Shown here: positions 1 to 64,000 of the stretch, piece by piece | How the letters are laid out: the number at the start of each line of letters is the position of its first letter | Position numbering within the stretch: the stretch's first letter is position 1 | Assembly: GCA_963422465.1 (NCBI GenBank) | Contig: OY730172.1 | Coordinates: 3,348,001 to 3,412,000 of the forward strand | Direction: 5' to 3' | Origin: Lichina pygmaea | Lineage: Eukaryota; Ascomycota; Lichinomycetes; Lichinales; Lichinaceae | DNA length: 64,000 bases | Position numbers and translations under genes: made by a program | The notes under the pieces: generated by a model | What the model was told of the DNA's origin: nothing | The model's database searches: none | What the model saw: only the letters and a program-made list of their open reading frames with translations

Positions 1-1372
1 TGGCAGAGGACAAGTCGTGATCATGCCGGTCTGTCCACGCCACGATGCCCTTCCTGAGGCATGGATCTCGATGGCGTCACTCGAAGGCCCCCGGTAGGGC
101 GCCGAGTGGGGGGCGAGGCCCCGTGAAGAGGGTTTGGCCTGGGGGATGCGCTTGGCTTTGGCGACAGCGCAGTCACGCAACGCATGGCCACCTGAGCAGT
201 GTACAAGGCTCGACGTACTGTACATGCGTACCGGTACGTACGGTACGTGCGTATGTACGGCCTACAGAGCGACAGGGCCAGAGTACCTCGTACAGCACGC
301 GGTTTCAAGGCGGTGGCGACGCCACCGACGGGGACGCGACGAGGCGCGTCCGATAACCGGCAGGGCTTCTCGGCGTGGCGGTGTGCAACGTCGCTTGTGC
401 TGCAGTGCGGTCCGAGGGCACGTGACCGTCTCAGGTCGTGGGACCCATCCGGCCCACGGACCGCTGCGAGTCGAGCTCACGACTTCCGACAGGGCGTCGA
501 GCCCCCACCGCCTCGGGCGTCGTCCTCCTCCGACGAATGCCCGACCGGGCAAGCACCCTCACGTGACCGCGCTTCCCCTGCCGATCCCGGGACCGGTCCT
601 TCGACCATCTGGCGATCCCCGACGAAACCGATTCGTAGGGCCGTCGTCGTCGACCATCGCCGTCGACCATCGTTCGTCGACCATCGTTCGTCGACCATCG
701 TCCGTTGATGCCGGTCACGGTCACGCCATCGTCGTCGCCTCGCACGATCGCTCTTCGTCCGTCTTTTCCCTTTTAGCCTCGTCGCGATTGAATTCGCCCT
801 CGGCTGCGGTTCGACCTCTTCTTCTGCGGGCCTGATGCAAGCCCCGTCGAGCCTGTCGAGCCTGTCAATCGATCAACAGCCGGTCGGGATCCGTCGATGT
901 TCGGACGGGCTTGGCGTCCTCGGCCGTCCCGGTCGCGCGGACGTCTCGTCGGCCTCCTTCGGGAACGCAGGAGTCTCGGCCGGGACTTTTGATCGACGGC
1001 CCAACCGTGGCTGGATCTTCTTCGTTTCGGGTTGATGTCTCCGACGCAGGTGTTTGACAGTCGTCCGATCCGACATGAGTTTTGAGAGTGCTTCATCTGT
1101 ACGTACGTGCCGCCTACACGACTGTCAAGATCGAAAGTGATTCTCCCGGCGGTGTCCTGCTCCCTCCTCCGGCCGCCGTCTCGACGGCCCGGCCGTCCGT
1201 GCCTCGGTCGAGGGGTGGATCAGGATCCAGACGACGGGCTACGCCCGGGACCTGCTTGGATCGACCTTCCGATTACATCTCCCGTTGGCTCCCTCCTTGC
1301 TTCTGCCGACCCCTTACCGGTAGAGGACGTTCCGTTTCGGTGTCGAGTCGCTTCTCTGCATGAATCTTTCCC

Positions 1373-1409
<37 letters not shown>

Positions 1410-2670
1410 GCCCGCCGCTTGTTGCATCGTCAGGTTCTTTTCCGCCCTCGTCCGACCCGCGACGAGAGAGGAGAAGGCTCACGTCGAGATTGTCGCGGCA
1501 GGAAGCAGGCCCAGGCCGGGCCGAGGCAGCAAGAGCAGGCCGCGGTCCAAAGATCCACGAGACGTTCCTGCGCGACTCGACCGCACCATGCGCCGCCGGC
1601 CGCAGACGCCAAGGACCGTGGACGGAGAGATCCTCAACCTTAAAGCCGCACGCTCCAACAAGAGATGGCCCGCCGGCCCACACGCGCACGCGCTCAGACG
1701 CGGGGCACATGTGCTGGTCCATCCGTCCGTCGGGCCGCCAATCGACAGAGGTGCGACGGTCTGCGGTGCGGCAGGGCAGGGCCAGGCTGCAGCACCGGAC
1801 GCTACGCTACGACGCCGGACGCGACGGCGACAGCCTACGATGTGGCGCGGAGCTGCCGACACGGCACCCCGTTCGACTTTGCCTCGTCCGTGACGCTGCG
1901 AGGCCGCCCCGAGGACGGACGAAGGACCGACGAGAACGCAAGGACGAGAGACGACCAATTATCCAGGTCGTCTCGGGTCCGCCATGTCAATAATGAATCG
2001 ATGCGGGCGGTGGATTGGGATCCGGCCTGGCAGCTCACCGATCGTGCGGGAACGCCTAGCCCGACCAAGCGAGGATCAAGCACGTCGTACCGAGTACTGT
2101 ACGGAAGTACGTGCGCTACTGCCCCACCGAACCCCCGGAACAGGAGCCTCGCGGCCGATAAGACGACGAGGACCACGACGACGACGACGACGGCGACGGA
2201 GGATCACGACCGTCCGAGACGGACGCCGTCGTCTTGCCGAGGGCTTACCGAAGGATCCACGGCCATCTGACGCGGCGCCGCTCACCGTCTCGGCTTTCGT
2301 CTCTCGGTCGCACGTGGGGCTTATGTACGGATGTACATCCGTACATCCGTACCTCTGCCTTCACCGACGGACCGAGCCGAAGCTGAACGGAGCGCGCCCA
2401 GGACGGACATTCGCACGTAAGACCCGGCGGCGCCGGCGCCGAGAGCTGCCTCGGTCGACCCCCCTTGCCTGGACGACGACCCTGAAGCGTCACCGGCTGC
2501 GACCGAAGTTGGGCATGACTCGGATTACGTCCATCTCGATTTCCATTTTGGGGCGCGCGACCTGAACTCCGACACCGCAGGGCCTCGTACGAGGAAGTAC
2601 TGGGCCACGTACCGGGTACGTCGGGAGCCCAAGCGCGCCTCTACCGCGCCCGGCGGTGCAGTACCGGTAC

Positions 2671-2716
<46 letters not shown>

Positions 2717-3150
2717 AACGCCGCCAGACGCCGCCCACGCCGCTTGTTCGCTTGCGACTGGACTACCGTGGCTGAATGTGAACGTGCCCCAGACCGCCTC
2801 GAGGCAGGACAGCCCAGCCCAGCCTAGGGCGCGCATCGAGGACCACCCACACAAAGGAAACCCTTGGACAGGGATCCCCGACACGCGACCGACCGCCACA
2901 CCCCCCCCGGCACCGCGTTTGTTGGTTGTCGACGGCGTCGGGCATCGTCGACACGTCCCTATATATCCCGACGGCCGTACCCGCATCCGACCTGACTTCG
3001 GATCGCCGACGTCGTCTTCTTGCCTTCTTTCCGCTTCGACGGCCTTCTTCTCAGTCCGCCTTCGACCTTGAGAACGCTGGACGTCGTCAGAACATCTCCC
3101 GCCGACGCAATCACACGTGTACGTCCAGCGCGAAGGAGGACCCTCTCGCC
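1..3150. other. GC-rich stretch without a convincing gene
   Basis: No open frame here shows a recognisable domain or credible codon pattern. The long frames overlap in several phases and are Arg/Pro/Ser-rich, as expected of GC-rich DNA poor in stops. Visible content is CGT trinucleotide runs (about 1375-1412 and 2160-2200), a CGTCGC run (about 2678-2717) and GTAC/TACGTA palindrome clusters (about 220-250, 1096-1110, 2325-2352 and 2585-2675). Confidence 0.6.
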
Positions 3151-3367
3151 ATGACGTCGACGCTGCATCCCCACTACCGGCACCTCCTTCGGGACCACCG
3201 TCGCCGCCTCGACGCGGCGTCGTCGTCGGCTTCCTCCTCGGCCGGGTCCTTCGACGCGGCCGCCTCGACGACGACGACGACGACGACGAGAGCGACGTCC
3301 GTCGCGATGGAGCTGTCAAAGTCGCCGCCCATCTCCATCCCCACCGGCGGTGCCTCGCCTCGGCCGA

Positions 3368-3402
<35 letters not shown>

Positions 3403-3855
3403 GACCTCTCCATGAGGTCGTGCGACTCGAGACAGTCGTACTTCACCGCGCTCGGCGGCGCCGGCCGCTCGTGCGCCTTCCCGTCCTGGCCCGACCGCGT
3501 CGCGCTGCAGGCGCCAGCCGAGCACGAGCCCAACGGCTACATCACCGACGCCGAGCTCTTCGGCGACGACATTCCCCCCTACGGACACCTCGCGCGGCAC
3601 GACGAGCCGGCCGTCGAGGACCCGGCCGACGAGCTCGAGGTGATTGTGTCGCCGCGCGTGCGCGTCCGGACACGACCGCCGGTGCTGGCGACGCCGGCGC
3701 AACCCGACCCCGCCGTCCGCCGACGTGTGTCGTCGACGTCGGCCGCGGCCGCGGCGGCCTCGTCCTCCGAGCGCCGGCGAAGACGCGCGCGGAGCCAACA
3801 GACGTCGGCGCCGTCCCCGTCGGCCTCGAAACCCGCTCCTCGCGTCGGAGACTAG
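3151..3855 (+). CDS. Hypothetical Ser/Arg-rich fungal protein
   Basis: A single-exon frame of 234 residues. The start at 3151 was chosen over an upstream in-frame ATG (2926) because it sits in a CTCGCC context and the protein-like composition begins there. The N-terminal half is Ser/Thr-rich, with a Ser run encoded by a TCG repeat (about 3370-3402). The centre holds the most protein-like part, with the strings NGYITDAELFGDD and PPYGHLARHDEPAVEDPADE followed by a hydrophobic stretch (LEVIVSP). The C-terminus is Arg/Ser-rich and basic, possibly a nuclear-targeting tail. I do not recognise a named domain. The central acidic block resembles small conserved fungal proteins of unknown function, but that is an impression only. 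Trinucleotide repeats make the N-terminal length uncertain. Confidence 0.55.
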
Positions 3856-5539
3856 CCCGGTCCTGGTGTCGATCTGGCGACGGATCGTCGTCTTCCTGGA
3901 GCGGGTGAGCTTCGTCCTCGTCCTCCTTCACGTCGACTGCCGACGCTGACCGTCCGACCGCCAGGCCTCCACCAGCCGACCCCTCGACACCCAGCATCCA
4001 ATAATACGTGTCCAACACCCAACACCCAACACCATCAAACACTCGATCCATCGGACCCGCTCGCATGAACATCGCACGTGTGCACGTCCTCACCGAAGAT
4101 GTATCAAGTACTGTTCGAACCCCACCCGGACTGCCGCGGGGTGGAGGGTACGTTCCCCCCACGATGACGTCCGGGGGGGGGGGGGACCTCGGCCCTCCCC
4201 ACCCTCACCCGCGCCTCACCTCCTTGTCGGACCCCCTCGTGCGAGGCGCGCTGGGCGCCGGCCTTGCCGTCGCGCCGTCTTCCCGGCTCCGCGGCCCATG
4301 CGACGCCGTCCTGTCGATGCCGCGACTTGGACCACGCCGCTCTTCTCCGTCTTCCCCCGTCCTGTCGACGACCGACATCGGAGGGCAAGACGGGGGGGGG
4401 GACTAGAGCGGGCGCGATCGCAATGTCAAGCCACGGCGCAGACGTGACGAGCCGGGTGGCATGGGCGTCGCGCGCGACGCGTCCGTCGCCAGACGCACGA
4501 CCACCGCATGGCGGGCCAGTCTGACACGCCTCGAGACGGATTCGTTCCGCCGCTGAGCGACAGGGATGCCGATCAGATCTGAGGAGAGCGGCCGGACGAA
4601 GCCTTGTCGGCGCGATGCCCAAAGGACGGCCTCACGGTACTTTGCGCGCACGGGGAAGGGCGGCAGCTGCGAGCGGCGCGCATATCGTGGCTGACCTCTA
4701 GCGCGGGCGCGTATAGACTTGCACGAGCCGATCCGGCCCCCCCTCCCGGCATCTCCCTCCTCCCTCCTCCCTCCCACCCAGTCCACGAATCTTACCACGT
4801 GGCCATGCCTCTCATCGCAGCGCACTCCCCTCGCACGACAATCAACAACTCTTGTACAGGATCAACATTTGAATCTGGACACCGGATCTCCCATTCATCA
4901 TCGTTTCTTGCTCTCTTTCTCAAGCCAGCTACATACCAGATACCCATTTTTCTTACGTCCACTAGCAAGCAAGTGCGTCAAGCAAGTCGAGTCAAACAAG
5001 CAAGTCAAGCATAGCAAGCCAAGCATAGCGTCATTCGGTCGGTCAGTCAGTCAGCTGGTTCAATCCAACGAAACGACATGACATGCAACGAAATGAAACG
5101 AAATGAATTGAAATGCAACAAAGTGAAATGAATTGAATTGAAATGCAACAAGAGCAAGCAAACTTTGAATCACTTCCCGCAATCCAATCATCCCATCCCA
5201 TCCCTTTTCCCCGTCGCAACGCGCCCAGATCAACGCGCCTAGATCGTTTTATCTATACTTGTCTTTCCTACCCTGTGCCCACACCAACCCCCCCCCCTTC
5301 CACAGTTACTATGGCAAGTCTACCAGGTGGCAGAACAGTGATGCTGGGATAGCTGGAAGGAGCTCGAAGGCGGCCCACCAACCCCCTCCCCCCCCCCCCC
5401 CCCCACCGCCCCACCGACCCAGACCCAGACCCAGACCCAGACCCAGACCCAGACCCTGGAGGGGAAGCACATGGAAGCCAGACACCATGGCCCCCGACAA
5501 GAAGGGAAGCAACTCCGCCCACACACGCCAGCCTCCCCC
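3856..5539. other. Intergenic, no gene seen
   Basis: Contains short G runs (about 4167-4182 and 4391-4401), short direct repeats of CAACACC (about 4010-4035) and a purine-rich stretch of GAAAT-like units (about 5080-5150). Open frames across it have no recognisable domain. Confidence 0.5.
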
Positions 5540-5660
5540 CCGACGGCGCACACCAGCATCCTGACACGGATCGGCACAGGCAAGATAGATAGGGCTGGCA
5601 GCCTTTCCTGCACAAGGTGCCCGGGTGCCCGGGTACCTGGCTTCTTCTCCTCACCCGGCC
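5540..5660 (+). repeat. Possible short LINE relic
   Basis: The stretch shares the order CATCCTGACAC, GGAT and GGGCTGGCAGCCTT with the better LINE relic at about 25.1 kb. Conceptually it has residues like TRIGTGKI, the segment that precedes the C-terminal zinc knuckle of Tad/I-type LINE reverse transcriptases. The match is short and degenerate. Confidence 0.3.
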
Positions 5661-5765
5661 TGCCTCCGTGGGTCCACCAGCCAGTGGGAGACAGACAGCC
5701 AGCCAGCCAGCCAGCCAAAGATGCGATCTCTGGATTTGCCCACGCTCCTCCAGGGGAAGTGGCGA

Positions 5766-6878
<1,113 letters not shown>

Positions 6879-7079
6879 TTGCCTCATCTAGCCCGGTCCA
6901 GCCCAGGTAATCCAGCTCGGTCGGTCGTGGCTCGGTCCAGCTCCGTCCAGTCTGTCCGGCCGAGCAATTCCAATCCATCCCAATCTCGTTCAGAAGCATC
7001 TACGATGACACAGTCTGTCCCAACTCTATCCAGAGTCGGTTCGTCAGTGCAGACACAGTCAAGTCAATACGCACTGCCG

Positions 7080-7500
7080 AGTCAATGCAATTCTCTCCAT
7101 CCAACCCAGCCAAGTCTGTTCCATGCCGGTCAGCGCAGTCCTGGCCAGTCACTGCGGAGTGGGTGCAGTTCCCTCCTTCCAATCGACCCAGCCAAGTCTG
7201 TTCCATGCCGGTCACAGTCCTGGCCAGTCAATACTGCGGAGTGGCTGCAGACCTTTCCGTCCAATCGACCCAGTCAAGTCTGTTCCAGCCCGTTCAGCGC
7301 AGTCCTGGCCAGCCAATACTGCGGAGTGGGTGCAGTTCTCTCCATCCAATCGACCCAGCCAAGTCTGTTCCAGGCCGGTCAGCGCAGTCCTGGCCAGTCA
7401 CTGCGGAGTGGGTGCAGTTCTCTCCATCCAATCGACCCGGCCAAGTCTGTTCCGGGCCGGTCAGCGCAGCCCTGGCCAGCGTCAGTCGGCCAGTCAGTCC
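7080..7500 (+). repeat. About 81-bp minisatellite, five diverged units
   Basis: Units begin near 7084, 7166, 7245, 7330 and 7410. Each carries the words TCCATCCAATCGACCC, CCAAGTCTGTTCC, GGTCAGCGCAGTCCTGGCC and GCGGAGTGG. The period is close to 27 codons, so several frames stay open and produce long Pro/Ser-rich frames that look like genes but are repeat artefacts. Confidence 0.85.
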
Positions 7501-8800
7501 GTCTGTCAGTCAGGTCTTGTCCAGTCAATCCTGCCACGCCAGCCCCGGCTCAGTTCTCCCTACCAAGTCAGTCAGGCCTGTCCGGTCAATGCAGCCCAGT
7601 CGGTCTAGCGCCAGCCAGCATCAGTCTGTCTGGTCAATTCAGCTCCAGTCGATCCAGCCTCTTCCCAAGAGTGGTCCGTCCAAACCCTGTCCGGAGTCAA
7701 TTCGGCGGAAGCTTGGCCAGAGGCGGTCGGTCCGTCCAGTCTGATCCCCAGCCCGGTCGGTCCAGTCCAGTCTGTTCAGCCCCGGCCAGGCTCAGGAGGT
7801 CATACCCTGTCGAGTACGGTGCAGTCCGGTGGTCCTGCTTGATCAGTCAAGTCCAGTCGAGTCCAGTCGAGTCCAGTCCAGCCAGTCCAGTCCTGACTAG
7901 AATCAGTCAGTCTCGTCCAGTCCAGTTGATCCTGCCAAGCCCGTCCAGCCAATCCAGTCAACAGAAGTTGTTCAACTCAGTCCAGTCGAGTCCAGTCGAG
8001 TCCAGTCCAGTCGAGTCCAGCCAGTCCAGCCAGTCCAGCCAGTCCAGTCGTGACTAGAATCAGTCAGTCTCGTCCAGTCCAGTTGATCCTGCCAAGCCCG
8101 TCCAGCCAATCCAGTCAACAAAAGTTGTTCAACTCAGTCCCGTCGAGTCCAGTCGAGTCCAGTCGAGTCCAGTCCAGTTCAGCCAGTCCAGTCCTGACTA
8201 GAATCAGTCAGTCTCGTCCGGTCCAGTTGATCCTGCCAAGCCCGTCCAGTCAATCCAGTCAACAGATGTTGTTCAACTCAGTTCAGCCCGGGCCAGGGTC
8301 GGTCAACTCCATCTAGTCTACTCCAGTCTGGCCAAGCCACTGTAGTGCTGGCCAGTCAATTCTTGTCAAGCCAGTCCAGCCCTGACAAGAGTTGGTGTCT
8401 GGCCAGTCCAGTCCAGCCAGTCCAGTCCAGCCAGTCCAGTCAGTTACTTGGTCAATCAGTTATTAGTCAGTCAGTCAGTCAGTCCGTCAGTCAATCAATC
8501 AGTCAGCCTGTCAGGTACAGTTCAGTCCCAGCCCCAGCTAGAGTCAGTCCATCTCGGTCTAGTCCGGTCAGTCCAACTCTTATCAGATTCAAGGTGTCAG
8601 TGACGTCAGTCCTGTTCAATCAGTCCAGGTTAGTCTCCTTTAGTTTAGGTCTGATTAAACCTGGTCAGTCAGTCAATCGATCAGTCGGTCAGCCAGTCGG
8701 TCGGACCGTCGGTCAATCTAGTCCCGTCCAGCTCGGTCCTGTCTGTCCGGGTTTCGTTGGGGAGAAGTTCGAGCAGGGAAATATCTCTTGACTGATCGAT
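7500..8800 (+). repeat. CAGTC-type low-complexity repeat with longer units
   Basis: Built from GTCCAGTC, CAGTCGAGTC and CAGTCAGTC words. A longer unit beginning TGACTAGAATCAGTCAGTC occurs at about 7894, 8051 and 8194, giving periods of about 157 and 144 bp. Each copy contains GTCCAGTTGATCCTGCCAAG and GTTGTTCAACTCAG. It decays into simple CAGT runs at about 8455-8510 and 8660-8700. Confidence 0.85.
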
Positions 8801-11151
8801 CGATAGAGCTGCTGACCAGCACACTGGTGGGCTTGGATGAAAGAATGGTCGTCGGTCTGTCAAATGACTCTGGATCTTGAAGGGAGTGTGGACCGCGTCT
8901 CTCTCAACGCCAGTGAACAACTCTCCCTGCCTTCCAGCCCCAACTTCGAGCACGAAGCACAGGTTCAAGCGTGAGACGACAGGGTCTTGGCTTTGGCCTT
9001 GTCAATCTCAAGAATGATCGTGCGATAAGTGGTCCTTGATGGTTTGTAGGGTGGTCAAGCAGCCAATTTGTGGGATGGTCGAGCAGGCGGTTTGTGGAGA
9101 CAGTCAAGTAGTCGGCCGAGTCTGACAGTGATAGTGACGTCGCGAGCGTCTGCAGCCAGACTTCATACCGTAGCCTGTCCAACTCTGCGCCCTCCTGTCC
9201 GTCCTGTCAGCGGTGTCAGTATGCCCCGCCGTCGAGTCCAAATCCTCCGCCATGCCTGTCAAGTCCTGGTCAATCCCCCGATCCGGAGAGTCCCCGGGGC
9301 TCCGTCAAGGTCGTGGCTGTTTCCATCAGTGACAGCTGTGAGAGGGGTGCATTCCACGACCAAATAGCCCTTGCTGAGGATGCGGTAGAAGGTCTTCTCA
9401 TCACGCATCAGGTGCGTAGTCCGACTGTCCCAATGAAATTCCACGAGCTTTCTCGAAGCACGTGTCGAAGAGAACGCTGCCGTGGGAGGTGGGAACAAGA
9501 GCCGCATCACTCCATGGTCACAGCGGATCGCAGTCCGTCCGGGTCTGTGCAACAACGTCCAGCTCTCCTTGTCCTTTGATGACCTCCCGGTGGGATTCGG
9601 CAGTGACAGAGCACAAGGATTGGAATCGTCAAGACTTGTCGCAGATTGACTGTCAGAAGGCCCAGCCAACTCGGCCAAAAGACCCGACGGCCCCGATCAG
9701 GTGATCGGAACTGACGTTGGCTGGTCATATAAGGCTGCACACCTGACTTCCGAGTCCGAGATGAAACCGTCCAGGAGACGGTAGACAGTAGTTTCCCCAG
9801 GGATAACCACACCTGTCAAGGGTGGCCAGAAAAAGGTACGGGTACGAGGATACCGTGCCTTATCACGAGGTCCCAGGGTCGCACGACCGTGTAGGGTTTC
9901 ACGCGTCTGTGAGCCGTCACTCCAGCAGTATCGTGTTCTCCCTTTTCGGTCTCCAGGATAGGGTTCCGCTTTTCTGCCAGAACGGGAGCCATCAGGTCCA
10001 ACCGAAAAGGTCCAGATCCAGCCCTCGACGAATGACGTTGCCTGCATTGTCAAGTCCATCAAAGGCAGATGCTCGAGATCTCCAAGATATTGGGTCCAGC
10101 GTTCGTAGAAGGAGAGAGCTGCGTAAAGTGACTCGCAGTTGCACCTTTAGGGGTCCGAGGTACGTTGGCTCTCCACATGTTGAGCCATCGGCTGTCCTCC
10201 AAGGTCTTACTACGGGGTAGCTGACGGAGATCTTGGTGGAAGATGCACGTACTGTGTGTACCTGTCGTACGTACTCAGACTCTACTACGGCTCTGTCGTC
10301 GAGGGCCGAAGCAAGAGAAGAGCGTATGGTCAGGCCAGTACGAAGTAGCTCCGTACATACCTACAACCTGGGATGCGCATGTCAAACCCTCCGACGACAG
10401 AGTACGTTACGTACTCGCAGGGTAATCGGTAATAGGGTACAGCAACTTGCCTTGAGCCGCTTCTGCCCCATGCAGGTGCTCTCGCCTGCGACGCATGCGC
10501 TTAGCCGTCGATCATGCAAGTGGGGATCACGTCCGAATGTTGAATGGGAAGAGCATACTGGCACATACGTACTTCCGTACGGCAGGCCCACCTGCAAGTC
10601 GAACGAGGAAGAGAAGTCGCAGTGTCCGGGGTCGGACCGTCATCCCCCGGCTTCCTGCATCGCCAGAGTCGCATTCCACGGACCTCTTCAATTTCCACCC
10701 TACGCTGGACGGCCGATCCAAGCCGGTAATCCGTGCATCTGCCATCCCTGACCAGCGACGATCGAAAGCGAACCCGGCGTCGCATCGTCGTGGGCCCGAC
10801 CCCTCCCGGCAGGTCGACACTCGAGACCGTTCCTCGGGTCCGGAGACGATCACGTTACCGTCCCGGTGCCTTCTCTTCCGTTCGTCTCCACCGTGCCTCG
10901 TCCGGCGTGGAGATTACAGCGTCGCTGCGGTGTCGAGGAGAGCTGCACTGTCGGGGTCGTCCATCTAGGATGGTCAGTGAGAAAAGATCTGGGTGGGTGG
11001 GAGATCTTGCGCCGTACGTATTACCGGTATCTATCTACCACAAAAGACCTGGCGTTTCTTTGGCGTCTGTAAGGATCCAGACATGTTCTCGACCGATCGA
11101 GAGACGGCTTCCGGGCCAGTGCCAGTACGAATCACCGTTCGAGAACGGTCC
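8801..11151. other. Intergenic, no gene seen
   Basis: Several open frames of 60-170 codons overlap on both strands with no recognisable domain or splice-supported structure. TACGTA/GTACGTAC words occur near 10155, 10250 and 10405. Confidence 0.45.
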
Positions 11152-11152
11152 G

Positions 11153-11223
11153 TACTCGGTACGTACTCGGTACGTACTCGGTACGTACTCGGTACGTACT
11201 CGGTACGTACTCGGTACGTACTC
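11153..11223. repeat. 11-bp GTAC minisatellite
   Basis: About 6.5 perfect copies of TACTCGGTACG. Each unit contains overlapping GTAC palindromes, so the array can fold on either strand. Confidence 0.95.
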
Positions 11224-11244
11224 TTGAGCCCTACAGCATATCAA

Positions 11245-11271
11245 GGCCCGCGCGCCCGGGCGCGCCGGGCC
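11245..11271. repeat. GC-rich palindrome
   Basis: A perfect 14-bp palindrome (CGCGCCCGGGCGCG, 11251-11264) is extended on both sides by GGCCCG and CCGGGCC with one unpaired base. It is flanked by the words GAGCCCTACAG and GAGCCCTAAAG. It lies 21 bp after the 11-bp minisatellite. Confidence 0.85.
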
Positions 11272-13527
11272 TAAAGAGCCCTAAAGTTTAGCGGGCGAGA
11301 TAGGCTAATGTGCTTCTTCTACAGTAGCGGTCGGCACGCGGTTGGATCCGCAAAGGATTTGCCGCGCGGCCGTTTGATGTGACGAGAATAGCTACGATGC
11401 AGAGCCGTGGGTCTGATTGGTGGGCTCTTCGAGTCGGCCTGTGTGACGAGGCGCGCAGCGATCCATTACCGTTACGGGAAACGACGAACGGATTATTGAA
11501 GACAACGACACGAGCACGACGAGATCACTTGGCAGACAGGAGAGGCGGCGACATCCTTCTCGTCACTTCTGTACATACGTACGGTCGCCCAAGAAGTTCG
11601 AGGCTCGATCGGGAGCTCGGGCTCCCCTTGGCCCAGTGCTTCGTGCACCCCGACCTCGTACGACATGTAGCACAGACGTACGTTCCGTTTTACGTAACCT
11701 ACTGCAGGCGGATAAGGTGACTGATAATCAGCGTGAAGATCGAGGCTGGCGCTTCGCGGCAGCGCCGTCGATGTTCGCCCGTCGATGACCGCGGTCGCAG
11801 CAGGCATCCGTCGTACATACGTACGGAGCACTATGTACTCGAAGCGGCCAAAGACACGTCACGTGACCCACAACGCCTCCCCGCCGAGGCTCGGCCTGAC
11901 AGGAGCAGAAGTCGCGGGCGAGCAAGCGAGGACGAGGGCAGACGGTGTCGTGCCGGCGTCGATCGGCACGATTGGGAGCACGTCGAACGGAGGTCTCGAC
12001 GGCACAGACGAGCGGAATCGAGAGCGCCGGACGGCCGACCAACCGAAGGGCCGAACCGGGGGTGCGTCGAAAGGCCTAACTTTAGTGCCGAGTCAGTCCT
12101 CTTAGGCGACGCCCCAGTCCGCTTTCCCCGACCTCAACCGACCGAGGGTTTCAGTTCTTGTCCAACCCCACATCGAACGAGGGCCGGCCCCGTGATCGCA
12201 GCCGCATGCCGTGCCCGCCATCCGCACGAATCGCAGGAGCCTCGGGAGGATGAGCGGACGAGGGCCGCCCATCCACCGAGAGACACACGCAGCTTCACGG
12301 AAGAATGTCAGCTTCTTCTTCTTCTGGGGGTCTGGCCGTCTCGGTTTCAGCCTCGGCCTGTGCGGCTTCCTCTTACGTCCGCTACCGGTCCAGGGCCAGG
12401 TTCGAGTTGGCCTTAGGCGCGCCCTTGGACGGACGGGATCGCCGAGACGAGAAACAAGAAGCGGCGCAGGAGACGTGACCGTGGTCGCACGGCGCCGCAT
12501 CCCGTGACGGCATGGCACTCGTACGTCATTGGGAACGGAACGGAGATGCGAGGAATGAGGAGCGCAGGGCGACGGGCGACGGGCAACGGGCAATGGCGAC
12601 AAGAATTAGCCGCCTCGGCGCCTCCCTCGCCGGGGCATCGTGCCCCTTTCCATGTGTTGGAGCCTCGTGCGGCGCAAGGAGGGCGGCCGCGGCGCTGACC
12701 GCGGCTGCACGAGGGGTCGTCGATCCCGGTCCGACACGTCTTCTTTCGATCCTCCAGAGTGACAGACACAAGGGAGGACGGTTGTTATAACTGCTTCTCG
12801 CGGCCGAGCTCGGGCCCGTCGCAAGAGGTTCTGGAAGCGCAGGACGAACGGTCCCACCCTCAGATCCGCGGTGGCGCCTGCAGACAACGTCGACTCGTAC
12901 AGCAAGAGTACCGGCCTGGCCGACGCCCGCGACGACGTCGACCGCGCCGATACGGTGTGAGGACCTGAACGGCGCTATCCGAGCGCCCGCGCATTAGCCT
13001 CTCTCACCTCTGGACCCTGGCATATATCCAGCAGGACGCTAAGGACGCCCCGGTCGAATCACGCCGCGCAGCTCGTTCCTGATTGCAGTCCGCAGTCGTC
13101 GTCCAACCTAAACCTGTTCGTCCGCTTTGACTTTCGACAGACGATGTCGTGGTGACACTGGGGAGGGGGGGGGGACGGCATCTACGTCTACACCACAAGC
13201 GCTCGGGCAAGCTCCCGCGCCTCGGACCAACCAGCTGCCAACATCGCACCCTCCTTGGACTCGGTGCTCGGCAATACCGGACTCCAACGACGGTGCAGCA
13301 TCGAGATGTGGTCGGCCGCGGCCAAGGGTTCGAGCGGTACGTACGTATCGTACGTACAGACGTACCGGCCTTCGCCCTCGCCTTCGCCTTCCTTCGCCTG
13401 CCATGGCCCGGAACTGGAGCTCCGTTGGCCCTTTCCTTTGAGATCGTGACCAGCTCGTGCTCGCGAGCTCCTGCTGCTCATCTACTCGTACTCCCTGTCC
13501 TGGCCCCCCCCTCCCCCGCCCCTCTCT
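11272..13527. other. Intergenic, no gene seen
   Basis: GC-rich sequence with overlapping open frames but no recognisable domain. It has TACGTA clusters near 11577, 11670, 11820 and 13335-13365, and a GTCACGTGAC-type palindrome near 11857-11867. Confidence 0.45.
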
Positions 13528-13690
<163 letters not shown>

Positions 13691-14815
13691 TACACATTCA
13701 CTTTCCTCCATCTCGTCCTGATTCTCTACCCCTTCGGCGCCGTACCGTTTCCCTTTTCGCCAGGTTCCCCCCCCCCCAACCTCGGCATTCCTGATATCTG
13801 CTGTCCTGCTCACCACACCCTCGATCTCGTCGCGGAGGGTCGGCCCCATCACCCCGATCTGACATCTCGTCTTCGGCCTGAGCCTCTCTGGTCCATGCCG
13901 GGATCGTCTTGGATCGATTCGCCGCCCTCCAGGCCCTACCTCGGATCCAGGCACGCCAGGAACCCTACGGTAGCGCGCAGCGTACCGCACAACACGAGCG
14001 ACATCGAACACCGCCTTCCCCTCCTCGACGGCTTCGGTGAGACAGAGACCTCGAGGCGAGCTTGACGACGAAGACACACGACAAGGCGGCCAGGCAGCAC
14101 GTCCCGGAGGTCCCTTCCGCGCTTGAAACCCAACCGGCCCCCCCCCCCCCCCCCCCCCCCGTCCAGGTGGCCTCGGTGTGCCCCCCTCCCGCCGTCACCG
14201 GCCCACAGCTTCCAGCGGCGCAGGAAATCCGCGCAGCCGCCACTGGTTTCCGACCCTTGCTGCCGTTGGGTTTGGCTGCGTGCGCACGCTGCAGACCGAG
14301 CCGCGCCCCTTCCCCCCCCCAAGAGGAAGAGGGAACCGCCCGGGAAGGGAGAAAGAGAGAGAGAGAGGAAGAAGATTCGGATCGACGACAGGAGCTGGTG
14401 GTTGTGGTGGTTGTGGTGGTTGTGGTGGTTGTGGTGGCGGTGGTGCGGTCGAGGTGGGGTCGGATACAGCTTGCATCTATCTTCCGGCCGTCTTAAAACA
14501 GGTAAAACCCCCGGGATCGTCGGCCCCCAGCGGGACAACCCCACCCCACCCCTCTCACCCCCCCCCCCCCCCCCCCCCCCCGTGCCCGGCATCGCTCGTC
14601 TCCTCGTCGTCGCTGGCGGAAACCCTAACGTCGACGACAAGGCGACGGCGGACCGCGACAGGGGCTCCGCCACACTTTCCGGGAAGTGGCAGCTATCGGC
14701 ACATCGAAGCATCCTCGCGCCCGGCTGCCCCATCGTCGACCGCATCTCGGGCGAGGGGTCGGCGACGACGGACGTCGTCGACCTCGGAACCTCGCCGACA
14801 CGTGGCACCGCCAGC
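13691..14815. other. Upstream region of the WD40 gene
   Basis: Contains C runs (about 14141-14160 and 14559-14581), a GTGGTT trinucleotide-like run (about 14395-14440) and no convincing upstream coding exon. It probably includes the promoter and 5' leader of the gene starting at 14816. Confidence 0.45.
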
Positions 14816-15378
14816 ATGTCGCTGCCGGATCAGACCAGCAGGCGGTCTAGGTCGCGCGCCTCGGGACGCTCGCGCTCTGGCACGACGCCGTCCCACGCCG
14901 GCCACGGCGCCGCCAACCAGAGCGCCGTCGACGTCCGCGGTCCGACTCGCCACTTCGACCCGTGTGCGGCGACGGCGTCGATGCTGCTGTACGCCCAGGG
15001 CGCCGCCGTGCTCTGCCTCCATCACGACACGCTCGCGCTCGAGCGACGCTTCCAGCGCCACTCGTACCCCATCGTCTTCATCGCCGTCGACAACGTGAGC
15101 GAGCGAGGCGCCGGCCGGAACGTGGTCAGCTACGACGCCGATCAGACCGCCATCGTCTGGGACATCCTCACCGGCGACGAGATTGCGCGCTTCGTGTCGT
15201 ACGACCACATCAACGTCGCGGCCTGGATGCGGAACGGCAACGTAGCCTTTGGTGAGTCGGTCGATGCCCCACAACTTGGATGATCCCACAAGTGTCGTGT
15301 CTCTGGCGTCGTCTGTCGGTGGAGGGAGGGAATCGACCCGAGCGCCACTCGGCGTCGTCGGCGTCGGCGTCGGCGTCG

Positions 15379-15413
<35 letters not shown>

Positions 15414-17451
15414 CCACGTTGCGAGGCTCGTCGCTGACGACGTATCATCCCAACAGGAAACGTCAAAGGCCACGTCATACTCTTCGAACCGTCTACGTCC
15501 GAACACATCTCGGCCCGGACGATCTTCGACCCGATCACGGCCCTCGCTCCGGCCGCCGACTGCCGCACATACGCCGTCGGGTCCGTAAACAACCCTTGAG
15601 AGCTCTCGTCGGGTCCCAACCGGCGATCGTCTCTCCCCGCGTGACGTTGGCGGCCACGCCGTTGATCTTCGAACCCACGCGCTGACGGTGACCTCTTATC
15701 CGACAGATACCAGAATGGGTCCATCCTCATCGCCACCTTGCAACCTACCTTCACCATCCTACACACCTTGACGACCGCCCAGGCCCCATCGCCCATCGTG
15801 GGCCTGGCGTGGCACGCCTCGTCCTCGCGCCAGCGATCCGACATGCTGGCGACCCAGACCGAGGATGGGGACCTGCGCGTCTGGAGCGTCGCCAAGGTCC
15901 CCAGCGGCGAGCCGCCCCGGGTCGTCCGCGTCCTGAAGCGCTCCGACAACTACGAGCCAGGTCCCAATTGGTTCGCCTGGTCCAAGAACGGTCGGATCGT
16001 GCAGTACTCGGAAGGGTAGGCGGCCGCTTCCCGAAACAAGATGCCCCCGGTCGTCTTCGGCGGCAGCGACCTCGGCCGACGTCGTCGTGGCCGGGTGGTT
16101 GGGATGGCGCTGACGAGCCCCGTTCGGTAGCGCCACCTGGTCGTGGGATGTCAGAACGAAGAACCTCGCGTACGAGATGGTGCCGACCTTGGACGTCGTC
16201 AACGGCCTCGCCATCCACGGTCCCAACGCGACCCTCTTCACCCTGGGTCGCCATCACACCGTCCAACAGTTCGAGCTCAACCCGCCGACGTTGGTCGCCA
16301 ACCGGCAGCACATCCCGCCCGTGCCACCTCCGTCACCGCCCGTCTCGACCGAGAGCCGCCGCGGCGCGACGGCGACGGCGGCGGCCGAAGTCGGCCCCGT
16401 CACCGCCGTCCCCGTGAACGCCTCGCCGGCCGTGACGTCTCCGCAGCCGCCACCGCACATGTCGCAGTCTCTGGCCCCGGTACAAGACCACGGTCGGGAG
16501 ATGACGACGTCGCCGCTGCGACGCATCGCCGAGGAGATGGATCAGATCGAGGAGCGGCGGCAGGAGCGGTCCGCCGCCGGCAGCACGACGTCGTCGAACA
16601 CGCGAAGCTCGCGATCCTCCACCGGCCGTCGGCACGCTCGCTCCCCTAAGCCCGGTCCGTCGTTCCAGCCCGTCAGCGAAGGGACCCAGTTCTCGCAGGG
16701 GTCGTCCTTCCACGCCGGCCGAGCGAGCGTCTCGACGAAGCTGTCGACCACGTCGCTGGCCTCGTCCCAGACCTCTGGCGTCGCGCGGAGCTCTCGACTT
16801 CGCCAGGAGGTTCTCCGAAGTCCCGATCAGCCCGACAAGGTTGTCGACCTCTTCCCCCTGGCACGAGAGCGCCTCAGCGACGTACCCTACAAGAACCCGG
16901 TGCCGGCGACCTCGGCCAACCGGACCGCGGCAGACCTCCGACGGCAGCTGCTGAGCGTCGTCTTTGGATGGCACGACGACATTGAAGCGCTCATCGACGA
17001 AGAACGTAGGTGCTCGAATCCTCTCTCATCGGGTGCTCAAGTCGCAGGCGTAATTTCGTTGTTCCGTCGGAGGCGGAAGACTCATTCGCTAACCCTTCTC
17101 TCCGACCCCGACAGTCCGAGGACATCCACCGGGCTCACCGGGCTCGGTGCTCCTCTCCAAGTGGCTCAACAACGTCAGCGTCGATCTGTTTCAGTCCATG
17201 TCCGAGTCCAACGGCATGAGCTCGTCCGACTGGATGCTCCTGGCCCTCAGCTCCATGGGCGGCAAATCATCGACCAAGAAGATTGCCCAGGCCCTTGTGC
17301 AGAGACTGCTCGAGAAGAAGGACGTACACGCCGCCGTCACCATCTTGCTCGGGCTCGGCGAGCACAACGACGCCGTCGAGGTGTACTATTCACACCGTCT
17401 CTTCATGTGAGGTCACACCCTGTTTCTTGAATGATTGAGTACGATGAAATG

Positions 17452-17483
<32 letters not shown>

Positions 17484-20400
17484 GTCGTCGTCGTCGTCGT
17501 TGTCATCATCATCACATCGCGGCGGTGGTTCGTCTCGTACACGCTGGACCAGGACACGGGCTGACCAAAATCTCGTCCGTCCCGCAGGGAGGCCGTTCTG
17601 CTAACGTGTCTGGTGTTCCCCAACGACTGGCATCGTCAATCGCAGCTCGTGAGGAAATGGGGCGAGCATGCCGTCCGCCATCGCCAGCAACCCCTCGCCA
17701 TTCGATGGTACGTCCGAGCATCCCTGCCATGCCCCCTTTCCGGACAGGGCGTCATTTCGCGGGGGAGGTACGAGTCGCTGACCACCGGGCCTCGGTCCCT
17801 TGCCTCACAGTTTCTTCTGTACGGGGATGGACACGGCCAACGTGATGACCTCCCCTCGCGCGTACGACACCGGCAACCTGGACATCGCCGCTTCGGCCCT
17901 GAGCCCTCCCCTGTCCCCGCCCGACGCTCCGGGGGCGAAGACCGGGAGGATGGCGGCCAAACTGTCGTCGTTGAAGCTCATCACCTCCTTCGACCAGAAG
18001 GTCTCGTCCAACGCGAACGGCGGCAGCAAGTCGAGGTTCTTCGGCATGACCGACGACGACCGGACCCCGATGAACGGCGCCGGCGTCACGCCCATCGCCG
18101 AGTCGGCCGTCTCGCCCGGCGGCGCCGGCCACCTGCTACGACCCGGAATCGGCGCCGGATCGATCTCGAGGCATCCGGAATCCGCCAGGACCGCGACCCC
18201 AGGAGGCTTCTCGCGCCGTCGTCTGCCCTCGATCGGGGAGACGCCGATCGAAGCGACGCCGCGGCCGCTTTTGAACTCGAAAGCCTTGCCCACGCCGGCC
18301 GAGTCGGGGTCCGAGCAGGAAAAGAAAGACGGCCGGCTCAACGTGGCAGGCGCGCCCGGCGACGGTCCCCGGTCGACCTCGGCAGAGCCGCAGCTCACGC
18401 TCAGCTCGGCCAAGTACGTACCGGCCAAGGGCACGCAGAGCCCGATGCTCGCCGTCGACGCTGCCGTGCTGGCCGCAGGCACGACCAGCTCGAAGGAGGG
18501 GCACGGCCTGGCGGCGGGGTCGCACGCTCGGCTGCGCACCGGATCGCGCGATCGGAAGCCCGACGGGCTCCAGATCCAGTGGCCGCCGCTGGAAGCGATC
18601 ATTACGGGCGACTACATGTCCCCTGGCGGCGCAAGCGCGACCACGACGACGAGGGAGCCCTCGAACCGGAACCGGTCGAGGGCCAGTTCGGCCATCCAAT
18701 CGCCGTCGGTGCCGTCGTCGTACGGCCAGACGAGTCCGTCCCTGACGGCCGACAGCTCGACCGGCTACCGCACCGGCCCCCAGACCGGCCGGAGCATGGA
18801 CCGATACATCAGCAGCTTGGAGGAGGCCAACTACTACGCCAAGCGCCAGCGCGACGAGAGCCGACGGCGGCGCCAGGAGAGCCGCGACCGACGACACGGA
18901 CAGGGCATCGACGACGCCGCCGCTTCCGCTTCCGCCGCCGCCGCCGCCGCCGCCGCCGCGACCTCCACCGGCCTTCGGGGTCGCAGCCGCGATCGCAGCC
19001 GGCAAAAGGCGCCCGAGGCCCTGGAAGGTCGTGGCCTCAGCGGCCATCGTTACGTCAAGCCGGCCAAGCGGTCACCGTCGTCACCCGTGCCCATGTCGCC
19101 TGACGATCTCTTCAACCGGCCTAGCGAGAGCCTCGACGACGATGACGATGACGACGACGATGACGAGCGCTTCTATGCTCTTTCGAGTACGTCGAGTTCG
19201 CGACGGCCTAAGAATGGCAGTCGGTCCAGGACAGGAACCAGCAGGACGCGCACGGGCACCAGCGCCTCGCGCAAGCTGCGCGCCGCGTCCGGCGAGCGGC
19301 AGTCGACGACAGGCCAAGGCAGCAACAACAACAACAACAACAACAACAACAGGCTGGAGGTCCGTCGAGGCGGCAGCCGAGGCGCCAGTCGTCGCCGCAA
19401 AAGTCCCGACGCGCGGGATCCCGTCACCAGCCTTCGCGGCCGCAGCACGCAGCGCGCCGAAGGCAGCTCCGCGACACGCTCGCCCGCGTCGCCATCGTCC
19501 ACGAACCTCTACCAACGGCGACAGGCGCGAGTGGACGGTGAGCGCGACCGCGATCGCTACCGTGACGACAACGAAGACGATGAGGACGTCGACGACGACG
19601 ATGACGAGGAGTTGCGCGCGGTCGAGGCGGAGCGACGCCGGTTCAGATCGCGACAGCGGAGTACGAGCCGGAGGGCGAGCGAGCGAGCCACGTCGGCCAG
19701 ACGCGCCGAGTCGCCGCCGGAGCGTCCGAACTCGCGGGAGCCGCCGACGACGGTGCGAAAGGCGCACAAACGAAGCGCTAGCCACCAGGTCGAGAACAAG
19801 TCGTCCCTGAACGGGTTCGGTCGACGGGCCGTGTCCGGCACGCGAGAGACGACCTTGGACGCACCGCTGTCGGCGACGACGACCGGCGCGCCGACGAGCC
19901 TGTCGGCCAAGACGGGCGATCTGCAGCGGCGACCGTCGGAGAGGCTACGCCGGCGAGAACTGGCGGCTCAGGAGCTGGAAGAGCGACGGCAGTCCTTGGC
20001 CCGACGACCGTCCGCGCCGGTGATCCCGCATCCCGGGCAGCTCAGGCCTGCCCGCTCGCCGAGCTCGGCCTTTGGTCTGGGCCGGGCCGAGGACATGGCC
20101 TCCCTCGTGACGCCGTCGTCGCTGCTGCGCGCCGAGTCCAGTCGGTCCGACTCGGCGTACGCACAGGCGCGGGGCACGCCGCCGGACGGCGCGTCCGTCG
20201 TCGTCGGTCTCCCCGCGACGCCCCGCGCCATGCGACATCCGATCTACTTTGGCTCCGAGGTGAAGGACGGCGTGCCAGACCTGCCAAGCATCCCGCATCG
20301 TCTCGCCGCCGGCGCCGTCCCCCACACGGCGCACCAGCTCGAGCGAGCCGACCCGACCGGCCGTCTGCCGCCGGACGTCTACGCCGATCTGCATCGTCGC

Positions 20401-21330
20401 TCGATGTCGGCGCCCGTGTCTCCGCCGGCCCTGCCGGCCGACCTGCCGACGCACCCGGCCTTCCAGCGCCAACTGCCGCCGAGCAGTCGACGTCGTGAGC
20501 TCTCCCCGAGTGGGGACGTGAGCCGAGGGCCGATGGCGCGCAAGGTGCTCCCGGGCGAGGCCGAGCCCGGCACGTTCGGCTACGACGCGCCGAACCAGCA
20601 CGACGGTGCCGGACCGATGAGCATCGACGAGAAGATTCGCCCCGGCGGAAGACACGAGCCGACGCACGAGGAGCAGGAGGACGAGCAGGCGCCGGACGTG
20701 GTCATCATCGACGAGGACCCGCATCCGGTCATCCTCCCCGAGCTCGAGCACCTCGCTCGGCCTCCTCCTCCACCGCCGCCTCCGCCGCCGCCACCGCCGC
20801 CACCGCCTCCTGCGCCGCCGTTCGCGCGGCCGGCGCACTCGCACACGAACTCGGCCGACACGACGGCCAGCGGCGTCGGCGTCATCAACATTGCCATCGA
20901 CGGCACGTCGCCGCCGGCCAGAGCCCAGTCGGCGCAGACGCACGGGCACTCGCGGTCCCAGAGCCGAGGTCACGTCCCACAGGACTCGTCGTCGCTCACG
21001 AGCAAGCTGACGCGGGCGACGCAACGCATGCGCAGCGCCAGCCGCAACCGCAGCACCAACAAGTCTCCGCCGGCCACCGCCGGCGGCGGCAACAGCGAGG
21101 AATACTTTTACCGCGCCCTAGCTCCGTACGAGAGCGTGCCCATGCCCATGCCGCCGCCGATGCCGATGCCGATGTCGTCGCAGGGCGCCGTCGCCCCGCC
21201 TGACGTGCCGACCAGGAGCCAGACGACCTCACCCTTCCTCGAACGCCATGCGCGCGAGATGATGAACCACCACCACGGTCAAGCCGGACGTGTTCATGCT
21301 CACGCCATGGCTGACGGTGGTATGATCTAG
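14816..21330 (+). CDS. Large WD40-repeat protein with disordered C-terminal tail
   Basis: Seven exons were inferred from splice signals and frame: 14816-15251, 15457-15580, 15707-16015, 16131-17005, 17115-17406, 17588-17707 and 17811-21330, giving 1891 residues. Residues 1-40 are Ser/Arg-rich. About 40-400 form a WD40-like propeller (for example QTAIVWDILTGDEIARF, DLRVWSVAK and TWSWDVRTKNLAYE). About 590-720 are helical (VLLSKWLNN, KKIAQALVQRLLEKKDVHAAVTILLGLGE, VFPNDWHRQSQLVRKWGE), reminiscent of the solenoid that follows WD40 domains in scaffold proteins. Residues 720-1891 are low-complexity with Ala (~1092), Asp (~1159), Asn (~1223) and Pro (~1703) tracts. Intron 2 uses an unusual GTCCGT donor, but only that choice keeps frame. 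Introns 1 and 5 hold GTC and CAT/CGT repeats. A scaffold role is likely; the specific function is unknown. Intergenic TATA and poly(A) signals were not resolved. Confidence 0.85.
15348..15414. repeat. Intronic GTC trinucleotide repeat
   Basis: A GGCGTC run that becomes pure GTC lies inside intron 1 of the WD40 gene. A length change here would not alter the protein unless it disturbs splicing. Confidence 0.9.
17456..17502. repeat. Intronic CAT/CGT trinucleotide repeat
   Basis: A CAT run followed by a CGT run lies inside intron 5 of the WD40 gene (intron 17407-17587). Confidence 0.9.
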
Positions 21331-22085
21331 CTTGTCCACACTGTTATTCTTCTTCTTTTGCCCTTGTACCATCAGTCTCCCCGTGTCGTGTTCATCTGTC
21401 GATCGTCATCTGTTCATCCAACATATACATACATGTTTTGTTATGTCTTGACCTTGTCTTTGGCCTTGTGATTGACATTTACTTCTGTAAATTTTTCTGA
21501 CTATATCTGGCCATCTAAACTCCTCTTCTTTTTTTGGTTTTCCAGCATCGCAAGCTTACTCTCTCTGCCAGACAGTTTTTTCAAAGTTTGAGTTTGTTCT
21601 TTGGTGATATCAACGTGTGTCAAGTATCTTATCTTATCTTATCTTACTATGACTTCTTATCTCATTCTATCTTGACCAACCTATATTTCTACCACAGTGT
21701 TTCTATCATGAAGCACTGCTTTACTTACTACTTGGTCTGGCCACCACAAAAATCTAGAAGATTCTCTGAGCACAAGCTCCATCATGATGATGTTTATGAT
21801 ATCTTTTTTTCCCTCTCAATATCTGCAAGTTATACTTTGTTCTCTCTTGTCTCTTATCTTACTTCATCCACTCTCATCTCTATGTGTACTTCACAGTTCT
21901 TCTTTCTTTCAGGTGGACAATACGGAGATTGTGGTAGCGGGTCTAGAAAAATTCTAGGTAGCTACATTGAACTTTCAGAGTCATAGGTTGTAGAAGTGTT
22001 GATTACTCTAGCTAAGATGAAAAGCTGGCTACATAGCCAAAAAGCTCCAAAGCTTCTACAGAACGTAGAGTAGATTTGTGTCGAC
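21331..22085. other. AT-rich 3' flank of the WD40 gene
   Basis: The composition drops sharply from GC-rich to AT-rich after the stop codon. Pyrimidine-rich stretches and TATCTTATCTTATCTTA repeats (about 21625-21645) are present. A 150-codon open frame (21534-21986) has no coding character and is probably 3' UTR or spacer. Confidence 0.5.
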
Positions 22086-22177
22086 TGGGGGTGGGAGAGA
22101 CCAGTCCTAGCTCGCTGCTAGAGGCGAGGTCACGTGAGAGAAGAAGAGAATTTTCCTGTACTCGTACATACGTATAT

Positions 22178-22190
22178 TAGACTGCAAGAT
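22178..22190. repeat. SINE target-site duplication, left
   Basis: TAGACTGCAAGAT, repeated exactly at 22626-22638 on the other side of the SINE. The unoccupied paralogue near 34517 reads TAGACTGCTAGAT once. Confidence 0.9.
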
Positions 22191-22625
22191 TTTGATTTTG
22201 ATTTGATTCTTACACTGATTTGGCTGTTAAGCCATGCAGAACTTCTTGAAGGATTTTTGTCTCTGGTAGGCTTGACTCGGGGACCTCACGCGTTTACCGT
22301 ACACCCCGTGGTTTGTAGTGTACGTACTGTGGGAAAACCCCAAACCCCGTAGGGGAAATAGGAAAACCACAGTAATGAGGGTCTTGTGGATCTTGACGGA
22401 TATTGGGTGAGCTATTTCTTGGGGGTTTTCATACATCTTGCGAGGAGTACATCTTAGACAAGTTCTATGAATCTCGGGGGTTTTTGTGGCAGAATGTGGG
22501 GTGGGTCAGATTCGAACTGACGACTAGTTTAGTCAGGTTCTCCAGGCCTGACACCACTAGTTCCGGGTCATGGGTGTCACGTAGTGGGAAACTCTCACCA
22601 GCTTCCCGCTACACCATGCCGCCCC
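22191..22625 (-). mobile_element. tRNA-headed SINE with LINE-like 3' tail
   Basis: A 435-bp insertion with a 13-bp exact target-site duplication (TAGACTGCAAGAT). Read on the minus strand, the 5' head (22498-22625) is tRNA-like. GGGGCGG can pair with CCACCCC at 6 of 7 positions. TGGTGTAGCGG fits an A box, and AGTTCGAATCT fits a B box inside a perfect T arm (GTCAG, loop TTCGAAT, CTGAC). The head is about 125 nt, longer than a normal tRNA, so it carries extra sequence between the arms. The 3' end (about 22191-22250) matches the 3' end of the LINE at 48762: the words AGTGTAAGAATCAAATC and TCTGCATGGC appear in both in the same order. This is the known layout of SINEs mobilised by a partner LINE. 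RNA polymerase III transcription is inferred from the boxes. Confidence 0.85.
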
Positions 22626-22638
22626 TAGACTGCAAGAT
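22626..22638. repeat. SINE target-site duplication, right
   Basis: TAGACTGCAAGAT, identical to 22178-22190. Confidence 0.9.
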
Positions 22639-22713
22639 AGCGACACTGAGAGGATCAAGACAGTCTTACGCGCTGGGAGCCTCTTCCGTATGACGCCGAC
22701 GCCTGGCCGCTCA

Positions 22714-23516
22714 AGGTAGGACTTCAAATTGGTGGCTGTTGGTTACAAAAGTCATGAGACACCCACTATTACTGGTAGAGCATTACATCTAGTACGAACA
22801 TACTGTACCTTACGTACGTGTTTACACACATGGCAGGGTTCCGTTGGTCTGACTGTGCCTCACACCGTCCCATATGGCCGGAACAGATTGCGCTTTTTCC
22901 TCCACCGACTTGCTCACGGCGGGGAGGTAGAAGTGGCCTGGAGAGGCGCAATCCCCGTCGGCTTTCGACGGGTTGCCACGACAGGCTGGATCCTGTAAGA
23001 GTACGAAAGTACAGCGCTCAGCTCTTGATTGAGACGAGAAGAAGAAGAAGACCCAAAAAGAAGGGCTTGAAGAGGAAAGAAAAGAGACGAGAGAAATCGG
23101 ACGGACTGCCGACTCTGGACCTCCGACCACCATGGCTAGAGGCTCGACGAGGAGGACAAGGAGGAGAAGCGTGTTGGACAGCTGATTCTCACACGGCGGA
23201 AAACAAGGCAACGAACGGAAATGCAGTTTCGGACGGTTGCTTGGGGCTTGGCGCTTGGCGCTTGCCGCATTCCGCGTGCGCAATCCAATCGACATCCGTC
23301 GTCCGATCCCTGGTCGCTTTCTGTCTGGCCTCAGCTATGCCCTCCCCCCCGCAAAAACTCAGCTCCCCTTGCGACGCCCGTACATGCGCCCCAACATCAC
23401 TCGGCCGAGCTGAGCTCAGCTCCGTTCGCGCCGTCTTCATCCACCACCCCCTCGCTTCCCCGCCCCCACCATCGGAGCAATGTTCTGTTTCCTGCACGGC
23501 CGTTCGTCGGTGTGTC
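22714..23516. other. Intergenic, no gene seen
   Basis: Contains one TACGTAC near 22813 and purine-rich GAAGAAGAAG (about 23037-23055). No supported gene was found. Confidence 0.45.
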
Positions 23517-23568
23517 GGGAGTCGGGAGTCGGGAGTCGGGAGTCGGGAGTCGGGAGTCGGGAGTCTAG
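23516..23568. repeat. 7-bp minisatellite (GGGAGTC)n
   Basis: About seven perfect GGGAGTC units followed by diverged TAGTGTC units. It lies about 300 bp upstream of the secreted-protein start. Confidence 0.95.
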
Positions 23569-23725
23569 TGTCTAGTGTCGGGTGTCGAGCGTGAGTTTTC
23601 AGCGCCGGTCATCCATAGCCCCGGGACAAGCTGCGCCCACAATGCTCGATGGTTTGACGTCGTCGGCAACGCACATGCCCTTGCTGGCACTGTCGCTTCA
23701 AGTCGGCAGTCGTCCGGGTGCAGCA

Positions 23726-23731
23726 TATAAG
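23726..23731 (+). promoter_or_regulatory. Likely TATA box of the secreted-protein gene
   Basis: TATAAG lies 140 bp upstream of the ATG at 23871, in an otherwise GC-rich context. This is position-based inference. Confidence 0.45.
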
Positions 23732-23870
23732 GATGGCCAGATCTCCAATCCGGTCAACAGATCGCCTCCACGTCTGACCCTCACCTGACGCTGGCATTCT
23801 CTGGAATCTTTCGAATCTCCTGAATCCCTCGGATCCCTCGAATCTCGCCTTGTAACATAACCAGAGCAAG

Positions 23871-24717
23871 ATGCGGACCCTCTCCACCGTCTTCCTGGCC
23901 TTGGCCTCCTTGCATGCTCTGACCGGCCTGGCTGCTCCGGCGGCCGAGTCCCTGCCGGAGCCCAAGCCGGCCAAGCCCAACTGCGTCGTGCCGGCGGTCG
24001 TCTTCACCACCCTCGAGAAGAAGTTCTCGCTGACGGCGCTAATCTCGCCCTACTCGTACGTCAGTCGCAGCTGGCCCGTGCAGGTGTCGCCGCGCACGCC
24101 GAGCGCCAAGACCGTGGTCGAGCCCATCATCAGCCGGACGAAGATCGCGCAGCCGCTGTTCGAGCTCAAGGATGGCAAGCTCATCTACGAGGGCTTCCCG
24201 GCCCAGGGGCAGCTGACGATTCTCCCCTTCCCGCTGCCACTGCAATCGTTCATCTGGGGTGGCTTAGGCGAGGGCTCGATCGAGTTCTACGCCGTGTACA
24301 GCTGCGATGCTAGGGGAAACCAGATCCTCGAGCTGTTGGACGGTCTCCCGGGGACTGGTGAGCCTCTTCTACCTGGAAACCCTCTGCATGTTCCGATTGA
24401 GATGCGCAGATGACCAACCTCTCCTTCCCCTACAGAATTCGTCGTCAGAAAGGTGGCCGAGGGTGAGCAGATCCTCATCAGGCCGGATCAGAACCAAGGT
24501 GAGCTTCTTCATGCGGCCCATGTCTTCTCTCATCCCCTGTCTTCTCCCCTTCCCTTTTTTCAACGGCCCAAAACTTGTGAGGAGGGGGAGCCGCATAACC
24601 AAGAGATTCGAGAGAGCAACCTCCCCCCAGAGGGGTGGCAAAACCTTCCGAAACTAACAGACACAACTCCATGAAGAACCGGCCACCACGGTCAAACTCC
24701 AGATCAACCAATACTGA
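23871..24717 (+). CDS. Small secreted fungal protein
   Basis: Three exons, 23871-24357, 24436-24498 and 24677-24717, give 196 residues. The introns end in CTACAG and GAAG, and the second carries a CTAAC branch site. Both junctions keep frame, and the last exon ends KLQINQY-stop. The N-terminus is a signal peptide: a basic start (MR), a hydrophobic core (LSTVFLALASLHALTGLA), then AAPAAESLPEPKPAKP with likely cleavage near residue 21-22. The mature part has few cysteines (NCVV and SCDARG), which could form one disulphide, and aromatic/Pro-rich segments (LPFPLPLQSFIWGG). No transmembrane span or GPI signal is visible. It is probably a cell-wall or extracellular protein of a type common in ascomycetes; no enzyme motif was seen. 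A 63-nt exon lies between the introns. Confidence 0.8.
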
Positions 24718-25069
24718 GAAGGTAGTACAAAATACTACGCGGCGGCCGACAAAAGCAAAGATGAGAATGGGAATGGGGATGGGGAATCCCTGGGGGCTAA
24801 GAGAATGATGAATTTGACGTTTTGACGAAGATGGAGCAGGGAAAAGAACGTGGCAGTGGCAGCAGCAGTGACAGTGACATTAGCAATGAGGGTTGGAATA
24901 GGTGCCCATGATACAGACCGTACCTTAGCAGGAACAAAGTCTGTTGAGTAAAAAAATATGCCACGACGATCTTTGTACGATTACAACAAGAGCACACACA
25001 CAGCGACGACAGAGAAGATGTACAAAAAAAAAAGAATGTTGTATTGTATTGTATCGTATTGAGATTCGC
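24718..25069. other. Intergenic, no gene seen
   Basis: Purine-rich GGGAATGGGGAT and AGTGACAGTGACA repeats are present. There is no coding evidence. Confidence 0.5.
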
Positions 25070-25640
25070 GACGGCTTATCCAAGGCTCAGAGTAGCATCC
25101 TGACACAGGATTGGGCTGGCAGCCTTCCTCTGCAAGCGACGGGTTCCCGGCTTTCCGATGCTGGCCTGCAGCTGCGGGGCGCAGTGGGAGACTGCCAAGC
25201 ACGTTGTAGTGGACTGCCCACAGCTCCAGCGGGTGCGCCGCAGCCTATACACTGCGGCCGCTACTACTGACTACCAGGTGATGACTGCGTGACCGCGGCC
25301 CACCACTGCCCTCACAGTGTGGATCCTACACCACAGTGTTCTTCCCCAGTTCTCCTGGGCTCAGGAGCAGCTGGAAGCTGGCTACTTAGCCAGCCACCCT
25401 CCATGTTCTACAGTGACTTGATAGGATAGCGCTGGTAAGGTGCTGCAGGGAGAGAGAGGGTTTTCACCTCTAGGGGTTTTTCCTAGCCTGTTTTCATAGT
25501 GGACCCAGCATAGCCTTAGATACGCTAGTGCTAGAATAGTGTAGGAATCCAAACAAACAAACAAATAGTCTAAGTAGGGTACAGTAGTGCTAGAATAATG
25601 TAGGAATTCATTCAATCAATCAATTGTACTGAGATCCTAC
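25070..25640 (+). mobile_element. Degraded LINE 3' end
   Basis: In one frame the + strand encodes CSCGAQWETAKHVVVDCPQL, the C-x-C-x7-H-x4-C knuckle with an ET-x2-H core found at the C-terminus of Tad/I-type LINE reverse transcriptases. Just upstream is GLAAFLCKRRVPGFP. Downstream, HHSVLPQFSWAQEQLEAGYL continues the usual LINE tail. Only the last ~60 residues plus the 3' UTR remain, with at least one frame disruption near 25110. Two 3'-end-like tails follow: GTGTAGGAATCC then AAACAAACAAACAAAT (about 25537-25567), and GTAGGAATTC then a CAAT run (about 25600-25628). These suggest two overlapping 3' ends. This is a different LINE family from the one at 48.8 kb. Confidence 0.7.
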
Positions 25641-27340
25641 ACTATTCTAAAGCTAGCTAAGCTAGATTATGCTGGGCATACTATGAACATAGTAAGGAAA
25701 GCTTCAAGTCACCTGCCCCTAGGATGAAAACCTTCCCTGTGGCCTCTGGGTGGGTACCATCCTACCGAGTAACTAGAACAGAGAAAGTGACTGCTTGGCA
25801 GTCAAGCAAGAGGGGGGGGGGAGAGCTGGTCCCGGGTCCAGGAGAACTGGGAGAGAAGGCCAAGGTGCAGGAACCACGGAGCCAGGACGGCTGCTGGCCC
25901 GGGTGGTTAGAGGTCAGCTGTTGGAAGTCAGTGGCGGAAGTAAGCTGTCGCAGCAGCACCCGTCGCTCACTGGCGAAGCCCTGGCACTGGAGCATCACTT
26001 ATATGTTTAGCTGTCTCCCACTGCCACCCACAGGGGCAACGCCCAAGACTTCTTTGTATAATTATAACAAGAGCACACACACACACACACACACACACAG
26101 CGAGTCCGGAGAGGAAATGTACTCCCCTCCAAAAAAGAGGAGATGATTGTCAAGAAAAGAGGATTGACTGACTGATTCATCAACTGACCAAGCCAGCCTC
26201 ACTTTTTTTTTCTCTCTTCATGCTCTTGTCATCTCAGGATGTTTTGTGGCTTTTTAGTGCCATCTGTTCCATCTCGTCATTTGTCTGTCCCCGTCTGTCT
26301 GTCTGTCTGTCTGTCTCGCACCTGGATTGGGTAAGTTGACAGTATGCAAGAGCATCACTCGGGTGATGTGTATTGATCGGGGGCAAGGATCAGGGGAAGA
26401 ATTGCAGTCATGCTGGTGAGTACACATTGTGTGTTCATTCCAAACAGGGCGTGATGTCTATCCAGCAACTACACCCGTCTTTTGTAATTGCAGCCAAGAA
26501 AGGAAGAATGTTCTTCTTCCACTGGACCAAGGTCTGAACTAGGATTCAATGTAATGATTTTGAGGATTATGTACAAGTACTGCGGCTGAATCTCTCTCAC
26601 CTGGCACTTGGCTACTTGAAAAGCAACAAAAAGAAGACGGACAAAGAAAGTACTGGAAAGAAGTGGAAAATGAAAATTGAGGGATGAGAAGTGAGGGAGA
26701 AAGGGTGGCAAGCAAGGAGAGAGGAGGAAGGAGGAAGGAGGGAGGAGGAAAGAGGAAACACAGCAGACATGCAACAAGCCCAAGCAAGAATAAGACATAC
26801 AATGGAAGCCCCGACACCACAAGAGTCATTGCAGAGTCCAGTACTACCTTGTGCTCTCTGCCATCAAAGGAAAAGTGGACACTTCCCCGCCTTTTCCACA
26901 TTCTGGATCCAACAGCACAAGAGAGGGAAAGACGACAGATGACGAAGATGAAACCTCTCCTTCAGGATGATGCGTGATCAAGGTCAAGGTTCAAACGGAA
27001 ATGGAGAAACTGAGAGCGAGACGGACTGAGAAGTGAAATCAGAACCGAGACCGAGGCACGTGCTCGCAGTTAGAATTCCCAGATGACGCCAGGATAGACG
27101 ACGCCGAAGAGCAGAGAAGATCGGAAGACGCAACGGTCCCCCAAGAGAAGGAACCTGAGCTGTTTGTCACCGAGAACTAGGGCCGTTTCGGCGAGCAGAG
27201 AAGAGAGATTGTTCTGGTCCTTTGTTGTTGCCACTAAGGAGTGCTCGCAAAATATGAGCGAGCATCAGGAGTAAACAGTTCCCGAGTCAAAGAGTCCCTT
27301 TCGATACCATCCTCGATCGAAGATCCCCAAGCCCATGCAA
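25641..27340. other. Intergenic, no gene seen
   Basis: Holds a CA microsatellite (about 26074-26099), a GTCT tetranucleotide run (about 26289-26314) and a purine-rich GGAGGAAGGAGG stretch (about 26718-26755). Open frames on either strand show no domain. Confidence 0.5.
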
Positions 27341-28888
27341 TCACTGAATGAGAAAATTAGCCTTAGTAGGATTATGTTGAGAAAACTCCGGCATCGAGCA
27401 TACCAAATCTCCGTCATCCATGCCGTGCCTGACCCCGTTGGTGGCAGGAGCCGGAACCGAAGCCGGAACCGAAGCCGGAGCCGCGGCTTGAACGACACCG
27501 CCGTTCGTCTGACCTACGTCGTTGACCATGCCGTTGGCGCCCAAGTCGCCGTCAAAGTAGTCGGCCATCTCGGCGTCAAGCTCATCCGACGTCTTCGGCT
27601 TCGGACGGCTGCTGGTGCGATCGCGACGACCACGGCCACGGTCACGGCCGCCGCGGACCGAGTCCTTGGTCGTGTTCTTGACAATGGCGGCCGACTTTGG
27701 CTGCGCCTTGGACGGGCTTTTTTCGTGGGATACGTCAGCAGCCGTCACGGTCGGGTCGCTGGAACCGACTTACACGATCCGATCGCCGAGACTCTTGACC
27801 GGCGGAGGCGGCGGAGCCTGCGAAGCGTCGACAACAACCTCAACCTGTCCGGCCGAGTCAGCCGCGAGCCCTCGTGCCCCTGCAGTGAACAGCTCCGGCC
27901 AACCTTCATCGGTCTGTGATCGACCATCACTCCATGGAGCTTGTTGGCCGCACGACTGGCGGCATCAGCCTTGCCGAAGAGGATCGTGGCTACACCACGG
28001 CTGACGCCGTTTGGTCCATAGGTGATGATGCATTTCCTGACCGGCCCGATGGTCTTGGAGAAGTAATCCTAGAGACGCAGAAGGTTGGTCACCTGTTAGT
28101 CTCTCTTGATGGGTGCCGCATCGAGCGGCCAAGCCTTGGAATGTGGCATGCAAGCCATCCTCTGGTAAGCACCAGGCCGACGAATGTTCGAGCGCGTCCA
28201 ACGACAGCCGACTCCACACCGTCCAGGCCAAGTCCACAGATTCCTCGTCATCAAAGCCGCACGTTCTTGCGACCGCAGTCAATCGATCCCGCTCTTCCAG
28301 GATCGTTCCGACACTGAAGTCGGTCTTCCGCAAGAGCGTTGCACAGGCGCAAATTCGACTTCTCCAACATCAAGCTCGACACGAACGCGAGCAAGAGTGG
28401 GAGAAGGAAGATTGTGCCCGGGCAGACCGCAGATGGGATCGGGGATGCATTGGATCGGTATGGCGCCGGCACCCCGGAGAAAGGCCTCGGTCGGAGGCCG
28501 GAGTGCCCAAAAAGGCGACGGCGACGACGATGAAACTCAAAGGCGCGGCAAGAGCTCATCGGCGACATACCTTAATCTGGGTCTCGGTCACGTCGCCAGG
28601 CTACGACGTGGTGTTAGCCGGGGATTGTGATGACCAGCAGTTACCATAATCGAGACCCACCAAGTTGCTCACGATGACCTTGCTATCTCCGGACAAACCA
28701 CCCGGTCCCGAAGGGATCTTGACCCTGGCAACGCTCTTTGAAGGCGCGGTGTGTTTCTTGACACCCCCGACAGGGGAAACAGCAGAAGCCTTGTGGGAGC
28801 CGGCCAGGCGTCGAGTACGCGGCTGTCTGGCCGAGCGACGCTGAGAGCTGAGAATTTCGTCCAGAGATTGATCCAGCTTGCCAGACAT
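27341..28888 (-). CDS. YRA1: Yra1/ALY/REF mRNA export adaptor
   Basis: It links nascent mRNPs to the Mex67-Mtr2 export receptor in the nucleus, as part of or next to TREX. Exons (minus): 28661-28888, 28571-28600, 27904-28068, 27773-27844, 27404-27706 and the stop codon 27341-27343, giving about 266 residues. The N-box KLDQSLDEIL is at residues 4-13. The RRM starts at KVIVSNL (~70), continues through PGDVTETQIKDYFSKTIGPV and ends at DASQAPPPPP. A Gly/Arg-rich linker (GGRDRGRGRRDR) follows, then the C-terminal REF/FoP motif TSDELDAEMADYF (~204-216). The 27706 acceptor is uncertain; 27700 also keeps frame. Intron 2 is 502 nt, long for this window, with a canonical GTATGT donor and CTAAC branch site. 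The last intron (60 nt) ends directly before the stop codon and contains no in-frame stop. Confidence 0.92.
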
Positions 28889-30466
28889 GATGAGATCCGA
28901 CGGGTTAACAGCTGGATGTGGGTGGAATGAGGCGAGGACTGGCTCGATGGGCCCGCGTGTCTTGTAAGCCGTAGACGACGGGCACAATCGACTTGCGAGA
29001 AAGGAGCCGGAAAGTCGAAGATGACCCGAGGAAGAGCTTTTCCCGACACCGTTGATCAAACTTGGCGGAGTAAACACCAGACACGAACCGCTGGAATGAG
29101 CGGCGGTGGTGGCGTGTTGTCGCTTCCGGAAGACTCTGAATCCAGTCAAGGTGTTCTCCACAGCAAGAGTCAACAGCTGCAAATTAGCACCCACACCACA
29201 CAAGGCAATGGCTCTACAAAGACCAGGCTTGAATCGAAGTGAACAGACAGTCGTTTGAAGGACACTGGGTGAAAAAGTCAAGAGTTGACGGATAAAACTG
29301 ATCGCGCTGGTGTGGCAGTGTGGTCTTATACGTGATGCTGACTAAGCAGTGACTCATTACCGGTAGTCTCCACTTGACGAAAATTTTTGCGTTTACATCT
29401 GCACGTGCCACAGCAATTTACCTCACTACTTATGATGCATGACAAAGCAAAGTCCCCATAGATGGAGGTACAGTACGTATGTACTTCCATACATGCATGC
29501 CTACTCTCAACACCTAAACTTGGATAACCATCATCTACAGGAGCATCTATACGTACGTAGAGGCTTGTATAGTGGCTTCGAGTCAAAAGTGGGGCGAGAG
29601 TGCTTGGATCCTAATACGTACCTGGGACGTACTGCCCCAGATGTACCTCCGCAGAGAAGTTGTGACACTTGCCATGCACGTCATGTCACCTATGGGGTGG
29701 GCGACCAATATAACGTTACCATAGTACGTATGTACGTATGTACTATTAGCAAGCTGAAAAATACCGAGCCCCCGATCCCCCTGGACACTCCAGACGTCTC
29801 GAGAAGTCTGACAGTGCGGCTCTGCAACAAGCTTTCGCTCTTACACAGGCACGACAGGTATGCTAGAGTGCAGCAAATTCATGAGCCAGACAGACGCAAG
29901 CGGCAGCCTAATATAGTTTGCAAAAGTCATGATCTGACAATAACAGCACTTCGATGTTTTCGCACAGGCTGATCATGCCCTAAATCCATTATTCCATCAG
30001 ACAGACGGCCTATTGTAGGTTGTGAATTTGACTAGCCATATCAGAAACAACAGACAGAAAGATCTCAAAAAGGCATCATCTGAGGTATTGTCTGTCGTTT
30101 GGATCGGACGTAGCACGTCGTTCCGAGTTCTCAAGGCGCTCTCTGCTTGACCGTTCAACAGCATACATCATCTCAGCTTGATCTGAGGATTGTCTGGTTC
30201 TTAATAGCATTGTAAAAGACGACAAGTGACAGATAACAGCGGAGGATCAAACGTCTTGGTATCGACAACAATCGTTGACGCGGTGTCCTCGGCGGTGGGA
30301 CGAAAACGGGGCCCCATGACGAAAGGACAGTACGAAATACGACTGTGATCAACGTATTGCCCTGATTTGAGGAGTGAGATTGAAGGCTAGAAATGATTTG
30401 AACGGCGGCTCTCACCCGATCTCATCCGCGGAACGCCACACCTTTTGGTAAAGCATAGGACGGCTC
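28889..30466. other. Intergenic with TACGTA clusters, no gene seen
   Basis: TACGTA/GTACGTA palindromes cluster at about 29475-29560 and 29620-29745. No open frame has a recognisable domain. Confidence 0.45.
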
Positions 30467-30646
30467 TCATGGTTGTCTCGCCGATGTCTTGCCACCCTTC
30501 TGAGGCGCGGCGCCTTCGTCGATCTTCGCGGGTGATGTTTGGTCGTCCTTGGCGTTGACCTCGAGAAAGTGATACAGGACCGTCAAGAGCATGGCTAGAG
30601 ATCCTAGGAAAATCGCTAGCGAGTATAGGTCCTTGTCCGAAATCAT
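30467..30646 (-). CDS. OST4: Oligosaccharyltransferase subunit Ost4
   Basis: A 59-residue protein, too short for usual gene calls. Ost4 is a single-span membrane mini-subunit of the ER oligosaccharyltransferase. In yeast it helps hold Stt3 and Ost3/Ost6 together for N-glycosylation. The sequence starts MISDKDLYSLAIFLGS and continues AMLLTVLYHFLEVNA. This fits the family pattern of a short lumenal start (MIS-D-x2-L) followed by one transmembrane helix (about residues 8-28), and then a polar, Lys/Gln-rich cytosolic tail. The length is slightly above yeast Ost4 (about 36 residues), typical of filamentous-fungal versions. It is transcribed divergently from TMA46, with 314 bp between the two starts. 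No intron is needed. Confidence 0.9.
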   Translation of the reverse strand: MISDKDLYSLAIFLGSLAMLLTVLYHFLEVNAKDDQTSPAKIDEGAAPQKGGKTSARQP

Positions 30647-30688
30647 GATGGAAGATGGCTTGGTGGTTGACCCCTAATAACAAGTCAG

Positions 30689-30877
30689 CTACACTGTCTG
30701 CATAAATTCCAATGCGAGCTCACTCCGGCGTCCCACAAGTTCCGCCTCTGTGACTTGGAAGAGCTTGTCGTAGTTAGACCGAAGGCGGTTGGAAAGCGAG
30801 GCCACAGCATTCACGTCACGTGACCATTCTGATTCATGCTGCCCGGCGTTGATAAGCTTGCCCCACCCTTCGACCAA
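30689..30877 (-). CDS. Unidentified small open frame upstream of OST4
   Basis: A 62-codon frame that starts MVEGWGKLINAG, continues through DVNAVASLSNRLRSNYDKLF and VTEAELVGRRSELALEF, and ends FMQTV-stop, 42 bp before the OST4 start on the same strand. The spacing of hydrophobic residues suggests an amphipathic helix or coiled coil, and the composition is protein-like. It could be a tiny independent gene, an exon of a gene I cannot complete, or an upstream frame on the OST4 transcript. I do not recognise a family. Confidence 0.35.
   Translation of the reverse strand: MVEGWGKLINAGQHESEWSRDVNAVASLSNRLRSNYDKLFQVTEAELVGRRSELALEFMQTV
30811..30825. promoter_or_regulatory. TCACGTGAC palindrome in the OST4/TMA46 divergent region
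   Basis: TCACGTCACGTGACC contains the CACGTG E-box core recognised by bHLH factors (Cbf1/Pho4 type in yeasts). It is 165 bp upstream of OST4 and 136 bp upstream of TMA46. A function in either promoter is inferred from position. Confidence 0.4.
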
Positions 30878-30960
30878 GGGAAAGGTGGCAGCCTACCATC
30901 GCCGAATCTCATCCTATATCGAGCTTTCTGACCCATCTAGACCTTCAGACTAGCTCAAAG

Positions 30961-32326
30961 ATGCCCCCCAAAAAGAATGAGCCCCCCAAAAAGGCCGCGA
31001 AAGCGGCGGTCGACAAGGTATCTCAAACTCCAACGTCGTTTGGGTGGTGCAAAGGCTGACTGCGATCATCCAGACCTTTGGCATGAAAAATGTATGTCGT
31101 AAGCTCGACACCCCAGGATCAGCGTTTGTGTCTAGAATTTGACACTGGAATGAGAACATCAACATCACTTGGGTTTACACATTGTGACTGAGACCAAAGA
31201 TGATAGAAAAAAGGAGCGACGGCCAAGAAACAGATAGCCCTGTTCGAGTCGCAAGCATCCTCGTCCAAGTCTCCCGAGCAGAAGCGGAAGGACGCAGAGA
31301 AGGCACAGCGAGAGGCAGAGAAGAAGGCGGCCGAGACGGCAAAGAAGGAGGCGGCGGAGCTATTCAAGCCCGTTCAAGTGCAGAAGGTGCCATTTGGCGT
31401 AGATCCAAAGACCGTTCTCTGCCAGTTCCATAAAGCTGGCAACTGCGAGAAAGGTACGCTCGAGATATCGCATATCTGGCTGCTTGACGACGGTACTGAT
31501 GGGGTGCTCTGTCCAGGCAGGAAATGCAAGTTCTCCCACGATCTAGCTATAGAGCGCAAAGCGGAAAGGAAGAACCTCTACGCCGATACCCGCGATGGCG
31601 AAGCCGAAAAGGACCCCAAAGAGGAGAATATGGACGACTGGGACGAGGAGAAACTTCGCAAGGTGGTGATGTCTAAACACGGGAACCCGAAGACGACGAC
31701 GGACAAAGTCTGCAAATACTTCATCGATGCCGTCGAGAATGGAAAATACGGATGGTTCTGGCAGTGCCCGAACGGCGGAGACAAATGCATGTACCGGCAC
31801 AGCCTACCGCCAGGGTATGTATCTCTTTATTTAGATGCTACTCTCGATGCTAGAGGCTGTGGCTGACAGCCGTATCAGTTTTGTGCTCAAGACCAAAGAA
31901 CAGCGAGCGGCCGAGAAGGCATTAATGGACAAATCGCCACTGAAGACTCTGACGCTGGAAGACTTTCTTGAGGCGTCACGAGCGAAGCTCACCGGCAATC
32001 TCACCCCGGTCACACCGGAGTCATTCGCCAAGTGGAAGAAGGAGCGGCTCGACAAGAAGGCGGCCGAGGAAGAAGCACGCAAGGCCAAGGAAGCCACGGG
32101 CAGAGCTATGTTCGAGAAGGGAGACTGGCGGTTCGAGGAGGAGGAGGAGGATGAAGACGAAGAAGAAGACGCTGCTGCCGCCTGGAACCTTGACGCTTTG
32201 CGCAAGGAGACCGAAGAGGCTGGAGAGCTCAAAGAGAGGGAGCGAGTCCAGGCAGAAGCTGGCGGTGGAAGCGGTGGAGATGGACAGCCGGATAGCGTTA
32301 GCGCTAAAGCAGTCGAGACCGCATGA
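30961..32326 (+). CDS. TMA46: CCCH zinc-finger translation factor Tma46/DFRP1
   Basis: It is the fungal counterpart of ZC3H15/DFRP1, which binds and stabilises the ribosome-associated GTPase DRG1/Rbg1. Exons: 30961-31017, 31074-31091, 31207-31453, 31517-31814 and 31879-32326, giving 355 residues. The N-terminus is basic ([19 protein letters not shown], then [15 protein letters not shown]). CCCH finger 1 (about 96-114) is [19 protein letters not shown], and it exists only when intron 3 is removed. Finger 2 (about 168-195) includes [20 protein letters not shown] and CMYRH. The DFRP segment follows ([31 protein letters not shown]), then an acidic Glu/Asp block and a Gly-rich end. Exon 2 is only 18 nt. 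Intron 3 (63 nt) has no in-frame stop. Confidence 0.93.
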
Positions 32327-32838
32327 GTTCGTCGTCGTCTTGGCAGGGTCGTTTGTGACCATAGTCAGAGATGATATCCGTATCCCCAGATCTCGTGCCC
32401 ATCTTGATGCGCTCTTTTGCTGGTTCCAAGGGGTTAACTTATGCGATTATCTCTAGATCTACCAGGACCAGGTAGAATCTATGAGCACAGATGAGAACAG
32501 GACAGCAGTTATTGTCGATACTGATGCTTACAATCAACACGTTCGATCCAGCCGGCTTCGTCCTAAGCAGAAACCATCAGACATCTCTGTCGCATTCAGT
32601 TCGAGTTTCATAACGCCGACAGCCTTGCTGCCTGAGCACTCGTAGCACATTGCGGGATCATAGCAGCTACCATGTCTGAACTTTGAAGAAGACATGAACG
32701 CACCCTTGACCACTACGCTGAACAATGAGCAGACGATGTCTGAAGCTTGACACATCTCCATTGCTCCTCCCCGGGTAGGTGTAAATATCCACCACCTGTC
32801 CCTTCGTTCCTGATTCCTCTCTTCAGATCGCACGCACA

Positions 32839-32923
<85 letters not shown>

Positions 32924-33014
32924 ACACATACACACCCACAGCAAAAGCACACTTTCCCCAACACTCATCAGCGGCAACCAAGCCACCAACCACGGGTCCA
33001 GAGACGGAGTGACA
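32327..33014. other. Intergenic with long (CA)n
   Basis: Apart from the CA microsatellite described separately, nothing is recognised. It likely holds the 3' end of TMA46 and the promoter of the small Cys/His gene at 33015. Confidence 0.5.
32842..32936. repeat. (CA)n microsatellite
   Basis: Nearly pure CA repeat with two TACA interruptions near its right end. It ends about 80 bp before the start codon of the 33015 gene. Open frames across it are repeat artefacts. Confidence 0.97.
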
Positions 33015-33206
33015 ATGTGCTTCGGAGTCTTCACCAAGTGGTCGTGCCAGCACACGGAGAGGAGGGTGGTGCGGTGCTCCAACTCTCTACTGGACTTGTC
33101 CTGTCTGCCGATCTGGCATTTCCAGGAACGCAACCACAAGTGCGCATGGTGCGAGATGCCTCAGCTGAACCCGTTCATCCGGCATCCCCGCCGGCCTCAG
33201 AACTGA
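33015..33206 (+). CDS. Small Cys/His-rich protein, family 1 member a
   Basis: A 63-residue frame beginning MCFGVFTKWSCQHTERRVVRC. Cysteines are at 2, 11, 21, 30, 43 and 46 and a histidine at 13. The first block is C-x8-C-x-H-T-x6-C and the second C-x12-C-x2-C (CAWC). No signal peptide is visible, so it is probably cytosolic or nuclear and the Cys/His pattern suggests zinc binding. The first 21 residues have exactly the same spacing as the protein encoded at 35071-35481 on the other strand (MC-x6-W-x-C-x-H-T-x6-C). This makes coding more likely than the short length alone would. I do not recognise a named family. Confidence 0.6.
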   Translation: MCFGVFTKWSCQHTERRVVRCSNSLLDLSCLPIWHFQERNHKCAWCEMPQLNPFIRHPRRPQN

Positions 33207-33649
33207 GAGCCGGGCAGGAGGGACATCTACCCGGGGGGAGGGAGACTCTTGACGATCGTTAGCCTTTGACCGCCCGGTTCCTCGACGGCGCGTCCGTTGA
33301 CGACATCAAGGCTTGATGGCGCGGAGCTCCCACTCCCCAGGCGGATACTGAGTAGAGCATGAAAGCCCGAAAGGAGAAGGGAGGGGTAGACGTAGCTCGG
33401 TAGACGGAGAAATGAGAATGCTTATGGCTCTGCCATGGCCCCCTGGAACATGATTGACCATTGCTAGAAACATAAACGTAGAGGCCATTGTATAGCTTGA
33501 TCCACTTTGGTAGAAGATGACTGCAAGTGTTCCATGATAATCAGTTACTATGGCTGCAGTTGTGCGTGTTCGAATTCCAGAGGCCACCAGTCCACCAGTC
33601 CATGGTAGACTGCTAAGAAAAAAAAAGTTAGAGCACCTATAGCTTCCGG
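33207..33649. other. Intergenic, no gene seen
   Basis: No recognisable coding or repeat content. Confidence 0.5.
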
Positions 33650-33941
33650 CAAACCCAGAGCTTCTGCTCCGTACAGAAGTTTCTGTATTGGGTTATGTCT
33701 TTGAAAAGACTGAACCAGTTTAATCTGGCTTTCAAACTTCACTATTCACACCACAACATTTAGAAGCTTTCTCTTCACCAGACACTACAAGATTTCCTTT
33801 TGCTACATCTCCTAGTCACTCCCTGTCTTCGGCTTTTATTCCTTTAAAGGTTTTCTGAAGAAGTTCACTCTTAGCTAGAAGGTCTGCATGGCTGAAAAGC
33901 TACTATCAGTGTAAGAACCAAACAAAATAAAATAAAAATAG
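33650..33941 (+). mobile_element. LINE 3'-end relic
   Basis: The + strand encodes KFLYWVMSLKRLNQFNLAFK followed by LHYSHHNI and a stop. This matches the C-terminus of the LINE at 48762-52294, with a following 3' UTR that aligns through AAGGTTTTCTGAAGAAGTTCA to TCAGTGTAAGAA. It ends in an A-rich tail (about 33918-33940). Only about 290 bp remain, a typical 5'-truncated insertion. Differences from the 48.8-kb copy are numerous, so it is an older copy. Confidence 0.85.
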
Positions 33942-34432
33942 CTTCAGGCAGTCGACGGTTTCCAATCATTGTCCAATAGAGCTCTGTGCAGGTCCTGCCA
34001 AGTAAAATCTGGGAAGCCGTATCTTCCAGCTAGTTCTCTTTCGGAGAAGACAACTACCTCAGCTTAGTGGACACGCGTTTCACGTCCGCGTTTTCGTGAT
34101 TGGCTTGATTCGATGTCTTAGGAGCCTATCGTCAATCTTCCTCTCTCTCTGTATGAATTACCCCCTAGTTACGAATATCACTTCATAGTTTGGGTAGTAC
34201 TTCATTAGGAACATCTCCACCCAAGATGGGCATACAACAGCACACGACTCTTTTACTGCAGGTGGTTTACACGTCATTACTTGCGGGAGGAAATGGTCTT
34301 AGAAAGTCATCCTACCGTGGGGGCGACGAAAATCTGCAGAAGCACGACAGGGCCAATCAACAATTACGTTCTTCGATCAGCTGTGCTGGTGATCGAGTGA
34401 TTACTGAAAACTTCGGTCACTTAGGTGTTGTT
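33942..34432. other. Intergenic, no gene seen
   Basis: No recognisable coding or repeat content. Confidence 0.5.
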
Positions 34433-34618
34433 GACCTGGGGGGTGGGAGAGACCAGTCCTCACTCGCTGCCAGAGCCGAGGTCACGTGAGAGCAGAGAAT
34501 TTTCCTGTATATTAGACTGCTAGATCACGACACAGAGAATCAAGAGAGTCTTACGCGCTGGAAGCCTCTTCCGTACGGACGCTGACGCCGTACGCAGACC
34601 AGTCGCCCGGTCGCTCAA
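34433..34618 (+). repeat. Dispersed repeat X, copy 2 (empty SINE site)
   Basis: A continuous version of the repeat at 22086-22713, without the SINE. TAGACTGCTAGAT occurs once near 34517, where copy 1 has the SINE flanked by two copies of its own version. No coding content or terminal repeats were recognised, so the repeat's class is unknown. Confidence 0.8.
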
Positions 34619-35070
34619 CAGTCATGAGCTTGGAATCACAGATCACAGATTTGAATTGTAGCAGCCTTCGACAGATCCTTTCACAGGTGTGTACATAAGG
34701 TCTTGACTGGATACCTTTATCCATTGTGCTACGCATATTACTGGCATCCCCCTTATATGTGAACGAAGAGTCTGCCTACTGACCGGTGCTATCGAGCGTG
34801 TATCCATTTTACCAGAACATACATCACTGGGGTCACTAGTTAATCAAGGGGCCAGTCATCGTTGAAATACTATGGTCCAACTATCAATTGCGGATTCCCA
34901 TTCTCGACTACGGACTAGAGTATCTACCTATCGAATCCCAGCCCCCTGCACTAAGGGAGACAGCGGGATGATCCCACCGAAGAACCTGCTCTCCTACTAT
35001 CGCTCCTAGTCTTCGTGCGGGTGAACTAAGTGAAGGTGGTATCACCGTCCTCGTCCCTCTTGAACTCAGC
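34619..35070. other. Intergenic, no gene seen
   Basis: No recognisable coding or repeat content. Confidence 0.5.
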
Positions 35071-35481
35071 TCAGGCCCGGTGCTCATCTGGATTGTTCAT
35101 CGCCCTGGCTCCCTTGGCTTGGCAGGCCGCACAATCTCCCTCAAAGTGCTCGACGGTGCGCTCCAGCCTGTGGCACGGCCCCGGTTGATAGGCGGAGAGG
35201 GGGCCGAGAGGCTCCTCGCGGTTTGGCACTCCCCAATCGTGACGTCTAGGCCTGGCGCCGAGAAGCCCCTCGCGGTTTTCCTTCCCCATATGGCGACTTC
35301 TGGGCTCGCTGCCGAAAAGCCTCTCGTGGTTCTCCGCCTTCCAATCGCGAAGTCTAGGCCCCATGGCAGCGTTACGACGCTCCTGCACCTTCCAGTACTC
35401 AAAGTATTTCTGCGCGAAGCACTTGGTGACGGCTTCGTCCGTGTGCTTGCAGCGCCACAAGCTTAAGTGCCATTTGCACAT
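35071..35481 (-). CDS. Small Cys/His-rich protein with three 18-residue repeats, family 1 member b
   Basis: 136 residues with no intron. The N-terminus MCKWHLSLWRCKHTDEAVTK plus C21 has the same spacing as the 33015 protein: Cys 2, Trp 9, Cys 11, His 13, Thr 14 and Cys 21. The C-terminal part has C103-x13-C117-x2-C120 (CAAC), again like the partner. Between them, residues 42-95 are three tandem 18-residue units, each starting PR and keeping N at unit position 10, E at 12 and G at 16: PRLRDWKAENHERLFGSE, PRSRHMGKENREGLLGAR and PRRHDWGVPNREEPLGPL. In DNA this is about 35197-35358, three 54-bp units. No signal peptide is seen. It is probably a zinc-binding protein whose middle expanded by tandem duplication; function unknown. 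Confidence 0.65.
   Translation of the reverse strand: MCKWHLSLWRCKHTDEAVTKCFAQKYFEYWKVQERRNAAMGPRLRDWKAENHERLFGSEPRSRHMGKENREGLLGARPRRHDWGVPNREEPLGPLSAYQPGPCHRLERTVEHFEGDCAACQAKGARAMNNPDEHRA
35197..35358 (-). repeat. Three 54-bp in-frame tandem repeats
   Basis: Encode the 18-residue units of the protein at 35071-35481. On the + strand each unit contains a variant of CTCGCGGTTTTCC followed by CCCCATATGGCGACTTCTGG. Confidence 0.8.
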
Positions 35482-35825
35482 GATCGAGGATTTATCTTAA
35501 CCTTTGTTGGATTGGCGTGGATTGTATGCGCGTGTTGGTGAGTCGTGCGAGCGTTGCGTGTGTTCAAGGAGATGCAGGGGGGACTGAGACAAGTGTATGT
35601 ATTTGATCTTGAGGTGATGACGAAATATTCGTTCATAGTGACATCTTAGAACTAGCATAGTTCACTCACTTGAATCTTGTCGAAGAAAAGGGGCACGATT
35701 CTGTGACAGGTGCTCCACAAAGCTTGAACAGCTAATGCCAAGTTCTTACTGATTCCCTCCTGATCTGAACGAAACAGCTTTTGGTGATCAAGCTTCACCG
35801 CCACCGCCCCTCATCCGTGTGCGCT
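35482..35825. other. Intergenic, no gene seen
   Basis: Spacer between the Cys/His gene promoter and the p23 3' end. No features were recognised. Confidence 0.5.
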
Positions 35826-36877
35826 TCAAGACAGCTCTTCGATCTTGCTGGCGGGGGTTTTGGTGGCCGATGATCCCGTTGCTCCCTTTGCCGCTGGGGT
35901 CGATCCAGCTGCAGCTTCAGCGGCAGTACCACTCGTCGCCTCCTTCGCAGCCTCAGCGGTAGTCCCGCTTGTCACCTCCTTCGCAGCCTCCGTCTTCTCG
36001 CCTTCAGCTTCGAGAGCTGGCATGTCGTCGTCTTCGTCCTGTAGGTTTGGGACATCCCGGTCATTTAGGGTGGAAGCAAGGGGGCCCGCGAGACCTACCA
36101 TGTAGTCTCCACCAACATCTCCCATGTCGTCACCCATGCCGCCCATGCCGCCCATGCCACCCATGCCACCCATGCCTCCCAAATCGCCCAAACCGCCCAT
36201 GCCACCCCCTAGTTTGGAGATGTCGAGACCTCCCATGCCTCCTCCCATACCGCCCAAGTCCTCATCTGGTGCACCTTCTTGCTCATCCTCGTCGACCCAC
36301 TGTGCGACAAGGTTGACGTCAGTTTCTTGCCAACACGATCACAGCACGTCACGCACATGCCCCGGAAGCAACTCACCTTGTCAAAGTCGGTCTTGAGGAA
36401 ATGTGCCTTCTGCGTCGTCTTCAGCAGTCGTGGCCAGTACTCCTCTTTCAGGTCCTTCTTCTGCAGCTTCAAGGACAGGTCCCGCGGCGTAAGGGACTTC
36501 TGACTGTTGTCAACGTCGATCTCTTCATAGAGTTCGAGCTCCACGTGATACTGCTGCTTCTTTACGTCGCTGTAACCACTAAATGTCAACTTGGCGGGCT
36601 TGATGTCGAGCTTCATCGACTTGGGGTCAATGTCCGTGATGGCGATGGTCAGGTAAATGAAGTTTTTGGCCGCGTCAGTGTCAGAAGATCGTTGTGCCCA
36701 GAGCACTGTTAAGGAAGAAAGGTCAGCGTCAAGATACGCAGATGAGACAGTTCGAGAGCCGGTGGTCGATGGTGAGCGTCCATGTGACGTGGAGACCACC
36801 GTCGCCAGGCTCTCTAAGGCGAACTGATATGGGGTGCAACTAGACTTACCTTCCGGTGTGGCCTCCTTCTGCGACAT
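35826..36877 (-). CDS. SBA1: Hsp90 co-chaperone p23 (Sba1/Wos2 type)
   Basis: p23 binds ATP-bound Hsp90 in the cytosol and slows its ATPase to stabilise client complexes. Exons (minus): 36850-36877, 36377-36705, 36099-36299 and 35826-36038, giving 256 residues. The CS domain (about residues 8-119) begins TPEVLWAQRSSDTDAAKNFI and contains LTFSGYSDVKKQQYHVELEL and LQKKDLKEEYWPRLLK, with the conserved YWPRL near its end. The WVDEDEQEG motif follows at the start of exon 3, then a Met-Gly-rich tail of GGM repeats. Last comes an acidic/Ala-Thr-rich C-terminus (DEDDDMPALEAEGEK), typical of fungal p23. Intron 3 (60 nt, 36039-36098) has no in-frame stop, so its retention would insert 20 residues. Its splicing is inferred from GTAGGT/CTACAG and the better acidic tail. 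Confidence 0.92.
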
Positions 36878-37973
36878 ATTGACCAGCTTGTGATGATAGT
36901 GAAGCTTTGGAGCTGTGCCAAAGTAGACGAAGCACTGAACACAATGCTGTCGACGTCGGCAATTTTCAGATTTGAAGCTTCATGGGGGTGCAGATGAGTG
37001 ACTTTTAAGCTGCTAAGGAAACAGTGATTGTGGCACGAGCCGGTACTTAGGTTACTTGCAGATCTAGCCAGCCCTAGCCCCGATGGAAGGCGCGAGAAAA
37101 TGATGGAAGTACGTATGTACGTACGTACTATGCATGCCTACTGAGTTGATAGACTGGGACAATTGGCATCAAGCGACGGAAGTATCTTACTCGTACTCAA
37201 GTGTTCAATGAGTTGATCGTTCAACTGAGTGACGTTGGATTGCGTCGAAGTGGAAGCCAAGCTGAAGACGATTTATTACCACGATAGGTACCCATACGTA
37301 CGTACGGGAGTACCTCCGTACCCATTACGCAACGCGGTTTGTATTACGTAAGTGTGTGCGGAAGTACTCCGTACGTATGTACTTCCCCACGATACGTACA
37401 CACGCACAGAAGTACCTCCCATACCTCGTACGCCGGTGGCCTCCCTGACTCCTTACTGAGATACCCATGGGTACCTAATGACGAATATTCTGGCGTATCC
37501 AATACTTATGATAAGAGGGTACGTCTCAGCACCATTCGTGTGACAGCTACGTAACGTGCTCCGTACAGTTGAGTAACTTATACGGAAGGTACTGCACACG
37601 AAGTTTGGAGCCCCATCGCCTATTTGGCGCGGTTAGAGATACCTACACGTACGTAGCTCGAAATGGTCTGGCGGCTAGGTCTTCTTTCCCTACAGTAAAA
37701 AGTGATTTGGGGGAAAAGACCGCAGTCATTGCTCAAAAAACAGAAGCTCCTTCAGCAATGCATCCCAAGAGTTCCCTTCCTCCTCTTCCTTACCCCACCA
37801 CAATGTCCACTCAATGACCTGCCTATGGCCCTAGCTGTAGACACCACAAAAATATCCGACAGAAGGAACACGAGACAGATGGACAAGTTTTTTGAATCGT
37901 GAAGGGTATAATATGCTTTCTGCAAGATATGAAAAAGGATAGCGCTCTTGAAAAGCGCTCTTGCCTCATGAAG
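36878..37973. other. Intergenic with dense TACGTA/GTAC palindromes
   Basis: TACGTA, GTACGTAC and AAGTAC words cluster at about 37108-37130, 37293-37440, 37555-37595 and 37645-37655. No supported gene was found. Confidence 0.5.
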
Positions 37974-40900
37974 CTACGAGGCCACATCCTCAATGATCAA
38001 AACGCTTCCGTCAGAGTCCACGGCGACAGGGAGGCCGCCGCCTAGGGCACCCCTCGCACGTAGCCGGGAAATCAGGCGTCGTGCGGGCAGAGGTAAACTC
38101 GGCGCTACCGAATCCACAGCTTCCCATGCCTGAGCTTGTGGAGGAGTGCCGGAACCGATATCCTCGACGACGCCGCTCTTGAGACCGTCGTCATCATGAG
38201 TGTCAGGAGCAGAGGCGACAATCCGGGGGGCTCGGGTCGTTGACGCGTGTAACTTTGGCCGACCTTGAACAACACGGGGGGATGGATGGGAGAGCTCATC
38301 CCGGACACCTTCACCTTCCGTTGTGAAGATCTCAGGGACGCAGTAGACTGGATGCGCCAGAGGACCGTCTCCGTATTTCGTGGCGTACGGCTCCAGGTGC
38401 TCGCTGTTGACATGCTGGAACCAGTGGCCGCGCGTAGGGAAGAACAAAGGATCACGGCGCTGGGTTTGGCCATGGGCGTCACCGCTCAGTGTGGTCAGGG
38501 CGGTTCTTCGGCAGTCGGCCCAGAGACAAGTGAAGGTTCCTTCGCTCATTTCCTCGGCGTGAACCTTCCGCATATGCATACGGAGCAGAGTAACGTTGTG
38601 AAGTTCGGCGGAGCAGTTCTCCCATCGGCACTTATATGCATGCAATGGCAGCCGCTGGTCCTCCCTCGTCTCGGTACTGTAGATGTCCGTGGCCTGCCGA
38701 GCATTCTTCCATCTCTGCAGCAACGTTTCACGACCCATAGAGGGTGGGCGCGTGGGTATGACAACCTCAAGCTTGCCGGAGAGCGTGTGGGAACGGGCCC
38801 ATGTCCCTCCAGCGGTGGCCTTTCGCGCCTTCGATTGGGCAACGCGTGCAGATGCCCGAGTGCGAGATGAGTTGGTCGGTACGCTTCGGGCGAATCTTCG
38901 AAGCGGAGCGTGATGATCTGGGAGGAGATGCGAAGGCTTCGCGAATGAGACTGTGTGTATTGGGAGGACCTGACCCGGCTCAGGGTCAGGACTTCCCGAA
39001 GCGAGCTTGCTCATCCTTGGCGAACGCCTAGAATCAATCTCAGGTTCAGGCTCGCGAGAGCGCTTCCGGGAGGGATTTGGAAGTACCTGGTCGTGAGATG
39101 CAGCCTGCCTTGCCGTTGGGGAATTGCTCGCGCGTACTCGACTGGTTTTGTCGGACGCCTTGGATGTCAGAGCTGCTGGGCGGCCACTCACGACGTTCTT
39201 GCGCGCATGACCATGCGTACCTGACCTGCTATCAAAACTGGATGCACCGTCCATTTGCGGTGGCAGTTGTGCTAGATCTGGGGTCTTGCGTGGGCTGTAG
39301 ACAAATTGACTGAAGTGGTCGCTGCGAGCGGTATCGGTGTGGTTGCTCTTGTCTGCTCCGTGAGCCGCCGGCAGGCTAGTTTGCGAAGGAGGCCCGCCAG
39401 GATCCACCAAGTCCCATCGGAAAGTGCTCAGGTCCCATGTTGGGCTCATCTGCGGAAGATTTTTCGTCGCTACGGTAAGGTGATCGTTGAGGGAGCTCAG
39501 TGTTGGGTGCCGTCCCGTAGCAAGAAGGACATCTCGCGCAATAGTCCTGGTGTTGAAGTCAGATCTCCGGGTCGCGTCTTTAAATTTCATCGGGCTAACG
39601 AAGGCCTCGTTGCGAAGACGACTTGCAAGAGGAACTTGCGTCGAACCTGACCGAGCTACTTGCGGGTCTGGCCTAGCTGGAGCCACCGCTTCGACATTTG
39701 CGTGTTTCCCGTGCCCTCGGCTGAGGCCGGACGAGGTCATTGCTGCCCTTTTCGTCTCCTGTGACGCGTCCTTAGGTTTTACGGCTTCTGCTGAACGAAC
39801 TGATTCCGGCTCCGAACCGGAATCGTCAATCTCGATAACTTCTGCATGACTGCGTTTTCTAGCCTTCTCGCTGCCCGAGGCAGCATCTCTCTCCTCGACT
39901 CGTGGCTTTGCTGGAAAAGGTGTGGCTTGTTGGGAGGAAAGTATGTGATGAGCAGGAACCGACCCTCGCGATGGGCCTTTTTGGCCAAGCGAGACACCTT
40001 GATGACTTCCAGAAATGGGGGAAACTTGCAGCGCTGCTTGGGAGGCTGAACCGGGTTCACCGCCTCCCTTGGTCGATGAGACAAAAGCTAGCTGACCCGT
40101 GCCGGCTTGATGAGAAGAAGCTGTCAAACGCGTCGTCTGGCGAGTCTCTGGGAAGCTGGGATGAGTCCTTGAGATGGTGTCGCCTGACGTTTGCCCTTGA
40201 CGACGGGAACCGGAAGTAGAAGCAGAAGCAGAAGCAACAGAAGCAGTCGGCATATCGGCCGTCACCGTAGAGCTCTTTTGAGCTCGTTCTTTGTTGATAG
40301 CAAGCACCAGAGCCCGGGCAAAGTATACTCGGTTGAGTAAGAAGCCTTTGGCTTCCAAGACTTCACAAAGCCCTACATATGAGGTGTTTTCGTCCAAGAC
40401 GGTGAGTATATCATGAGGACGTATGGTCTTGCCGGCGTTTTCAGGAACGGCGCGAAGAATTTTGGCGGCAGCCGCGGCCAGTATTGGCCTCTGAAGCCCT
40501 GGAAACAGATTTTTCTTGTGATCATCCTTGGGACCGGGAGGACTTGACACATCCTTGGAAACCACACCGAGCGCGTCCGAGTGCTCTGGCTGTGGCCGGT
40601 CGTTCGTAAAAAGACCAGGCACCTGCTGGGACGGAAGTACGGTCGACGATTCGGCCAACGGCCCTGGGAGCGGCTGTGGCGGGCTGCTTTCGTGAGGGGC
40701 CTGATGATGTCCAGCAGTTAGCCTATGATCATTGCTGCAGTGGATGAAACAAGACACGATTCGCTTTGGGATCCAACCAAGCCCAATCATAGACGCCTAC
40801 CTTTTTCACCTCCTGCCATACTCTGGCAAATTTTGACGGATCCGCCGCCTGAAACTCGCGCATTCTCTCAACCATCGTTCTCATCTGAGATGCCATGTCA

Positions 40901-41544
40901 GCATCTTGGGCGGTTGCAGCGTCTCCATCTGCAGAATTATGTTCTGGGCCCTGCGACCTCGTCGCTATCAAAGGGGACTCGTTGGTGGTCGGCCTATGAG
41001 GATTTGAGACCTGACCATTGCCACCTAGCTCCCGGTTTGATCGCATTGCAGCGTCGTTGACGATTGCCTCGTCAGCGATGTGGACTGACTCTGGGGGTTC
41101 GGACGTGAAGATTGATAGATGTCTTGGGTCGACTGTCATTAGAGAGCCAGCGCCGGTATCTCGTCCCGGGAAACGTTGTAAAGGCGGCGGAGGATTGACT
41201 GTAGAAGTGGGATGGTGCTGTGAATGATGTTGATTGTAGTATGCCGGTGAATGGGCTATGCTCTGCTCTTGAGACGCAGACGCTCCGAGGTAGCTCGGCT
41301 CGTACTCTGCAAGCTGGCCAAATGAGATTCCCTCCGCCAAATTCAGGTCAAACGTCGAGGCAACAGAAGCAGCTGTCTGAAGCCGATTTGGTACCGCGAT
41401 ACCGAACGTGGACGGAGATAGTGGAGCGCTTTCCGGGAAATGTGGGAACCCCGAATCTTGGTGATTGATGTGCTGTTCGGACTGAAGTGAGGGGGAGTCT
41501 TCTTCTAATCCGTACAGACTGCCGTCTGAGTTCACCCCGAGCAT
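37974..41544 (-). CDS. Large C2H2-type zinc-finger protein
   Basis: Two exons (minus), 40801-41544 and 37974-40700, joined across a 100-nt intron with a GTAGGC donor, GCTAAC branch site and ATCAG acceptor, give 1156 residues. The N-terminus (to about 250) is Gln/His/Ser-rich and ends in a helical stretch, ADPSKFARVWQEVKK. About 300-380 includes a compact helical segment (ILAAAAAKILRAVPENAG, ILTVLDENTSYVGLCEVLEA). Residues about 400-900 are disordered and basic, with RKRSHAEVIEIDDSGSEPES. A C2H2 finger sits near 938-965 (YKCRWENCSAELHNV, then H-x4-H). A second C-x4-C (TCLWADC) is followed by HWFQHVNSEH. It is likely a nuclear DNA-binding or chromatin protein. The resemblance to fungal chromatin-remodeller (Rsc9-like) fingers is weak and unproven. 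Confidence 0.85.
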
Positions 41545-42743
41545 TGAATAGTCTTTTGTCGCTTAGCCTGACAACAAGCGTCCTTGACCCAAGTTCCGAA
41601 TGTCCGGGGAGGAGGTCTGGTTTCAATGGGAAATAGCTGGTAATCACATCAAATGCCGTTCAGCTACTTTGCCACCGACGAGACTATCGTGAGAGTGGCA
41701 TGCCTTTGACTCCAGCTGAGCTTGCTCATGAAGCCAAGCGCCTCTGAAGGGGCGAGCGAAAGTAAGGACGGACAGTTGAGGATTTTCGTAGACCTCTGCT
41801 CTCTGAGGTTGTGGCACTCAGGATCACCACATCGTCTAGGTTTCCGAGGTCGCGTTGATGGATGGGCTGTTCGATGACGCCACGCCGAAAGCACTGGCAC
41901 CTGATTCAATTCCTGGTAGTTGAAAAGCCGCGGCTGGCTTTATCAACTCTTCTCGCTGCTTCCGACTGGAGAGACTGGTCAAGGAACTGGTGTCGAGTCT
42001 GTGAAGATGCTCAGTATATGTGCACGTTGTCCAGTGAGGAAGACCAAGGCAGTCGCAAACGTAGGAGCGAGGTACCGTGGGTAGATCATACCGAAATAGT
42101 AGGGAGGGGTCGTGATCGGACCGTGGAACCTGTCCATGTGAATGGCCGTTCATCAACATGTCTTGAGACAAAGGGAGTCATGCCCTCAAAGTGAATAGCA
42201 CCTGGCGCAAGTGCAATGAATGCCGCCGACTCTGTTTAAGCAGGCATCCTCGGCCGCGGCCAGCCCAGCCGCTTACATCATTTGAGAGACACCGTAAGTA
42301 CCAATTCATCTAAATTCGTAATCATTCCGGACTTGCGACAAGATGATAAAGCCTTCCGAGTTGCTCATTGTATCTCTCAAGAGCTGTCCTTCCAACTGGT
42401 TTACAGACGCTTTGACGTCCACAACGGCCGTCCGGACATACATTAAATTTACCAGTACGTATGTACTTACGTACATACGTACGTAGTACATACGGAAGTA
42501 GGTAAGTACTCGTACGTACGTACGCACGTTACGTTCAGTGCGGCTAAGTTTTTACCGGTGGCTCTCAGTCACGTGTACGGAAGACCGTAGTCTGCTTACA
42601 TAATCTTTACATAATCATGGTACAACAGCCGCACAAAGCCCTAGTCGCGTTCGAGCACCACGGCGTCTCGCACAAACTAAATTGAAGTAGCCAGTTCCAA
42701 GACAAGCTACCGGCTTCAGCAACTCCACAGCTAACTTGTCACG
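41545..42743. other. Intergenic with TACGTA cluster upstream of RPL26
   Basis: TACGTA/GTACGTAC words lie at about 42454-42530, ending some 210 bp before the RPL26 start. AGTCACGTGTAC is at about 42568. No supported gene was found. Confidence 0.5.
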
Positions 42744-43342
42744 ATGGTCAAGCTCAACAAAGGTACGCAGTTCTTCTCGTTTTCTGCATGATGCTCCAGA
42801 GAGAGATGCTCGTAGCTGATAGACTACTGAGCTCAGCAATCCACTCCTCGCGGAGAAAGTCTCGAAAAGCACACTTCGATGCACCTTCCAGCGTTCGGCG
42901 GGTCATCATGAGCGCTCCACTGAGCAAAGAGCTCAGGGAGAAGTACAATGTGGGACATCTCTAGCATCTGTTTCGAGTACTACCGCTGAGCCGCCAGTTC
43001 TACATCGTACACCAAGATCTCGTAGCCGAAGAAAGCTAACAGCGGAAGTAGGCTCGTTCTATCCCTGTCCGCAAGGACGACGAGGTGCAAGTCGTCCGAG
43101 GCTTCAACAAAGGTCGCGAGGGAAAGATCATCTCGGTGTATCGTTTGAAATATGTGGTGCACATTGAGCGGCTCACTCGGGAGAAGGCAAACGGCCAGTC
43201 GGTCCCCATCGGTATCCACCCGTCCAAGTGCGTCGTCACCAAACTCAAGCTAGACAAGGACCGCGAGAAGATCTTGGAGAGGATCAGCACAGGCAGGGAA
43301 ATGAGGATCAAGGTGGAAAAGGCGAAGAAGCGCGGCGACTAG
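42744..43342 (+). CDS. RPL26: 60S ribosomal protein L26 (uL24)
   Basis: A component of the large ribosomal subunit near the exit tunnel. Exons: 42744-42762 (MVKLNK), 42837-42949 and 43052-43342, giving 140 residues, the usual size. Exon 2 encodes [20 protein letters not shown] and [16 protein letters not shown]. Exon 3 begins [17 protein letters not shown] and carries the KOW motif ([20 protein letters not shown], about residues 56-76), followed by [20 protein letters not shown]. The C-terminus is basic ([10 protein letters not shown]). Both introns have canonical GT-AG ends, and the second has a GCTAAC branch site. The first coding exon of only 19 nt is typical of fungal ribosomal-protein genes. 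No duplicated copy is in the window. Confidence 0.96.
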
Positions 43343-44625
43343 AGATGTGATGCTACATGCTCCACCAATGCAAACTCGCAAACTCAACCGATTCGTTCGC
43401 GATGAACTGCTTTGTGGTGGCTTCAGCACCCACCTATGCCTCAATGCCAGCAACTCACTCCCCTCGAACACAGCCAGCCGCGATCCCCTAACCCCCGTGC
43501 CTGTTCCCGACCTACATTTCCCAAGACGCAAGTATTATCTCCTCGTCAATCTTGGTGCTCCTGACCAGAAAGGGACAACCTCGGTGATTCTCGAGGTATA
43601 CGACTTGCGCAGATCGAAGGTTTTCTGTTCCTTTACATAAAACTGCTCCTCAAAAGGTCTTACCACAGTTGACCATGAGGACTCTCGTCTGCAGACCGTC
43701 TCTTGACAGGCTCTACTCTGGGCCGTCAAGGCAAGAGCAGGCTGATGACGTTGGGACGGTTTGATGGCGAGAAACATTTTGGTTTTTATTTATCACTTCC
43801 TCTTGCTGTCGATGGGAATATTACTTGGGATTGCCAATGGCGAAAGTCACTGGATCGTACGATCGTGGCGCCTCTGTCGTTTGTATCCCCGCCAGCAAAC
43901 ATTGCCCACTCCCATCTATCGTCGACGTGAGTGGTGAGTGAGTTCAGGCTTCGACCCATTCCTACTACCGAATTTCAAAGGGCTCACCTTACACCCCCCC
44001 CCCCCCCCCCCCACACAGCGGGAGGCTGAAGTAGACAACCCCGGAGAACAAGATACAGTTCAACGGCGAAAGACTCGGATTATATTCATGCCTCGTGACC
44101 ATGCAGTCCATGAAACACATCTGAATCGTGCGTGTAAAGCAAAAGGCAAAGCGTGCACAAAAAAGTCACGGTACTGCGTAGGGGGACAAAAAAAGGCCAA
44201 CGAAGAACAGTCGAGGGTAGCAGTATTTTGTTATGCGCTTGCTTTTGATCATATGTGCAAAGACTGGGTGGTCGGCGGATGCATGCGTCGTGATGAGCGA
44301 AAGAAAAAGCGAAAGAAATTAATTAGGGGCCGGTGCTCGGTCTTGGATGTATGAGGTGTCCCGGAAGGAGAGAAAGAAAAGGAGGGCGGTTGGGGGATAA
44401 CTGAATGACTTGCCCAGGAAAGGTGTGGACGTGAATGACTTCGTATATAGTCGCTGAGCGGTAGTCTCTCGGAAGAACCTTGCTTCGATGGAGCCTTCGG
44501 CAGCCGTGGTTTCACCGTTCCAGGATTGGTGTCCAATGGGCTCATCTGGTTCCTAGCGTATGTGCTCAGCTATGGCTGGAATCTCGAGCTCTGGCTATGC
44601 TCTGCCGGCCGACACGTACAGTACA
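43343..44625. other. Intergenic, no gene seen
   Basis: Contains a C run (about 43994-44012). No recognisable coding content. Confidence 0.5.
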
Positions 44626-45468
44626 TTACCCAGACGGAGCAAAGGGGTGGTGTCGGCGGACACAGAAATGTGCAGGTCGAGCAGGCACTCGTTCCCCCAC
44701 ACTATATGGCGTGCAAGACGCCATGCACACTGAATAGAGTATCGGCGGCGTACATCCTCTTGGAGGCAGTGATGCCGCCCACATCCAGTCAGTATCTGGC
44801 CCTTCTACCCCCCGTCCTCGTCCTCGTGGCTCGGCCATTGCATAAAGCCATTGTTGCAGCTCCCTCTCCATCGCTGCCGTGTCGAAATCCAGCGATCTGG
44901 CCAGAATGTCTTCACTTCGCAAAATATTCTGAATCTCCTCGTCCACGTCCGTCATCATCATACTGAGGTTGTACGCTAGCCTCTCTCGATCATCTCTCTG
45001 TAGTCTCGTGGAGGTAGCAGATCCGCTGGCCCGCGGAGCTGAAATCGGACCAGACGACGTACTTGGCGCTCGAGTCGCTCGCCGTTCCGAGCGCGAAGGT
45101 GCGGCGCGAATTGACTCAGAATCTGACGGTCTTGACCGCGGCCTCCGTCGGTAGTCTTGCCGGGTCCTACCGTTGCCATGACGCCGTCCACTGCTTCGAT
45201 TTGACTGGATCGCGTCGACCAAGGCCTTGAGCGTTCTGTGCGGCTCGGTTTTTCTAGCATGGGTTCGGCAAGTTGGACACGTCGAGTGTGTCTGTAGCCA
45301 TCGCTGAATGCAATCCTTACAGAACGTGTGCAAGCAGTCGAGCACAGCCAGTGGCTCTTTGAAGATGTCTTGACAGATGCTGCATGTCAGCTCACTTTCG
45401 GCAATATCTCTATCCATCCGAGGGTCCTGGGGACGCAAGTTAATGTCCTTGTTTCCGGTGGATGTCAA
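44626..45468 (-). CDS. RING-finger protein, probable E3 ubiquitin ligase
   Basis: 280 residues from the ATG at 45468; a second in-frame ATG at residue 18 (MDRDIAESELTC) could be the true start. A C3HC4 RING lies at residues 29-67: CSIC, then C45-L-H47, C50, C53, C64 and C67 (CPTC). Trp57 is in the E2-contact position usual for active RINGs. Next is a basic Arg/Ser-rich linker (about 75-155) and a helical segment with RLAYNLSMMMTDVDEEIQNI and FDTAAMERELQQWLYAM. The family (RING plus disordered tail) transfers ubiquitin from E2 to a substrate; the substrate is unknown. The last ~60 residues are atypical (Cys/Pro-rich), and an unrecognised 3' intron could shorten them. A CCCCAG just before the GACCCTCGG at the 5' end also allows an upstream exon. 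Confidence 0.8.
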   Translation of the reverse strand: MTSTGNKDINLRPQDPRMDRDIAESELTCSICQDIFKEPLAVLDCLHTFCKDCIQRWLQTHSTCPTCRTHARKTEPHRTLKALVDAIQSNRSSGRRHGNGRTRQDYRRRPRSRPSDSESIRAAPSRSERRATRAPSTSSGPISAPRASGSATSTRLQRDDRERLAYNLSMMMTDVDEEIQNILRSEDILARSLDFDTAAMERELQQWLYAMAEPRGRGRGVEGPDTDWMWAASLPPRGCTPPILYSVCMASCTPYSVGERVPARPAHFCVRRHHPFAPSG

Positions 45469-46730
45469 GAAGGCTGTGCCAGAGTCAACGAAGCTATCCT
45501 TTGGTTTATGATCACTACAAGCTCCTCAATTGCACTCTTCCGGATGGATTATTCCTCATTCCCACCGAAGAACACTCTCATATCGAGTTGGTGACAGAAG
45601 CGGGGAAGGAGTACCGGTACCGTAAAATACTCTTGCAACCATTCGAACGTTTCACAGCGGTAAAGAAGGAAAGAAACGATCTCATTGAGCATGAGCTAGC
45701 GTAGGACCTATAAAATACGGCTCCCCGAGCCGAACTCCATTTTCTGGGCCGAGAGGCACACTTGCTCAGCCTCATTTTCAGGAGGCACTAAGATACGTAG
45801 TACGTATGTGTCGTGCCTGCGGACCATTGGCAAGGCTGTCACTTTTACTGCAGCCGCACGCGCCGGATTACGTACTGTGTCCGTGAAACATGGGACGTGC
45901 CTTATCCGGCAAAATTTTCAGTAGCACGTGGTACGGTAATCAAGTCTCCCCGTATGTACGTATGTACATACGTACGGCCGAAGTACTTATCGTATCTCTT
46001 TCGAATGACATACTTCCGCCCCATTTCCGTATCACCAACATATATTCATCCTCCTCAACACCTTCTCAAGAGCGTGGGACAAGAAACTGAAAAGGCCCTT
46101 GTGGCCCAGTCGGAAAAGAACTTAATCTTCTCCAGAATTTCCCAGTAAAGACAGTCATCCCTTCCCCCACCGCCTCCCCTCCGACTTCTACCGATAATAG
46201 GGGAGGGATGACTGTCCGCTCGGTGCCGCCCGCTCTATATATCTATAATAAAACAGAGGTGCAGAAATATGGGGTCTGGCCAAACTCGAACATACGGGGG
46301 CCCTTGAAAAAGATAATATCCCAGGTTGCTTGCACTGGGGGCCTTCCGAGCGGGAGAGTTTAGCAGGCGAAAGCCTGTAATTTTTGTGATATTTGGGTAC
46401 GTACCATGGATGGGGGGTGAGTGTGAGCGTGCACTGTACTTATAGGTGTGCGTTCGATCCTCCATGATGTCAACGTGCTTTTTCATTTTTCGCCTTCAAT
46501 GAAGACACTTAGCAACAAGATGTCATCATTCTCCGCCCGATAAACTACATACAGTCGGTATGTACAGTACGTACTGTACGTGTCGTAGTGCATCGTCCAT
46601 CTCTAGTCAGCTGTCCAACTCGGTTGAACAACGCGACCAACATGGTCGCATCTCTGTCTTCCCTAACCGGTGTTACTAGCATGTCTCCTAGTATCTACTC
46701 TTTGGCCTTACCACCTATCACTTATTTGAT
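45469..46730. other. Intergenic with TACGTA cluster and a hairpin
   Basis: TACGTA/GTATGTACGTA words cluster at about 45790-45810, 45950-45985 and 46555-46580. A near-perfect inverted repeat lies at 46150-46216. No supported gene was found. Confidence 0.5.
46150..46216. repeat. Inverted repeat able to form a hairpin
   Basis: GACAGTCATCCCTTCCCC (46150-46167) pairs with GGGGAGGGATGACTGTC (46200-46216), with one unpaired base and a loop of about 32 nt. Confidence 0.85.
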
Positions 46731-46735
46731 CCGTG
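46731..46735. repeat. Target-site duplication of element A, left
   Basis: CCGTG. The right flank is CTGTG (63222-63226), a one-base transition match. Confidence 0.6.
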
Positions 46736-47354
46736 TGTTGCGGTCCGTACCGTACCGTCCTATCCGAGAATAGGATTAGGGCGAGATGCGGAAGGCGGGT
46801 TGGTTCTCGCAGGAGAGGAGTGTCAAGGAGCGTGAAGGGGTTTGGTGGAACGTGGTGGTGGTGACACCTGATCAGTGGCTTCGTACAAGATTGTATTGAA
46901 GTAGATCTAGTTGTCTGGATCACAACATGAGTTGAAGACAATCGTTCCATAAGGGAACTATCGCCGGACTATATAGTGCTCAGTCCGTGAGCTCAGTGAG
47001 CTCTGCTCACTTTACTCACTCGGTGAGATCGGTGAGCTCTGCTCACTTTGCTCACTTGTTCATGCATGCTGCAGCGAGCTGGGTGAGCTCTGCTCACTTT
47101 GCTCACTCGTTCATGTATGCTGCAGCGAGCTGGGTGAGCTCTGCTCACTTTGCTCACTGTTCATGCATGCTGCGGCGAGCTGGGCGAGCTCTGCTCACTC
47201 TGCTCACGCATATGCATGCTGCGGCGAGCACCCTCTGGTCAGTCTCGCCGGTCACGTGACTGTTTCCCGTGTTATGCCGCCTGGTACTTCCGTCCAGTAT
47301 CCTGTCTGCTGCTTTCTGTGAGTATAAAGACTGTGTTCCTCCTGGGTCATAACA
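46736..47354 (-). repeat. LTR of element A (3' LTR)
   Basis: 619 bp, ending TG..CA in element orientation. It contains a tandem array of about 51-bp units (about 46985-47225) built on GTGAGCTCTGCTCACTTTG and TTCATGCATGCTGCAGC, five copies here. On the + strand it carries GTCACGTGAC (about 47252-47261) and GAGTATAAAGACTG (about 47320), a TATA-like box facing the antisense frame at 47398. Confidence 0.93.
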
Positions 47355-47397
47355 CTATCCTCCTCTCCATCTTTCATTGTCCTGATGAAACCTGGTC

Positions 47398-47802
47398 ATG
47401 TCTCCCAAGTCACGTGCGACTGTTAGCCGAACTCAGCTTGCTACTCAAATCCGCGATCAGGGTTTTGTTTCGCGTACGCCCTGCGACTTTTGTGTTCTCT
47501 GTGGTCGTCCGTGCTTCCAGATGCCGGGGGAAGACGATAAGTTGAAATGTGCTGTGTGCACTCAGCGTGGGAGGTCTTGTGTCTCTGTGTCCTGGGAATC
47601 TCTGAACATATTCTGGGACAACCTTCGTGAGGATGTGGCCGCTGAAGAGGTAACACGCAACGCACTCTTCGAACAACTTGCCGCGGTGCAAGTTCGTCTG
47701 TCCCGAAAGCGAAAGGTGTTGGAAGGCGCCGAGGTCCGTGCGAGGCAGAAGCTTCAGTGTCTGGTGAAAGAGATGGAGTCGGATGGCGAGGATTTGACTT
47801 GA
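47398..47802 (+). CDS. Antisense Zn2Cys6-like open frame of element A
   Basis: 134 residues on the strand opposite to gag-pol, starting 44 bp inside the 3' LTR and ending 37 bp before the integrase/chromodomain frame. Cysteines at 29, 32, 39, 51, 54 and 61 give C-x2-C-x6-C-x11-C-x2-C-x6-C, exactly the spacing of fungal Zn(2)Cys(6) binuclear clusters, with one extra Cys at 35. The second half reads CAVCTQRGRSC. A helical, Leu/Arg/Glu-rich region follows (about 65-125; EQLAAVQVRLSRKRKVLEGA), a probable coiled coil, and an acidic end. The basic residues usual between Cys 2 and 3 are weak here. Transcription from the LTR is inferred. It is part of a fossil; whether it is expressed is unknown. Confidence 0.65.
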   Translation: MSPKSRATVSRTQLATQIRDQGFVSRTPCDFCVLCGRPCFQMPGEDDKLKCAVCTQRGRSCVSVSWESLNIFWDNLREDVAAEEVTRNALFEQLAAVQVRLSRKRKVLEGAEVRARQKLQCLVKEMESDGEDLT

Positions 47803-47839
47803 TCAGTCATTGACGCATCCCTCCTGCAGGCTGAGCTGT

Positions 47840-48748
47840 TCAGTCCTGCTCCTGCCAAAACTGTCGCAGAAGAAGCTGGCAGTTCGCGAGGTTCTTGAGT
47901 GGTTCCCAGGTATTCTCCGAGTCTGGGTATCCTTTCCACTTGACAAGGTATCGCTGACCTTTCCTAGCCAGGATCTGTTCGACTTCGAACTCTTGTTCTT
48001 CTTCGGGTTGATAATGAAATGTTTCCTGCAAGGGTGTACTCTGGTCGGCTGGTTCAATCATCGATATATGAAAGTTTGGATGGACTCTGGCATCCCTTGG
48101 TAGTCGTATCTTGACATTGACTGGTCCTGTTTTCTCTTCGACTGAAAATAGTCTGACCTTGATATTGTCAAGTTTCTTCATCTTTGGCTTTTTTATTTTC
48201 CAATTTTTTGTGAGGAGGTAGACTTTATCCCCCTTCTTTAGCTGAGGTGCCATTTTCGATTTTTTGTCTATTTGACACTGTATTTTTTCTGAGGTCTCTT
48301 GAAGGTAGTGCCTTATCATCGTGTGTGTTTGTCGTAGGAGCTTGTCATGTTGGAGTGCTTTCTCCGCGTTTGGTGAAGCTCTGCTTGGTATTCTGATGTT
48401 CGCATATCGTCCAAAATTGGCAAAGAATGGTGATTCCTTTGTTGAGTCTGATCTGTGCTGGTTAATTGCCAGCTGTGCCACCGGTAATAACTGTACCCAA
48501 TTGCTGTGGGTCTGGTTGATGTAATACCGCAAATAAGTCTCCAGGACTTGGTTTGCTCGCTCCGTCTGGCTGTCAGTTTGTGGGTGATAGGCCGTAGACA
48601 TTTTGGGTTTTGTTCCCATGGCTGCACTGATTGTCTTCCAGTAGTTAGACATGAAGAGTTTGTCTCTGTCTGTAATGATCATGATTGGAACTCCGTGGTC
48701 TCTGACCAATCTGTCCAGTAAGAGGTGTCCCAACTGTTCTGCTGTGTG
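47840..48748 (-). pseudogene. Element A integrase core and chromodomain (part)
   Basis: The block includes DHGVPIMIITDRDKLFMSNY and TAYHPQTDSQTERANQVLE, hallmarks of the Gypsy integrase catalytic core, then a GPY-like region. It ends with a chromodomain (RYLVKWKGYPDSENTWEPLK) of the HP1-like type. Part of fossil A. Confidence 0.9.
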
Positions 48749-48761
48749 GGTCTCCTTGAAT
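48749..48761. repeat. LINE target-site duplication, left
   Basis: GGTCTCCTTGAAT, repeated at 52295-52307. The last T is shared with the LINE T run, so the length is 12-13 bp. Confidence 0.88.
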
Positions 48762-48928
48762 TTTTTTTGATTTGATTCTTACACTGTTTGTAGCTTTACA
48801 GCCATGCAGATCTTCCAGCTAATAGTGAACTTCTTCAGAAAACCTTTAAAGGAATAAAAACTGAAGACAGGGAGGTGACTAGAAAGTGTAGCAAAAGGAA
48901 ATCTTGTAGTGTCTGGTAGGAAAAGCTT

Positions 48929-50270
48929 CTAGATGTTGGAGTGTGAATAGTGAAGTTTGAAAGCCAGATTAAATTGGTTTAGTCTTTTCAAAGACATAAA
49001 CCAGTACAGAAACTTCTGTAGAAGCTCTGGGTTTGAAATAATAGTAGTGAAATCTTGGGGGTTAAAGAGAGCATGTTGTCTTTGACTTGAGTAGAGAGAG
49101 CATGAAGAGATGATATGCTTTACTGTCTCTTCTGCTTGACCACACATGCATAGGGGGGTAGGAAAGTCAGGGACTCCAGCTCTGAAAAGAAAACTTGCTA
49201 GACCAATTCTCCCAGTTCTGGTTTGCAGTAGTAGACTTGCCTCAGCTTTCTGTAGCTCTTTGTAGAGCTTTAGGTTGTTGTAGTGAGGTTTTTGGCAAAA
49301 CACCTGCCATCCAGCATAGCCTTTTCTTTTCTTCTCCTCCCATTGGTTTTCCCACTCTTTAGTAAAGAGTATTTGTAGTTCTTTCTTTGAACTAGCCTGG
49401 TTAGTAGTTATTTGACTTAACCAAGTGAACTTCCAATTAGGAGAGATAGTTGAGGATTTCTTTAAAGGTTTCCTCAGTGAAGAAGTATAGGAAGAAATAG
49501 TAGCAAAGGTACTGTCAAGAAAGTCTTTCAGAGAGGAGGTTTGGATAGAAGATAGAAAACAAGCTGTGCGAAATTTAAAATAGAGATCTAGAGGTAAAAG
49601 AAAAAGCTCACTCTCTAATAGAAAAGAAGGAGTGGCTTTGAAAGCACCCCCAATAAGTCTCAGACATTTGTTTTGGAATATGATAAGAGAGGAAATATTA
49701 GAGGATTTTCTGAGTGGGTTGAACCAAATTCCCACTGCATAGCTCAGTACAGATCTGAGTATTGCAGTGTACACAAGGCGTGCTGTGAGAACTGGAAAGC
49801 CCCAGGTGGAGTAAGAGGTTCTAGAAAGAGAAGATAGTGCTTTTTGTGCTTTTTGAAGAATAATTCTCTGGTGTTTGTGCCAGTGGAGTTTGGCATCCAG
49901 GTACACTCCCAATACTCGCACTTCTTCTTTTGGTTTTAGAATCACATTCCCAAGTCTAAGCTTGAGCTGCAGATTGTCTGATCTTCTTCTGGAAAAATGA
50001 AGTATTTCATATTTCTCAGGAGAGAAGACCATTCCATGTCTTGCAGCCCAAGATAGACATTTAAGATGTGTATTCTTCAACTTCAGAAGGTTGCTTTTAA
50101 GAGAGTGTCCAAATGCAAGCAGATTTGTATCATCTGCAAATCCCAGAGCAGAAACACCAGTAGTAGGAGAATGTACAGTCTCATGAAGTTCAGAAATATA
50201 GAATAGAAAAAGAATAGGAGACAAAGGGGAACCTTGGGGAACTCCACAGTGAATAGGAATAGACCACAGT
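48929..50270 (-). pseudogene. LINE reverse transcriptase, C-terminal half
   Basis: RT motifs from the GVPQGSPLSP block through FADDT, the thumb region and the C-terminal CMCG-x12-C knuckle are uninterrupted. The frame continues upstream past 50270 into the tandem-unit sequence, which is not RT-like. The final residues LNQFNLAFKLHYSHSNI are shared with the copies at 33.7 kb and 63.4 kb. Confidence 0.88.
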
Positions 50271-52084
50271 CGTACTATGCCAGAACATAGTGTAGAGTTG
50301 GCACCCCCCCACAGGGTCTCTACCACACTTTCCCACAGTCCCGAGGTCTCTTGCACTCCGCCGTACGTGCTCACCCCTGGGATCCTGCTTCGGAGCGCTG
50401 GGTCACCAGCCCAGAGCCCACGCTCCAACTGTAGTTTGCTCCCTGAGCTTATTGTTTGCAGCCTAAGCCTGCACTCTGTACGAACCGGCATGCGCATCTG
50501 TCCTCTCGGGCCATATAGACAGTCTCGTAGTAGGCCCAGGCCCTACCTCCGTCACTGCCATTATATGCCACGCCTCGCAGTTGTTAACTGTTTCGCGTTA
50601 CCTTCGCAGATCTCTCGTACGAAGGCCGACCATGCCTCGCAGGCCTTACAGACCCTGCAGGCTGTGCCAGCACCTGCAGGGCCGCCTTTCCAGTCCACTA
50701 ACCAAGTAGGGAGGAGTTCTCCTTGGTCCGCTGTCGCCTGTGGGGCCCCGGTTGCACCTGTTGGCCCACTGGATAACCCAGTCCCCTGGCCCCAGATTGT
50801 GGATCGTACGAAGAGACTTCGTGGCAAGGCCTTAGGCAAAACCATCAAGCTAGCACTTTGGCTATCACACGGCCCTTAGGCACTGGAGCGGCGACGTCTC
50901 CTCGTACGACCACTCTCCTTCTTTAACAGGTGGTCCGCGTTCGATTAACAACGCCGCGGTGCCAAGGCCACTCCCCCCCTAGCAGATCCTCACACGTTAG
51001 CTGGAGACTCTGCTAGGAGGGTGACATGACGAGAACTCCTCTCGACTACTCCAGAGGTGCCCTATCAGACGCCTAGACTTCACATCCACCAGCTGTGGGG
51101 CTGGCTTCGGGCCGTAGCGTACACGGTAGTCGTCTGTCGGGTGGTTTTCATCTCCCAAGCTTGGTCGCAGCCACAGTTGAGCTATGCCGAGGCATAGCGC
51201 AGAGTCGACATCCCGTGCAGGGTCTCTGCCACGCTTCCCCGCAGTCCTGAGGTCTTTTGCGCTCCGCCGTGTACGCTCACCCCTAGGTCCTGCTTCGGAG
51301 TGCCGGGTTGCCAGCCCGGAGCCCACGCTCCAACTGCAGTTTGCTCCTTGAGCCCGTCATTTGCAGCCTGAGCCTGCACTCTGTACGGACCGGCATGCGC
51401 TTCCGTCCTCTCAGGCCATATAGACAGTCTCGTAGTAGGCCCAGACCCTACTGCCGTCACTGCCATTATATGCCACGCCCCGCAGCTCTCGCTGTTTCAC
51501 GTTATCTCTGTAGATCTCTTGTACAGAGGCCGACCATGCCTCGCAGGCTCTACGGACCCTGCAGGCCATGCCAGCACCTGCAGGACTGCCTTTCCAGCCC
51601 ACTAACCAAGTAGGGAGAAGTCTCCGTCTGCCCGCTGTCGCCTGTGGGACCCCGGATGTACGTGGTGGCCCACTGGAGAACCTCCAGTGCCCTAGCCCCG
51701 GTCTGTAGGTGGCCCGAAGAGAATCTGTGGCAAGACCTTAGGCAAAACCATCAAGCCAGCACTTTGACTATCACACAGCCCTTAGGTACTGGAGCGGTGG
51801 AAACCCTTCGTGCCACCTGCTCGCCTTCTTTAACACGTAGTCCCCGTTCGATTAACAACGCCGCGGTACAGACATCACTCCCCTCCTAGAACAAGATCCT
51901 CGATGCATCAGCTGCTGGAGACTCTGCCAGAAGGGGGGTGTGTGATAGAAACTCCTCTTGTCTACTCCAGAGGTGCCCTGTCGGGTGTCTAGACTTCACA
52001 TCCACCAGTTGCAAGGCTGGCTTCGGGCCGTAGCGTACACGGTAGACATCCGTCAGGTGGTTTTCATAACCAGTTTGGTCGAAG
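50262..52084 (-). repeat. Two tandem ~910-bp units at the LINE 5' end
   Basis: Units at 50262-51171 and 51172-52084. Both contain GCCCACGCTCCAACTG, GGCCATATAGACAGTCTCGT, CACTGCCATTATATGCCACG and GGCTTCGGGCCGTAGCGTAC in the same order. The period is about 910 bp with clear divergence between units. Confidence 0.88.
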
Positions 52085-52294
52085 TCCTCTGTTCTGCTGA
52101 TGTCGCTTCACGGGGGTGTCCAGGGTGCCTGCACGACACCTCCGGTGGCCTGTCGCTCCACGGGCACCAGCAGCTTGACTGGTGACTCAATTAGCTCTCG
52201 GTGCAGCGACTACAAGCAGCTTGGGAGACTGCCTGCCATCGCTGCCCCGAGGTTCCCAGCCTGCACCGCGTGGAGGTTTGAGTCTTCGCAGGCC

Positions 52295-52307
52295 GGTCTC
52301 CTTGAAT
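52295..52307. repeat. LINE target-site duplication, right
   Basis: GGTCTCCTTGAAT, identical to 48749-48761. Confidence 0.88.
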
Positions 52308-53973
52308 AGTACCACTATCAGATATTTCATGAATCTGTCTGCTATCACCATAATTAAGTTGTAGGTGATTCCTGTGACTGTGTCTTTGGACTTGGGTAGC
52401 TTCGTGATGAAGTCTATTAACACATCTTCCCACAGGCCTCTTGGTATTGTGTTCGGGTGTCCTTCTCTATATGGCTTGTGTCTTCCGTGTTTGTTTTTCT
52501 GGCACAGTAGACATTTGCTGATGTAGCTTGTGACATGTTGTCAGAGGTTGATGATATTATTCCCTGCCCGTTAGATAAGGTCTGTAGTCTTGGTGATTCC
52601 TGGGTGACCATGTACTGGGTTGTTGTGGTAGTTCCTTATTAATTCTTCAGTGTCTTCTGCTGTGAGCTTGTTGATCTGTGGTCAAGGCACCAGGTTTCCT
52701 CACTAGTCCTGCTGTAAGATTGTTCCTTGGTGTTCATCATCTTCCATGTGGTCTTTTTGTCAGCTTAGTGTGTCTGCTCTCCTGTTGTCTTGTCCGGGGG
52801 TGTACAAGATCTTGAACTTGTGTTGCCCTAGGAGTTCAGCCCATCTGACTTGTTGTCTGTTCAGCTTCTTGGTTGTTATGAATGTTGTCAGATTCTTGTG
52901 GTCTGTGAGAACAGTGAGTTCAGAACTGCTTTCTGCGTACACTCTCCAGTGTTCAAGTGCGTTGACAACTGCCAGTAGCTCTTTGTTGTGGATATCATAG
53001 TTCTGTTCTGCTTGTGTTATTTTTTGTGAGTAGTAGGCAACTGGGTGCCACTTGTCATCTGCCTGTTGGCATAAACATGCTCCCACTGCCTGATCTGAAG
53101 TGTCTGTCTTGATTTGTGTTGGTTGGCCTGTCTTGAAGTTGAGGAGAACTGGTTCCTTGGCACAAGTGTCCTTGAGCTGCCGGAATACTTTTTGTTCTCT
53201 CTGTCCACCAGTACTCCACATCCTTCTTTGTGAGTTCTGTCAGTGGTGTTGCTGTCTGTGAGTAGTTCTTGATGAACTGTCAGTTGAAGTTGGCAAATCC
53301 TAGGAAGGCTTGTACTTTCTTGACTGATGTTGGTGTTAGCCATTGTTGAATCACTTTGATTTTCTCAGGGTTGATCTTAATCCCTTCAATTCCTATGATG
53401 TATCTGAGGAATTCAACTTCCGGTTTGTTGAACTTGTATTTCTTTAGGTTGAGCTTGAGCCCTGTCTTTTGTAGGTATTGTAGAACATCCTTCACGTGTT
53501 TGGTATGTTCCTGTTACGTGTTCAAGTAGACAAGAATGTTGTCTAAGTAGGTGATAGCTGTTTAGTCCAGGTGTGCTCTGATGATGTTGTTGATCAATGC
53601 TTGACATGTTGCTGGTGTGTTCGTGAGTCCGAATGGCATAACCAGATACTTGTAGTGTCTGTATCAGGTTCTGAAGGCTGTCTTCCATTCTTCTCCTTCT
53701 TTCATGTATATCAGGTTGTATGCTTCTTTCAAGTCCAGCTTGGTAAAGATTGTAGCTTGGCTGATCCTGTCTTGCAATTTGTTCGCATTTGGCAACAGAT
53801 ATCAGTTCTTGATAGTAATGTTGTTGAGTTTCCTGTAATCCACACAAAGTCGAAGACTTCTGTCTTTCTTTGGTACAAATAGTATTGGGTATCCTGCTGG
53901 TGATTAAGATTCTCGAATGAAACTCTTTTTCAGGTTTTCCTCCAGGTACTCACAAAGTACTTGGAGCTCTTTC
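52300..53973 (-). pseudogene. Element A reverse transcriptase, RNase H and integrase N-part
   Basis: Recognisable pieces include a connection region (FNKPEVEFLRYIIGIEGIK, VKKVQAFLGFANFN) and RNase H (NKELLAVVNALEHWRVYAES, ELTVLTDHKNLTTFITTKKL). An integrase start follows (LIDFITKLPKSKDTVTG). The region is broken in several places. Part of fossil A. Confidence 0.85.
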
Positions 53974-53978
53974 TCTGA
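53974..53978. repeat. Target-site duplication of element B, left
   Basis: TCTGA, repeated at 60286-60290. Confidence 0.92.
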
Positions 53979-54381
53979 TGTTAAAGGCCAGTCCACGTTC
54001 ACACAGAATGTGGGTGGTCCTGTCTTCGACCGAGGAGGGCAGGGACTCAATAGATGAATAGCAAGTGGGGTAACTCTCTTGCTATTGTCGCTTGTAATGT
54101 GCGTTCAGCCTGGAGAGCTAATCCCTCCGGGCTCTTTGGGGGTCTTTATACAGATGCCCCAAGGGGGGGGTCTCCTCGAGGGGTATCATCCTTTTGCGTA
54201 GACGAGCTCCTCGCTTAGCTCCTGCTTGTCCACCGGACAAGCTCCTCACTTAGCTCCTGCTTGTCCACCGGACAAGCTCCTCGCTTAGCTCTTGCTCGTC
54301 CACCGGATCGGTCGGATGTTGTTCCGCATGACTAACACCTCTCCCTCGCTTACCTGGGCTGTTCCGGCCTAGGCCTTAACA
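53979..54381 (-). repeat. LTR of element B (3' LTR)
   Basis: 403 bp, starting TGTTAAAGGCC and ending GGCCTTAACA on the + strand, short inverted ends. It contains a tandem of about 36-bp units with GCTCCTCGCTTAGCTCCTGC and TCCACCGGAC. Confidence 0.96.
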
Positions 54382-54505
54382 CTATCCCCTCCCTCCAAGG
54401 GTTCTGTCCCCAGATCCTTTTTGTTCCTGCTCCTCTTTTGCCATAAACCAAAGCCAGACAACTCGAACTCGTCGTCGCGGTTTTCTCTCTTGTCGTGTTG
54501 GCAAA

Positions 54506-55015
54506 ATGGGCAAGGAATCAAAAATCGCATGCGGTGCTTGTCGTCGCGACCACGCCAAGTGTGTCGTGAGTTCTGCATCGTCTTTTTGTTGTCAGTGCAT
54601 CGAGAAGGGTCGTCGCTGTGACCTTCATCTCTCGGAATCGGAATGGAAGAAGATGGAGCTTGAGCGTGAGCAGCTCAAGGCTCAGCTGCGGGAGACTGAT
54701 GACCAACTGTCAAAACTGCTTCCCCGGCAGATCTGCCTCTGCCGGCAGCTGGGTTGTCTCTCACAGAAGGAGGCTGATGCCATCCGTCGTGAGCTGTCAG
54801 CTATCAAGGATCAAGAGTCCCTCGATGCTCAGGAACAAGAGGCCCTCCACGTTATCCGTGAACAGGAGGCCTGTCAAGCTGCTGCTCCACTGTCCTTTGA
54901 GGACATCTTCTCTTCGGAGGCTTTGGCTTCTCTCGAGCTGTTGTCTCCGTCAGACCTGGTCGCTGCGGATTTGCTTGGTGGTAATCCACCAGTTTCTGGT
55001 TCATCGCAGAGCTGA
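54506..55015 (+). CDS. Antisense Zn2Cys6-like open frame of element B
   Basis: 169 residues on the strand opposite to gag-pol, starting 125 bp inside the 3' LTR and overlapping the chromodomain region. Cysteines at 9, 12, 19, 28, 31 and 38 give C-x2-C-x6-C-x8-C-x2-C-x6-C. The first half, CGACRRDHAKC, is an excellent match to fungal Zn(2)Cys(6) DNA-binding clusters (basic residues between Cys 2 and 3), and CIEKGRRC matches the second half. About 45-75 is Glu/Leu/Lys-rich (WKKMELEREQLKAQLRETDD), a likely coiled-coil dimerisation segment as in Gal4-type factors. The rest is acidic (LSFEDIFSSEALASLELLSP) and could act as an activation region. Expression from the LTR is inferred. Element A carries an analogous frame in the same place. 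Confidence 0.75.
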   Translation: MGKESKIACGACRRDHAKCVVSSASSFCCQCIEKGRRCDLHLSESEWKKMELEREQLKAQLRETDDQLSKLLPRQICLCRQLGCLSQKEADAIRRELSAIKDQESLDAQEQEALHVIREQEACQAAAPLSFEDIFSSEALASLELLSPSDLVAADLLGGNPPVSGSSQS

Positions 55016-56140
55016 AGTTCTCGGTTGGTTCCCACGAATTCTCCTCTTTGTCAAATCCTAACCACTTCACCAGGTACTCAGTTTTCCGTCCATTTCTCCG
55101 ACTGTCTAGGATCCTTTCGACATCGTACTCTTCTTCGTTGTCCTCGAAGTGCTATTTTGTTTCGATTGCTGCGTCGCTGGGTGCTGGCTTGAGCAGCGAG
55201 ACATGGAATACTCAGTGTATCCGTGCCTTTTTTGGCAGTCTCAGTCGGTAGTTGACTTCTCCAGTGCGCTTCTCAATCTCAAACAGTCCGATTCGTACAT
55301 GATCCAGCTTTTTGCTCGGTCGCTTCGAGCGCAGGTTTTTTGTTGACAAATAGACCTTATCCCCCCTCTCCAGGGTTGGTCCCTTCAACCTTTTGCTGTT
55401 TAGGCAGTGGCTTGTTGTCTTTTGTGTGGATTCAATTGCAGTCTTCATTTCCTCATGCATAGCAGTGAGTTTTTCGACGTTCGTTGAAGTGCCACTTCCA
55501 GCCGCCATCACTTCCCAGCGGGGGTTTCTGCCGTAGTTCGCAAAGAACAGTGTTGTGCCTGTCACGCTGTGTTGCTGATCGTTGTACGCAAACTGAGCCA
55601 TTGGTAGCAGTTCTACCCAATCGTCCTGTCGGTGGTTGACGTAGTGGCGTAGGTACTGTTCCATCGTCTGGTTTGTTCTCTCAGTTTGTCCATCTGTTTG
55701 TGGATGGTAGGCAGTAGACATCCTCGTGTCTATCCCTAGCTGTCTTGTCCACGTGTTCCAGAATTTCGAGGTGAAGAGTTTGTCTTGATCTGAGATAATC
55801 TTCGTGGGTAGCCCTCGCTGGCTAACCAATTCTTTGAGCAGGACATTGGCGAGTTCACTCGCTTTGTTACCGGGTCCTCTGACCTCGGCAGCTTCACCAC
55901 AAAATCCATTGTGATGGTATCCCAAGCCGCTTCTGGGAGGTCCATTTGTTGACTCTCTCCATAGGGTTTGTGGCGTGACAGTTTGTTTTTCGCACACTCT
56001 TCGCAGTTGCGAATAAATTCCGTCACTTTCCGCTTCATTCCGTTGAAGTGGTAACGTCTCCAGATCTTTTCCAGGGTCTTGTCTCGCCCAGGATGTCCGT
56101 GTAGAGGTCCATCGTGATGTTGTCAAATCATGTCCTCTTG
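54852..56140 (-). pseudogene. Element B integrase and chromodomain (part)
   Basis: Integrase core pieces (LPTKIISDQDKLFTSKFWN, STAYHPQTDGQTERTNQTME, WVELLPMAQFAYNDQQHSVT) and a GPY-like region, followed by a chromodomain (MKWLGFDKEENSWEPTENFS). Part of fossil B. Confidence 0.92.
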
Positions 56141-58400
56141 TGCGCTCTCTGGCACTTCTTCCTTGTTTGTGGCCGCAACATTGTGGCCTAGGGTCAGGAG
56201 TGCACCTATTTCTTCAGTTTTCGCTAACTGAGGTTGAGCATAGACCAGAGTTTGTCCTTTTGTCACAAGGATTGGGCGCTCTTCTGTCGTGTTGTCTGTC
56301 GTCATATCAGGCCGCCTGCTAAGCGCGTCCGCTCGTGCGTTTTCTGATCCTTTTCGATAGAAGATCTGGAAGTCGTATGAAGCTAAAAGCTCCGCCCATC
56401 AGACTTGTCGTCTGTTTAGCTTCTTCGTCGTCGTGAAGTAAGCCAAATTCTTGTGGTCTGAGTACACGTCCACTGTGTACTTTGCTCCTTCCAGGTAAGG
56501 TCTCCACTCCTGGAATGCATCGACAATCGCTAACAACTTCTTGTCGTGAACATCGTACCTGAGTTCTGGGCCAGAGAACTTTCTCGATCAGTATGCGACA
56601 GGGTGTAGGCGGTTTTCGGCGTCTGGTTGACACAAGCAAGATCCAAGTGCTTAGTCTGAGGCATCTGTCTCCATGATGATCCACTGTCCGGGATCAAATG
56701 ATGCCAGTATGGGTGCGGAGGTGAACTTCTCTTTCAGCTCCTGGAACGCTCTTTCTTGGCTGTTCCCCCATGTGAAGGTTTCTTCCTTCTTTGTTAGTTC
56801 AGTCAAGGGTGCTGCTGTCCTTGAGTACTCCTTGATGAATCGTCGGTAGAAGTTCGCAAATCCCAGGAAGGATTGGACTTCTTTGAGGTTTTTGGGTGTT
56901 GGCCAGTCTCGTACTGCCGTGGTTTTTGTATCGTCCATACGGATTCCTTCTGTCGTCAGGATCAATCCCAAATATTCCACTTCTTTCACGTGGAAGACAC
57001 TCTTATCAAAGTGTAACCTTATTCCTGCTTCTTGGAGCGCATGTAGAATCTTCTTGACATGCTGTCTGTGCTCCTCCAGGGTTCCATTGGTGTAAACCAA
57101 GACATCGTCGATATAAGCGGTAACAAATATATCCAGGTATTGTCGGAGGATGGTGTTAATAAGTGATTGGAACGTCGCCGGTGCATTCGTAAGGCTGAAT
57201 GGCATAACAGTATACTCGTAATGCCCGTACCTCGTACGAAAGGCTGTCTTCCATTCTTCGCCATCTTTCATCCTAACCAGGTTGAAAGCGCCTCAGATGT
57301 CGAACTTGGTAAACCACTTGGCTCCTTGGATTCAGTCCTGGATTTCCGATATTAACGGTAGCGGGTAGCGATTCTTAATTGTGATCGCATTAAGCTGCCG
57401 GTAGTCAACACACAGTCGTAATTTGCTGTCCTTCTTTGGCACAAACAATATCGGGTATCCGGCCAGTGATGTTGAAGGTCTTATGAACCCTTTCGCTAGG
57501 TTCTCGTCCAGGTAATCTCTTAAGGCCTCAAGCTCCTTTGCTGATAGAGCGTAAATAGGGCCATGTGTGGGTTTCTTTCCGTCTTCCAGCAGAATTTCGT
57601 GATCCCACTCTTGGTGTTCTGGTAGCGTCACGACCGCTTCCTCACCAAACATCTCCTGGTAGTCTTTATACTCACTTGGCAGCTGCGGTGCCTGAGTCTC
57701 GCCCACAGTGTCATGCGTGGTGCAAAGTTGATGGTTTCGGGGCTTCATCCAAGCCACATAGGCTTGCCCTCGCCGGTGGTGCTTCTTCCACCCTGCATAT
57801 GAGATCTCTTTGATTCTCACTTTCTCTGGCTCTGCTCGAGTTGCCAGACTCCTCTTCAGAAAGACTAGGTGCCTTCTTTTCCAGTCGATCCTTGGGTTTT
57901 GACTTTCCAACCACGGAAGACCCAATATAACTTCGTGTGGTATCTGGACCAAGTCGAATTCTTCTGATCTGATTGTCGTACTGTCGACACACAGTTGTAG
58001 GTTCTTGGTCTCCTTCATCACTTGTCCTTGGTCATTGGAGAGTGGTGTCCCGTCTACTACTGTTAGTTAGTATGGATTCCTCTTTTCCTGAGTCGGGATC
58101 TTGTGCTTCCTGGCAAAACTTTCTGACATGAAGTTGCCAGTAGCTCCAGAGTCAATCATGGCGTTTGTCAGATGCCCGTTGACTCTCATCCTGATGCGAA
58201 AATGCAGACTGCAGGCTGTCGCGTCAAGGCTCTGCTTGACCCCTTCTCTCCGGAGTGTTGTCTTGCCTGCTCTTCCGACTCCGGATTTGAAGAGCACTGC
58301 TAGTTTTTTGAACAACCAAGGCCCTGAGCCTGGCGTTCTGCCACGTGTCTTTCGCATTTTTCGGTGAAGTATAGCTCCCATGCGTCTTCTCCGCAATCAT
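56141..58400 (-). pseudogene. Element B protease, reverse transcriptase and RNase H (part)
   Basis: Protease: [59 protein letters not shown] and TAYIDDVLVYTNGTLEEH with the catalytic YIDD. An RNase H-like region follows. Broken in several places. Part of fossil B. Confidence 0.92.
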
Positions 58401-59010
58401 CGTGTTCTTTCCCTTGCTGGCTTAGCTGGTGCTTGATGCTCCAGGCTTTCTTGTGGTATTCTGGGCCAGGGAAGTAGTGCCTTCTCCTTTTCTCTAGGAG
58501 ATGTTCCTTGCAGTGGTGGTCCTCGCATCCTTTCCAATAAGGACGTCCGCAGGCTGGTGTTGTAGCCTGGTGATGGTCCACTTGCGCTGCGATGTCTCGG
58601 GGCTGTGAGATGCTGATGGTGTCATCCACCCATCGCGTCACTCTTGCTTCGCTGTCCTCCGACAAGGTCACATCCTGTCGTCGGAGTAGTGGTGTCTCGG
58701 GAACTGGTGGCATGCCGGTTATGTCAATCTTGTAGTCTGTTGTGTCGAATTCAGAGATCAGGTCATCCTCCCAATAAACCTTATCGATCTGGTCTTGGAT
58801 TGCGTGCAGGTCCTCCAGTGACCTCTGCAGATCGTTCTCCAGTCTTTCGATGTACTGTCTGAGATTGTCCTCCTGCCCGAGGAGTGTTGCTTCTGACCGG
58901 TTCATGGGTAGCGTGCCTCTGGGAGCCCTCGGTGGCTCCTGAATGCCCTTGCCTTTCCAGGCACCAGTGGCATTCAACTGCTTACCCTTGCCTTCCTTTT
59001 TCTTCTTGCT

Positions 59011-59844
59011 TTAGCAGTTGGCTGCAAGGTGTCCTACCTTCTGGCAATTGTAACACTTCCGTGTTTCTTTCTTCTTTGTTGCCTGTGGTGTTGTTGCATC
59101 GATCTCCATGGGTGTCAAGCTGTACTTGTCTTGTGCTGGCGCTGTCTTTTTGCCCCATGGCCTTGCATGCTTGCCTCGCTTCTTGAGTTCTCGTTCGAAT
59201 TGTCGGTCGTCGATGCGTACCGCTGTGTTGATCATATCCTCGAGGTCGGTGGGTCAGTCTCCTCGTGCGATGTCATCCTTGACTTGTTCCTTGAGAGCTT
59301 GGTAGAATAGTGCCGTCAAGGCACTGTCTCCCCATTGCGTCCTCACTGACAACTGTTGGAACTTCACCGCGAAGTCTGATACTGACCCTGTCTGCCGTAG
59401 TGCTTGGAGCTTTCGTTCCGCATCTTGTTCTTCATCAATAACCCTGAAGGTCTTCTTCATCTGGGTCTTGAAGGTAGAGAATCTCCCAATGATCTGCCGT
59501 GTCGTGGTCTCCATGCTAGAGGGGTCTTCCTTGTTGTTGAGGAAGTCTCGTAGGTAGACATTGAACCAGGCAAATGTCAGTCCGTCCAGGTAGGAAGCTG
59601 CGAACAGCACCTTCTCCTGTTCCGTAGGGAATTGTGTGGCGTTGAATCTGTAGTAAAGCTCAAGCTGAGAGAAGAATAATTCCAATCCCCCTCGTGATCC
59701 ATCGTACCTCTTCGGCGTACCTACCTTCAACGGCTTTGGAGGTAAGGTGAGGGTGGTAGGGACAGGTGGTTCCTGGACTTGCGCCTGAGGCGCAGCCCGA
59801 ACTTGGCCTGCCTGCGAAGAGGTAGGGCTGCGTGGATCTGCCAT
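59011..59844 (-). pseudogene. Element B gag (capsid and zinc knuckle)
   Basis: A Ty3/Gypsy retrotransposon gag region (LELFFSQLELYYRFNATQF, YLDGLTFAWFNVYLRDFL) and a CCHC knuckle, CYNCQKVGHLAANC. Part of fossil B. Confidence 0.92.
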
Positions 59845-59882
59845 CGTATTGAGCCGGTGTCCTATGTGTTAGAGGCTGAAAC

Positions 59883-60285
59883 TGTTAAAGGCCAGTCCAC
59901 GTTCACACAGAATGTGGGTGGTCCTGTCTTCGACCGAGGAGGGCAGGGACTCAATAGATGAATAGCAAGTGGGGTAACTCTCTTGCTATTGTCGCTCGTA
60001 ATGTGTGTTCAGCCTGGAGAGCTAATCCCTCCGGGCTCTTTGGGGGTCTTTATACAGATGCCCCAAGGGGGGGGTCTTCTTGAGGGGTATCATCCTTTTG
60101 CGTGGACAAGCTCCTCGCTTAGCTCCTGCTCATCCACCGGACGAGCTCCTCGCTTAGCTCCTGCTCATCCACCGGACGAGCTCCTCGCTTAGCTCTTGCT
60201 CGTCCACCGGATCGGTCGGATGTTGTTCCGCATGACTAACACCTCTCCCTCGCTTACCTGGGCCGTTCCGGCCTAGGCCTTAACA
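59883..60285 (-). repeat. LTR of element B (5' LTR)
   Basis: 403 bp, same ends and length as 53979-54381, about 96.5% identical by eye. Confidence 0.96.
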
Positions 60286-60290
60286 TCTGA
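60286..60290. repeat. Target-site duplication of element B, right
   Basis: TCTGA, identical to 53974-53978. Confidence 0.92.
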
Positions 60291-60416
60291 TAACTGGTAA
60301 ATTAGTCCAAATTCTGGCTCTGTCCCTGGTTACAACTTGATCTCATAATCCCAAGGTTGGTGCTTAGGTAACACTGCTGTTGTTGTCTCTTCCTGAAAAA
60401 GGTTATCATACCCAGG

Positions 60417-60965
60417 TCAGTACTCTTCAGGGATCTCCAGAGGGTTAACAACTTCCTCTCTCTTCATCTCTGACTGTTTGGCCACCTGGTTCTGGGGTGT
60501 GCCTGTCAAGGTGGACCTCTTCTCTTGAGAGTCATCCTTTCTGTCAGTGAGGTTCCACTGAGGACTCCTTCCCTTATCTGTCCACACCTTCTGCGGCTGG
60601 TAACAGGTCTGAGCTGTGTTGTTAGTGCAGTTCCTAAACATGAGTACTCCTGTCCTCCAGTTAACAACTGGGTTGTACTTCTTTAGCCAAGGCATCCCCA
60701 AATAGATATTCTGAGTGGCCAACTTGACAATATCAAGGTAGATCCTTTCAGCATGGTGTCCAGTAACTGTTTCCATTGGCTGCGTCTTATGGCAGACTAG
60801 CTCTGTCTGTCTATTTGCTATCGCAAGCTGATAGGGCTGCTGCTTGCGTCTTCTTCCAGTGCCTAGGGTGTTGTAAAGTTGTCTTGAAATGTAGTTTCCA
60901 CTGGCTCCAGAGTCAACAAGTGTGTATGTCTGTACTGGCGTGTTGGTGTGTAGTGACACAGGCAA
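60417..60965 (-). pseudogene. Element A protease region
   Basis: Contains TLVDSGASGNYISRQLYNTL, the aspartic protease active-site region, and IYLGMPWLKKYNPVVNW, the retropepsin flap/GMPW segment of Gypsy elements. Part of fossil A. Confidence 0.88.
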
Positions 60966-61729
60966 TCACAGGTACTTTGTGTTGCTAGGGGCCATGTTGT
61001 TGAGCTCCTGATGTCACCCCTTGACAAGGGAGTTCAATCTTTTCCTGTTTGAAGTGTTTTTCCACTGACTGGGCAATGGGTCCAGCCATTGCCATCAGTT
61101 CTGAGGAATCTGTTCATGAATTTGTCTTGCTAATGCTTGTTACATCCAGGCTTGAGGCAGTACTGCCAATTGTTGATGTAGCAGTTGTGGTTGTTGCCTT
61201 GCTGTAGGAACATAAGGTATTCATGCCAATCATGTGTATGCCCAGGGAATGTGGTGTGTTGGTGTTTGTCCCAGAGATGGATCTCACACATATCCTTCTT
61301 GCAGTTGACCCAATGTTTATGGCAGGTGGTGTGGTAGGGTGAATGTTCTCCATATCTTTGTAGTTGTTCGTGGTAGGTGCAGTAGTGCTTTGTACAAAAC
61401 CTTCACTGTAGTTCACCATGCTGTAGGTTTTGTGGGTCTATACTGTAAGTATAGCTTCCTTGTGGTATTTCTTCTTTGATAGATGCGGGTTCATCTCAGT
61501 CCCCATCAGAGGTGGTTAAGGGCTCCTGTCCCTTGTCCTGACCTGTCTGTTCTGGTAGGTCCTTACCTCCTGATGTTGCCAGTTGGTGGGCTGCTTCCAA
61601 TATCTGATTGTAGTCATCCTATTGTTTGAGGGATAGCTGAGCCTCTCCTAGTGGGTCCTCTGGCTTGATGAGATTCTAGTCTCTGTCAAGTATATTAAGT
61701 TGCTGTCAGTGCACCTTGTTCTTTGAACA

Positions 61730-62533
61730 ACAGTCTCTCGCCATGTGGCCTAGCTTGCTACAGGTGTAGCACTTCAGTGCTTTCCCCTTCTTGTTGTTCC
61801 TTCCCTTCATGAACCTTCCCTTGTGGTGGACTGCATCCAGTTCCATGGGTGCATTGCCATATGGGTCATGTGGCAGTGCCTTGTTAGGTAGCTTGTAGTG
61901 GTTGCTCACATGCTATGCAGGGTGGCTGTATCCTCTGTCATAGTATTTCTCCATCACTCACTTGAATAGTTTGTCATTGATGTTGATTGCTTGTGTGATA
62001 AGCTTGTCCAGTGTGTTGACTGCTTGTCTGTCAAAGGTGATTTCATCCTTCATGTTTTCCTTGAGTCCACGTCAGTACATGACTATCAGGGCATTGTTAT
62101 CCCAATCAGTCAGTACTGAGTATTGTTTGAACTGTGTAGTGTACTCTACAGCTGAGTGTTGTTGTTTGATGTGCTGGATTATTCGTATAGCCACTTTGTC
62201 TTTGTTAGATAGTCCAAGGATTCTTTTGATCTTGTCCTTGAATTGTGTCCATTTTGTCATCTATTCTGTTGTGCTGTCGTGGTCTCTGTTTTCTGAGAGA
62301 TGTCTGTTGACGTAGAGCTTGATCCATTGATAAGTATTACCTCTTATGTAAGTGGTTGCAAAGAGGGGCCACTTCTCCTTTGGCAGCTTCATCTCTGGTT
62401 GGAATTGAAAGTAGACTTGGAGTTGCATAAGCCAGTCATCAACCTTGTTTCTTTCACTGTAGAACAGGTCTGGCTTGGTGACACTAATCTTTCCATCTGG
62501 GAAGTTGGGGTTGGTTGCTCCTGAGGTACTCAT
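61730..62533 (-). pseudogene. Element A gag region
   Basis: The N-terminal part has FYSERNKVDDWLMQLQVYFQ and PLFATTYIRGNTYQWIKLYV, typical Gypsy gag. The CCHC knuckle CYTCSKLGHMARDC is at about 61730-61771. Part of fossil A. Confidence 0.88.
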
Positions 62534-62551
62534 CCTTAAGGGTCTTCAAAG

Positions 62552-63221
62552 TGTTGCAGTCTGTACTGTACTGTCCTATCTGAGTATAGGATTAGGGCAA
62601 GATGTGGAAGGTGGGTTGGTTCTCGCAGGAGAGGAGTGTCAAGGAGTGTGAAGAGGTTTGGTGGAACATGGTGGTGGTGACACCTGATCAGTGGCTTTGT
62701 ACAAGATTGTATTAAAGTAGATCTAGTTGTCTGGATCACAACATGAGTTGAAGACAATTGTTCCATAAGGGAACTATCACCAGACTATATAGTGCTCAGT
62801 CTGTGAGCTCAGTGAGCTCTGCTCACTTTGCTCACTCAGTGAGATCAGTGAGCTCTGCTCACTTTGCTCACTTGTTCATGCATGCTGCAGCAAGCTGGGT
62901 GAGCTCTGCTCAATTTGCTCACTTGTTCATGCATGCTGCAGTGAGCTGGGTGAGCTCTGCTCACTTTGCTCACTTGTTCATGCATGCTGCAGTGAGCTGG
63001 GTGAGCTCTGCTCACTTTGCTCACTGTTCATGCATGCTGCGGCAAGCTGGGCAAGCTCTGCTCACTCTGCTCACACATATGCATGCTGCGGCGAGCACCC
63101 CCTGGTCAGTCTTGCTGGTCACGTGACTGTTTCCCATGTTATGCTACCTGGTACTTCTGTCCAGTATCCTGTCTGCTGCTTTCTGTGAGTATAAAGACTG
63201 TGTTCCTTCTGGGTCGTAACA
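62552..63221 (-). repeat. LTR of element A (5' LTR)
   Basis: 670 bp. It has one more 51-bp internal unit than the other LTR (six versus five), which accounts exactly for the 51-bp length difference. It is depleted of CpG relative to the left copy. Confidence 0.93.
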
Positions 63222-63226
63222 CTGTG
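63222..63226. repeat. Target-site duplication of element A, right
   Basis: CTGTG, compared with CCGTG at 46731-46735. Confidence 0.6.
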
Positions 63227-63272
63227 GCAGGCCTGATGAGAAACCAGGATAGTATTAGCGGGACCAGCAGGA

Positions 63273-64000
63273 ATTTTTTTTTGATTTGATTCTTACACTG
63301 TTTGTAGCTTTACCGCCATGCAGATCTTCCAGCTAATAGTGAACTTCTTCAGAAAACCTTTAAAGAAATAAAAACTGAAGACAGGGAGGTGACTAGAAAG
63401 TGTAGCAAAAGGAAATCTTGTAGTGTCTGGTAGGAAAAGCTTCTAGATGTTGGAGTGTGAATAGTGAAGTTTGAAAACCAGATTAAATTGGTTTAGTCTT
63501 TTCAAAGACATAAACCAGTACAGAAACTTCTGTAGAAGCTCTGGGTTTGAAATAATAGTAGTGAAATCTTGGGGGTTAAAAAGAGCATGTTGTCTTTGAC
63601 TTGAGTAGAGAGAGCATGAAGAGGTAATATACCCTACTGTCTCTTCTGCTTGACCACACATGCATAGGGGGGTAGGAAAGTCAGGGACTCCAGCTCTGAA
63701 AAGAAAACTTGCTAGACCAATTCTCCCAGTTCTGGTTTGCAGTAGTAGACTTGCCTCAGCTTTCTGTAACTTTTTGTAGAGCTTTAGGTTGTTGTAGTGA
63801 GGTTTTTGGCAGAACACCTACCATCCAGCATAGCTTTTTCTTTTCTTCTTCTCCTATTGGTTTTCCCACTCTTTAGTAAAGAGTATTTGTAGTTCTTTCT
63901 TTGAACTAGCCTGGTCAGTATTTATTTGACTTAACCAAGTGAACTTCCAATTAGAAGAGATAGTTGAGGATTTCTATAAAGGTTTCCTCAGTGAAGAAGT
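63273..64000 (-). mobile_element. Tad-like LINE, 3' part, open at the window edge
   Basis: The same family and orientation as 48762-52294, starting from its T-rich end (TTTTTTTTGATTTGATTC). It encodes the same RT C-terminus (for example TGRIGLASFLFRAGVPDFPT and the CMCGQAEET knuckle) through a 124-codon frame, 63443-63817. It differs from the other copy by scattered substitutions, including changes that end the frame near 63817. It continues beyond 64000. Confidence 0.92.

Follow-up and report, generated by a model that had tools for sequence, protein, structure and literature searches.

Two nested, putatively chromodomain-bearing Gypsy elements in a 64,000-nt window of the Lichina pygmaea genome each carry, beside the 3' LTR and on the strand opposite pol, a gene that is under purifying selection, and the predicted products have a GAL4-like zinc cluster followed by a helix-like stretch. 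The gene travels between element copies together with a tandem array in the adjoining LTR, the two forming one cassette. On balance, we think it probable that each element thereby encodes a Gal4-like regulator of its own bidirectional LTR promoter; the protein would sit as a dimer on the U3 array and control both transcripts. The features of the two elements, with LTR ends taken from the sequence, are:

46736..63221, − strand: element A, a putative chromodomain Gypsy with gag-pol on the − strand (LTR pair, 5-bp flanks CCGTG/CTGTG, pol frame)
46736..47354, − strand: 3' LTR of element A
62552..63221, − strand: 5' LTR of element A
47840..48778, − strand: C-terminal pol frame of A (by eye, the end of integrase and a chromodomain-like stretch)
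53979..60285, − strand: element B, a second putative chromodomain Gypsy, nested in A (LTR pair, target-site duplication TCTGA)
53979..54381, − strand: 3' LTR of element B
59883..60285, − strand: 5' LTR of element B
54852..55151, − strand: C-terminal pol frame of B (by eye, a chromodomain-like stretch)
47398..47802, + strand: antisense frame A, with a six-Cys cluster and a helix-like stretch; the window copy encodes 134 aa
54506..55015, + strand: antisense frame B, with a six-Cys cluster containing RRDHAK, a helix-like stretch and an acidic/hydrophobic tail

Element A is interrupted by element B and by further insertions. Its LTRs are 87% identical (gapped) and those of B 96.5%. Read by eye, the pol ends (YLVKWKGYPDSENTWEP in A, YLVKWLGFDKEENSWEP in B) resemble a chromodomain. 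A preliminary description had claimed the nesting, the placement of both frames next to the 3' LTR on the strand opposite pol, an exact six-Cys spacing and an RRDHAK basic signature in the B version. The LTR pairs and flanks bear out the first of these claims and the sequence the others: both frames lie on the + strand, between pol (− strand) and the 3' LTR, as in the antisense genes termed aORF-3R, with the spacings C29-x2-C32-x6-C39-x11-C51-x2-C54-x6-C61 in A and C9-x2-C12-x6-C19-x8-C28-x2-C31-x6-C38 in B. The limits given earlier hold for the open frames on the + strand but not for the genes, which are longer by homology: similarity of gene A to the proteins of relatives extends to 47895, past the frame end at 47802, and the relatives' version of protein B starts at 54443, ahead of 54506. 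The 3' part of frame B (54852-55015) overlaps the end of pol. The longer A protein of relatives enters pol (from 47840), whereas the window copy of frame A stops short of it. The overlap with pol leaves out the zinc cluster and most of the helix.

The presence of the gene in related elements, a search for which had been proposed earlier, was judged from pol matches; searching with the antisense gene itself would be circular. Scoring was performed on the best 40 pol matches for each element (first-look candidates, 436 and 642). For B pol, the antisense gene was properly placed in all 40 (23 B-type and 17 C-type, matched by eye); for A pol, it was found in 38 of 40 (22 by eye and 16 of the remaining 18 by tblastn). 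On these best matches the gene is therefore carried by most family copies, another attribute of aORF-3R genes. Alongside the window's families A and B, copies were assigned to A' (L069-L071, L079), A'' (L072-L074, L077, L078) and C (L061-L066, L075, L076). Counts for A exclude L006 and L011, which contain indels; L067, intermediate between B and C, was aligned and counted in no group, and L068 joined B for the Cys count only. All six Cys are kept in 25/28 A, 29/31 B, 6/6 C and 6/6 A'/A'' copies (66/71 in total).

The antisense frames are genes under purifying selection. Outside pol, dN/dS between families was 0.12 for both B versus C and A versus A'', the lowest of the six frames in each comparison. 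Mean dS was 1.7 and 1.9 (saturated pairs excluded); because these values are near saturation, pN/pS is the safer measure here. It was 0.27 for B versus C and 0.28 for A versus A'', with four chosen pairs at 0.23-0.28 (upper 95% limits 0.33-0.38). Neutral simulation of two pairs gave mean pN/pS values of 0.79 and 0.83 and minima of 0.43 and 0.48, and the observed value was never reached in 2000 runs each; each test represents one independent contrast. These results uphold the earlier claim of a retained, element-encoded antisense protein, and conservation at the protein level is a third attribute shared with aORF-3R genes. Every copy has stops in the frame with the next-lowest value (−2). Outside pol, the +1 frame is open in 28/30 B and 6/6 C copies and is the sole frame open in most of them, with the −3 frame open in 13/30 B copies. 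Among A copies, +1 is open (to codon 166) in 5/28, and every other frame contains stops in 28/28. Stop counts on their own carry little weight (P 0.047 and 0.099). At the pol end, pN/pS was 0.41 for B versus C (24 pairs) and 0.16 for A versus A'' (8 pairs), so selection there is not clearly tighter, though the pol protein is more alike. Within families, dN/dS is of little use, as copies decay near-neutrally with CpG changes.

Zn2Cys6 proteins are defined by the pattern CX2CX6CX5-12CX2CX6-8C, and the spacing of both frames falls within it. In the comparison with Zn_clus (PF00172) suggested by the preliminary description, the cut-off was not reached: the family was absent from the Pfam matches of the two window frames up to E = 10, and in less decayed relatives it scored at best 14.9 bits against a gathering cut-off of 21 (protein P0068; 5/17 members at E <= 1). 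With a wider, joint profile (A5), GAL4 chains took places 1-4 of 30 PDB matches (E 0.0029-0.0077); the score was 20.1 bits, compared with a maximum of 9.4 in 60 shuffles that kept the Cys columns. P0068 alone gave six PDB matches, all of them Zn2Cys6 proteins (E 0.088-0.9). A profile built from B and C only (A1) had a RING finger protein at the top and LEU3 in fourth place at E 1.3, with all matches at E >= 0.5; GAL4 is thus reached by A5 and not by A1, and single GAL4 matches are weak. Because A5 ranks GAL4 first and Cys-keeping shuffles score lower, the similarity to solved Zn2Cys6 members exceeds Cys spacing. This supports a GAL4-like cluster with a helix-like stretch after it, the order claimed earlier, and the helix is probably a dimerising coiled coil. 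The resemblance to GAL4 and the PF00172 family thus comprises the spacing, a basic first loop (B/C), the helix that follows and the best PDB profile matches; the differences are a score below the Pfam cut-off, retrotransposon coding, antisense orientation and a length under 200 aa.

Candidate binding sites and promoter elements lie in the LTRs:

46979..47229, no strand: array of tandem repeats in the LTR of A (36 bp, 2.2 copies; 51 bp, 4.0 copies), dyad GTGAGC-TCT-GCTCAC
54201..54307, no strand: array of tandem repeats in the LTR of B (35 bp, 3.1 copies), dyad CTTGTCC-ACC-GGACAAG
46970..46975, − strand: TATA-like box for sense (gag-pol) transcription of A, adjoining the array and reading TATA on both strands
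54145..54150, − strand: TATA-like box for sense transcription of B
47323..47328, + strand: antisense TATA box TATAAA, within the LTR, 75 nt upstream of the frame A ATG

Tandem arrays were present in 7/7 LTRs examined, representing five families, and dyads in A, A'' and B. The A LTR contains five GAGn-N3-nCTC sites (null mean 0.38, maximum 4 of 500). GAGC-N3-GCTC accounts for 96/99 counted sites in A (30 copies) and GAGA-N3-TCTC for 7/7 in A'/A'' (3 copies), so the change from A to A'/A'' hits both arms of the dyad together. The sites of an array are not independent, because arrays multiply one motif. With arrays disregarded, a clear excess of inverted repeats over shuffles was confined to A (8; null mean 1.5, maximum 7) and one A'' copy (7; maximum 6), and B, with 6, equalled its shuffle maximum; in the same shuffle test, both C copies, the other A'' copy and the A' copy fell within the null. 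The two C LTRs contain no strict N3 dyads and have three and four GGACRAGC half-sites; three B copies have 5, 8 and 10, and the whole window has 14. Sites of Zn2Cys6 factors usually contain CGG triplets, which the A/A'' dyads lack. The antisense TATAAA was found at −75 (one at −80) in 29/30 A copies and at −79 or −80 in 6/6 A'/A'' copies, and is kept even though the distal LTRs of A and A'' are only 56% alike. Its position in the 3' LTR fits transcription from the LTR, and the antisense LTR promoter proposed earlier is to this extent credible for A-type elements. In the four B and six C copies examined, no such box was found within 200 nt of the start.

The array and the antisense gene travel as one cassette. 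Between A and A'', identity is 240/245 in the proximal LTR, 195/348 in the distal LTR, 311/441 in the antisense gene and 248/300 at the pol end; the corresponding values for B versus C are 199/219, 112/179, 240/345 and 267/290. Across pol positions 55250-55850, B-type and C-type copies match the window equally well, at 98% identity, yet between the two types the antisense gene is 70% alike and the array is different. This joint travel may reflect mere adjacency and not co-adaptation.

In the mechanism that we favour, each element would encode a small GAL4-like protein, with cluster, helix and acidic/hydrophobic tail, from an antisense gene adjoining the 3' LTR. Antisense transcription would start from the U3 end of that LTR, and the translated protein would dimerise and bind the repeats of the U3 tandem array. 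The array lies upstream of the putative core promoter for sense transcription; in A-type elements it is flanked by the sense and antisense TATA boxes. Given this placement, binding would bring genomic RNA and the mRNA of the protein itself under common control, with the protein most likely acting as an activator or anti-silencer. A more ambitious proposal, which we advance tentatively and would not yet back over its negation, is a full miniature GAL system in fungal chromoviruses, in which antisense Zn2Cys6 regulator and matching bidirectional-LTR array would be swapped and re-targeted as one cassette between copies whose pol is shared; each type would thereby drive or shield only itself, to the exclusion of its relatives.

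The alternative that survives best, though we judge it unlikely, is that the antisense gene is selected for another nuclear job, such as importing the pre-integration complex or choosing targets, while host transcription factors use the U3 arrays. Among plant elements, some antisense proteins are described as nuclear with an unknown role (PMC7264820), and since the gene adjoins the array, exchange between copies would move both without any functional link. It accounts less readily for a GAL4 similarity that exceeds Cys spacing, for dyad arms that change jointly between A and A'/A'', and for array and gene differing between B- and C-type copies with nearly identical pol. Less probable still is that the array-bound protein is a repressor that keeps down copy number or the level of genomic RNA. 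In HTLV-1, HBZ counteracts Tax, and such a role would agree with the comparison to HBZ in the preliminary description and involves the same anatomy as the activator or anti-silencer reading; against it, the B/C tail resembles, by eye, an acidic activation domain, although it partly overlaps pol and is constrained by it. That the antisense RNA alone matters, through double-stranded RNA and silencing, with the frame incidental, is very improbable: a review raises such a role for antisense transcripts (PMC7264820), but protein-level selection in two comparisons largely contradicts it, and the six Cys kept in most copies also speak against it. Chance open frames opposite pol are already refuted, for although opposite-strand frames arise easily, as the −3 frame of B and the modest stop-count probabilities illustrate, the selected part lies outside pol, its pN/pS was beyond neutral simulation, and relatives exist elsewhere whose highest identity to any sequence scored in the present assembly is 65%, 72% and 35%.

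Antisense genes at this site are already known from plants (Grande, Retand) and Botrytis (Boty brtn). Here, the protein resembles a named class with a known DNA-binding mode, its reading frame is selected, and candidate binding sites lie a few hundred bases off and are exchanged along with the gene; the question of what 3'-LTR-adjoining antisense genes do in plants and fungi therefore reduces to a simple binding test. If the regulator is real, Zn2Cys6 factors would be retrotransposon tools as well as host regulators, and the miniature GAL reading, if true, would give LTR retrotransposons their own version of the VANC/VANDAL arms race. VANDALs fall outside the LTR retrotransposons, and VANC is not known to be a Zn2Cys6 protein. 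In Arabidopsis, VANC is described as an element-encoded, sequence-specific anti-silencing protein with measured DNA binding, and its targets, like the arrays here, are tandem repeats that vary from one related family to another (PMC5735166); in L. pygmaea, by contrast, arrays, dyads and the shared cassette are what is seen, and self-binding is proposed. Among the closest known arrangements is that of Boty-like elements, fungal Gypsy elements with a CHROMO domain and one extra antisense gene, brtn, between pol and the 3' LTR (Zhao et al. 2011, as cited in PMC7264820, PMC4227169 and PMC8365987). The descriptions of BRTN in these three articles mention no Zn2Cys6 cluster and no LTR arrays, and no zinc-cluster antisense gene of this kind is among the matches listed from the open PMC literature. 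Plant aORF-3R elements (Grande gene23, RIRE2, Retand with TRP28, PvRetro13) likewise have an antisense gene between pol and the 3' LTR in most family copies, and some of the proteins are reported as nuclear or with predicted DNA binding (PMC7264820, PMC11963269); they belong to other protein families. According to the same accounts, about half of the Retand elements studied have tandem arrays, located between pol and the 3' LTR and not in U3 as in L. pygmaea. Retand belongs to a non-chromovirus lineage. The analogy to HTLV-1 HBZ, the nuclear product of a retroelement antisense gene (PMC11963269), holds for position and strand only, with an antisense start beside the 3' LTR as noted in the preliminary description. 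No shared ancestry with the L. pygmaea frames is suggested. HBZ is a bZIP protein of a retrovirus.

Direct homology between the A and B proteins was not established by hhalign of profiles A1 and A2 (probability 7%, E 0.005), and the case for their common descent therefore rests on position, pol overlap phase, Trp and helix, and the joint profile. Capture from a host factor, called plausible in the preliminary description, may be the origin of the genes; the genome itself has 27 Zn_clus loci, and neither window frame is among them. DUF3716 (PF12511) was considered as a parent family and rejected; it gave a single weak match (the A-type protein P0073, 13.8 bits against a cut-off of 22; 1/17 members at E <= 1), and of four DUF3716 loci inspected, three read C-x2-C-x9-C and one was longer, unlike the frames. 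The A and B genes overlap pol in the same phase, which has a chance of 1 in 3, and a Trp and a helix are common to both antisense proteins.

Two nested Gypsy elements, each with a chromodomain-like pol end, carry gag-pol on the minus strand:
46736-63221, minus strand: element A, Gypsy, with a chromodomain-like pol end
53979-60285, minus strand (pol): element B, of another family than A and nested within it
47398-47802, plus strand: antisense frame of element A in the preliminary description
54506-55015, plus strand: antisense frame of element B in the preliminary description
The C-terminal pieces of the two pol proteins share 43% identity over 224 residues. Both elements contain a plus-strand frame between the pol end and the 3' LTR, as had been described, and the cysteine spacing reported for them (C-x2-C-x6-C-x(8 or 11)-C-x2-C-x6-C) was found exactly. 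The frames are real but longer than first drawn: homology with predicted related proteins spans 47398 to 47895 in A (P0073) and 54443 to 54994 in B (P0003). The relatives' A and B genes both terminate within the last part of pol, with an identical overlap phase. Because the zinc cluster and the greater part of the helix fall outside pol, selection on these parts can be assessed free of interference. By position, the A and B genes are likely to be of common descent, of which their sequence gives no proof.

The genome (32.5 Mb, 8 contigs) was searched with the two antisense gene stretches. The best 40 of 377 first-look candidates for the A gene each scored at least 90% identity, and the best 40 of 252 for the B gene at least 94%. 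A protein query from a further family, C, matched 61 copies with identities of at least 85%, of which 53 are stop-free (rows counted by hand), and three A-type protein queries gave at least 150 scored matches each. Because antisense-gene queries would be circular for presence, presence was tested with pol queries. The proposal that related elements retain the same frame was borne out beside all 40 best B pol matches (23 B-type and 17 C-type, matched by eye) and beside 38 of the 40 best A pol matches (22 by eye, with tblastn detecting the gene in 16 of the other 18). The other two A-type pol copies (L086 and L098) had no antisense gene detectable by tblastn in the 701 bases beside pol.

The suggestion that this strand is under purifying selection also held. 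Outside pol, the antisense frame had the lowest ratio of the six frames, with a mean dN/dS of 0.12 both for B against C (30 x 6 pairs) and for A against family A'' (28 x 3 pairs), means that omit saturated pairs and come from dS values near saturation; the pN/pS values of 0.27 (B against C) and 0.28 (A against A'') are for that reason the safer figures. Third codon positions were the most divergent between families in both comparisons. In four chosen pairs pN/pS ranged from 0.23 to 0.28, and no upper 95% limit exceeded 0.38. Neutral simulations of two pairs (2000 runs each), preserving CpG context and the types of change, gave means of 0.79 and 0.83 and minima of 0.43 and 0.48, above the observed pN/pS in every run. 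The frame with the next-lowest ratio has third positions that coincide with those of the gene (our own arithmetic) and contains stops in every copy. Within families, ratios were near those of other frames, as dead copies would be expected to show; each selection test is a single evolutionary contrast.

Assignment of the frames to the Zn2Cys6 class received a divided answer. The Pfam Zn_clus model scored the related protein P0068 at 14.9 bits, below the cut-off of 21, but a joint profile of 17 diverse members placed four GAL4 chains at the top (E 0.0029 to 0.0077) in a search of 177,635 distinct PDB sequences. The GAL4 fragment scored 20.1 bits, against a mean of 1.1 and a maximum of 9.4 in 60 shuffles of the non-cysteine cluster columns with the cysteine columns kept. 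P0068 alone had six PDB matches, with E from 0.088 to 0.9 and each a Zn2Cys6 protein, and its alignment with GAL4 spans cluster, linker and helix; a narrower B/C profile did not single out Zn2Cys6 proteins in the PDB search. Six cysteines, one tryptophan and two leucines are kept in all 17 aligned members. From these profile comparisons, we take the antisense protein to be a remote Zn2Cys6-like protein. The same six cysteines occur in P0105 and P0146, predicted proteins from outside the assembly with at most 65% and 72% identity, respectively, to their best 150 matches here. P0183 (175 residues, also from outside) has six cysteines and a WESLN motif, shares at most 35% identity with A-type frames (150 scored matches), and is possibly the antisense gene of a distant element. 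The sources of these three proteins may be related strains or other species. The genome itself contains 27 Zn_clus loci at E <= 0.001, fewer than expected for a fungus, and 14 loci, L080-L083 among them and 9 above cut-off, for DUF3716, another cysteine-rich domain with function unassigned.

A tandem array was present in the U3 of all seven LTRs examined, which included a further family, A':
A LTR: 51 bp x 4.0
B LTR: 35 bp x 3.1
C LTRs (two): 69 bp x 2.0
A'' LTRs (two): 42 bp x 2.5 and 3.5
A' LTR: 42 bp x 4.9, 73% match
In A, B, C and A'', a sense TATA-like box is located no more than about 90 nt from the array; a pattern search found none in the A' copy. On the antisense strand, 29/30 A copies and 6/6 A'/A'' copies have a TATAAA 75 to 80 nt before the ATG; its distance from the LTR end, measured in four A-type LTRs, is 32 to 36 nt. 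Examination of 4 B and 6 C copies showed no antisense TATA box. Dyads whose arms are separated by three bases occur within the arrays: GTGAGC-TCT-GCTCAC in A, TCGAGA-TTG-TCTCGA in A'' and CTTGTCC-ACC-GGACAAG in B. Inverted repeats were clearly above shuffles only in A and one A'' copy; B reached but did not exceed the shuffle maximum, and values for C, the second A'' and A' fell inside the shuffle range. C is without a strict dyad and contains the half-site GGACGAGC, common to B. The inner arm bases were C.G in 96 of 99 sites (30 A copies) and A.T in 7 of 7 (three A'/A'' copies); both arms switched together, as would be expected of a candidate site read by a symmetric dimer, although a single event can be spread by tandem copying.

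This anatomy is akin to a small GAL system, with a putative zinc-cluster regulator, its own array and flanking promoters. In our view the protein would regulate the LTR of its own element, and activation or anti-silencing is its most likely mode of action. Among working systems, VANC of Arabidopsis VANDAL elements comes closest: its targets are tandem repeats differing between related families (PMC5735166). The nearest anatomical examples are the plant aORF-3R genes (PMC7264820 and PMC11963269) and brtn of Boty, as cited in PMC7264820, PMC4227169, PMC8365987 and PMC5987419; given their anatomy, this kind of gene is already known. Among the entries listed by searches of the open PMC library, none combines protein class, selection test and U3 arrays.

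Array and gene form a cassette. A and A'' share 98% identity in the proximal LTR (240/245), 56% in the distal LTR with the array (195/348), 71% in the antisense gene (311/441) and 83% in the pol end (248/300); the corresponding values for B and C are 91%, 63%, 70% and 92%. Across pol 55250-55850, 17 C-type copies and 22 other B-type copies were each 98% identical to the window copy; B and C are therefore one and the same element, which carries either of two cassettes, each made up of array and antisense gene. The simplest explanation of this alternation would be recombinational exchange, and the joint movement of array and gene can be accounted for by linkage alone. The promoter-proximal LTR of A (46736-46980) is 97-98% identical to that of A'' (positions 358-604 of copy L078), and about 45% of synonymous sites differ between their pol ends, a pattern that reads as one part of the LTR having been exchanged recently between the families, the break being at the array.

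Decay differs among families: the +1 frame outside pol is open in 28/30 B, 6/6 C, 3/3 A'', 0/3 A' and 5/28 A copies, and 15 of the 28 A copies are stop-free before codon 135. Among A copies (L001-L030), a stop occurs at codon 135 in 23/28 and at codon 105 in 12/28, reflecting either hot spots at which CpG sites decayed repeatedly or shortened forms passed on by descent. Most within-family changes are C to T preceding G or G to A following C: 162/255 and 110/198, respectively, in 28 A copies, and 155/165 and 138/166 in 30 B copies. Element A also contains an inserted 537-residue frame (48929-50542, minus strand) resembling, by eye, a piece of a non-LTR reverse transcriptase (FADDTN). A duplicated block lies at 50383-52067, with five repeat families all at a spacing of 904-916 bases, and a 300-base repeat with 99% identity (48761-49060 and 63275-63574) is found 14.5 kb apart, one copy being outside element A.
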